Positions 1 to 35,852 of a DNA stretch of 35,852 bases are shown here, one piece after another (position 1 is the first letter of the stretch; every line of letters starts with the position of its first letter). The notes under the pieces were generated by a model that worked only from the letters and a program-made list of their open reading frames with translations, did not search any database and was not told where the DNA came from. Source of the stretch: a virus; IMG/VR virus record IMGVR_UViG_3300032311_000787, positions 1 through 35,852 of that record; one strand, 5' to 3'. Both the position numbers and the translations under genes were made by a program.

Positions 1-28
1 GCGGACACCGATCAGCAAATCAGTCCGG

Positions 29-59
29 CCCCTCGCCCTTGTGCGGGGGGTTACTTTTT
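29..59 (+). terminator. Rho-independent terminator closing the rightmost plus-strand genes
   Basis: An 8-bp GC-rich stem (29-36 with 43-50, one G-U pair) and a 6-nt loop are followed by TTACTTTTT (51-59). Across the circle junction it lies just downstream of the plus-strand gene ending at 35722. The same element appears at 35758-35788 in the right copy of the repeat. It separates that transcription unit from the converging late operon. Confidence 0.75.
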
Positions 60-62
60 GGG

Positions 63-101
63 GTCGGCAGCGTGGTTGTAGTGCTGCGCTACGCTGCCGA
101 C
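63..101 (-). other. Perfect 11-bp inverted repeat at the end of the late operon
   Basis: GTCGGCAGCGT (63-73) and ACGCTGCCGAC (91-101) are perfect inverted repeats with a 17-nt loop. The right arm covers the last codons and stop of the metallophosphoesterase gene. No U-tract follows on the minus strand, so a classical intrinsic terminator is not certain; it could act as a 3'-end stabiliser or a Rho-assisted stop. Confidence 0.55.
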
Positions 102-1240
102 TTGCCCACTTCCCACTTGCCCCGCCGCCAGGTCAGATACTCGGCCATCTCCTCCAGGTTGAAGAATGGCTTGATGAACCGCGTCGGGTCGTCGGCGTGG
201 TCCGGGTTGATGACGGCGCCCATGCTGCGAGCCCAGTTCGTATCCTGAAAGCCCTTCTCGGCAGCGTAGTGATCGAAGTCCTTATACGTCCCGAGGCGGA
301 AGCCATGGCAGAGCCGGCGCGGGTCGTTGTGGAAAACGGGAATGTAGCCCGACGAGTGCCGATGCCCGCACATCAGAATGTGATCCCGGAAGCCGAACAG
401 GGTCTCCCGGACGAGGGCATGGGCCGGGTTGAACTGCGATCCGCCGGGGAAGTCATGCCGCACGTGCATGAACACTTCGGCCCCGGAGGGCAGGGCGAGG
501 CGCAACCGGGATGAGCCCATTTCCCGGATGCCGGGCAGCTTCATGAGCCGGTGGATGACCTCGGCAGGGTCGCCCTTCTCCGTGTTCCAGAGGTCGTGAT
601 TGCCCTCTTTGTCGAGAAGCCAGGGTAAGGCCGTCATGAGCCATTCGATCAGCTTGAGCGCCTGCTTTGAGGTCACTTCCTGATCGGCATACAGCCGCAT
701 GAGGCGACCCACCCAGTTGTTTGTGCTGTCCCCGATGTTGACGGCCATGATGCCCGGCGTGTCGCGGCAGATGCGAACGTCGCGTTCGAGGTCGCCCCAG
801 GCACAGCCGGGGTCGTCGATGTGCGGATCCCCGAACCCTGCAATGGCAATCGGTCCATCCATGTGAACCCGCACCTGTCGCAGCTTGGCGGCGTGGTGGT
901 GTTCGCTGCGCTTGCGGTGTTGCTCGGCCAGCTTGGCGATGAGGTCCGCCGCTTCGGGCTCGCCGTCGTCTGGCAGGCTGTCAACCGTGAAGATGGGTCG
1001 TGACTTGGCGGGGCGATAAGCCTCTTGCCGCGGCTCGATGCCGTAGAGTTCCTTCATACGCTTCAGCCGGGAGCGGATGGTCATCGCGGGGATGCCCATG
1101 CGTTCGGCGTAGACATGCACCACGCCGGGGTTGACGTGGTCGCCTGCGACGCCGGGGTAAGGATGCCCCTCGCCCATGATGTCTTCGAGCGCTGAGATCA
1201 GGTCTTCAGCGGCTTCGCGTGTAATCGAAGGGATGGCCAT
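89..1240 (-). CDS. Calcineurin-like metallophosphoesterase with N-terminal HTH-like region
   Basis: This 383-residue protein is the last gene of the late operon. Residues 138-295 carry the ordered motifs of binuclear metallophosphoesterases: DPH (138-140), GD...N (170-175), GNHD (213-216), H262 and GHRH (292-295). All the usual metal ligands are therefore visible. The N-terminal 70 residues are not part of the catalytic fold; residues 50-70 look like an HTH seen in phage proteins that join DNA recognition to a phosphoesterase. Family knowledge suggests phosphodiester or phosphomonoester hydrolysis with Mn or Fe. The substrate is unknown; a nuclease acting on host DNA or on packaging ends is possible. 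The gene lies 19 bp after Rz1. Confidence 0.85.
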   Translation of the reverse strand: MAIPSITREAAEDLISALEDIMGEGHPYPGVAGDHVNPGVVHVYAERMGIPAMTIRSRLKRMKELYGIEPRQEAYRPAKSRPIFTVDSLPDDGEPEAADLIAKLAEQHRKRSEHHHAAKLRQVRVHMDGPIAIAGFGDPHIDDPGCAWGDLERDVRICRDTPGIMAVNIGDSTNNWVGRLMRLYADQEVTSKQALKLIEWLMTALPWLLDKEGNHDLWNTEKGDPAEVIHRLMKLPGIREMGSSRLRLALPSGAEVFMHVRHDFPGGSQFNPAHALVRETLFGFRDHILMCGHRHSSGYIPVFHNDPRRLCHGFRLGTYKDFDHYAAEKGFQDTNWARSMGAVINPDHADDPTRFIKPFFNLEEMAEYLTWRRGKWEVGKSAA

Positions 1241-1259
1241 GTGGCCTCCTGGTTCTGTT

Positions 1260-1526
1260 TCAGGGGGTCTTCCGGCAGGGCTCCAAAGCGGCCTCTAGGG
1301 CCTTCAAACGGGCATCGCGAAGCGGCCAGCCAGCCGCCAGCAGCCGGGTAAACTCGGCTTGGTCGGGGGCTTGGCGCAGGGCCTCGCGGGTGTCGGAATA
1401 GGTCGGGGGCTTGGGAAAATCGGCCGAGACGCACGGGACCGGGACCGGGACCTTGATCTCGATGGGCGGGGCCGGGTTGTGACCGCAGCCGGCGAGCAGC
1501 AGGCAGGGCAGAAGCAACAGCCTCAC
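1260..1526 (-). CDS. Rz1-like outer-membrane lipoprotein spanin
   Basis: An 88-residue protein with a short hydrophobic signal peptide ending in the lipobox LAGC (lipidated Cys14) and a proline-rich stretch just after it. This is the hallmark of o-spanins of the Rz1 type. Its ATG overlaps the stop of the Rz-like gene in an ATGA (1523-1526), the usual spanin arrangement. Role by family: the outer-membrane partner that fuses inner and outer membranes in the last step of lysis. It is longer than lambda Rz1, which is normal when the genes are tandem rather than nested. Confidence 0.8.
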   Translation of the reverse strand: MRLLLLPCLLLAGCGHNPAPPIEIKVPVPVPCVSADFPKPPTYSDTREALRQAPDQAEFTRLLAAGWPLRDARLKALEAALEPCRKTP

Positions 1527-1918
1527 GGCACCACCTCACCGAACTGGCGCCGCACATCCTCGGCCCGCTCGCAGACGGTCTTGCCCTTCAGGCGAGCGTT
1601 CAGCAGGGCGTCGGCCTGGCGTCGGGCGGATGCCGCTACAATTCGAGCGTCGGCGGCGGCCTTGTCGGCTTGCGCCAGCTTCTGAGCCCCGGCCCGCTTC
1701 AGGGCGTCCATCGCGTCATTCTGGCGGCCCAGGGCGGCCTTGCAGAGGTCGGCGGCGGCTTTGTAGCGCCCGACCTCTAAACGGGCCTCAGTGGCCGTTT
1801 TCCGGGCATGGATCAGGTCGTGCTTCAGGCGCTCGACGCGCACGGTCTGGATAGCCGTCAGAGCCAGCAGGAGGGCCATGCCCCCGGCCAGCCAGACGCG
1901 GGGGGACAACCACCACAT
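1523..1918 (-). CDS. Rz-like inner-membrane spanin
   Basis: A 131-residue type II membrane protein. One N-terminal transmembrane segment (about residues 8-25) is followed by a long charged, alanine-rich helical periplasmic domain of about 100 residues, which matches the coiled coil of i-spanins. It sits directly after the endolysin gene and overlaps the Rz1-like gene by four bases, so position, topology and partner agree. It presumably bridges to the Rz1 lipoprotein through its C-terminus. Sequence identity to lambda Rz cannot be judged here; the call rests on topology and gene order. Confidence 0.75.
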   Translation of the reverse strand: MWWLSPRVWLAGGMALLLALTAIQTVRVERLKHDLIHARKTATEARLEVGRYKAAADLCKAALGRQNDAMDALKRAGAQKLAQADKAAADARIVAASARRQADALLNARLKGKTVCERAEDVRRQFGEVVP

Positions 1919-2419
1919 TCAAGCCTCGTTGGTGCTGATGTTCTTGGGATCGGGAAAGCCGACGACGCGGATGGTCTTCGGCGGAAGGTTCGCGTTCGGA
2001 GGCCAGCGCACGGCAACGCACCGATGCTTGGCGATCCAGGCATAGTTGACCGCATCGCCCTGGTTGCCACCGAGGACGCGATAGGCCGTAGCCGTCTCCC
2101 CGGCGTAGAAGCCGACATGGCCTCCACCAGGCCGCTCGAACACCAGCACCGCGCCGAGGGTCGGCTCGACCGGCAGGCCCCAGGTTGCCCAGGCGCTCGC
2201 CCTTACCGAGATGTCGGGCGGGGTCTGGCCAGCGGCTGCCATGCAGTAGGCCACGAACAGGCCGCACCACGGCACCGCGTCATCGGTGTAGGCGATGCCC
2301 AGCTTGCGCCCGACCTTGCCGGCCCATGTCAGGATCGTGGGGTTTGACTTCGGCCCGGGGAGTTCCTTGACGCCGATTTGCGCCTTGGCCACACCATGCC
2401 AGAGGGGGGTGTCACTCAT
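1919..2419 (-). CDS. Endolysin, CHAP/NlpC-type (TIGR02594-like) peptidoglycan amidase or peptidase
   Basis: A 166-residue cysteine hydrolase. The catalytic Cys52 lies in PWCGLFVAYC, and the partner His101 lies in GGGHVGFYAG, with a following GGNQGD segment. This order fits the CHAP-fold TIGR02594 family found in phage lysis cassettes. It has no signal peptide or transmembrane segment, so it needs a holin to reach the wall. It lies between the holin candidates and the Rz/Rz1 pair, completing a lysis cassette. Bond specificity (amide or endopeptide) cannot be decided from sequence alone. Confidence 0.82.
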   Translation of the reverse strand: MSDTPLWHGVAKAQIGVKELPGPKSNPTILTWAGKVGRKLGIAYTDDAVPWCGLFVAYCMAAAGQTPPDISVRASAWATWGLPVEPTLGAVLVFERPGGGHVGFYAGETATAYRVLGGNQGDAVNYAWIAKHRCVAVRWPPNANLPPKTIRVVGFPDPKNISTNEA

Positions 2420-2654
2420 GGGGCGGCTCCTTTGGGGGTTCGGTTGGATTGGTGCCCCAGACCATCGCCATGACCCCGCCGCCGAGCCCGCCGTACATCA
2501 GGCCGAGGGCTGCGAAGTCGAGGGGCTGGCCGTTGACGAGAGCGGCAATGGGCAGGGCCAGGCCGCTGACCAGCATCGGCAGGGAGTAGATGCGGCCAAT
2601 GGCCCAGGTCTTCCCGTCCAGCCCGGTGAACAGGTCGCGGACGAACTTCATCAT
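2412..2654 (-). CDS. Small two-TM membrane protein, probable holin
   Basis: An 80-residue protein with two hydrophobic segments (about residues 24-42 and 47-66) separated by a short polar turn, and a short charged proline-rich C-terminus. It lies directly upstream of the endolysin (8-bp overlap) and directly downstream of another membrane protein gene (ATGA overlap). Two TM segments, size and position fit a class II holin that forms membrane lesions to release the endolysin. No family-specific motif was recognised. Confidence 0.6.
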   Translation of the reverse strand: MMKFVRDLFTGLDGKTWAIGRIYSLPMLVSGLALPIAALVNGQPLDFAALGLMYGGLGGGVMAMVWGTNPTEPPKEPPHE

Positions 2655-3025
2655 TTCAGGATGGCCTCCAGCTTGTCATGCAGGAGCCACCACAGGACGC
2701 CGCCCAGAACCGTCGCCGCCATCGCCGCCCCGGTCGCCGTCTTCGCCCACCCGTCCCACGTGGCGAACCGGCGCTGCACGTCTCGCTCCAGCCGCATCAG
2801 CCGGCCGACTATCCCGGTCCCTACGGGCTGCCCGTATTCGTCCTGACGCTCGGAGCCGATGGCGTCCGTCAGATGCTTCAGCATCTGCTCTATCTGGCTG
2901 GTCGCCTGAAACGCCTGCTCTGACTGCCGGCTGGCCTTCTCGACGAGTTCATAGATCTCGTCGTGGGTCTTGCCCTCCGGCTGGTTCACGACACGCGCGC
3001 GCCGACGCGGCGGGGTTTCCGGCAT
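2651..3025 (-). CDS. Coiled-coil protein with C-terminal membrane anchor, lysis-associated
   Basis: A 124-residue protein: a basic N-terminus, a charged helical middle (about 20-95) that could form a coiled coil, and one hydrophobic segment near the C-terminus (about 96-116). It starts the lysis cassette and overlaps the holin candidate by four bases. It could be an antiholin, a second holin-type protein or a membrane scaffold; the sequence does not decide. Single-TM proteins of this shape are common beside phage endolysins. Confidence 0.6.
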   Translation of the reverse strand: MPETPPRRRARVVNQPEGKTHDEIYELVEKASRQSEQAFQATSQIEQMLKHLTDAIGSERQDEYGQPVGTGIVGRLMRLERDVQRRFATWDGWAKTATGAAMAATVLGGVLWWLLHDKLEAILK

Positions 3026-3050
3026 GGCGGGCTCCGTGGTAGGTAGGGGG

Positions 3051-3293
3051 ATGGATGAGAACGAGCCCGAGGTTGTTCACCTCAAATGGGAGCGGGTTCA
3101 GGACCCGACGCGCGAGCCGCCGCCGGAGATGGTCGTTGCCGAGCCAGAGCCGCCAAAGCCGCACGGTCTGCCGAGGTGGGATGACCCCAATCCGTTGCGG
3201 TCGGGCAACGACACCGCGACGGCAATAGTCGCCGGGATTGGCGCTATCGTCTGGTTTTTGGCGATGCGATGGGCGGGGCTACTCGGGAATTGA
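3051..3293 (+). CDS. Lone plus-strand small membrane protein inside the late operon
   Basis: An 80-residue ORF on the strand opposite to all its neighbours. The chosen ATG at 3051 has a purine-rich GGTAGGGGG just upstream. The N-terminal 60 residues are acidic and proline-rich, and a single hydrophobic segment follows (about 59-76). No minus-strand gene fills 3026-3243, which supports this reading. Its last 50 bases overlap the end of the ejection-type gene on the other strand. No promoter was recognised. It may be a moron expressed independently of the late operon. Function unknown. Confidence 0.55.
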   Translation: MDENEPEVVHLKWERVQDPTREPPPEMVVAEPEPPKPHGLPRWDDPNPLRSGNDTATAIVAGIGAIVWFLAMRWAGLLGN

Positions 3294-5829
3294 ACGGGTT
3301 GGGCGCCCGCAGTCCGGGGAAGATGGGCGGGGGCATGTTGATCGGGTTGGCCTGGAGGTAATCGGCCAACGCCTGCGGGCTCATCAGGTAGTTCTGGCCG
3401 ATGGCGTCCCGCGCCGCAGCTTGGCCGGGTTGCGTAGCAGCCGAATAGGCGCGGTTGATTAGCGCCTCGCCGCCAGCCTTCACGCTCTGGACGGGGTTCA
3501 TGACCATGCGGCCCAGGTTAAGCGGTCCACCGCCCACGCTTTGCGCCAGTTCCTCACCGCCGGCCACCATGTCCGCCGTGATCGACCCCGCCGCCGGGCC
3601 GTAACGGTTCTCAAAAGCCGCCTTCTGCGCTTCGCGCTCCAGGGTTGAGATCAGGGACTGTGCATCCCGATCCCCGAAGATCAGGCGCATTTTTTCTTGC
3701 ACCCGAGGGGCCTTGAACATGCGCGGGTCTAGCTTGCCGTTTTGGGCGCTGTCGAACATCTGGTTGGCAATGCCCGCCTTGAACGCAGACTTCTCCGCAC
3801 CGCTCAGGGCGCCGATATTCTTGGCGAACTGCTGCTCCGTCACGTTCGGGTTTAGGAACTGCTTCTGACTGCGATAGAAAGCATCTTGAGCGCCGAGATA
3901 GTCACTGGACACATTCAGCGCCTGCCCATAGGTCGGGCTCGCGGAAATCAGTTCCGAGCGCAGATCCTTCAGGGTGTTCTGAACCGCTCGCACTTCATTG
4001 GTGTTGGGCAGGCGTCCGGTCGTGGCGTCTCGATAGCCATCCAGCACCTCGTCCAGCCCGCGCTTCACATAGTCCCAGGTCTTCGCGGTTGGCAGGCTTG
4101 TGAAGACGGGCTCGCCGACAGGCTCAGGGCGCAGGCCGTAATCTGACTCCATGGGGACATCTTCGCCCGTGTAGCCGTAGTAAGCCGCCTCGTCCGCCGC
4201 ATTACGCGCCGCAAACCGATCCGCAGCGCCCTGATCGGCCGCCCTGGCGTATATCGGCTGGCCGCGCAATTCCCGCGACACAGCGTCGAGCAGATCATTG
4301 ATCTCGGGCCGGTCCTGCCGGCCGGGGAAATAGCCAGCCTGCCACGCCTTCAATGCCGCATCGTCGGCGCTCATCTTGCCGATAACAGGCCGCTGATACG
4401 CCTTGCCCTTGTGCCACGAGCCGGCATCCATCGCCGCCAGGTCGCCGCCAACGTCATTGATGCCGCCATTGTCAGCCAGGAACTTGACCAGAGACGGGCC
4501 TTGACTTGGCGCACGAGACGGGCCGCGAACTGCCTTTTGCACGGCCGTTTGCGCCCCACCAAAGTCCGCCGGATTGGTGACCGCCCATTGGTCCATGTTG
4601 TCCATATTGACCAAGCCGAGCGCTTCAGGGTTCTCCCCTTCTTCCGCCGCAAGCCTGTAGGCCTTGGTCATGGCCCGCTTGAGGCTAGGCCTTCCCATCA
4701 GGCCATTGAGGACGGGGCTGTCAAACGGCCCGGCCTGGTAAGCGGCATCGTAAAGCGGAGCCGCCTCTGCCCGGCCCTTTGCCACGACGGACTGAATAGC
4801 GCCCATGGCGTCATCCGGCGCAACCCCGGTTGCCCGCGCAAACTCTTCCTTCAGCAGATCCGGCCGGCCAGCGCGGCGCTCTGCAATCTTGGCGGCCAGT
4901 TGGTCGCCGGTCTGCCCTTCCATGCGAGCAAGAGCGCCAAGCTGGCGCTGTCCGGTGCGGCCGAGAGCTTCCGCCGCCGTGATGCTATCCGGGGCATTTC
5001 GCAGATCATCCAGCGACATGCCCGAGGTCTGAAGGTTCCGGGAGATGTGGCGCAGGGCGATCTGCTCCGGCGTTGACAGGCCCGCGCCCTCCACCATCGG
5101 CCCACCGCGCCGCATAAGGCTTTGGACGGCAGGAGCAACGCGCTGCACGGCGTTGCCGCCTATTGCCGCCGCGTAGGGCAGAGCCGCACCGAGCGCGGCA
5201 CCCGTGACTGCGCCCGTTGCGGCGCCGCTCATGCGGTTGCCATCTTCCGCCATGCCAAAGCCCGACAGGGCGCCTTGAGCGCCACCAGCCCCAGCAGCCC
5301 GCAACGCCGCGCCGCCGAGGGTCGCAGCCGTGCCGCCCGCCCCAATGGGCAGCACCGCACTCATAACCCCGCCGGTAACATCCGCCCCCAGGGCCGCCTT
5401 GGGGTTGGTGCGGGCAAACTCGTCCCGGCTGGTCCGCTGCTTCTGTTGAGCGGCATTGAACGCCTGCCGGGGGCTCTGGCCGCGAACCGCCGCCGCAACT
5501 GCCGGGACCGCCGAGACGAGTTCATCCGACAGGCCGAAGGTCGGGGCCTGCACCGCTCGCTGCACGAAGCCCTGCGTCTGTTGAGGGAACGCCGCCTGCA
5601 CAGCCTTGCCCACCACACCAAGCGGGCCGGGGAGCATGGAGGGGAGCATCTCGCCCGCTGTTTTCCAGTAGCGATCGACAAAGCCGCCGTCGCCCTTTTG
5701 GGCCGGGGCCTTGCCTGCTGCGGGGTTCTGCCGCAGAACCTCGGCCCGCACCTGTGCATCTGTAGCCCCTGCCGGGCCTTGGATGCTGTAGGTCCGCCCG
5801 TCTGGCGCCTTGATGCTGTAGGTGGGCAA
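3244..5829 (-). CDS. Large virion protein, probable DNA-ejection (internal) protein
   Basis: An 861-residue protein, the largest in the phage. The N-terminus (PTYSIKAPDGRTYSI) followed by a helical segment resembles N-termini of phage virion proteins with this layout. Residues about 130-240 are very rich in Ala and Gly, with hydrophobic stretches suited to membrane insertion. A block around 440-520 (FLADNGG... AAWQAGYFPG-like) also occurs in other phage and mobile-element proteins. Gene order (terminase, portal, coat, tail hub, then this region) matches the slot of P22 gp7/gp20/gp16 ejection proteins, which enter the host envelope to make a DNA channel. The role is inferred mainly from position and composition. 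Confidence 0.6.
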   Translation of the reverse strand: MPTYSIKAPDGRTYSIQGPAGATDAQVRAEVLRQNPAAGKAPAQKGDGGFVDRYWKTAGEMLPSMLPGPLGVVGKAVQAAFPQQTQGFVQRAVQAPTFGLSDELVSAVPAVAAAVRGQSPRQAFNAAQQKQRTSRDEFARTNPKAALGADVTGGVMSAVLPIGAGGTAATLGGAALRAAGAGGAQGALSGFGMAEDGNRMSGAATGAVTGAALGAALPYAAAIGGNAVQRVAPAVQSLMRRGGPMVEGAGLSTPEQIALRHISRNLQTSGMSLDDLRNAPDSITAAEALGRTGQRQLGALARMEGQTGDQLAAKIAERRAGRPDLLKEEFARATGVAPDDAMGAIQSVVAKGRAEAAPLYDAAYQAGPFDSPVLNGLMGRPSLKRAMTKAYRLAAEEGENPEALGLVNMDNMDQWAVTNPADFGGAQTAVQKAVRGPSRAPSQGPSLVKFLADNGGINDVGGDLAAMDAGSWHKGKAYQRPVIGKMSADDAALKAWQAGYFPGRQDRPEINDLLDAVSRELRGQPIYARAADQGAADRFAARNAADEAAYYGYTGEDVPMESDYGLRPEPVGEPVFTSLPTAKTWDYVKRGLDEVLDGYRDATTGRLPNTNEVRAVQNTLKDLRSELISASPTYGQALNVSSDYLGAQDAFYRSQKQFLNPNVTEQQFAKNIGALSGAEKSAFKAGIANQMFDSAQNGKLDPRMFKAPRVQEKMRLIFGDRDAQSLISTLEREAQKAAFENRYGPAAGSITADMVAGGEELAQSVGGGPLNLGRMVMNPVQSVKAGGEALINRAYSAATQPGQAAARDAIGQNYLMSPQALADYLQANPINMPPPIFPGLRAPNPFNSRVAPPIASPKTRR

Positions 5830-5841
5830 TGGCCCCTCCTC

Positions 5842-6555
5842 TTAATCGGTGACGCTGGCCTTGCCCCAGCCGGTGTTGCCGCCCGGCGGGGGGGCTATCG
5901 GGGGAGCCTTCTTCTGGCCGCCTGCAATGTCAGGGCGAGGAAGGTTCTGCTGCGACCACTTGGCCCACCATCCGTCGTAGGAAAGGCCTTGAGCGTTCCG
6001 AGCCGAGGGAGAGCCCAGACGATTTGTCCAAGCGTTTAGACCGGCCTCATATTCCTGCGACCGGGTTGCCGACCACCGCATGAGGTCCACAATCCGCCCA
6101 TTCTCCTTACCCCAGTTGGTCGACGAAACTTGCTGCGACCGAAGGAAGGCAATGTCCTTGTCAGACATCGGCCCTTTCAGCTTGTCGAGGTCGCCAAACA
6201 CGCCCGCCTGGCCGAGACGATCCAGCGATTGCAAGTCGGCGTTGAAAGGCTTGGCAATCATGGCGCCGGGGCCGGTTCCGGTTTTCCGCAGAAGCTGCTG
6301 CACCTGGTCCGCGTTGGCATTGATTGTGCCCGACTGTCCCGCCGCCGAGGTCGCGGCTTCCAGCTTGCTCAGGTCAGCCTTTGCGCGAGCGGTCGCCATA
6401 GCGTCGGCGTATTTCTGAGAGCCTTGAGCCGCCGCAAACGGGTTCTGAGCCGCGCTTTCAGGCACCCATTTTCCGCTCCGATAGATCAGCACCGGCGCGT
6501 TCGGATCGCTCGGGTTTTTGGCCCGCTGGCCTTCGTAGTAGACGGGTCCAGCCAT
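5842..6555 (-). CDS. Virion-associated protein, candidate ejection protein
   Basis: A 237-residue soluble protein with no signal peptide or TM. The middle (about 40-180) is largely helical. The C-terminus is rich in Pro and Gly and ends in a W-containing motif. It lies between two other helical virion-type proteins (12 bp and 3 bp gaps), so it probably belongs to the same ejectosome. I do not recognise the family. Small podoviral ejection proteins (P22 gp7, 229 aa) have comparable length, but that is a weak argument. Confidence 0.55.
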   Translation of the reverse strand: MAGPVYYEGQRAKNPSDPNAPVLIYRSGKWVPESAAQNPFAAAQGSQKYADAMATARAKADLSKLEAATSAAGQSGTINANADQVQQLLRKTGTGPGAMIAKPFNADLQSLDRLGQAGVFGDLDKLKGPMSDKDIAFLRSQQVSSTNWGKENGRIVDLMRWSATRSQEYEAGLNAWTNRLGSPSARNAQGLSYDGWWAKWSQQNLPRPDIAGGQKKAPPIAPPPGGNTGWGKASVTD

Positions 6556-6558
6556 TTG

Positions 6559-7272
6559 TTACCTCACCACATAGCCGGCCGGCAGGCCGGAGCTTCCACC
6601 AGGGGCAGGGCCACGCGGGGCCGGCGGCTTCGTGGCGCGGATCATTGCGGCCCGACCCCCTGCCCGGCGTTGCTCGGCAAGGGCGCCTTGGGCGTCGATC
6701 TGCCGTTGCGCCAAGGCTCCGGCGTAGGGGTCGGAATAGACCTCGTTCGCCTCGCCGGTCTCGGGATCTACAGCCACCACGCCGGAGCGGGTGTTGAAGT
6801 AGGACGGCTTCGGTCCCCGGCCCATCTCTTGAATGGCCTTCATGTCTGCCGGGCTTCCACCCATGGCGAGGAAGTTGGCCATCGCGGATTGCGTGTTGGG
6901 GTCGCCCATGTCGAACCCCTGCTGATAGCGGGGCTCTTGGCGCTGCATGGGAGCCATGCCCATTCGGGCGCCGGTCTCGTTTGCCCCGCCGATCAGGTCA
7001 TTGACGCCTGCCGTCTCCATGTCCGGGCCGCGGTAGGAGCCGAGCAGGCCGGCGTAGGCCTGCCGCTGCTGCTGCTGTTGCCGCTGCTGCATCTCCATCC
7101 GCTGCCGCTGCGCCTGAAGCGCCGCAAGTTGCGAGCCTTGACCCCCGCCGAGGCTGGACCCAACGTCCGACATGGTCGCGCCGATGGTCTGCATGAGTTC
7201 GCGCCGACGCTGGCGGGCGGCTTCTTGTTCCTCGGGGCTCATGTCCCCATTGCGCTTGCCAAATAGGGGCAT
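6559..7272 (-). CDS. Gln-rich virion-associated protein, candidate ejection protein
   Basis: A 237-residue protein. A basic, charged N-terminus is followed by a Gln/Arg/Met-rich helix at about 55-75 (nine Gln in eleven residues around QRQQQQQ). It then has Met/Gly-rich segments and a conserved-looking motif, SYFNTRSGVVAVDPETG, near residue 150, and a Pro/Gly tail. No catalytic motif is visible. It lies directly after the hendecad-repeat fibre-like gene and is probably co-translated with it. The Gln-rich helix may mediate oligomerisation. Function inferred from position only. Confidence 0.55.
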   Translation of the reverse strand: MPLFGKRNGDMSPEEQEAARQRRRELMQTIGATMSDVGSSLGGGQGSQLAALQAQRQRMEMQQRQQQQQRQAYAGLLGSYRGPDMETAGVNDLIGGANETGARMGMAPMQRQEPRYQQGFDMGDPNTQSAMANFLAMGGSPADMKAIQEMGRGPKPSYFNTRSGVVAVDPETGEANEVYSDPYAGALAQRQIDAQGALAEQRRAGGRAAMIRATKPPAPRGPAPGGSSGLPAGYVVR

Positions 7273-7273
7273 G

Positions 7274-8941
7274 TCAGAGGGCTCCGTAATCGACGGCCAT
7301 GAAGCCGCTCGGTGTGTGGATGACGGCTTCCGGCTTCACCTTCAGGACCTCTTGCGCCATCACGCCGATGAAGCGAGCCGGCGACCAGAGGTAGCGGAAC
7401 AGGTAGACCCCGAGGCCGTCCTCGCGCTCGCCAATGCGCTCGATGTCGGTCTTGAGGCGCCGGTCGGAAAAGGCGCTCGCGACAGTGCCGGCGGCGTTTA
7501 TGACCTTGCCCGCAGTTCCCACCGGGTCCCATTCCTTCGACGTCCCTGAGCCCGTCCCCGTCGAGGTTTGGCCTGTCAGGAGGTTCAGGGGCAGGCCGCC
7601 ATACATCTTGGCAATCCGCTCCAGCACGTCGAGCGGAGCGCCCTTCAAGGCCGCATCGACAGCCCGTTGATCCCCGCCGAGGGCGTTCAACAGGGCGATG
7701 TTGGCCCGGCTGTCTGCGCCCATCGTGGATCCGAGGTTGGTGAGGGAGTTGCCCGCGTTGAGCTTCCGGTCGAGGGCTGCGTCTGCCGCCCCGGCGTTGT
7801 AGCGGCCCGCCGTGTTTCTGGCGTCGGCCCCGAAGGCTGCCGCGGTGTTACGGGCGTCAGCCCCGAACCGCGCAGCGTCGTTGCGAGCAGCGGTGTTGGC
7901 GAGGGTGGCGCGGTTTCCGGCGTCGGCCCCAAAGGCCAGAGCGGAGTTCCGCGCCGCAGCGTTGGCCGCCGCCGAGGTGTTCCGCGCATTGGCGCCGAAG
8001 GCGGAGGCCGAGTTGGTGGCGTCCATGTTGGCCAGGCCGAAGCGGTTCGCCGCATCTGCATTAAACGCAGCGGCGCGATTGGCCGCATCCGCATCGGCCA
8101 GCGAGAAGGTGTTGCGGGCATTGGCTCCGAAGGCCGCAGCCGCGTTGGCTGCGTCGGCGTTCGACATGCTGACGCGGGTATTGGCGTCGGCATTGAACCG
8201 CGCCGCGTCGTTGCGGAAGCCCGCGTCCTGCGCCGACAGGCCCGCGCCGCGTGTGAAGCCCTGATCGCGGAGGTTTGCCGACAGGGAGCCGCGACCGCGA
8301 GCAAGTTCGCCTTCGGTCATTGACCGGCCAATGGCCGCACCCGAGCCGCCAAAGGCCCCGCTGCGGGCCTCGTCCAGCGCCTGGTTCGCCCGCGTCTGGC
8401 CTGCGCCGTAGTCGTAGTCCTGAAGTGCCGCGTCCACCACTTGCCCGGTGTAGGGGCTCATGTACTTGTCGAGCCCTTCCAGCAGGGACGAAGCGGCGTA
8501 GTTTGACGCTATGGCGTTCTGAGCGTCGTAGCCCTGCGCCTGCCCGGCCTTGATGGCGTCGTAGTTGGTCGCCTTGCCGGTCACGGCGTCGTAGCCCTGC
8601 CCGGTCCAGTCTACGTTGTCGTAGCCCTGCGACGTGGCGTCCGTGGCGTCGTAGCCCGAAGCGTCATAGCCGGTGGCGTCGTAGGTGTTCGCCCCGGCGC
8701 CCGCCACGTCGTTGAAGATGCCCCGCGCCGTGCCGTAGTCGTCCGACAGCTTCAGGTTGCCCGCATCGCCCCACGCCTTATTCTGGAGCGCCGACGGACC
8801 CGCCACGAAGTCGAGGGGATTGCGCCCCAGCAGGGTCGAAAGACTGCCGCCGACATCCTCCAGACCCTTCGTCACCCACGTGGGATTGATGGGCGTCGTG
8901 GTCTGGGTCGATTGGCTGGTGGTCTTGGTCTTCTTGCTCAT
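7274..8941 (-). CDS. Repeat-rich virion fibre/ejection protein with C-terminal S74-like chaperone segment
   Basis: A 555-residue protein with four zones. Residues 87-150 hold about eight YDA/GYDA repeats. Residues 249-391 hold exactly thirteen 11-residue repeats (consensus F-x-A-D-A-x-N-x-x-x-x), a hendecad pattern expected to form a long right-handed or straight coiled coil. Residues about 395-490 are a linker. Residues 491-555 resemble the start of the intramolecular chaperone / peptidase S74 domain (SDRRLKTDIERIG and IGVMAQEV). In fibres and spikes this domain drives trimerisation and may cleave itself off. Here it is short and ends after about 65 residues. The gene lies between the tail hub and the ejection proteins. 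It may be a fibre or an internal rod; the name stays open. Confidence 0.7.
   Translation of the reverse strand: MSKKTKTTSQSTQTTTPINPTWVTKGLEDVGGSLSTLLGRNPLDFVAGPSALQNKAWGDAGNLKLSDDYGTARGIFNDVAGAGANTYDATGYDASGYDATDATSQGYDNVDWTGQGYDAVTGKATNYDAIKAGQAQGYDAQNAIASNYAASSLLEGLDKYMSPYTGQVVDAALQDYDYGAGQTRANQALDEARSGAFGGSGAAIGRSMTEGELARGRGSLSANLRDQGFTRGAGLSAQDAGFRNDAARFNADANTRVSMSNADAANAAAAFGANARNTFSLADADAANRAAAFNADAANRFGLANMDATNSASAFGANARNTSAAANAAARNSALAFGADAGNRATLANTAARNDAARFGADARNTAAAFGADARNTAGRYNAGAADAALDRKLNAGNSLTNLGSTMGADSRANIALLNALGGDQRAVDAALKGAPLDVLERIAKMYGGLPLNLLTGQTSTGTGSGTSKEWDPVGTAGKVINAAGTVASAFSDRRLKTDIERIGEREDGLGVYLFRYLWSPARFIGVMAQEVLKVKPEAVIHTPSGFMAVDYGAL
7769..8197 (-). repeat. Thirteen tandem 33-bp coding repeats (hendecads)
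   Basis: This coding segment is thirteen contiguous 33-base units encoding the 11-residue repeats of the fibre-like protein. Units are diverged at the DNA level but keep F/A at position 1, A-D/N-A at positions 3-5 and Asn at position 7. No insertions or deletions interrupt the register. Confidence 0.8.
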
Positions 8942-9282
8942 GTCAGCGCCTTCCAGAGTTCCCCATTTCGGGGCTCAAAACCGTGTGCGCGGAGGGACCG
9001 TTTCCAGCCCTTCCGACCGTTGACCGTGGCCCATTGAGCGCCCTGCGCCCGTCCCCAGGCCGACATTCCGGCAATCATCGCCAGCATCTCGGACCCATCC
9101 CCGCCACCGAGCCAGACATGCATCCGCGGCGGATCGGTAATCAGTGTGGTGACAAACGCCGCCCGCTCACCCGGCCAGAGCGTTGCCCGCCCGGCCAGCA
9201 GCTCGGCAACAACCTCCGCCTCCGTCGTGTCCACCATCGCCGGCAGGAGCCAGCGGCGAACGCGCACCCATTCTGAGATCAA
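8938..9282 (-). CDS. Small protein after the tail hub, possibly GNAT-fold
   Basis: A 114-residue protein with a TTG start that overlaps the stop of the gp10-like gene (TTGA); its own stop overlaps the next gene (ATGA). The C-terminal part (about 65-108) holds a helix followed by TVNGRKGWKRSLRAHGFE, a pattern reminiscent of the last strand and helix of GNAT acetyltransferase-like phage proteins found at this position. The acetyl-CoA binding loop is not clearly visible, so the assignment is weak. Tight coupling to virion genes suggests a virion or virion-modifying role. Confidence 0.6.
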   Translation of the reverse strand: MISEWVRVRRWLLPAMVDTTEAEVVAELLAGRATLWPGERAAFVTTLITDPPRMHVWLGGGDGSEMLAMIAGMSAWGRAQGAQWATVNGRKGWKRSLRAHGFEPRNGELWKALT

Positions 9283-11078
9283 CGCTGCCCCGCCGGGACC
9301 ACATCAACGGTCGGATTGCCAAGGCGGGCAAAGGTCGGGCTTGCCGATCCTGAGAACCGCAGCTTGGCCAGCCGGCCGGAGGCCCTCACGTCGGACTTGT
9401 CTGTGCCTACGCTGATGGTCTGGCCAGAGGTCGTTGTCTCCGTGCCTTGCGGCGTGAACCGGGTGATGACCGATACGTCGATGGCCCCCACCTGGTTCTT
9501 GAAATCGGGCCAGATGGCGCGCACTTGCATCGTCACGTTGGGGTCGAGGTAGTTGTCCGCCGTCTCGATGAACCAGGACAAGGCCCCGCCGTTGGCCGTG
9601 CGGCCCTTCTCATGCCAGTAGAGGCGTCCCGAGGTATCAACCGCCATCGGGAAGCTGTTGGGGCTTGGTGGGGCGTCTGTGTAGGCCGTGCGGGCCATGA
9701 TGCCGCGATACCAGGCGTTGTCCGGGCTTTCGAGCAAGGCCGGAATGTAGGCCGCCAGATAGCGCGAGTTCTCCACCCCGTCCCGAGCGTCGGGATAGTC
9801 GATGCGGATCTCGTCGAAGAAGGCCGTTGACCCCACCGTGATCTTGTCGGTCTGCGCTGGGGCCATATTGTCGGCAAAGGCCGAGCGGATTGGGCAGGGC
9901 ACAATCTGGGCTTGGCCCCCGAGGGTGTAGGCATAGAACTGAAGGTTGGGGCCCACCCAGAACGCCCGTTGCCCGACCACGGTAAAGGCGTTCGGCCCGA
10001 TGATGCCGCACTCCTCACCCACCAGGTCAAAGCGCCAAGGCTGGACGAGGGAGCCGATGAAGGTGCCGACGTAGAGCCCGCCGGTCGTCCAGACGAGCAG
10101 GTTCTGCCCGATCACGGCCCCGCAGACGATGCGGCCCCCACCGGGGAGGCGATATTCCCGCGCCGTCGTCGCCGCCGCCGTGTTCCACTCGGTGTTGTTG
10201 CCGATCGACGAATGACGGATCACCAGCGGGTCGAAGGTGTAGGGCGCCGCCTCTTGGTTGCATCCCAGGGCGAACACCTGACGGGTCGGAGAGACGAGGG
10301 CGTATGTGACCTGAACCGGGGCATTGGCGACCACCGCCGCCCGCGAGGCCGTGTTGTTGGTCCATGTGTAGATCGCCCCGTTCCTCGGGTTGGCGATCAG
10401 GTTCTGGCCCCAAGCGCTCATCGACCACGTGCGGGGGAAGTAATCGACCGTGGACGGGCTGGAGTAGGTGCCGGTGGAGTAGGTCCCCGTTCCGTAGCCA
10501 GCGCCGCCAGTGCCGTCCACATTGCCCGCAGGCAGGGCCACTTGCGGGGTGACGATGACGCCCGATCCGCCGCCCGTCGCCGGTGAGGTCGCGTTCGACG
10601 TGAAGGTGTAGGTGTAGGAATTGGCGTCCACCACCGTGATGGTGAAGGTGCCGTTCGGCGTGATGCCTCCAACCGCGATCGCGCCGGCGAAGATGACGCT
10701 GTTACCGGTTGCCAGCCCATGCGCCGTGTGCGCCACCGTCACCACCGCAGAGCCGCTCGTCACGGTCAGGGGATTGGCGCTCAGAAGCGTCGGCGGGCCA
10801 AACGGGGTGATGTCGTAGACCGCACCGCCCTGATAGACCTGAAGCGCCGAGTGCGAGCCGGAGGCGATGTTGAGAACCGCCGCGTTATCCGTCCAGCCGA
10901 ACAGCTTGCGGACGATGCCGGTCAGCGCCGTGGTCGTAATGGCTTCCCAGCCGCCCACCACTTCCGCCCGGCCCCGCCAGAACCGCACGTTGGAGCCATC
11001 GGCATACCGGCCCGAGGCGGCAAAGGTCGTGTCGTCGTTGTTCAGCCCGGGGGGAAGCTCAAAGACGACGCGGGGCAT
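9279..11078 (-). CDS. P22 gp10-like tail hub / packaged-DNA stabilisation protein
   Basis: A 599-residue beta-rich protein. The N-terminal region (PGLNNDDTTFAASGRYADGS) and the repeated W/Y-rich strands between 180 and 500 match the gp10-like family, which plugs the portal and binds tail fibres in podoviruses. It is longer than P22 gp10 (472 aa), partly because residues 102-176 form an inserted beta domain. That domain also occurs in the fibre-type protein at 12738-13403. The gene lies downstream of the portal, coat and adaptor genes in the expected order. The family call rests on N-terminal similarity, size and context. Confidence 0.7.
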   Translation of the reverse strand: MPRVVFELPPGLNNDDTTFAASGRYADGSNVRFWRGRAEVVGGWEAITTTALTGIVRKLFGWTDNAAVLNIASGSHSALQVYQGGAVYDITPFGPPTLLSANPLTVTSGSAVVTVAHTAHGLATGNSVIFAGAIAVGGITPNGTFTITVVDANSYTYTFTSNATSPATGGGSGVIVTPQVALPAGNVDGTGGAGYGTGTYSTGTYSSPSTVDYFPRTWSMSAWGQNLIANPRNGAIYTWTNNTASRAAVVANAPVQVTYALVSPTRQVFALGCNQEAAPYTFDPLVIRHSSIGNNTEWNTAAATTAREYRLPGGGRIVCGAVIGQNLLVWTTGGLYVGTFIGSLVQPWRFDLVGEECGIIGPNAFTVVGQRAFWVGPNLQFYAYTLGGQAQIVPCPIRSAFADNMAPAQTDKITVGSTAFFDEIRIDYPDARDGVENSRYLAAYIPALLESPDNAWYRGIMARTAYTDAPPSPNSFPMAVDTSGRLYWHEKGRTANGGALSWFIETADNYLDPNVTMQVRAIWPDFKNQVGAIDVSVITRFTPQGTETTTSGQTISVGTDKSDVRASGRLAKLRFSGSASPTFARLGNPTVDVVPAGQR

Positions 11079-11081
11079 GGA

Positions 11082-11390
11082 TCAGCTCCAGTCGCAGCGG
11101 GGCGGATAGGAGGGGCGGTCGTATTGGCCTTGGCGCTTGCCCTCGTCGCGCTCGATGGCCTTCTCGCAATGGTCGGGGTCGATCCAGTCGAGAACCTGGC
11201 ACAGGACGCACGCGAACTTGCGGCCCCTGCGCCGGTCTTTGGCAATGCGAGAACTGATCGTTTCATCCTCATCGCCGCCGAATATGACGTTCAGCACCTG
11301 ATCCAGCGCCACGAACAGCCGCCGGAAATAGGTCAGGATCGGGCGCCCCCGGACATAGGTTTCCTGCTGCGGATAGTCCTTCTCCGTCAC
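11082..11390 (-). CDS. Conserved podoviral small protein (function unknown)
   Basis: A 102-residue soluble protein. It has the layout LDQVLNVIFGG-DEDETISSR, then a basic stretch and DPDHCEKA near residue 73-80, a pattern I recognise from hypothetical proteins that recur in proteobacterial phages next to virion genes. Three Cys (about 62, 65, 75) and nearby acidic or His residues could bind a metal. It overlaps the upstream gene by four bases and lies 3 bp before the tail-hub gene. No enzymatic role can be assigned. Confidence 0.65.
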   Translation of the reverse strand: MTEKDYPQQETYVRGRPILTYFRRLFVALDQVLNVIFGGDEDETISSRIAKDRRRGRKFACVLCQVLDWIDPDHCEKAIERDEGKRQGQYDRPSYPPRCDWS

Positions 11391-11818
11391 GGCTTCACCC
11401 CGGCAAGGATCTGCGCCGCCCGGCCCGTGCCGAGCAGCCCGCCCAGTTCCAGCATCGGCACGCCGCGCTGCATGTCAGGATCGGACAGGCGAACCATCGT
11501 CGCCGCGTCGAGCATGTCCTGATAGTCGGCAATGGTGGGGTAGGCCGCCGCAGCCTGCCGGATGGCAATGCGCTCGGCCTGGGTGAACAGCCGCAGGAAG
11601 TCCACCTTGTTGAGTTCATCCACCGGGGGAGGCGGGGGCGGTTCCGGGGTGAACGGGAAGAACCCCTGCCCGTCGAAGCCGAGTTCCTCCGCCGCCACGC
11701 CGAGAGCGGCGGTCAGGTCGGCAAGGCTGTTGTCCGACAGGCCCACCAGAGCGGCGGGAAGCGGGGCCGGGTCGCCCATGAGAGCGTCGGGGAGGGTCTT
11801 GCGTTGATAGAGGGTCAT
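11387..11818 (-). CDS. Small protein after the glycine-rich adhesin, possible fibre chaperone
   Basis: A 143-residue protein starting at the ATG (11818) that overlaps the stop of the adhesin gene in an ATGA. A His-rich extension further upstream is in frame but would read through the adhesin and looks like a shadow. There is a run of Pro near residue 60 (PEPPPPPPVDEL), then a helical C-terminal half. Its position just after a putative adhesin suggests fibre assembly, as for many small downstream proteins, but no chaperone family was recognised. Confidence 0.65.
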   Translation of the reverse strand: MTLYQRKTLPDALMGDPAPLPAALVGLSDNSLADLTAALGVAAEELGFDGQGFFPFTPEPPPPPPVDELNKVDFLRLFTQAERIAIRQAAAAYPTIADYQDMLDAATMVRLSDPDMQRGVPMLELGGLLGTGRAAQILAGVKP

Positions 11819-12738
11819 GCGGTCCTCGTGAACGTGCCGCCAGTGGTGAACGTGTGGATGGTGAAGAGGCCGGAGGTGGTGATGGTGCCGCCGGTGCAAG
11901 TGAAGGTGCCGGTGAGGTAGCGCCAGATGACCACGCCAGAGCCGCCGTTGCCGCCCTGGTCGTAAACCGGCCCGGTTTGAGCGCCCGCGCCGCCACCACC
12001 GCCACCTCGGTTGGCCGGAGCGTCAGCGCCGTTTCCATTTCCGCCAGCGCCCGCCGAACTCCCGCCAGCCGGACCCGGATTGAGGATGTTCGGCCCGTCG
12101 TTGTTGCCGCCCGCACCGCCTCCAGCGGCGTAGTTGATGAGGCTTCCGGAGATGTTGGAGTTGATGCCGAGGCCACCGCTTGCGCCAGCAGGCTTGCCAG
12201 TCTCCCCGGCGCCACCGGCACCGCCGCCACCGCCTGCATCGTTCGCGTTGTTCGCGCCGCCGACAAAGCCTTGACCGGCAGTCGGAGCGCCACCGGCACC
12301 GGGTGAATATGCCCCACCGCCGCCGCCAGACCCGCCCGGATAGCCAGCCCCCCGGCTCCTACCACCACCGCCGCCGATTGCTGTGCCGACCGTTGCAACG
12401 ACGCTGTTGGTTCCGTCCGCCCCGTCGTTTCCGCGTGGCCCGGCTTTGTTGCCTCCGAGACCGCCGGTCCCGACCGTGACGGCGTAGGAACCGATTGCAA
12501 GAACAGTGGTTCCGCTGATGACGCCGCCAGCCCCACCACCGCCAGAAGCGCCCGCGCCGCCACCGCCGCCACCGGCAATGATGAGGTAATCAAACGAGGG
12601 TGCAGGCCCGCCCTTCTTCCGCCCGTCCATCCCCTGCGCCCGCACACCCATGCCCCCCATGGCCATGCTCTGAGAGCCAGCCGGCAGGGTCATGGATTGA
12701 GCGAGAAGGCCCGTAGGCCCGAGGGGATTGGTGGGCAT
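11815..12738 (-). CDS. Glycine-rich receptor-binding tip protein (adhesin)
   Basis: A 307-residue protein. Residues about 50-270 are polyglycine-rich blocks flanked by the signatures FDYLIIAGGGGGG and GSGVVIWRYLTG, which mark the glycine-rich domain of phage and prophage fibre tips. In T-even relatives (gp38-type) such domains form polyglycine-II bundles whose variable loops contact the host receptor. The last 30 residues form a beta segment. Together with the neighbours this is the likely host-range determinant. It is not similar to the P22 tailspike, and no endoglycosidase is seen. Confidence 0.75.
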   Translation of the reverse strand: MPTNPLGPTGLLAQSMTLPAGSQSMAMGGMGVRAQGMDGRKKGGPAPSFDYLIIAGGGGGGAGASGGGGAGGVISGTTVLAIGSYAVTVGTGGLGGNKAGPRGNDGADGTNSVVATVGTAIGGGGGRSRGAGYPGGSGGGGGAYSPGAGGAPTAGQGFVGGANNANDAGGGGGAGGAGETGKPAGASGGLGINSNISGSLINYAAGGGAGGNNDGPNILNPGPAGGSSAGAGGNGNGADAPANRGGGGGGAGAQTGPVYDQGGNGGSGVVIWRYLTGTFTCTGGTITTSGLFTIHTFTTGGTFTRTA

Positions 12739-13403
12739 CAGTAGCCGAAGCCTTCCGCGCGGAAGACGATGCCGGTGTTCGTCACGCCAATGCCGACGTA
12801 GAGGGTGTCAGAGGGCCCCAGGATCAGCGGCGCACTGTCCGAATAGCCCATGTCAACCGCCGTTTGACCTGTGGTCTGGGCCACCGTGTAAGCCGCCATG
12901 AGGATGGAGCGGATGAGGCGCTTCGTGGTGCCGCCGTCGTTGGAGACGTAGAGCTGAAGTTCCGTCGCCGTGTTGGTGGCGCGGGCCAGAGCCGTGAGCC
13001 GCGTGATCCGCGCCCCGTTGGCCGAGGTGCGGGCCAGTTGCGCCAGAACCGCCGAACCGCCGCCAGTGGCGCTTGAGGTGGCGCTGGAGCCATGCGTGAT
13101 GGTGTAGGTGTCCGCCGTCAGCACGGTGATGCTGTAGGCGCCCGATGGCGTGATGCCGCCGACCGCCGCCGCCCCTGACACCGTGATCTGCATCCCGGTG
13201 AACAGGCCGTGGTCGGGGTGCGATACCGTGACCGTGGCCGACAGGTTCACCACGGTGAAGGGGTTGACGGGAAGCAGGTCCTGACGGGCGAGCAAGACCG
13301 TGTTAGTCGGGCTGTCCGTATAGGTCGAGTTCGCCGTCGTGGCGACCGCCACAGCCGTGAAAGGCCGCTGCGGAGTGATGATGGAGTTTGAGGCAATGGC
13401 CAT
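12738..13403 (-). CDS. Fibre-type structural protein with duplicated beta domain
   Basis: A 221-residue beta-rich protein. Residues 47-120 contain the pattern NPFTV...V.H..HGL.TG..I...GA.AVGGITP.G.Y.ITV, which also forms an insertion in the gp10-like hub (hub residues 102-176). The rest (about 120-221) resembles the head-binding or tail-attachment beta region of hypothetical virion proteins. The shared domain suggests that both proteins assemble at the same interface or arose by domain shuffling. Its start touches the adhesin stop region; it is part of the contiguous tail cluster. Confidence 0.65.
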   Translation of the reverse strand: MAIASNSIITPQRPFTAVAVATTANSTYTDSPTNTVLLARQDLLPVNPFTVVNLSATVTVSHPDHGLFTGMQITVSGAAAVGGITPSGAYSITVLTADTYTITHGSSATSSATGGGSAVLAQLARTSANGARITRLTALARATNTATELQLYVSNDGGTTKRLIRSILMAAYTVAQTTGQTAVDMGYSDSAPLILGPSDTLYVGIGVTNTGIVFRAEGFGY

Positions 13404-13415
13404 GGTTCAGGGTTC

Positions 13416-14114
13416 CTAGAGCGCAGCCGCGAAGGCGATGGCGAGTTTGGTGGCCGTCGCGGTCTTCGCGGCCTGGTCGGTGGCGTAGTCGGTGAGGTTG
13501 GAGGTCGCGAGCGGCGGAAGGTCGCCAATGCTGAGGGTCGGGATGCCCCAGGAGGCAACCGTGCCGTTGGTGATGAGCGCCTTGCCGGCGTTGCCGCCTT
13601 GGCCGGGGAGCGAGCCGGCCGCCATGGTGAAGGCCACGCCGTCCACATAGCCCTTGGTCGCCGCATCCGTTGCCGCCGAGGGTGTCCCGAGGCCAGTCAG
13701 CGTCACGCCGCCGAAAGCCGTCGTGGTCGACGTCCGGTAGTAGTTGATGCCGTCCGGCGAGTAGCAGAAGCCTACGTCACCCGCGGCGAATGTCGCTGTG
13801 GCGCCAGACCCGGTCGTCACGATGACCGAGCCCGAGGCCGCGTTGCGTACGAAGTAGAGCTTCTTCACGCCGGGCGCCGTGATGGTGCCGCCGGTTCCGC
13901 CGGTAATGTTCAGAGCCAGACACCGGGCCTGATCCGTCGCGCCGTTGACGCTGGTAAGGCTCAGGGAGCCCGACAGGGCCTGTGTGACCGCGCCGGCAAG
14001 GGCATCCTCCAGAAGCTGGAAAACGCCCGTGTTGAGCGTTGTGCCCCACGTATTGAGGTTGTCGCCGGGGGCCTGATAATTCAGCCGGAACGATGTGGAA
14101 TAGGACGAAGCCAT
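13416..14114 (-). CDS. Tail fibre-type protein
   Basis: A 232-residue protein. The N-terminal motif YSTSFRLNYQAPGDNLNTWG occurs at the start of many short phage fibre proteins. A Gly/Thr/Ser-rich beta region follows, and later a typical AATKGYVDG collagen-free fibre motif (about 150) that leads to a helical or triple-stranded shaft. The C-terminus is alanine-rich. It is preceded by an 86-residue gene whose start lies just upstream. Likely role: shaft or adaptor of the receptor-binding apparatus. Confidence 0.7.
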   Translation of the reverse strand: MASSYSTSFRLNYQAPGDNLNTWGTTLNTGVFQLLEDALAGAVTQALSGSLSLTSVNGATDQARCLALNITGGTGGTITAPGVKKLYFVRNAASGSVIVTTGSGATATFAAGDVGFCYSPDGINYYRTSTTTAFGGVTLTGLGTPSAATDAATKGYVDGVAFTMAAGSLPGQGGNAGKALITNGTVASWGIPTLSIGDLPPLATSNLTDYATDQAAKTATATKLAIAFAAAL

Positions 14115-14375
14115 TTATAGCGCGCTCCCGTCAGCCCGCAGCCAGGTGTAGACCCCGGCGACAGGTGTGCTGATGGCGATAGAGTTCCGGTCGGACACGT
14201 GGATCATGCAGGCCCGCCAGCTATCGGCCGGCGGCAGGGAGGCGAACAGGACCGTGGCAAGCTGCACCGGCTGGGTCGGTGTCTGGATCTCGGCTGCCGC
14301 GTCCGACAAGTCCTGGAGGATGGCGGAAATCGGAAAGCCGAGGTCGGGGCTGATCGGGCGGACGGCAACCGGCAT
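14115..14375 (-). CDS. Small tail-associated protein of unknown function
   Basis: An 86-residue soluble protein with a beta-rich C-terminal half (CMIHVSDRNSIAISTPVAGV). It starts right at the end of the adaptor gene (single-base overlap at 14375) and stops directly before the fibre gene. The motif, in which an R/D-containing strand is followed by a TW-type end, occurs in small proteins that accompany fibre genes. Probably a virion component; not assigned to a family. Confidence 0.6.
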   Translation of the reverse strand: MPVAVRPISPDLGFPISAILQDLSDAAAEIQTPTQPVQLATVLFASLPPADSWRACMIHVSDRNSIAISTPVAGVYTWLRADGSAL

Positions 14376-15031
14376 CAGAAGCCCCGGTTGATGTTGAAGC
14401 CGCCACGATTGCCCCGGAAGGTCAGCGCCCCCGGCTCAGTCGAAAGCGTCACCAGCGACTTTTCACGGCCCTCCTTCGCCTTGGCCTTCATGATGGCGTC
14501 TTGGTATTTCGCTTCCCACAGGCCCGCCGCCTCAGTGTCCCGCAGATAGGGCGCCGCCTCTTTCAAGGCCCCGTAGAGGTAGACGTTGGGGTAGTTGGTG
14601 AGGACGAGGTTGGTGGGGTTGGCGTCCGACAGGGTCACGCCGCCGATCATCCGCAGGGTCAGCGAATAGGCGCTCCCCGCCGGGCGCTCAAAGGCAATGC
14701 TCGACCCGTCAATGCTCCACAGCAAAGGGATGCCCGGCGTGGTGCTTGTCACCAGCAGCTCAGGGGCCATGAACCGCAGGGGATCGCCACGGCCATAGGG
14801 CCAGTTGATCCAGAGGTTCTGAGGCTCCCGGAAGCCCGTCGGCAGGGCAATGAACCGCGAGTTTGTCACCGCGGTTAGGGCCTGATCGCTCTCCACCGTC
14901 CGCAAGTCGAAGTGGCTGTTAATGTCCGCTTCGGCCAGGGCGATGAAGTCCGGGATCGTCGTCGTCAGGTCGGTACGGTTCAGGAAGTCCGCGACCGACG
15001 CCTTAAGCTCGGAGAAGGTCGTGAGGGCCAC
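14375..15031 (-). CDS. Phage adaptor protein (head-tail connector)
   Basis: A 218-residue protein. A GTG start at 15031 was chosen because GGAGG lies 7 bases upstream and the upstream gene stops at 15034; the longer in-frame extension would run through that gene. The N-terminal helix (TFSELKASVADFLNRTDL), the ADINSHFDLR segment and the later beta part match the phage adaptor family that attaches below the portal in podoviruses (P22 gp4 position). Expected role: a dodecameric ring joining portal and tail hub. Confidence 0.72.
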   Translation of the reverse strand: MALTTFSELKASVADFLNRTDLTTTIPDFIALAEADINSHFDLRTVESDQALTAVTNSRFIALPTGFREPQNLWINWPYGRGDPLRFMAPELLVTSTTPGIPLLWSIDGSSIAFERPAGSAYSLTLRMIGGVTLSDANPTNLVLTNYPNVYLYGALKEAAPYLRDTEAAGLWEAKYQDAIMKAKAKEGREKSLVTLSTEPGALTFRGNRGGFNINRGF

Positions 15032-15033
15032 CG

Positions 15034-15627
15034 TTATTCCTCCGTCCAGACCAGGGCGACGTCCAGGGCGCCGCCCGCCGGCATGGAGGTGCCGTTCATG
15101 CCCACGCCGATGAACTCTGTCACACCGCGCAGGTTCGGGGCCTTGTCGTTCTGCCAGGTGTACTGGAACAGGAAGCGGTCGATTGAGCCGTTGGCCGCCG
15201 GGGCCAGGTTTAGACGGCAACCGTCCAGCATGGTGCCCGCGCCCGCCGTAGCGCCTGCCGAGGCGTAGTGGACGAGGCTTGCCGTCGAGGCCGGGTCAGT
15301 CGTGTCCGCCGCCACGCGGGTAATGGCCGTGGGCGTGCCGCCGGCGTAGACCGCCGTCCGCTTCCAGATGTAGATCGGGACGTTAGTGGCGCTCGTCGCC
15401 GTGCCGGACACGATGATGCCCTTGAGGCGGATCAGTTTAGTGGCGGAGCCGCCGAGGGCGACAAGGTCATTGACCGCGCCGGTCGGGTTCAGGCCGAACG
15501 AAAACGAGCGGTAGGTATTGCGCTCCGGCTCGTTGTCGGCGGCGGGGATGGTGAAGTTGAGACCCGAGCCGCTGTTCACGGCCAGTTGGCGGGTTCCGTC
15601 ACGCAGGACAGCAAAAGCTTCAGGCAC
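15034..15627 (-). CDS. Beta-rich virion protein following the coat block, unknown function
   Basis: A 197-residue protein with a GTG start and a good GGAGG seven bases upstream. The composition is typical of beta-sandwich virion proteins (Ala, Gly, Thr, Val), with segments such as FLFQYTWQNDKAPNLRG. It is the first gene after the terminator that follows the coat/decoration genes. A copy of the capsid-module stem-loop lies 23 nt upstream of its start. It could be a decoration or head-completion protein. Confidence 0.65.
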   Translation of the reverse strand: MPEAFAVLRDGTRQLAVNSGSGLNFTIPAADNEPERNTYRSFSFGLNPTGAVNDLVALGGSATKLIRLKGIIVSGTATSATNVPIYIWKRTAVYAGGTPTAITRVAADTTDPASTASLVHYASAGATAGAGTMLDGCRLNLAPAANGSIDRFLFQYTWQNDKAPNLRGVTEFIGVGMNGTSMPAGGALDVALVWTEE

Positions 15628-15650
15628 GAGCGGCCTCCGTCATGGGATGG

Positions 15651-15671
15651 GGCGCGTCATCTCGACGGGCC
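15651..15671 (-). promoter_or_regulatory. Capsid-module leader stem-loop, copy 1
   Basis: On the minus strand the RNA folds as two stem blocks (GGC/GCC and CGUC/GACG, one C-C mismatch) around a GAGAU loop. It ends 23 nt before the GTG start of the next gene. Identical to copy 2 (17310-17330), with the same stem as copy 3 (18290-18309). Confidence 0.65.
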
Positions 15672-15674
15672 AAA

Positions 15675-15707
15675 GGAAAAGAGCGGCGGGAGCCGAAGCC
15701 CCCGCCG
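15675..15707 (-). terminator. Intrinsic terminator after the coat/decoration genes
   Basis: On the minus strand a 10-bp stem (15698-15707 with 15684-15693, one G-U pair) closed by a UUCG tetraloop is followed by CTCTTTTCC. The equivalent plus-strand RNA would have an A-C mismatch, so it acts on late transcription. It lies 6 bases after the stop of the 103-residue protein and before the tail genes, so it probably lowers tail gene expression relative to coat. Confidence 0.75.
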
Positions 15708-15712
15708 TCCGG

Positions 15713-16024
15713 TTACGGGTTGACCACGCCGGAGACCGTCTTTTCCGGTCGGAACCAGAACAGCGTGTAGGTCTCGGAAGCCGGGTCCACAGACGCGGCC
15801 GTGGCGTTGACAAAAGTCACGGCCAGGGTGTTCGCCGCCGACACGCGGACGTTGACAATGCCAACGCCAGCCGTCGCCGTGGGCTTGCTGAGAACCACCA
15901 CATCGCCGGTCTTCAGGCCGTTGACGGTGACAGTCTGTTCAGCGGAAGTGGCCGCAGCCACTGCTGCCGGGTCGAAGGTGAAAGTGACCACCCCGAACCG
16001 GTCTTCATTCATCGTTGCACCCAT
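15713..16024 (-). CDS. Small beta-rich protein after the coat gene, probable head decoration
   Basis: A 103-residue protein made almost entirely of short strands (GVVTFTFDPAAV, TVTVNGLKTGDVVVLSKP, NTLAVTFVNATA), which suggests an Ig-like or decoration-type fold. It lies directly downstream of the major coat gene and upstream of a strong terminator, so it should be made at levels close to coat protein. That fits a decoration or stabilising protein. An internal ATG at codon 5 is an alternative start with similar spacing to a GGAG-like sequence. Confidence 0.65.
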   Translation of the reverse strand: MGATMNEDRFGVVTFTFDPAAVAAATSAEQTVTVNGLKTGDVVVLSKPTATAGVGIVNVRVSAANTLAVTFVNATAASVDPASETYTLFWFRPEKTVSGVVNP

Positions 16025-16053
16025 CGGGCGTCTCCTTCAGTTGAGAAGGCTCA

Positions 16054-16077
16054 GGGGAGAGGCTTTCACCCCTCCCC
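16054..16077 (-). other. Hairpin between coat and decoration genes
   Basis: GGGGAG (16054-16059) and CTCCCC (16072-16077) form a 6-bp GC-rich stem with a 12-nt loop. It lies between the coat stop and the next start, about 29 nt upstream of that start. No U-tract follows on the minus strand, so mRNA stabilisation or processing is more likely than termination. Confidence 0.45.
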
Positions 16078-16085
16078 CTTGCTCA

Positions 16086-17288
16086 TCAGTTGTTGTGGAG
16101 GCGCACCGCCAGTTGCGGACGGATCGTCTTGTAGCCGTAGAGGACATCAAGACGGGTCGGGAAGGTGTCCGAGCTGATCGCATACTGACGCACGATCCGC
16201 ATGGAGATCCCGTCCAGAACCTCGCGGGCCGCGAAGTCCACACCCTTCGGCATGACCAGGTCGGCGGTTGCGAAGGCGAAGGCGTCCTTCTGGAAGAGCA
16301 AGCTGGTGCCAACGGCAGTCGAGGCGGTTCCGAGGAAGCTGATGGCCGCCGTCGAGGACGTCGAGGGGATGATGCAGTTCTGGCGACCACCACCCAGCAC
16401 GATGCTGGGGGAGATCGAAACCGAACCGCCGCCGCCCGCATAGGCCGCCGTCACCACGAACTGCTGAAGGATGCCGGTAGAGGCTTTCGTTTCCGGATGC
16501 ACCTTGAACACGTTGGCGATGGTGAACACGTCGCCCTTCACCAGAGCGCCAGAGCCCGAAGCCACGGTGATGGTGGAATAGGCCGTGCCATCGGTGGCGA
16601 GGGTGCCGGTGGTGGTGTTGGTGGTGTAGGCAGTATTGCCCGCGCCACGCGTGAAGGTCGGGATCAGCGTATTTTCGCTGAAGTCGAAGCCCGCGGTCCG
16701 GCCCATGAAGCCTTCGCGGTATTGCTTGCTCAGGCTGGTCTGGTCGTTGAACAGGCCCTTGAGCGCGTCCACGAGGTCCACATTGTCCTGCGTGTTGAGC
16801 AGGGCGTTGCGGTCATTCATGGGGGCGAGGGCGTCCTGCATGATCTTCCGACCGGCAAGAACCCGCTGGAAGGTGGCCGCTGCGCCGCCGTTCCAGACCG
16901 ACTGATAGACGTCCGTGACCATCGACAGGGCGTCAGCCTCGATCGCAGCCGCGAGAACGGCCATAGCCGGCTCCAGGATGCGGGCGCTGAAGTCCTGCAA
17001 GGACAGGGTGAGGTCCGTCGAGGTGAAGTTCAGGTCAACACCCTTTTGGGTGGCGACCGTCAGGTCCACGCTCTGTTCGGCAGTGTCCTGCGTCGAGAGG
17101 GAGGCGCCGGTCCGGACGACATACTGGTTCGGCAGGCGGACCTTCAGCGTGGAGCCAATCTTGGCGCCATCCTTGGCGAAACTGTCATCGTAGGTGCGGT
17201 TCACATTGCCGACGAAGTTCAGCTTCTGGTGGAGAACGGCCAGCGCTTCACGCGTGACCATGGTCGGGGTAAGGATCGTATTAGGCAC
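16086..17288 (-). CDS. Major capsid (coat) protein, P22 gp5-like
   Basis: A 400-residue protein beginning MPNTILTPTMVTREALAVL, the characteristic start of P22-type coat proteins (P22 gp5, 430 aa). Further family-like segments follow: VNRTYDDSFAK, then KIGSTLKVRLPNQYVV, then the HK97-fold spine region. It starts with GTG, with AAGGA seven to ten bases upstream, and a stem-loop lies 21 nt before the start. It follows the scaffold gene and precedes a decoration-type gene. Expected to assemble a T=7 shell around the scaffold. Confidence 0.88.
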   Translation of the reverse strand: MPNTILTPTMVTREALAVLHQKLNFVGNVNRTYDDSFAKDGAKIGSTLKVRLPNQYVVRTGASLSTQDTAEQSVDLTVATQKGVDLNFTSTDLTLSLQDFSARILEPAMAVLAAAIEADALSMVTDVYQSVWNGGAAATFQRVLAGRKIMQDALAPMNDRNALLNTQDNVDLVDALKGLFNDQTSLSKQYREGFMGRTAGFDFSENTLIPTFTRGAGNTAYTTNTTTGTLATDGTAYSTITVASGSGALVKGDVFTIANVFKVHPETKASTGILQQFVVTAAYAGGGGSVSISPSIVLGGGRQNCIIPSTSSTAAISFLGTASTAVGTSLLFQKDAFAFATADLVMPKGVDFAAREVLDGISMRIVRQYAISSDTFPTRLDVLYGYKTIRPQLAVRLHNN

Positions 17289-17309
17289 GATCAGTTTCCT
17301 TCTTGGGAA

Positions 17310-17330
17310 GGCGCGTCATCTCGACGGGCC
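17310..17330 (-). promoter_or_regulatory. Capsid-module leader stem-loop, copy 2
   Basis: Same 21-base element as copy 1, in the scaffold-coat gap and 21 nt upstream of the coat GTG. Predicted stem of 3 + 4 bp with one internal C-C mismatch and a GAGAU loop. Its position just before the ribosome binding site suggests control of coat translation or mRNA processing. Confidence 0.65.
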
Positions 17331-17343
17331 GTGATGTTGGGGG

Positions 17344-18264
17344 TCAGCGCCCGGCGGCTTTGGCTCGGGCGGCGTTGCGACGGCGCATCCACTCGTCAAT
17401 CGGCAGGCTGTCATCGAGGCCGGGCTTGTATCCGCCTGCCCGCTGGCCAACGGCCTTGGCGGGGGTGACTGCTGCGACCTTCTCGGCGTTCTGCGCCTTG
17501 GTCTGGCTGGCCTTGAGCTGCGCCAGTTCCGTCTCGGCTCTATGCAGACGTGCCAGGACCTTGAAGGTCCGGGTGTCTGGGGTGCCGTCCGGGTTGACGA
17601 CGCTGTCCCGAAGCTCTTGCGGGGTGATGCCGAAGGTCTCGGCAGCGTATCCCGCAAGGTCCTGAACGAGCTGAGGGGACCAGCCCTCGATCTCACGCGA
17701 CAGAGCCTGATCGGCCTGGGCAATCGCGTTGGCGGAGGTCCGCTCGCTGATCTGCCGGGCTTCGGTCTCGGTCTTCGCGATGGCGCCTTCCAGTTCCGCT
17801 TTCGCGTCCCTGTACTGCTGCCAGGAGGCCATAGCCGCGGCTGTGGCGTCCGCACCGTACTGCGCCGAGTAGTTCGACCAGTCGGTGCCAGAGAACTGCT
17901 GAAGCTGCTGCTCCACCGTTCTCAGGTTCACCCGGTGTTCGAGGGTTGCCTGCTCCAGCTCGGCCCGTTGGTTCAGCGCGTGAACGTGCTGCTCCACAGA
18001 CCGCCGTTGCTCGGCGAGTTCCTGCGTCTTCCGGGTGTAATCGGCCTGCATGAGCAGACCGGGTCGCAGCGCCTTGGGGATCCGGTATTTCGCACCGTCC
18101 CAATCCACTTCCTCGGTATCGTCCTCCGGTTGGCCCTCGTCTTCCGGGGCTCCATCGGTTTCCGCCTCTGAGGTGTCGCCGCTGTAGGACGTCGCCTCGA
18201 CTTCCGGAGCGTCGAGGACAGCATCGTCCTCAACGTCGACCGGATTGGTCGCGTCGTTTTCCAT
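17344..18264 (-). CDS. Scaffolding protein
   Basis: A 306-residue protein between portal and coat genes, as in P22 (gp8, 303 aa). The N-terminal 50 residues are very acidic (many D/E), the middle (about 65-210) is a charged coiled-coil-like helix rich in Q, E, A and R, and the C-terminus is basic (about 270-306, RRRNAARAKAAGR). A basic C-terminal helix-turn-helix is the coat-binding end of P22-type scaffolds. Role: directs procapsid assembly and then leaves the shell. The identity is inferred from order, size and charge pattern. Confidence 0.8.
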   Translation of the reverse strand: MENDATNPVDVEDDAVLDAPEVEATSYSGDTSEAETDGAPEDEGQPEDDTEEVDWDGAKYRIPKALRPGLLMQADYTRKTQELAEQRRSVEQHVHALNQRAELEQATLEHRVNLRTVEQQLQQFSGTDWSNYSAQYGADATAAAMASWQQYRDAKAELEGAIAKTETEARQISERTSANAIAQADQALSREIEGWSPQLVQDLAGYAAETFGITPQELRDSVVNPDGTPDTRTFKVLARLHRAETELAQLKASQTKAQNAEKVAAVTPAKAVGQRAGGYKPGLDDSLPIDEWMRRRNAARAKAAGR

Positions 18265-18289
18265 TTTGAGTAGGTTCCATCTAAGGGAA

Positions 18290-18309
18290 GGCGCGTCTCA
18301 CGACGGGCC
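18290..18309 (-). promoter_or_regulatory. Capsid-module leader stem-loop, copy 3
   Basis: A 20-base variant of the element with the same stem sequence but a GUGA (GNRA-type) tetraloop instead of GAGAU. It lies 25 nt upstream of the scaffold ATG. Copies 2 and 3 also share the bases immediately after the stem (CTTCCC on the minus strand). Confidence 0.6.
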
Positions 18310-18318
18310 GGGGGTCTG

Positions 18319-20271
18319 TCAGCCGTCCGTGTAGAGGCCGGCGGGCAGTCTGGTTTCGCGGGTCGTCGCGCTGATCCTCTTGGTCTCAGCCTCAAACGCC
18401 GCGATATCGAGTTTCCGGGCTTCCAGGCTCTTGTCAGCCTCGAGCGCCTGGTATTTCTGTTGCATCTGTTGCAGGGCGCCCTGGTACTGCTGCACCGCCT
18501 GCATGGCCCGCGGATCAGGCCCAGCCTGTCCCTCGCCCTCAGACGCCTGGCCCATCGCCTTTGCCAGCCGCTCGGCAATCTCGTCGGCACCCGGCCAGTC
18601 CAGGTTCTTGACGAGCAGGTCACCAATGACCGGAGCCGCATCCGGATAAGCCCGGATCAGCTCGATCATCTGCGATGCCGCTTCCTGACGCAGCGAGGCG
18701 TAGGACGGGCCAGCCGACACAGTGAGGTCATACCGGCCCACGGTGAGGTCGTAGATCTTGGTGACTTCCTCGATCTCGCCGGTCTGCGGGTTCTCTTGCT
18801 GTTCCCGCACCGGCTGGTTCACCGACTTCATGTCGGGCTCGCCGTCCAGGCCAACAATCCGCACCACTTGCGGAACCGAATAGACCTGGGGGATCAGGTC
18901 GATCATGATCCGGCCCGCGTGACGGATGGCGCGGCTGAGGTTGTCCACAAAGTGGAAGGTCGCGTTATCGCCTTCCATCTGCCGGGCGATGATGGCCTTG
19001 CCAGAGGTCTCGTTCGACCGCGCACCGAGGCTGGCGTCATAGATGCCCATGACGGTCTTGATGTCGTCGGAGGCGTTCAGCGCCTCTTGCAGGGCGCCTG
19101 AAGGCACACCCGAGAACGGTTGCCGCTGCGGGGCTTCCGGGCCGTCGTATTCGAGGAAGGCGTGGGCCTGCGTGTTGGCCGTCGCCCACTTCTGGAAGTC
19201 GGTCTCAAACGCACCCTTGCGACCGATGAACGGGGCCTTTGGAGCCAGCGCCACCAGTTCGGTCGAGGTGGTCCGCCAGTAGTTGAACATCCTCTGGGCG
19301 TCTTTGGCCCCACGGATCAGGCTGCGGAAGTGACGCTTGCCCTTGAAGTTGACCTCAGCGCCGTAGACCGGAACGATGGGGATATACTTCCCCGCCCACT
19401 CGACAGTCTCCAGCACCTCCGCCCCGCTCATGATACGCTGACGGACCTTGTGGCTGTCCACGTCGCGCTGTCCCTTGACCTCCAAGCCGAGGGCGTCGAA
19501 CGTCTCGCGGTTCTTCTGGTAGTCGTCGGCTTCGATAACCGTGCCGTCGGACAGGAGGAGGATGGTCCGCTTGCTCTTCTCGCGGGTCCAGTACTCGGCA
19601 ATCTGGACGAAGTCGCCGTCCAGCCAGGGGCTTGCCATGCCCTGCCAGGCCTCGCCCTTCCAATCGGTCTGCTTTGCGCCGGGGTAGGCCTTCTCAAAGG
19701 CGCTTTTCGTCATGTTGTCGGTGACGAAGCAATAGTTCCAGTCCGCGCTGTCCGCACCGTCGGCGTAGCAATCTGGATACACGCTGAGAGGGTTGGAAAC
19801 CCGCTCAATCACGATGTCCTGTTGGAAGGTGTCGTCGGACGCATATTTCGTGTTGATGCGGAAATAGCCGAAGCCGCCGAACACCGCATGCTCTAGCGCC
19901 GTGTCGTAGGCGACCTCGGCGTTGGACGACTGCTCGATGTTGCGGATGACGCCGTTGAGGATCTCGGCCGTCTCGGGGTCGGCCTGGTCGTCCACCGGCA
20001 GAACCTTGATGCCCGGCTTGTTGCGGCGGGCGTCGTTCACCACTTGCCGGCCCATGCTCACCAGCTTGTTGATGGTCAGGCAGGGGCGTCCGTCGATCTC
20101 CCGATCCCGGCGGATTTTCTCCGGCCACTGGTTTTCCAGCAGGGCGAAGTCGATGTCGTCCTCAAAGGCCTTGCGGTTGTGGTCGTCGTGTTCGGCGCTC
20201 TTGTCGAAAGCCTCCAGGGCGTCCTTGACAACGTCGTCGGGCTTGGCGGACTTGGCGTCGTAGTCGCTCAT
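18319..20271 (-). CDS. Portal protein, P22 gp1-like
   Basis: A 650-residue protein (P22 gp1, 725 aa). Family-like features are the acidic N-terminus, FALLENQWPEKIRRDRE and GRPCLTINKLVSMGRQVVND (about 50-75), the long alpha/beta body, and a helical, Gln-rich C-terminus (about 595-635, QQYQGALQQMQQKYQALE) that resembles the barrel region. Its ATG overlaps the stop of the large terminase gene (ATGA). Role: dodecameric ring at the unique vertex through which DNA is packaged and ejected. Confidence 0.88.
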   Translation of the reverse strand: MSDYDAKSAKPDDVVKDALEAFDKSAEHDDHNRKAFEDDIDFALLENQWPEKIRRDREIDGRPCLTINKLVSMGRQVVNDARRNKPGIKVLPVDDQADPETAEILNGVIRNIEQSSNAEVAYDTALEHAVFGGFGYFRINTKYASDDTFQQDIVIERVSNPLSVYPDCYADGADSADWNYCFVTDNMTKSAFEKAYPGAKQTDWKGEAWQGMASPWLDGDFVQIAEYWTREKSKRTILLLSDGTVIEADDYQKNRETFDALGLEVKGQRDVDSHKVRQRIMSGAEVLETVEWAGKYIPIVPVYGAEVNFKGKRHFRSLIRGAKDAQRMFNYWRTTSTELVALAPKAPFIGRKGAFETDFQKWATANTQAHAFLEYDGPEAPQRQPFSGVPSGALQEALNASDDIKTVMGIYDASLGARSNETSGKAIIARQMEGDNATFHFVDNLSRAIRHAGRIMIDLIPQVYSVPQVVRIVGLDGEPDMKSVNQPVREQQENPQTGEIEEVTKIYDLTVGRYDLTVSAGPSYASLRQEAASQMIELIRAYPDAAPVIGDLLVKNLDWPGADEIAERLAKAMGQASEGEGQAGPDPRAMQAVQQYQGALQQMQQKYQALEADKSLEARKLDIAAFEAETKRISATTRETRLPAGLYTDG

Positions 20272-21536
20272 GACATCCAGCCTCCCTGCACGCTCACCGA
20301 CTGTCGCTCGCGGCGAGCGACGGACGGTTCTTCATAGGCAATCATCAGGTAGCGAAGGGCGTCAGCCGCATGACTGGTCCAGTCATGCAGCGGGCCAAAG
20401 CTGACCTTGCGCTTCGGATCCACCTTCTCGCGATACTCACGGATGGCCCGAAGGCCGATCTCGCAGCGGGTCTGGTCGATCCACGTTCGCGGCAGCATCC
20501 GCCGCACCGTTTCAATTCCGTCTTCAACGCCGATCCGCGCCGTCACCCGCGTGCGGAAGCCCATGCCTTCCAGCATCTCGACGCGGCTCTTGCCGGTTCC
20601 CAGTTCGCGGGCCTGGGCGTCGTGCGGCAGGATCAGCGGGGCGTAGAGGTAGGGCCGTTCACGCAGCGCCCGCGCATACCAGTCGAGGGCAACCCCGTTG
20701 TTCTCAATGTAGTCGATCAGCCTGATCTCGCGCCCGGCGAACTGGGCCAGCCAGATGGCCGTGCTATCCCCGATCCCGAGGTCCCAGGCCGCATGAACCT
20801 CAAGGGCCGGGTCATGCGGGACGTTGCAAATCCGCTTCGGCGTCGCCGTCTCGGCATCGCTCAGCAGGCGGGCGTAATAGGCGCCCTCAACCGCCGCGTC
20901 GAACGAGCATTCAAACTCCCGGAGGAACTCGTCCTCCGACATTTCCGACCGCAGCGCCGCCAGCTCACCGTCAGGGATCAGGCGGGTCTCACTGGCCCGC
21001 AGGATGGACAGATACCAGTCCGGGTTGTCCTTTGCCCGCTCAACCATGTCAAAGAAGCCGTTACGGCCCTTCGGCGTGCCGATGAAGGTCGCCCTTCCCT
21101 GCCGGTCGGCCAGCGCGGGGCGGATGACCTCAGACCAGGCGCGGGGGTCCATGTCCCCGACCTCGTCCATGACCACATCGTCAAGGTAGATCCCGCGCAT
21201 CCGGTCGTAGTTGTCCGCGCCGTAAAGCCGGACCCGGTTGCCGTTCGGAAAGTCCACCCGAAGTTCGGCCTCGTTCGGCACCGTCCCCGGCACCTTCAAG
21301 GCGTAGGACTTCAGATAGGTCCAGGCGACGTCCTTGGCCTGCGCGTAGAACGGCGCGACGTAGGCGAAGCGGCCATTGGACTGGGCCTTGAACGCCAAGG
21401 CGCCATCAACCTGGTCCATGATAGCCGCGACGGTCTTTCCCGCCCTACGGTGCGCGACGATGGCCGCAAACCGGGCCTTGCGCTTGTGGTAGTCCACGAA
21501 CGGCGCCCGAGGCTTGTAGCCAAGGCTAATCTCCAC
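20268..21536 (-). CDS. Terminase large subunit (packaging ATPase-nuclease)
   Basis: A 422-residue protein with the two expected domains. ATPase: Walker A HRRAGKT (29-35), Walker B VVMDE (121-125) and coupling motif GTPKG (153-157). RNase H-like nuclease: D252 in AWDLGIGDS, D306 in LPHDA and the final D392 in HAADALRY. All key residues are present, so it should be active. It overlaps the small-terminase-like gene by 11 bp. Presumed headful packaging, by analogy with P22-like phages; the mechanism is not proved by sequence. Confidence 0.92.
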   Translation of the reverse strand: MEISLGYKPRAPFVDYHKRKARFAAIVAHRRAGKTVAAIMDQVDGALAFKAQSNGRFAYVAPFYAQAKDVAWTYLKSYALKVPGTVPNEAELRVDFPNGNRVRLYGADNYDRMRGIYLDDVVMDEVGDMDPRAWSEVIRPALADRQGRATFIGTPKGRNGFFDMVERAKDNPDWYLSILRASETRLIPDGELAALRSEMSEDEFLREFECSFDAAVEGAYYARLLSDAETATPKRICNVPHDPALEVHAAWDLGIGDSTAIWLAQFAGREIRLIDYIENNGVALDWYARALRERPYLYAPLILPHDAQARELGTGKSRVEMLEGMGFRTRVTARIGVEDGIETVRRMLPRTWIDQTRCEIGLRAIREYREKVDPKRKVSFGPLHDWTSHAADALRYLMIAYEEPSVARRERQSVSVQGGWMS

Positions 21537-21810
21537 GCGGAACGCCGGTGTTCACGTTGATGACCGTGGTCTTCATCTCGCCGTTCACATCGGCGTTGAT
21601 GGTGGTCGGCAGAACCTTCCCGATCAGCGTCATGAACGCCGTGGGGTTCTCGATGGACTGCCGGCGAAGGTAGTCCTGTCCGCCTGCATCATCCAGCGCA
21701 CCCAGGATCATGTCCTTCAGCGCCTTGGTCGCCTTGTTCGGGACGCCCTTCACGCGACCCTTGCCACGGTTTCCCGCAGACGGGCCTACTTTGCGGGTTT
21801 CGTCGGTCAT
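21526..21810 (-). CDS. Small terminase subunit candidate
   Basis: A 94-residue protein at the promoter-proximal end of the late operon and directly before TerL. A basic N-terminal segment with the pattern RGKGRVKGVPNKATKALKD is followed by two helices and a beta-rich C-terminus. A GVPNK-type motif of this kind occurs in small proteins encoded just before TerL in many alphaproteobacterial and other phages. The expected role is recognition of a packaging start site on phage DNA. No structure-level match was checked. Confidence 0.65.
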   Translation of the reverse strand: MTDETRKVGPSAGNRGKGRVKGVPNKATKALKDMILGALDDAGGQDYLRRQSIENPTAFMTLIGKVLPTTINADVNGEMKTTVINVNTGVPRGD

Positions 21811-21958
21811 GGCGCCTCACTCACCAGACCTTGCGGCTTCCTGGCGTCGATGCGGATGGGATCGGCCCGCGACTATCGCTTACGGGTCAGGGTTGATCGT
21901 GTGTTGTGGCGATGTCGGGGCCGAAGGGTGATTGTCCGTAGCGGGCTCGACACTTTTA

Positions 21959-21971
21959 CGGAGATAATCCG
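21959..21971. promoter_or_regulatory. Imperfect operator-like palindrome upstream of the early promoter
   Basis: CGGAGATAATCCG, with CGGA/TCCG arms around a central GATAA. It is closely related to the perfect palindrome 31 bp downstream. It lies just upstream of the -35 element and may be a second binding site of the same regulator. Confidence 0.45.
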
Positions 21972-21980
21972 ATTTATGTG

Positions 21981-22008
21981 TTGACGTCCCGGATAATATC
22001 CGTATTAT
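21981..22008 (+). promoter_or_regulatory. Sigma70-type promoter of the three-gene plus operon
   Basis: TTGACG (21981-21986), a 16-bp spacer and TATTAT (22003-22008) give a near-consensus promoter about 70 bp upstream of the first ATG at 22076. The leader then holds a GGGGC/GCCCC hairpin (about 22024-22036) and the ribosome binding site GGAGGA (22061-22066). The 265-bp region 21811-22075 also has to hold the late promoter on the minus strand, for which I found no convincing -35/-10 pair. Confidence 0.7.
21990..22002. promoter_or_regulatory. Perfect operator-like palindrome inside the promoter spacer
   Basis: CGGATAATATCCG is a 6-1-6 perfect palindrome placed exactly between the -35 and -10 elements. 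A protein bound here would block the promoter. The small HTH-like protein of this operon (22623-22853) is a candidate binder. Confidence 0.6.
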
Positions 22009-22075
22009 GTAGTCATCAACCCCGGGGCGACGCCCCAGCCCATCCGGCGGGCCTTAGACCGGAGGAGCCCCCGCG

Positions 22076-22327
22076 ATGTATCGCGTCGGACAGGAAATCG
22101 AATATGCCAACGGCTTTTTGGCGACCGTGGTCGCCGTCCCCAGCGAGGGAACGCCCTGCGCGTGTGGCGGGTTTGTGATCCAGACCACCCGCGACGGGTT
22201 TGCCCTGTGCTGGATGGACCTCGACACTGACGACGATGAGGAGTTCTGGGGCTTCCATGATGAGGACACGCCCTTCGTCGCGACCTTGGCGGAGGCCCTT
22301 GCCCTGTATCATCTGGGGCGCGCATGA
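22076..22327 (+). CDS. Small acidic protein, unknown function
   Basis: An 83-residue protein with a very acidic centre (LDTDDDEEFWGFHDED) and two nearby Cys (about 28 and 30) in the first half. It starts at the ATG 15 bases after the GGAGGA ribosome binding site start. It is the first gene of the plus operon; its end overlaps the second gene in an ATGA. The acidic, DNA-mimic-like composition invites thoughts of an anti-host protein, but nothing in the sequence proves it. Confidence 0.65.
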   Translation: MYRVGQEIEYANGFLATVVAVPSEGTPCACGGFVIQTTRDGFALCWMDLDTDDDEEFWGFHDEDTPFVATLAEALALYHLGRA

Positions 22328-22626
22328 TGCTTTCGCCAGTGATCACCGAAACAGAGCGGGCTTTTAGTGAAAAGTTCCGCGCCCGGGTCCCACGTGAGCA
22401 CTGGGACAATCCTGTCGGCCAGCTGAAGGACGCCACAGGCCTCCGCTATGACGTGCTGGCGGCGGGCGGTTACCGGCTGGTGATCTCGCACTGCGAGATT
22501 GTTAAGGGAATGCCGCGATACAACGCCCGCACCGTTCATGAGCTGATCGGCGTCTTCGGTACTAAGGAGGCCTTGCACGATGCGTGCATTGCATTGCGTG
22601 AGCACATGACGGGCACTTCCGCATGA
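22324..22626 (+). CDS. Small protein of unknown function
   Basis: A 100-residue alpha/beta protein with several His, Arg and Trp residues (HWDNPVGQLKDATGLRYDVL and VISHCEIVKGMPRYN). It is coupled on both sides by four-base ATGA overlaps, so it belongs to this operon. No recognised domain. An alternative ATG is the second codon, which does not change the reading. Confidence 0.65.
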   Translation: MMLSPVITETERAFSEKFRARVPREHWDNPVGQLKDATGLRYDVLAAGGYRLVISHCEIVKGMPRYNARTVHELIGVFGTKEALHDACIALREHMTGTSA

Positions 22627-22853
22627 CCCCCGCCGACCTCTACAACGCCCGCGCGACCCTCGGCCTTATGTGGGGCCTAGGGCGCCCGCTAAAGGCCTCT
22701 GAGATGGGCCGGGTCCTGCGCCTTGGTGGCCGAGACCCTGGAGAGTCCATCCGCGATTACGAGCGCGGCAAGACCAAGATCAGCGGCCCGGTTTCCCTAG
22801 CCGTTGAGATGCTGCTTGCCGGTAGCCTGCCGCCGGGTGGTGTGCCGCAGTAG
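22623..22853 (+). CDS. Small HTH-like regulator
   Basis: A 76-residue protein with an XRE-like arrangement: ATLGLMWGLGRPLKASEMGR, then LGGRDPGESIRDYERGK and a helix. The pattern matches small proteins of alphaproteobacterial prophages that resemble a truncated XRE HTH (the segment RDYERGK stands where XRE proteins have W/Y-E-x-G). It could repress its own promoter through the palindromes at 21959-22002. The operon then ends. DNA binding is inferred, not proved. Confidence 0.7.
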   Translation: MTPADLYNARATLGLMWGLGRPLKASEMGRVLRLGGRDPGESIRDYERGKTKISGPVSLAVEMLLAGSLPPGGVPQ

Positions 22854-22938
22854 AGGGCCGGGCCTTTCGCGCACCCGACCCTCTCCGGCCGTTGCACCAG
22901 TCGCCGACCGGCTTCCCGCGCGGGGGAGCTGAAATGGC

Positions 22939-22964
22939 AAAGGCCGAGGTTTCCCCCGGCCCTT
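22939..22964 (-). terminator. Second terminator-like hairpin (GAAA tetraloop)
   Basis: On the minus strand eleven pairs (two G-U) close a GAAA tetraloop, followed by TTTGCCATTTC. The plus-strand version would have two A-C mismatches, so minus-strand RNA is favoured. It shares 18 bp with the hairpin at 23076-23104. It may be a backup terminator or a processed 3' end. Confidence 0.5.
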
Positions 22965-23070
22965 GTGCCGACAGCACGCTGACGGCGGGTATCTCACTGA
23001 CCACGGGGGCTTGCTGGCAGGCGCAGAGGTCGATCCGTGGTTTACAGGCAGAGCCTACAGGCTCACCGGC

Positions 23071-23104
23071 AAAAAGCAAGGGCTGAGGTTTCCCCCGGCC
23101 CTGC
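23071..23104 (-). terminator. Rho-independent terminator of the early minus operon
   Basis: On the minus strand a 12-bp stem (one C-A mismatch, one bulge) with a GAAA tetraloop (23089-23092) is followed by TTTTT (23075-23071). It lies 86 bp after the last gene of the early operon and faces the right way. Confidence 0.72.
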
Positions 23105-23189
23105 GCCCGAAGGCCGAAGCCTGCGGGGTTGATGTGTCGGCGCAATTCGCGCGCCTAGGTTTTGAGACTGCTTCGCGTCAGGTGATTTG

Positions 23190-23531
23190 TCAAGCGGGCG
23201 GTTTGGCCTCACGCGCAATGTTCGCTTGGATGTCCGCTTCTAGGGCGCGGATATCGTCCCCCCTCGTGTGAAACTCGGAGTTTTCGTAGTTAAAGTCTAC
23301 GGCCCTTGCCGCAGCCTCCAGCCCTAGCCGGATGCCATCTAGTCGGGCGGCGTCGATCAGGTGTTGATTGAGGATGCGGAAGTCGGAGACGTTAGGCCAA
23401 TCCATGAACGGCGCGATGCCGTCAGTAGGGACAGAGACGTCGAAATGAAGGCCTTTCGTCACCAACACCGCGACCCACACGTCATCCGCGACCGGCTGGG
23501 GTCCGCCGTTGTGTTCGATCCACTCACTCAC
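23190..23531 (-). CDS. Small protein at the end of the early operon
   Basis: A 113-residue protein beginning MSEWIEHNGGPQPVADDVWV, a start shared by many phage proteins of the form W-I-x-H-x-G-G-P-x-P. The remainder is a beta-rich segment and an acidic helical C-terminus. It overlaps the DUF3310 gene by 8 bp and is the last gene before the terminator. Function unknown; such genes usually belong to variable early regions. Confidence 0.7.
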   Translation of the reverse strand: MSEWIEHNGGPQPVADDVWVAVLVTKGLHFDVSVPTDGIAPFMDWPNVSDFRILNQHLIDAARLDGIRLGLEAAARAVDFNYENSEFHTRGDDIRALEADIQANIAREAKPPA

Positions 23532-23733
23532 CGCCGATCCTCCTCAGATACCAGATGGCCTTAGACAGGTCCTGCTTCAGGTCGCCCTTCTTCCCGGCGC
23601 GGGAAACGTATTTCAGCGCGTTGCCAAGGCAGAAGGCACGGAAACCGTCAGGCCCTAGCTTGGCCTCTAAATAGTCGATAGTCTCAATCCCGCCGTCTGT
23701 GTAGTGGGACGGGTGGTTCACTGGGTCGCTCAT
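23524..23733 (-). CDS. DUF3310 family protein
   Basis: A 69-residue protein with the DUF3310 signature: NHPSHYTDGGIETIDYLEA at the start, FCLGNALKYVSRAGKKG in the middle and AIWYLRRI at the end. DUF3310 proteins occur widely in phage replication regions, sometimes fused to nucleotide kinases. The biochemical role is not established; a link to nucleotide metabolism is suggested by context. It overlaps both neighbours by a few bases. Confidence 0.85.
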   Translation of the reverse strand: MSDPVNHPSHYTDGGIETIDYLEAKLGPDGFRAFCLGNALKYVSRAGKKGDLKQDLSKAIWYLRRIGGE

Positions 23734-24284
23734 GCTGCCTCCCTCGCCCGCTTAGGGGCCTCATAAACCCGTCTCAGGTTCTCCAGCGCAGCCCGCACGA
23801 TGGCCGGTTGTGCATCCCTGCCCGTGACGCCAGAAACCCGCTCCACGATGCCCCGCCATGCCATAGGGCGGTCTTCCTCGACCGTGGCCACCATGAACGC
23901 AATCAGCAGCGCCTCATCCATCGGGCCGACACCGGCGAGGGTCTGCTCCACCTGTCTGCCGGCAACCAGCATCCGGTCTGTCACCAGCTCGGCGGATCCA
24001 GACCCGCCGTCGACGAACTCCGTCCGTCCCGTTGCCCCTGACAAGCCGCGCCAGATGGCCCAGGTCTCGGCTAGGCGCATTGCAGCGGCGTGGTGGTTTG
24101 GCGTGATCGAGCCCGACCGCAGCAGGACGGTGAAGACGTTGGAGCGCCAGGCCGAAAGGATCTTGCCGTCCGGTCCAAGGTTGACCTCGGCACCCATGCT
24201 GGCGAGGCGTTCCACCTCCGCTCGGGTGTTGGCGCGTTCCCGCTCGGCGGCTGCGGGGTCGTGGGGCTTGCGGCGTCGGCTCAT
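23730..24284 (-). CDS. DUF6456-like regulator
   Basis: A 184-residue protein. The region 60-175 follows the DUF6456 layout: an Arg-rich helix, then AAMRLAETWAIWRGLSGA, then a helix with VGPMDEALLIAF, and a final AIVRAALENLRRVYEAP. Such proteins in Alphaproteobacteria are regulators or are encoded near replication genes in prophages. It is the only regulator-like protein near the end of the early operon and so a candidate for a late-gene activator. This role is inference. It overlaps both neighbouring genes by four bases. Confidence 0.6.
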   Translation of the reverse strand: MSRRRKPHDPAAAERERANTRAEVERLASMGAEVNLGPDGKILSAWRSNVFTVLLRSGSITPNHHAAAMRLAETWAIWRGLSGATGRTEFVDGGSGSAELVTDRMLVAGRQVEQTLAGVGPMDEALLIAFMVATVEEDRPMAWRGIVERVSGVTGRDAQPAIVRAALENLRRVYEAPKRAREAA

Positions 24285-24790
24285 GCGGCTTGCTCCAGGG
24301 CGTGAGCCAGCAGCCGGCGCGAGGAGGCCAGGGCTTCACAGGTGGCATTCATCTCGGCCAGCGTCGGGAACCATGTCGCCGTCAGGGCCAGCTTCATGCA
24401 GGCGGCTTTCGCCACGTCGGCCGGGAAGCGCATCAGGCACCCGGCGTAAAGCTCCAGAGCAACCGCCGTTCCCGCTTCCGACTTCCGCCCCCCTGCCGTC
24501 GCGGCTTGGAGCATCACCAGCCAGTCCTCGGCCTGGTCCTTTGTCGGGCCGGTCAGAGCGCCCCTCATGCGGGCTGCAGCCAGCGGGAGGTTCTCGGCAT
24601 TGCTCCCCGGCAGGACGCGGGCTCCGACCGCCAGCGCCCGGAAGCCGCCGCCGACCGGGAAGCGCAGTTCGGTCTCAACCGTAACCTCGACGCCGAGCGA
24701 CGAGGCTAGCGAAGTCAGCAGGGCCTTGTCCGCCGCCGCCGGGTCGGGCTGGGCGAGAAGCCACCCCCGAGCCACCTCCTCGTCGGCCAT
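24281..24790 (-). CDS. Replication-associated protein, overlapping the initiator gene
   Basis: A protein of about 169 residues. The start is uncertain: the ATG at 24790 gives a 116-bp overlap with the initiator gene, a longer reading (to 24895) would overlap more, and a later CTG is possible. C-terminal features are EDWLVMLQAATAGGRKSEAG, then YAGCLMRFPADVAKAACMKL and WFPTLAEMNA. This pattern (alanine-rich helices and a W-P-T-x-A-E motif) recurs in phage genes placed after replication initiators. A helicase-loader-like role would fit the place (lambda P position) but is not proved. Confidence 0.65.
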   Translation of the reverse strand: MADEEVARGWLLAQPDPAAADKALLTSLASSLGVEVTVETELRFPVGGGFRALAVGARVLPGSNAENLPLAAARMRGALTGPTKDQAEDWLVMLQAATAGGRKSEAGTAVALELYAGCLMRFPADVAKAACMKLALTATWFPTLAEMNATCEALASSRRLLAHALEQAA

Positions 24791-25421
24791 CACGGTCACG
24801 GAGGACCCAGTTGTGCCAGGTCCGGGACCAGTCGAGCTTTCGGGCCGCAGAACCGGCCTTAGCGAGCCAGTAGTTTCGAAACTCAATCGCTGCACGTTCG
24901 ATCTCCTGTTCGGTTAATCCGGCTTCCTGCGCTCTGGCGATGTCGTGTCCGTCAGGTTCCCAGTCCTCATGCAGACGGGAGCCCCCTGGGGGGACCAAGG
25001 GGGGTTTCTTTCCTCTGGTAGGTTCAGTGGTAGGTTCATACGAAGTAAGCCCGGAAACCATTTCCCCACCCCCCGGAAAGGATTTCCCCACCCCCCCGGA
25101 AACGGTTTCCCCACCCCCGGAAACGGTTTCCCCCCCTGTGACAGGGGCTTCCTCGGCCCATTCGAAGCAGATGAGGTCGCTGGATCGGGACCCGTCGTCG
25201 CGGGTGCGGACCTTGCGGGAGATGATGCCCTTGCTCTCGAGGGTCATCAGGGCGGCGCGAACCGTCCTCGGGGTCAGGCAGCTTTCCTCCGCGACGGTGC
25301 GCTGAGACGGCCAAGCCTCGCCGCGCTCGTTCGCGTAGTTGGCCAGGACGATGGCAACCAGCTTTTCGGAGGCTGTGACGCCCCTAAGCGCGAGCGCGCG
25401 GGTCATAGCCTGAACGCTCAC
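24675..25421 (-). CDS. Lambda O-like replication initiator with internal origin
   Basis: A 248-residue protein. Residues about 1-85 form a winged-helix domain of the HTH_36/phage initiator type (WPSQRTVAEESCLTPRTVRA is the HTH). Residues about 97-123 are glycine-rich and encoded by the four iterons (25053-25131). The C-terminal part holds helices and a final DWSRTWHNWVLRD motif typical of phage initiators, followed by a Gly/Arg-rich tail. As in lambda O, an origin embedded between DNA-binding and C-terminal partner domains is expected. The gene sits in the early operon, before a probable helicase-loader gene. Confidence 0.8.
   Translation of the reverse strand: MSVQAMTRALALRGVTASEKLVAIVLANYANERGEAWPSQRTVAEESCLTPRTVRAALMTLESKGIISRKVRTRDDGSRSSDLICFEWAEEAPVTGGETVSGGGETVSGGVGKSFPGGGEMVSGLTSYEPTTEPTRGKKPPLVPPGGSRLHEDWEPDGHDIARAQEAGLTEQEIERAAIEFRNYWLAKAGSAARKLDWSRTWHNWVLRDRDGRRGGGSGVASRPARPGGGGQGPADFASLVARRRGYG
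25053..25131. other. Four iterons, probable replication origin
   Basis: Four near-palindromic 13-bp cores (GGAAACGGTTTCC-type) start at 25053, 25075, 25098 and 25119, with spacings of 22, 23 and 21 bp. Copies 3 and 4 are identical; copies 1 and 2 keep the flanking GGAAA/TTTCC. The spacings are not all multiples of three, so one copy is read in another frame. This shows conservation at the DNA level. The array lies inside the initiator gene, as in the lambda origin. An 11-bp direct repeat (25016-25026 and 25028-25038) is adjacent. Confidence 0.75.
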
Positions 25422-25750
25422 CCCTGCCCTCCCATGCGCTTCTCGTGGGCGCGGATGGCGTGAAGGATGGTGCTGTGGTCCCGGTCGAGGTAGCGCCCGA
25501 TCTGGGGAAGCGAGAACCGGCGACGGCCATCCGCCCCGACAATACGCGACAGACGCCAGGCCAGTTCCTGCCGCGCCATAACCGTTGTGTTATCCCGATC
25601 CCTGCCGAGTATAACCCTAGGCTCCAGACCGTGTTTGACGGCCATCTCGCGGGCGATGGAGCGGACGAGGTCCCTTCCCTTCGGGCCGGGCTTCGGCCCT
25701 GTGTAGGGCATCCCAAAGCCGGGGATGCAGCCGGGCTGATAGGTCAGCAT
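25418..25750 (-). CDS. DnaA domain IV-like DNA-binding protein
   Basis: A 110-residue protein. The start at 25750 (ATG overlapping the upstream stop) is chosen; a longer reading would run through the GcrA-like gene. Residues 27-105 match the C-terminal DNA-binding domain of DnaA: an IAREMAVKHGL helix, FSLPQIGRYLDRDHSTILHA (the DnaA signature region, with RDHSTILHA) and a final AHEKR. No AAA+ ATPase domain is present. It may bind DnaA-box-like sites in the phage or host origin and so either help phage initiation or compete with host DnaA. Confidence 0.85.
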   Translation of the reverse strand: MLTYQPGCIPGFGMPYTGPKPGPKGRDLVRSIAREMAVKHGLEPRVILGRDRDNTTVMARQELAWRLSRIVGADGRRRFSLPQIGRYLDRDHSTILHAIRAHEKRMGGQG

Positions 25751-26301
25751 CGGGCGGCCACCTTCTCCACCCGGCGGTCGAAGACGCGCTGCGGGGTTTT
25801 CAGCGGGATCCACGCCAGCCGGTGGTGCGTCGGGCAGTAGCTGGAGCCGGTCTTCACCGCCTCGCCACAGGCCAGCGTATCGGCCCCCTGCCCAGCCACC
25901 GGCCAGGCACAGGCACACGGCGCACGGTCCACCAGCGTGACGGGCTCGACACCGTCCAGGGGCTGCCAGACCTCGCAGTCGATCACCCGCCAGGCCTTGC
26001 GCTCGGCATCCGCCGAACGATGCCAGACGCCCGCGCCGATATTCTCGGCAGGCGTGGCGACAGGTCGCGGCGCCTGCGAGCGCATCCGCGGTTCCGCCTT
26101 CGGCCTTGGCTGGGCGACGGCGCGGGGCTTGGCCGGCGTGACCGGGAACTCCACCCCGGCCCGCTGGAGCCGGTGCGCCCGGCCGATGGCGGCATTGCGC
26201 CCAACGCCAAGGGTGCGGCCGATCTCAGAATAAGGCGCACCCTCTTTCCGAAGCCGGATCAGCTCCGCGTCGCGCTCGGCAGTCCAGGCAAGGCCGTTCA
26301 T
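25744..26301 (-). CDS. GcrA-like cell-cycle regulator homologue
   Basis: A 185-residue protein. The ATG at 26301 overlaps the upstream stop (ATGA) and is preferred over the upstream in-frame start. Residues 6-45 carry the GcrA-type HTH (WTAERDAELIRLR and GVGRNAAIGRAHRL). After a basic, proline-rich linker, residues 128-165 carry the second conserved region: CACAWPV, ACGEAV and YCPTHHRLAW, with Cys/His spacing (C131, C145, C156, H159) like GcrA. In Alphaproteobacteria GcrA binds sigma70 RNA polymerase and methylated GANTC promoters. A phage copy could redirect host transcription or activate phage promoters. Confidence 0.85.
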   Translation of the reverse strand: MNGLAWTAERDAELIRLRKEGAPYSEIGRTLGVGRNAAIGRAHRLQRAGVEFPVTPAKPRAVAQPRPKAEPRMRSQAPRPVATPAENIGAGVWHRSADAERKAWRVIDCEVWQPLDGVEPVTLVDRAPCACAWPVAGQGADTLACGEAVKTGSSYCPTHHRLAWIPLKTPQRVFDRRVEKVAARC

Positions 26302-26657
26302 GCCGCCAGCCTCCGACCGGGCCACACCAGCGGGCGAGCGATGCCGAACGGGCTCCGCTTGTCGCCGCTATCCGAGAACGCACAGAACCCGCCCTGATCC
26401 ATCACGGCGGCGGCATGGCGCTCGCAGTCTTCCATCTGGCGTTGACGCAAAACCCGCAGATCGCGCTCCGTCTCCACCGAGGCCGCCTTCATCGCTCGCG
26501 GCTGCGACTGCGCTTGCTGCGCCTCGCGGCGGAGGCGATTAAAGCGGTCCGAGACCGCTGCCGGCGACTTGCCGAGGGCCTGCCCGATTTCCCGGTTTGT
26601 CCGGCCATGCCAGCGCATCGCCACCAGGGTGAAAACTTCGTCGTCCGTCCAGGTCAT
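26298..26657 (-). CDS. Second GcrA/Myb-like HTH protein
   Basis: A 119-residue protein. The N-terminus (MTWTDDEVFTLVAMRWHGRT and SPAAVSDRFNRLRR) has the same Trp-containing helix-turn-helix arrangement as GcrA and Myb/SANT domains. The rest is a charged helix and a Gly/Arg-rich C-terminus; no GcrA-like Cys/His region is present. It is directly upstream of the GcrA homologue and overlaps it by four bases, so the pair probably arose by duplication or serves related DNA sites. Confidence 0.7.
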   Translation of the reverse strand: MTWTDDEVFTLVAMRWHGRTNREIGQALGKSPAAVSDRFNRLRREAQQAQSQPRAMKAASVETERDLRVLRQRQMEDCERHAAAVMDQGGFCAFSDSGDKRSPFGIARPLVWPGRRLAA

Positions 26658-27025
26658 GCTGCGTAAATCCTCAGTTGAAGGGAGCCCGGTTTCGCGGGCG
26701 GGGTGTTGGACCAGACGAGGAAAATCCCCCTGGCCATATGGTCGTCTTCGATCACCCCGGCCCGTTTCAGGAGGTCCGAAGTGGGCTTTTCGAGGTTGCC
26801 GAGGTCACGGCGCCGGAGGTCGGGCGGGGTCGCCTCGATCAAGAGCCGGTAATGCTTCAGCGGGGCCTGGTGCTGCAGTTGCTCGGCAACGGCCTGCCCG
26901 GCTTCCAAGATCCATTCGCGATACCGCTTGGACAGGATGACCCGGCCATTCACAGCGCGATGGGTGGCGTTGACCGAGGGCGGGTAAGGCAGGGTCAGGG
27001 AGATCACCGGGACCCCCTCAGACAC
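26654..27025 (-). CDS. RusA-like Holliday junction resolvase
   Basis: A 123-residue protein starting with GTG. The RusA motif is clear: LPYPPSVNA near the N-terminus, RRRDLGNLEKP (71-81) and KRAGVIEDD (87-95). In E. coli RusA the metal ligands are two Asp in DLDN, a third Asp near residue 91, and K76. Here the first Asp (D74), the Lys (K80) and the late Asp (D95) are kept, but the second Asp position is Gly76. Activity is therefore uncertain. Role by family: cleavage of four-way junctions in replication and recombination. It overlaps its neighbours. Confidence 0.85.
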   Translation of the reverse strand: MSEGVPVISLTLPYPPSVNATHRAVNGRVILSKRYREWILEAGQAVAEQLQHQAPLKHYRLLIEATPPDLRRRDLGNLEKPTSDLLKRAGVIEDDHMARGIFLVWSNTPPAKPGSLQLRIYAA

Positions 27026-27174
27026 CCATGAACGAACTCCCGCCGTTCGGCCTCGATGTGGCGGATCGACCGATGCTTGGCCCTCGCCTCCGCAATGCGG
27101 CGGTCAAACTCGGCTAGCTTGGCGTCGAAGGCCGAGGGCTGGCGGCGCAGGCGGTTGAGCAGGGCGCGGATCAT
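27004..27174 (-). CDS. Small helical protein (56 aa)
   Basis: A basic, strongly helical 56-residue protein whose middle contains FDAKLAEFDRRIAEARAKHR. The ATG at 27174 overlaps the stop of the upstream small gene (ATGA), and its end overlaps the RusA start by 22 bp. The amphipathic, charged sequence resembles small phage proteins of unknown role. Evidence is operon continuity and good codon use for this genome; no family recognised. Confidence 0.5.
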   Translation of the reverse strand: MIRALLNRLRRQPSAFDAKLAEFDRRIAEARAKHRSIRHIEAERREFVHGCLRGSR

Positions 27175-27329
27175 CGGACCGCGTCCAGCGCATCGGCCAA
27201 GGCCTCACTCAGGGTGAGAAACACCTTGGCCTGAAGGTTCGACACCGCCAGCAGGGCGACGGTCGGAACGAGGGCCAGATACAGCCCGAAGATGGCGCAC
27301 CAACGCGCCGGTTCGATTAGCAACCTCAA
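27171..27329 (-). CDS. Very small membrane protein (52 aa, TTG start)
   Basis: A TTG start at 27329 is preceded by GGAGG with a seven-base spacer (27337-27341). One strong transmembrane segment (about residues 10-30, CAIFGLYLALVPTVALLAVS) is followed by a short acidic tail. The gene overlaps the last 125 bp of the upstream 143-residue gene in another frame and then joins the next ORF by ATGA. It could be a membrane-acting early toxin or an inhibitor; no evidence beyond topology. The alternative is that it is a chance frame. Confidence 0.45.
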   Translation of the reverse strand: MRLLIEPARWCAIFGLYLALVPTVALLAVSNLQAKVFLTLSEALADALDAVR

Positions 27330-27636
27330 GCTGCTTCCTCCGCTCCTGTTGAATGTGACTTTCGAGGCTGCACCCGATCACGGACGACAGGACCGGCAGG
27401 GCGACGCCCCAGCCTCCGGCCTTCCAGACCTTGTCGATGGTCGCCGCCGAGGCCGTGGCCTCGATGACGCCCCGCGCTTCGTCGGCGCTCAGGCCCCATT
27501 CCCGTTCGACCGCCTTGCGGCGCCCTACAGGCCAGCGGCTCGTGCAGTAGCTGGCCAGCGCATCACGCGACTGGCGGGTGGAGATGGGGAAACTTGCCCC
27601 ACCGCGCCCGAGGTTTTCCATGTGTGTCACCGTCAT
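27205..27636 (-). CDS. Early operon protein, unknown function
   Basis: A 143-residue protein. The N-terminal 100 residues look like a real helical protein (SRWPVGRRKAVEREWGLSAD, ARGVIEATASAATIDKVWK, GGWGVALPVLSSVIG). The C-terminal 40 residues are Pro/Arg/Gly-rich and overlap the 52-aa membrane-protein frame, so the true end is less certain; a frameshift cannot be excluded. It shares a palindromic ribosome-binding-site region with the divergent plus ORF at 27660. I recognise the N-terminal pattern from alphaproteobacterial phages but know no function. Confidence 0.55.
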   Translation of the reverse strand: MTVTHMENLGRGGASFPISTRQSRDALASYCTSRWPVGRRKAVEREWGLSADEARGVIEATASAATIDKVWKAGGWGVALPVLSSVIGCSLESHIQQERRKQLEVANRTGALVRHLRAVSGPRSDRRPAGGVEPSGQGVSHPE

Positions 27637-27983
27637 TGTTGCACCTCAGGAGGTGACGAGTGACGGACTGGAAACAGAACGCTTACGAAGCCGCCCGGCG
27701 CTGTTGGACACACAGCCGGGTGGAGACTGACACCGAGACCCGAAAGGCCCTGGAGCGGGCTGGAACCCGCTTCTTCTGGCGGGCCTGCGGGATGGAGAGA
27801 GGACCAAGCGGTCCCCTCCCCCCCGTCAGGCTTGCGGGACATACCGGCTACAGAAGCACACCGCGCAGGGGACCGGCTTGACCCATAGGGCTGCCCCGCC
27901 ATTGCGGCGGCGCCCGACCAACCGCCGGGAGAAAGGACCCCCGCGCGGAACTCGCGGACCGTTGATGTGGTCCGGTAATCCAT
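27633..27983 (-). CDS. Doubtful minus-strand ORF between Cro and the next early gene
   Basis: A 116-residue open frame. Its ATG overlaps the stop of the Cro-like gene (ATGA) and its stop overlaps the start of the 143-residue gene (ATGA). This perfect coupling on both sides favours it. Against it: the product is rich in Ser, Gly, Pro and Ala and has no recognisable motif, and an opposite-strand ORF with a strong ribosome binding site covers most of it. Both readings are listed. The truth may be one or both. Confidence 0.4.
   Translation of the reverse strand: MDYRTTSTVREFRAGVLSPGGWSGAAAMAGQPYGSSRSPARCASVAGMSRKPDGGEGTAWSSLHPAGPPEEAGSSPLQGLSGLGVSLHPAVCPTAPGGFVSVLFPVRHSSPPEVQQ
27642..27655. promoter_or_regulatory. 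Palindromic shared ribosome binding site region
   Basis: CACCTCAGGAGGTG is a perfect palindrome (CACCTC-AG-GAGGTG). Read on the plus strand, AGGAGGT (27648-27654) serves the GTG start at 27660. Read on the minus strand, GAGGTG serves the ATG at 27636. The RBS regions of two divergent starts are thus the two halves of one palindrome. Confidence 0.6.
27660..27881 (+). CDS. Doubtful plus-strand ORF opposite the early operon
   Basis: A 73-residue frame starting with GTG, preceded by AGGAGGT with a good spacer. The first 45 residues look protein-like (MTDWKQNAYEAARRCWTHSR). The last 25 are Pro/Gly/Arg-rich and look less so. It lies antisense to the minus frame described at 27633-27983. No plus-strand promoter is visible, and a leftward transcript must cross it. 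It could be a small regulator or nothing. Confidence 0.4.
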   Translation: MTDWKQNAYEAARRCWTHSRVETDTETRKALERAGTRFFWRACGMERGPSGPLPPVRLAGHTGYRSTPRRGPA

Positions 27984-28183
27984 CAGGCTGCCTCGACGCT
28001 TTCAGCGGCCAGCAACGCGTCGAGCGTGATGGTCGGAAAGGCTTGGATCAGCTCAGGCCAGGCAGTCCGAGGGATACGCTCTCGGAACTGCCACATGCGG
28101 ACGGTTTCCGTCCGAACGCGCAACGCTTCGGCTACCGCTCGGGCGCCGCCGTTGTTCTTGATGATGTCGCGATGGGTAGGCAT
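27983..28183 (-). CDS. Cro-like repressor
   Basis: A 66-residue protein with a single HTH (GARAVAEALRVRTETVRMWQ) typical of Cro/YdaS-type proteins. It is divergent from the CI-like gene and first in the early minus operon. The -10 element at 28190-28195 places transcription start at or next to its ATG (28183), and no ribosome binding site is visible, so it is probably translated from a leaderless mRNA. Role: competes with the repressor at the shared operators and commits to lysis. Confidence 0.8.
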   Translation of the reverse strand: MPTHRDIIKNNGGARAVAEALRVRTETVRMWQFRERIPRTAWPELIQAFPTITLDALLAAESVEAA

Positions 28184-28189
28184 GGCGAA

Positions 28190-28218
28190 ACACTACAGAC
28201 AGTAGCGTTTGCCCGCAA
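28190..28218 (-). promoter_or_regulatory. Early leftward promoter (cro promoter)
   Basis: On the minus strand, TTGCGG (28218-28213), a 17-bp spacer and TAGTGT (28195-28190). An operator (28193-28205) overlaps the -10 element. The 20-bp block from spacer to -10 is identical to that of the rightward promoter at 28801-28829. Confidence 0.7.
28193..28205. promoter_or_regulatory. Operator O1 at the cro promoter
   Basis: CTACAGACAGTAG on the plus strand; its reverse complement is exactly the operator at 28814-28826. Near-palindromic around a central G/C, with CTAC/GTAG arms. Confidence 0.7.
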
Positions 28219-28250
28219 CCTATTTCTTACACCCTGTGACGCGAGACTCG

Positions 28251-28263
28251 CTACCGTCGGTGA
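28251..28263. promoter_or_regulatory. Weak operator O2 just before the repressor start
   Basis: CTACCGTCGGTGA matches the operator at 28780-28792 at ten of thirteen positions. It overlaps the presumed ribosome-binding region of the repressor gene, so occupancy could autoregulate it. A GACTC (GANTC) site lies just upstream at 28245-28249. Confidence 0.5.
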
Positions 28264-28264
28264 C

Positions 28265-28663
28265 ATGCAGGATTGGACCAGCCTCCGCGACCCGCATGAA
28301 CGTATCAGGTGGGCACGTCTGAATCGGACGCACTTCGTCCGACCCACGGATGCAGCTCGCTCTCTAGGCGTGAAACCCGGCACTTATCGGACCTGGGAGA
28401 TTGCCAAGGCGGACGGCGGCCGGGCGCCCATGCTTTCCGAGATGCAGCACCTGGCCCGCAAGTTCAACGTGTCCTGGCGCTGGATGCTGACCGGCGAGGG
28501 TGCCCCCGACACCGACACCGACACCGAGATGAACGTCATGGCCGGCGGCATTGCCGAACGCCTGTCCCGCGTCGATGCCGTTAAGCGCAAAGACGCCCTC
28601 CGCGCTATCAACGGGATCCTAGACGCCTTCTCTGGCGAACCGCCCCTCCAGACCGGGACCTGA
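28265..28663 (+). CDS. CI-like repressor, short, without peptidase domain
   Basis: A 132-residue protein starting at the ATG of 28265 (a longer upstream reading runs through the Cro operator region and is rejected). Residues 25-75 form an XRE-type HTH (TDAARSLGVKPGTYRTW) with the motif WRWMLTGEG that follows it in many phage repressors. The C-terminal part is short, with a DTDTDT repeat and helices, and no S24/LexA-like autocleavage domain. Induction would therefore need another trigger, such as an antirepressor. It faces the Cro-like gene. Confidence 0.78.
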   Translation: MQDWTSLRDPHERIRWARLNRTHFVRPTDAARSLGVKPGTYRTWEIAKADGGRAPMLSEMQHLARKFNVSWRWMLTGEGAPDTDTDTEMNVMAGGIAERLSRVDAVKRKDALRAINGILDAFSGEPPLQTGT

Positions 28664-28673
28664 CCGCCGGGGA

Positions 28674-28716
28674 TGTTCACGTGTTCATCTCCCTAAGGGG
28701 CGTGAACACGTGAACA
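28674..28716. other. Long inverted repeat with two CACGTG cores
   Basis: TGTTCACGTGTTCA (28674-28687) and TGAACACGTGAACA (28703-28716) are perfect 14-bp inverted repeats with a 15-bp spacer that can itself form CCC-TAA-GGG. It follows the repressor stop codon and precedes its terminator. It could be a cruciform, a protein-binding site or a stable mRNA 3' structure. Confidence 0.65.
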
Positions 28717-28725
28717 AGAACGACA

Positions 28726-28746
28726 CCTCGCTCCGGCGGGGTTTTT
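28726..28746 (+). terminator. Rho-independent terminator of the repressor gene
   Basis: CCTCGC (28726-28731), loop TCCG, GCGGGG (28736-28741) and TTTTT (28742-28746). Six-bp stem with one G-U pair. It separates the repressor transcript from the next rightward promoter. Confidence 0.75.
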
Positions 28747-28779
28747 CATGCGCCCAACCCTACAGCGTCAGAAAAAACG

Positions 28780-28792
28780 CTACAGTCTGTAA
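28780..28792. promoter_or_regulatory. Operator O3, upstream of the rightward promoter
   Basis: CTACAGTCTGTAA, a 6-1-6 near-palindrome (the perfect form would be CTACAG-T-CTGTAG). A weaker half-site (CTACAG) begins at 28760, 20 bp upstream. O3 lies just upstream of the -35 element. Confidence 0.6.
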
Positions 28793-28800
28793 TTTTCCGC

Positions 28801-28829
28801 TTGTCGGGTGACGCTACTGTCTGTAGTGT
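28801..28829 (+). promoter_or_regulatory. Rightward promoter of the recombination/integration operon
   Basis: TTGTCG (28801-28806), a 17-bp spacer and TAGTGT (28824-28829). The operator at 28814-28826 overlaps the -10. The start site would be near 28836, giving a short leader with GGAGA (28852-28856) before the ATG at 28863. This 20-bp spacer/-10 block is an exact copy of that at the cro promoter. Confidence 0.7.
28814..28826. promoter_or_regulatory. Operator O4, overlapping the rightward -10
   Basis: CTACTGTCTGTAG, exact reverse complement of O1 at the cro promoter. Embedded in the 20-bp block that is identical in both promoters (28811-28830 and 28189-28208). Confidence 0.7.
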
Positions 28830-28862
28830 TCCCTCATCGCCAAAGCGCGACGGAGAAGACAG

Positions 28863-29195
28863 ATGAAAATCACCCCCGACAATTTTGCCGCTGTGTTTGA
28901 GTACATGGTTGGCGAGCCCGGCCCCGCCGAGTTCCACGACAGCCTCACCGAAATGCACGCCTGCCGCTGCGACAACTGCGGCGCTTGGTGGTGCGACGGC
29001 GAGACGCTGGACGACCACGACTTCAGCGACGAGCAGCTGTGTATCGAGTGCCTCGAAGGCTTCTCAAGCGTCTGGTGCGAAGGCGTCAGCGAGTTTGAAC
29101 ACCATGCGGCCAGCCGGGCGAAAGAGCGGCTCTGGGACGCGGTTCCCTACCGCACCCTCGAAGAAGCCCTCGCCGACGATCAGGTCGCCGCCTGA
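28863..29195 (+). CDS. Zinc-ribbon-like small protein
   Basis: A 110-residue acidic protein, first gene of the rightward operon, with ribosome binding site GGAGA. Cysteine pairs CDNC (C36-C39) and CIEC (C60-C63), with extra Cys at 34 and 44, suggest a zinc-binding knuckle. Its start is 34 bp after the promoter -10. Placed before the annealing protein, it may be a regulator or a DNA-binding accessory factor; no family recognised. Confidence 0.65.
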   Translation: MKITPDNFAAVFEYMVGEPGPAEFHDSLTEMHACRCDNCGAWWCDGETLDDHDFSDEQLCIECLEGFSSVWCEGVSEFEHHAASRAKERLWDAVPYRTLEEALADDQVAA

Positions 29196-29359
29196 TGGAC
29201 CTTCGGCTCACCCCTCACCTCGACGGCTACGCCCTCCGCTTCTGGTCCCCGGAAGCGGAGGAGGTCATCGCCACCTTCCCCGACATCGACGCCGCGTGGG
29301 CCGCCCTGAAAGCCGCCCGCCGCGCCGCCTTCCAACTCAGGATGCTCACCAATGTTTGA
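29195..29359 (+). CDS. Small protein before the annealing protein (54 aa)
   Basis: A 54-residue frame. Its ATG overlaps the previous stop (TGATG) and its end overlaps the annealing protein start (8 bp). Sequence pattern: MDLRLTPHLDGYALRFW, then an acidic helix and a basic helical end. Tight coupling on both sides and good codon use support it. No known function. It may be an accessory partner of the recombinase. Confidence 0.6.
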   Translation: MDLRLTPHLDGYALRFWSPEAEEVIATFPDIDAAWAALKAARRAAFQLRMLTNV

Positions 29360-30047
29360 CACATCCCCCACGATCGCCGCCCTCGCCAAGGCCCTGTCAG
29401 CCGCCCAGGGCGAGGTCGAGGGTGCCGTTAAGGGCAAGGCGAACCCCGCCTTCCGGTCCAAGTATGCCGACCTCGCCGCCGTCTGGGATGCCTGCCGGGA
29501 AGCCCTCACCAAGAACGGCCTCGCCATTGTCCAGTCCCCCGGCCCCTGCGCTGACGGCCGCATGGAGATGACGACCATGCTCGCCCACGCTTCCGGCGAG
29601 TGGATGCGCGGCACCCTCACCATCCCCCTCGCCAAGGTCGACGCCCAGGCCTACGGGTCCGCGACCACCTACGCCCGGCGATATGCCCTTGCGGCTTTCG
29701 TCGGTGTGGCGCCCGAGGACGACGACGGCAACGCAGCCGCAGCCGCGGCGCCCAAGCGCGAGGCCCCGGCCCCCGCCCCGGCCCCGATCAATGGCCGCAA
29801 GAACTCGGCACAGGCCAAGCGCGACGGCGACCACGAGCGCGTCATGAACGAGGTGGACCGGCTCACGAAAGAGGGCATGGCCGACTGGCTGGCCAACTTT
29901 GACGCCTATACCTCAGACCTCCCCCTCTCATGGCTCGACCCGATCCGCGACCGGCTGCACCTGCGCCGGGATGAACTGTTCGGCAAGGGCCAGGCCGAGG
30001 ACGACATGGACGCGGCCTTCGCCAGTGCGGTCGGGAGGGCGGCATGA
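29352..30047 (+). CDS. ERF-family single-strand annealing protein
   Basis: A 231-residue protein. The ERF signature is clear in residues 25-125: ANPAFRSKYADLAAVWDACR, then LAIVQSPG and SATTYARRYALAAFVGVAPE. The C-terminal part is variable and charged. ERF proteins form rings on single-stranded DNA and promote strand annealing. Phages use them for end-joining, recombination and circularisation (P22 Erf). It lies beside a NinB-like gene, as often seen. Confidence 0.88.
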   Translation: MFDTSPTIAALAKALSAAQGEVEGAVKGKANPAFRSKYADLAAVWDACREALTKNGLAIVQSPGPCADGRMEMTTMLAHASGEWMRGTLTIPLAKVDAQAYGSATTYARRYALAAFVGVAPEDDDGNAAAAAAPKREAPAPAPAPINGRKNSAQAKRDGDHERVMNEVDRLTKEGMADWLANFDAYTSDLPLSWLDPIRDRLHLRRDELFGKGQAEDDMDAAFASAVGRAA

Positions 30048-30448
30048 GCCGAGCCCTGGTGATCATCACCCGCGCCACAGACCGCGAGCGCGTGATCTCA
30101 TGGGCGCGTCAAGCCCCCTGGGGAACCCGAGTGACCTTCCAGGAGGCCAAGCGCACCACGGACCAGAACGCCCGCATGTGGGCCATGCTTACCGACGTTG
30201 CCCGGCAGGTGAAGTGGCACGGACAGAAGCTGACGGCCGACGATTGGAAGCTGATCTTCATGGCCGCGTTGAAGCAGGAAATGCGGATCGTCCCGAACCT
30301 CGACGGCACCGGCTTCGTGGCCCTTGGCCGCTCCTCGTCCAGCCTGTCAGTCGGTGAGATGGCCGACCTGATGGACCTCATCGACGCCTTTGCCGCGAGG
30401 CAGGGCGTGACGTTTGCAGCGCCGGCACAAGAGCAGGAGGCGGCATGA
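30044..30448 (+). CDS. NinB-like recombination protein
   Basis: A 134-residue protein (lambda NinB, 146 aa). Family-like segments are TTDQNARMWAMLTDVARQV (about 37-56), KLTADDWKLIFMAALKQE and then RSSSSLSVGEMADLMDLIDA. The ATGA overlap ties it to the ERF gene before it. NinB binds single-stranded DNA and aids recombination pathways that also use RusA-like resolvases, which fits with the RusA gene in this phage. Confidence 0.82.
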   Translation: MSRALVIITRATDRERVISWARQAPWGTRVTFQEAKRTTDQNARMWAMLTDVARQVKWHGQKLTADDWKLIFMAALKQEMRIVPNLDGTGFVALGRSSSSLSVGEMADLMDLIDAFAARQGVTFAAPAQEQEAA

Positions 30449-30738
30449 CCTTCCGTGTTGGCGGGCGTGGCCACAGAACCCTCGACGCCCTCGTCTCCGG
30501 CCCTCAGGCCCACGCGGACCTCGTGGATCTGATCGCCCGCAGTGACGACCCCCGCGACCAGCGGACGGCGCATTTCCTGATCTTGGCGCTGAAGGACCAC
30601 GGCCTCACCGCCGAACGGGATTGCATCACCCGGATCACCGCCAAGGGCCTCGACGCCCTGGCCGACCTCGACGCGGGCATCCCGGCCTACAGCGAGGAAC
30701 CGACGCCTCGCGTGACTTACTGCCGGAGGGTCGCATGA
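30445..30738 (+). CDS. Small protein, possible winged helix
   Basis: A 97-residue protein with an alpha-helical first half and LKDHGLTAERDCITRITAKG, which reads like a winged-helix recognition segment. Four-base overlaps on both sides tie it to NinB and the HNH gene. No known family. Likely a small DNA-binding accessory protein; inference only. Confidence 0.6.
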   Translation: MTFRVGGRGHRTLDALVSGPQAHADLVDLIARSDDPRDQRTAHFLILALKDHGLTAERDCITRITAKGLDALADLDAGIPAYSEEPTPRVTYCRRVA

Positions 30739-31139
30739 GCCCCGCCGACAAACGCGCCACCCTCGCCCGCTTGCGGGAAGCCATCGGCCAAATCCGGCCC
30801 GAGAAAACGCCGCGCAAGGGCTTCACGCCCTCGCAGCGCAGGAAGGTGGCCGAGGACTTCGGCGGGGCCTGTAGCGCCTGCGAAACGGCCCTGACAGGGG
30901 CGTGGCACATCGACCACGTCATCCCCTTGGCTCTCAGCGGCCGGCACGAGCCGGGGAACTGGGTTCCGATCTGCGTGGACTGCCACAAGGCGAAGACGCG
31001 GGGCGACGTTCGCACCATCGCCAAGACCGAACGCATCATCCGCCGCGAGGTCGAGGGGCCGAAGCCGTCCCGCCTCAAGAGCCGCGGCTTCACATCATCC
31101 CGCCGCTTTGACGGCACAGTCAGGAGGCTTGACGCATGA
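30735..31139 (+). CDS. HNH endonuclease
   Basis: A 134-residue protein. The start at 30735 overlaps the previous stop (ATGA); a longer upstream reading is a shadow. Catalytic HNH motif: HIDHVIPLALSG (58-69), N75, and CVDCHKAK (80-87). CxxC pairs C46-C49 and C80-C83 make a structural zinc site. The family includes homing, packaging-associated and restriction-type nucleases. The gene lies in the recombination operon, two genes before a DNA methyltransferase, so it may be a self-protecting nuclease partner. The target is unknown. Confidence 0.82.
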   Translation: MSPADKRATLARLREAIGQIRPEKTPRKGFTPSQRRKVAEDFGGACSACETALTGAWHIDHVIPLALSGRHEPGNWVPICVDCHKAKTRGDVRTIAKTERIIRREVEGPKPSRLKSRGFTSSRRFDGTVRRLDA

Positions 31140-31333
31140 TCTACCTCACCATCACTCCATCCGCCCGCGCTCTATCCGACACCCTCGCCTCAGAGGCCGC
31201 GCTGATCCGCCGGGCCTGCGGAAATTGGGCAACGCCCGAGGCCCTGGCTTCTGCAGAACGCGCCGCCGACCGGATGCGAGCCCAGCTCGCCGCCATGAAG
31301 GCCGAGATCACCAAAGCCCGGAGGGCCGCATGA
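31136..31333 (+). CDS. Small helical protein (65 aa)
   Basis: A 65-residue protein with two alanine-rich amphipathic helices. The ATGA overlaps on both sides bind it to the HNH and methyltransferase genes. It may be a small regulator or structural partner of either enzyme. No motif. Confidence 0.6.
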   Translation: MIYLTITPSARALSDTLASEAALIRRACGNWATPEALASAERAADRMRAQLAAMKAEITKARRAA

Positions 31334-32742
31334 TCTACGGTTCGGTCTGCAGCGGCATCGAGGCCGCGTCTGCCGCCTGGCACCCCCTCGGCTGGTCGCC
31401 CTCGTTCTTCTCCGAGATTGACGCCTTCCCCCGCGCCGTCCTGGCGCACCGCTTCCCAGAGGTGCCCTTGCATGGCGACTTCACGACGATTGAGGCCGGA
31501 GACTACCGGCCAATTGACCTTCTGGTCGGAGGAACCCCCTGCCAATCGTTCAGCATCGCAGGCCTCCGAGGCGGATTGGGTGACGACCGCGGTAACCTGG
31601 CCCTCGAATATCTTAGGCTGGCTGACCGACTGCGGCCCAAGTGGCTGGTTTGGGAGAACGTCCCCGGCGTCCTGTCATCCAACGGAGGACGGGACTTTGG
31701 TTCCATTCTCGGGGGCATGGTCCAGCTCGGGTATGGGTTCGCCTATCGAGTGCTTGACGCTCAGTTCTTTGGAGTGGCCCAGCGACGCCGCCGTGTGTTC
31801 GTTGTCGGATACCTTGGAGACTGGCGCCCTGCAGCGGCGGTACTTTTTGAGCGCCACAGCCTGCGCGGGGATCCTCCGCCGAGCCGAACGGCGGGGAAAG
31901 GCACTTCCGCCGATGTTGCTCCAAGCCTTGTCGCAAGTGGCTGGGGCGTTGAGCGAACCGGAGAGACCCGAGGTCAGGACCCCTTAGTGGCGGTCCCGGC
32001 GATTGCCAATCCGCTGACCGCGCGGATGCACAAGGGCGTCAACACCACAATGGACGAGGGCCAGACGATGATCGTCGAGTCCCAGCGCCAGATGTCCGTC
32101 GAGATTGCGGACACGCTGGGGGTCGGGGCTAACCAGACGACGGGCTTCCAGTCTGAGGTCGTGGCTGTCCAGCCCGTCGCCTACTCCATCATGCCGATGA
32201 ACAGCGGCAAGGACTACAAGGCCCGCGAGACGGATATCGCCCAGCCCGTGATGACTTCCCCGGTCGGGGGCAATCAGGGCGGGGACTATGTCGTCCAGCC
32301 TATCGCCATTCAAGAACGCGCCATCTGCGAAAACCCGAACGCTGGCCCAGATGGGGCGGGGTTCAGGGCGGATGGCGCCGCCTACACGCTGGAGGCCCGG
32401 ACAGTCCCGCAGGCCGTAGCCTTCCAGCAAAACGTGCGGAACGAGGTGCGGTTAATGAATGGGGACGGCGCAATAGCTGGCGCACTGCCAGCCCAGGCGG
32501 GCATGAAGCAGCAAAACTATCTGGCTCACGCCCTCCAAGTCCGCCGCCTGACCCCGACCGAGTGCGAGCGTCTCCAGGGCTTCCCGGACGGCTGGACCGC
32601 TATCCCCTATCGCGGCAAGCCCGCCTCAGATGGCCCGCGATACAAGGCCCTGGGAAACAGCATGGCCGTGCCGGTCATGGCCTGGATCGGTCGCCGTATC
32701 GCCGCCGTTGAAAACCTCCACTTGAACCAGAGGGCCGCATGA
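31330..32742 (+). CDS. DNA (cytosine-5) methyltransferase
   Basis: A 470-residue m5C methyltransferase. Motif I SVCSGIEAAS (5-14), motif IV GGTPCQSF (67-74, catalytic Cys71), motif VI ENVPG (109-113) and motif VIII QRRRRVF (151-157) are followed by a long variable region (about 165-410), and the C-terminal motifs IX/X RRLTPTECERLQGFP and YKALGNSM. The start at 31330 overlaps the previous stop. The long central insertion is the target-recognition region plus repetitive-looking blocks; specificity cannot be read from sequence. No cognate restriction gene is obvious. Likely use: protection from host restriction or epigenetic control. Confidence 0.9.
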   Translation: MIYGSVCSGIEAASAAWHPLGWSPSFFSEIDAFPRAVLAHRFPEVPLHGDFTTIEAGDYRPIDLLVGGTPCQSFSIAGLRGGLGDDRGNLALEYLRLADRLRPKWLVWENVPGVLSSNGGRDFGSILGGMVQLGYGFAYRVLDAQFFGVAQRRRRVFVVGYLGDWRPAAAVLFERHSLRGDPPPSRTAGKGTSADVAPSLVASGWGVERTGETRGQDPLVAVPAIANPLTARMHKGVNTTMDEGQTMIVESQRQMSVEIADTLGVGANQTTGFQSEVVAVQPVAYSIMPMNSGKDYKARETDIAQPVMTSPVGGNQGGDYVVQPIAIQERAICENPNAGPDGAGFRADGAAYTLEARTVPQAVAFQQNVRNEVRLMNGDGAIAGALPAQAGMKQQNYLAHALQVRRLTPTECERLQGFPDGWTAIPYRGKPASDGPRYKALGNSMAVPVMAWIGRRIAAVENLHLNQRAA

Positions 32743-33002
32743 CCAGCGACATCATCCAACGCCTAGCCCGCGAACGCGCCATCCAGCGCCTGTCGCCCGC
32801 TCAGGCCAACCTCCTGACCCGACCCATCCTCGCCGGGGAACTGGACGACACCGACCGCGTGGCAAGCATCATCCAGGACATCGAGGCCGGGTTTGTGCTG
32901 GCGGAGTTGACCTTGGAAGAAGCCCGCACCTTTCGCCCGAGCGGTGCTGACAGCCTGGCCGGGGTCGGTGGTCGGGAAACCGCAAAGGAGACTGCACGAT
33001 GA
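32739..33002 (+). CDS. Small protein after the methyltransferase
   Basis: An 87-residue helical protein starting at an ATGA overlap (32739) and ending in another (33002). Sequence starts MTSDIIQRLARERAIQRLSP; there is an acidic centre and a charged tail. No recognised domain. Coupling suggests co-expression with the methyltransferase. The preceding SD AAGGAG (33 bases before the next start) resembles the repeated linker of the following genes. Confidence 0.6.
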   Translation: MTSDIIQRLARERAIQRLSPAQANLLTRPILAGELDDTDRVASIIQDIEAGFVLAELTLEEARTFRPSGADSLAGVGGRETAKETAR

Positions 33003-33337
33003 CCGAGCCAGACGAGGCCCTGCTGTGGGCGAGGGAGCGTGCTGCGAAATGGCAGGACGAAGGCGGCGGCAAGGCTGGCCATAGCTATCGGAGCGGCAAG
33101 CTGGACGGCCTTCTCGGTGAGGAGGTTGAGGGCTACCGCGCCGGTCAGGCCGCATCCGCCGAGCGGATCAAGGCGCTGGAGGAGGCTATTCGCGGGGGCC
33201 TTACTGCTGTTGCCGCAGCTTACCTACAGGGAACCCACGACGCTTTCTATAGCGACCGAACAGACGATAAACATGACCGTCTTGTCGTGGCATGGAGGGC
33301 CGAAGCCCGCAATCTGTTCAAGGAGGCTGACCAGTGA
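32999..33337 (+). CDS. Small protein ending in the repeated EADQ linker
   Basis: A 112-residue protein: acidic N-terminus, Ala/Gly-rich helices and a basic C-terminal part. Its last codons (KEADQ) are part of an AGGAGGCTGACCAGTGA sequence that both ends this gene and starts the next by GTGA overlap. The same 17-base unit ends the next two small genes. No known function. Confidence 0.6.
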   Translation: MTEPDEALLWARERAAKWQDEGGGKAGHSYRSGKLDGLLGEEVEGYRAGQAASAERIKALEEAIRGGLTAVAAAYLQGTHDAFYSDRTDDKHDRLVVAWRAEARNLFKEADQ

Positions 33338-33417
33338 ACCGAGATCGTCTTATCAAACCGGCACGGAGCGCCCTGCCGTTGGGTTTATCGGACGCCGCAA
33401 AGGAGGCTGACCAGTGA
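33334..33417 (+). CDS. Tiny coupled ORF (27 aa)
   Basis: A 27-residue frame starting with GTG in the first linker and ending in KEADQ at the second. It is too short to judge as a protein; it could be a translated spacer that carries ribosomes onward. A duplicated linker may have trapped this piece. Included because both ends are the same coupling unit. Confidence 0.35.
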   Translation: MNRDRLIKPARSALPLGLSDAAKEADQ

Positions 33418-33566
33418 GTGGCGCTGAACTGCTTCCGTCCGTTGTGTTTTTATCGCTCACCGTGGGTGTGTTGGCTGTCGTCGTTGTCGCTCAACAATTC
33501 ATGATTGTGCAACTGACCGCCACCGTTCGGGATATGGCGAACTACCTTGAGGAGGCTGACCAGTGA
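33414..33566 (+). CDS. Small membrane protein (50 aa)
   Basis: A 50-residue frame with a GTG start in the second linker and a strong hydrophobic segment (about residues 8-30, VVFLSLTVGVLAVVVVAQQF), then a short polar C-terminus that ends in EADQ at the third linker. A single-TM topology of this size fits an envelope-acting early protein or superinfection-exclusion factor; inference only. Confidence 0.55.
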   Translation: MSGAELLPSVVFLSLTVGVLAVVVVAQQFMIVQLTATVRDMANYLEEADQ

Positions 33567-33724
33567 GCAAGGACTGGCTGTTCTACCATATCATCGACGT
33601 TCTCCGTTCCGAGGCCTACCGCCGACCTGAGCGCGACATCTACTGCCCGCTGTGGCTGGCGGTTTTCCTAGGCGCGTGGGGCCTCGGCTTCCTGATAACT
33701 TTGATGATTGGAGCGTGGTCATGA
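33563..33724 (+). CDS. Small membrane protein (53 aa)
   Basis: A 53-residue frame: a basic helical N-terminus (DVLRSEAYRRPERD) and a hydrophobic C-terminal segment (about 29-50, LWLAVFLGAWGLGFLITLMI). GTG start in the third linker; ends with an ATGA overlap. Opposite topological polarity to its neighbour (TM at the C-terminal end). It could act in a pair with the preceding protein. No family recognised. Confidence 0.55.
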   Translation: MSKDWLFYHIIDVLRSEAYRRPERDIYCPLWLAVFLGAWGLGFLITLMIGAWS

Positions 33725-33891
33725 CCTATCCACCCGAACTGCGAGCCTACTACGACGCCCACGACGCAATGATGGATGTTGAGCGTTGGGGATACGAGGC
33801 AACGTGGTCCACCTATTACGGTAACTACAAGGTCGCCCGATACAACGCCGTGAAAGCTGGCTATCTGCCCGAGACGCCGGAGTTCGGATGA
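33721..33891 (+). CDS. Small acidic/aromatic protein (56 aa)
   Basis: A 56-residue protein starting at the ATGA overlap of 33721 and ending at another (33888-33891). Rich in Tyr and Trp (RAYYDAHD and WSTYYGNYKVARYNAV), with Pro near both ends. It precedes the excisionase-like gene. Small Tyr-rich proteins of this kind are common next to phage integration genes; function unknown. Confidence 0.6.
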   Translation: MTYPPELRAYYDAHDAMMDVERWGYEATWSTYYGNYKVARYNAVKAGYLPETPEFG

Positions 33892-34063
33892 CAGCCTTCG
33901 CCGTCCGCACCATCACCGATGCCGAAGCGGCTGACCGGCTGGGCTATTCCCTCCGCGCCCTTCGGCCTGTGATCGACCGGCACGGATTGTGCTTGCGTCT
34001 GGGGCGGCGCAGGCGTCTGACTGAGGCCCATTTCCTCGCCCTGCAGAACGCCCTCGCCTCACC

Positions 34064-35123
<1,060 letters not shown>

Positions 35124-35268
35124 ATTGCGCTCGGCTCGGCAGACTGGCATGAAACATCAACAATTCAAAGGTCTAAGCGGAAAGCACGCGCCGCGAAATG
35201 TGCGGAAAATGCCGGGACGTTCCGTGAACACGGCTCACGGCGTGGGAGATACGTGGGAGGTGTTGACA

Positions 35269-35514
35269 GTGCCTGAAACGAAAATAGTTAGCTTAGCTAA
35301 CCCTCACTCGCTGCCCGTTCTGGAGTGGCAGGAATACCTCGGGCAGCCGCTTGAGCGAGATGTCTATCTGGTGGCGTTTCAAGACGAAGCGACCGCGTCC
35401 TACTTTTTGTATGAGGTGGGCTACAATGAAAGCGATCTGGGCCTGACGAATGTTTCAGGCGTCTTCATTCCGAACATCTGGGCAGTGGCCCCATTGGAAA
35501 GTCCGAATGACTGA
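35269..35514 (+). CDS. Small alpha/beta protein after attP
   Basis: An 81-residue protein. GTG 35269 was chosen because GGGAGG lies 8 bases upstream; a longer reading back to 35116 would cross the attP and looks like chance. Contains strands such as DVYLVAFQDEATASYFL. GC content is lower than the neighbours. It lies beyond attP, so in the prophage it would sit at the opposite end from int. It may be a lysogeny gene. Confidence 0.6.
   Translation: MPETKIVSLANPHSLPVLEWQEYLGQPLERDVYLVAFQDEATASYFLYEVGYNESDLGLTNVSGVFIPNIWAVAPLESPND
35287..35301. other. Perfect 7-1-7 palindrome in the start of the post-attP gene
   Basis: GTTAGCTTAGCTAAC is a perfect palindrome with one central T. It is within the first codons of the small gene. 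A protein-binding site (operator or accessory recombination site) is possible. Confidence 0.45.
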
Positions 35515-35722
35515 AGCGGAAAAACCCACTTGCGTCTCCTGCGCCCATTGGAAGCGGCTTTCCAACTATCGCGGAGAGTGCCGCGAGACATGGTGGCATA
35601 GCACCAACTATCGGGAGGTCGGGACGCTTGCCTTTCACGGCGGGGCTAGGGTCTATGAGGAAACAAAGCCGGACTACTGGTGTACGCTGTTCTCCGTTGC
35701 GCTTGCCGAAGCGTCAGGGTAA
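35507..35722 (+). CDS. Cys-rich small protein, possible zinc binding
   Basis: A 71-residue protein whose start (ATG 35507) overlaps the previous stop by 8 bp. Four Cys (9, 12, 25, 59) arranged CVSC-x12-C...C could bind zinc; CVSCAHWKR is a pattern seen in small phage proteins. It is the last gene of the plus strand before the terminator at 35758-35788. It may be a lysogenic conversion gene; function unknown. Confidence 0.65.
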   Translation: MTEAEKPTCVSCAHWKRLSNYRGECRETWWHSTNYREVGTLAFHGGARVYEETKPDYWCTLFSVALAEASG

Positions 35723-35729
35723 AAGATCA

Positions 35730-35852
35730 GCGGACACCGATCAGCAAATCAGTCCGGCCCCTCGCCCTTGTGCGGGGGGTTACTTTTTGGGGTCGGCAGC
35801 GTGGTTGTAGTGCTGCGCTACGCTGCCGACTTGCCCACTTCCCACTTGCCCC
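35730..35852. repeat. Direct terminal repeat, right copy
   Basis: Exact copy of positions 1-123. It holds the terminator of the last plus-strand genes (35758-35788) and the 3' end of the metallophosphoesterase gene on the other strand. One copy should be counted when the circle is closed. Confidence 0.95.

Follow-up and report, generated by a model that had tools for sequence, protein, structure and literature searches.

Two promoters on either side of a phage repressor gene carry an identical 20-bp block, which raises the question of whether one repressor governs both of the operons that they precede. The window, i.e. the whole stretch of DNA that was analysed, is a virus record of 35,852 bp with 65.5% G+C. 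Sequence features of the window and of its relatives suggest that this is very probably a lambda-like immunity region, in which a single repressor would silence both early operons via paired operators. Joint silencing had been proposed in a first-pass annotation of the DNA, and the comparative data presented below support it.

Gene content of the window

The structural genes of the window show weak relatedness to phages with P22-like portal proteins. The presence of an integrase and a repressor suggests that this metagenomic phage is temperate, although this falls short of proof. The make-up of the two early operons is as the first-pass annotation had described, with replication genes in the PR operon and recombination genes plus the integrase in the PL operon, a division of the lambda type:

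24675..28183, minus strand: early part of the PR operon, with Cro, RusA-like, DnaA-C-like and O-like genes
24675-25421, minus strand: O-like replication initiator
25418-25918, minus strand: DnaA-C-like gene
26654-27025, minus strand: RusA-like resolvase
27983..28183, minus strand: Cro-like gene (66 aa, putative P22-Cro/YdaS-like helix-turn-helix), which opens the early operon on this strand
28265..28663, plus strand: CI-like repressor gene (132 aa)
28725..28746, plus strand: terminator-like hairpin and T-run, 3' of the repressor gene, which it sets apart from PL
28863..35095, plus strand: PL operon, starting with two small genes before ERF
29352-30047, plus strand: ERF
30044-30448, plus strand: NinB
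about 30621-31139, plus strand: HNH-like gene, assigned from reading the translation
within 31108-32742, plus strand: C5 cytosine methylase
34064-35095, plus strand: integrase

Between the repressor gene and the terminator lies a perfect 13-bp inverted repeat (GTTCACGTGTTCA ... TGAACACGTGAAC, 28675-28715), which is missing in the near-identical relative L003 and has no second exact copy within the window.

Promoters and candidate operators

The shared 20-mer ACGCTACTGTCTGTAGTGTT was found as reported, in exact copies at 28189-28208 (minus strand) and 28811-28830 (plus strand), with a chance expectation of 0.00 and no match in 100 shuffles; a copy with three mismatches lies at 28777-28796. The only two perfect CTAC-N5-GTAG palindromes in the 35.9-kb window are those within the two blocks, which bracket the CI-like gene (28265-28663, plus strand), again as had been claimed. 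Allowing two mismatches to CTAC-N5-GTAG as the sole criterion proved too loose (98 occurrences versus 75 expected), and alphaproteobacterial-type LexA boxes (GTTC-N7-GTTC) showed no excess in the window (28 versus 25.7 expected). On each side, a -35 box stands 17 bp from TAGTGT, in agreement with the first reading. The predicted elements are the following:

28190..28195, minus strand: PR -10 box TAGTGT, 6 nt before the cro ATG
28193..28205: candidate operator OR1, CTACAGACAGTAG, within the first 20-bp block and overlapping the PR -10 box
28213..28218, minus strand: PR -35 box TTGCGG
28227..28239: candidate operator OR2, TTACACCCTGTGA, 34 bp centre-to-centre from OR1
28251..28263: candidate operator OR3, CTACCGTCGGTGA, 24 bp centre-to-centre from OR2, with two mismatches
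28780..28792: candidate operator OL2, CTACAGTCTGTAA, 34 bp centre-to-centre from OL1, with one mismatch
28801..28806, plus strand: PL -35 box TTGTCG
28814..28826: candidate operator OL1, CTACTGTCTGTAG, within the second 20-bp block and overlapping the PL -10 box
28824..28829, plus strand: PL -10 box TAGTGT

At both -35 positions, most relatives have CTTGC or similar letters. The repressor and cro genes thus diverge from a gap with candidate operators over the predicted cro promoter, and a second putative promoter with matching candidate operators follows past the repressor gene, both features being of the lambda type.

The additional operators claimed at 28251-28263 and 28780-28792 are present and are backed by the positions of sites in relatives. 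OR2, a third candidate site in the cro-repressor gap, had not been noted before; like OR3, it is an imperfect site in the window. Its position is also occupied in the relatives L015 (TCACACAAAGTAG), whose repressor is 74% identical, and L016 (TCACAGGCGGTGA), whose repressor is 50% identical, and both share the OR site frame of the window. At the distance of OR3, which overlaps the presumed PRM -10 box (CTACCG, 28251-28256), L016 carries a perfect palindrome, CTACAGTCCGTAG, and L015 a degenerate third site, TTACCATGCGGAA. A half-site had also been claimed at 28760; the letters (CTACAGCGTCAGA) are there, but we consider it unsupported because they occur elsewhere only in the near-identical L003 and L014.

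Conservation and matched change in relatives

An exact search of viral contigs with the 20-mer matched only the near-identical L006. A profile search of viral contigs yielded 19 loci, three of them found earlier, and the comparison set comprised 17 distinct loci with related repressors, the window included. The candidate sites are kept in L003-L005. Examination of relatives with diverged repressors, which the first-pass annotation had proposed as a check, revealed that the operator sequence changes, usually on the cro side and the far side together, and that the candidate operators sit on the -10 boxes of both promoters.

OR1 was defined in each locus as the AC-N5-GT core closest to the cro start. 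In all 17 loci, such a core is found 8-10 nt ahead of the cro start codon, overlapping the cro -10 box. When the ten half-site letters of OR1 were sought in the 900 bp past the repressor, the mean match was 9.29 of 10 within the own locus versus 8.03 in other loci (permutation P = 5e-5, the floor of 20,000 shuffles); in L018, L028 and L030, this far-side stretch contained no clear match. In the relatives the half-sites agree, whereas spacers and surroundings differ. The half-sites fall into the following dialects:

GCTAC..GTAGT: the window, L014 and L015
GTCAC..GTAGT: L016
GATAC..GTATC: L017
GTAAC-type: L018-L022 and L032
TTAC..GTAA: L024-L027 and L029
CTTAC..GTAAG: L028
GGTAC..GTACG: L030

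The motif was first spotted by eye in a few loci, and its enrichment was therefore computed again on held-out loci, where YYAC-N5-GTRR was 30.9-fold enriched beside the repressor (19 occurrences in 9.9 kb versus 7 in 112.7 kb, P = 6.4e-16). The 64.6-fold enrichment of GTWAC-N5-GTWAC beside the repressor is a descriptive figure, because this pattern was chosen after viewing the same loci. Control patterns with a spacer of 4 or 6 showed no occurrence or no significant enrichment beside the repressor. A motif-free comparison of shared blocks separated only some of the loci.

The promoter frame is likewise conserved. In 12 of the 17 loci, exactly 81 bp separate the start codons of cro and the repressor, and across the set T and A are conserved at -12/-11 before the cro start, as are T and A at -13/-12 plus T at -8 before the repressor start. 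Both -10 boxes lie 6-8 nt before the start codons, and from this spacing the cro and repressor mRNAs are probably leaderless, i.e. they would start at or beside their start codons. The PL transcript is not leaderless, its frame having a putative ribosome-binding site; the order OL2, -35 box, OL1 over the -10 box, ribosome-binding site and ATG recurs in most loci, with a site spacing of 32-37 bp. The far-side pair is still present, with a 34-bp spacing, in L016, where an extra gene separates the repressor from PL. This extra gene (L016/L005; L005 4356-4745, minus strand) stands opposite to the repressor and has a product that looks exported (signal-like start, NPY-rich repeats).

Several relatives also display an inverted repeat just 3' of OL1, in which CTCC-type letters face the ribosome-binding GGAG, as exemplified by L024 (GTCTCCTC ACACACC GAGGAGAC). 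It reaches a shuffle level of 0.025 or better in 6 of 15 loci (L014-L032) and is weak in the window itself (28830-28862). The first arm of the repeat would fall outside the mRNA if the transcription start is the one suggested by the promoter frame.

Relatives were also sought in bacterial genome contigs, where the CI-like search gave no confirmed relative and the Cro-like search gave one distant Ignatzschineria locus, which was left out of the analysis. Everything recovered from 398 genomes of the phylum of this Ignatzschineria genome and 385 of the class of genome G243 was either a chromosomal regulator or a long repressor carrying a C-terminal domain, so that neither an integrated copy nor a host was found.

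The CI-like and Cro-like proteins

The CI-like protein matches phrog_2328, ‘transcriptional repressor’ (E 9e-8), and has a helix-turn-helix N-terminal domain. It ends at 132 aa and lacks the S24 peptidase domain of the LexA/lambda CI class; a Pfam search of the protein detected no peptidase, and 15 aligned relatives are about equally short, the family ranging from about 120 to 139 aa. With no RecA-cleavable domain, induction would presumably take another route, e.g. loss of the repressor or an antirepressor. The structure model of the repressor (mean pLDDT 77.6) combines an N-terminal helical domain of the XRE/lambda-repressor-like type, which resembles ImmR, P22 c2, 434 Cro and the lambda repressor (Z 6.0-7.8), with a C-terminal part of two helices and no peptidase. 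These structure matches are middling, with a best VIA-align Z of 7.8 and no Foldseek E below 0.001, and a PDB sequence search with the repressor family returned no credible match.

Two relatives depart from this pattern. L031 (4731-5657), recovered alongside short repressors in one search, encodes a long repressor that is peptidase-like (S24-like) in its C-terminal half, and the flanks of this gene contain no YYAC-N5-GTRR site. In L030 (5001-5370), stops interrupt the repressor frame and similarity is lost partway along it, as though by a frameshift.

At position 39, in the recognition region of the repressor, all six GTAAC loci have H, the CTAC loci and most TTAC (GTTAC) loci have G, L026 and L028 have N, and L017 has V; residues 43-44 are either TW or AY. 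In the repressor tree, the dialects group by lineage, and the tracking of residue 39 is therefore a lead and not proof. We tentatively put forward, as a possibility less probable than its opposite, that these phages share a switch of 81 bp whose mRNAs are leaderless in both directions and whose repressor has no peptidase, and in which one or two recognition residues, 39 (G/H/N/V) and 43-44 (TW/AY), would largely set the N5 dialect (half-sites CTAC, TTAC, GTAAC, GATAC and CTTAC). If true, the dialects would form a ready natural series for reading a protein-DNA recognition code.

The Cro-like protein matches phrog_8008. In a test against the PF14549 and PF15943 families, it hit P22_Cro at E 3.8e-4 (20.6 bits versus a curated cut-off of 30.2) and YdaS_toxin at E 1.4e-3 (18.9 bits versus a cut-off of 30). 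A profile of five Cro-like relatives weakly matches the Cro-family structures 5w8y, 3bd1 and 1rzs (E 0.005-0.009).

Proposed switch and alternative explanations

We propose that Cro and replication would be driven leftward from PR, with OR1-OR3, and recombination and integration rightward from PL, with OL1-OL2; between the two putative promoters stands the CI-like gene, which points to PL. With the short CI-like protein bound as a dimer to OR1 and OL1, the -10 boxes of both promoters would be covered and both early operons thereby shut. Each pair has a second site, 34 bp off and upstream of the -35 box, which would probably strengthen repression. These sites are probably also those used by the Cro-like protein, OR3, over the -10 box of the repressor's own promoter, being its likely key target. 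Binding, the site preference of each protein, cooperativity, loop formation and the induction route are aspects of this switch that we infer.

The sites might instead be bound by the Cro-like protein only, with the CI-like protein recognizing something else. In favour of this, Cro too contains a helix-turn-helix, and the examined loci have a divergent Cro-like gene. However, it is residue 39 of the CI-like protein that tracks the operator dialect, even though relatedness may explain this tracking, and operators are common to both proteins in lambda and CP-933P (PMC8630535), so that we consider this explanation improbable. Still less probable is that the phage exploits the sites of a host regulator: some host regulators do bind short spaced palindromes, but here the site sequence shifts between phages in step with their own repressor lineage and the sites are concentrated at the flanks of the repressor gene. 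The two blocks, which in the window agree over 20 bp, including the spacer and some flank letters, could also stem from a recent duplication or from chance and have no regulation in common, but the agreement in relatives is confined to the half-sites and the shuffles gave no match, making this origin very unlikely.

Comparison with known systems

The principle of shared OL and OR operators is textbook knowledge from lambda, in which OL and OR also flank a repressor gene read toward PL, PR leads to cro and replication, and PL leads to recombination and integrase genes. Lambda operators are 17 bp long and about 23-24 bp apart, as opposed to the 34-bp first spacing found here. The C-terminal domain of lambda CI is RecA-cleavable, in contrast to the short repressor of the window. 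Lambda also has N, cII and rexAB, no counterparts of which were seen in the window.

What the present analysis provides is a set of well-defined operators that comes in five or more dialects within a fixed promoter frame, in environmental phages that are little represented in GenBank. Immunity groups could be predicted from such sequences, and the co-change of repressor and operator is directly testable.

The closest known system is the immunity region of CP-933P, a cryptic prophage of E. coli O157:H7, with its PaaR2/YdaS pair (PMC8630535). Like the window, CP-933P has a short CI analogue without peptidase motif (PaaR2), a divergent Cro (YdaS in CP-933P), palindromes in the gap, which in the window are candidate operators, and a PL with PR-like boxes and sites (PMC8630535). 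PaaR2 is said to have no sequence similarity to CI (PMC8630535). In CP-933P, the operators have been footprinted, the -35 and -10 boxes of PL are identical to those of PR and accompanied by OL1-3, and the paaR2 mRNA was shown to be leaderless (PMC8630535). The two systems differ in operator consensus (GTTTAGTAA versus CTAC-N5-GTAG here), in the gap (97 bp with four palindromes versus 81 bp) and in the presence, in the repressor operon of CP-933P, of a YdaT/CII analogue and a toxin-antitoxin pair (PMC8630535), neither of which was seen here. In the telomere phages PY54, phiKO2 and N15 (immB), the repressor and cro genes likewise diverge and have operators in common, although these phages form linear plasmid prophages, PY54 has one operator and the OL sites of N15 lie upstream of repA (PMC4488713). 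In PY54, both mRNAs were found by RACE to be leaderless (PMC4488713), as is probable for the cro and repressor mRNAs of the phages described here.
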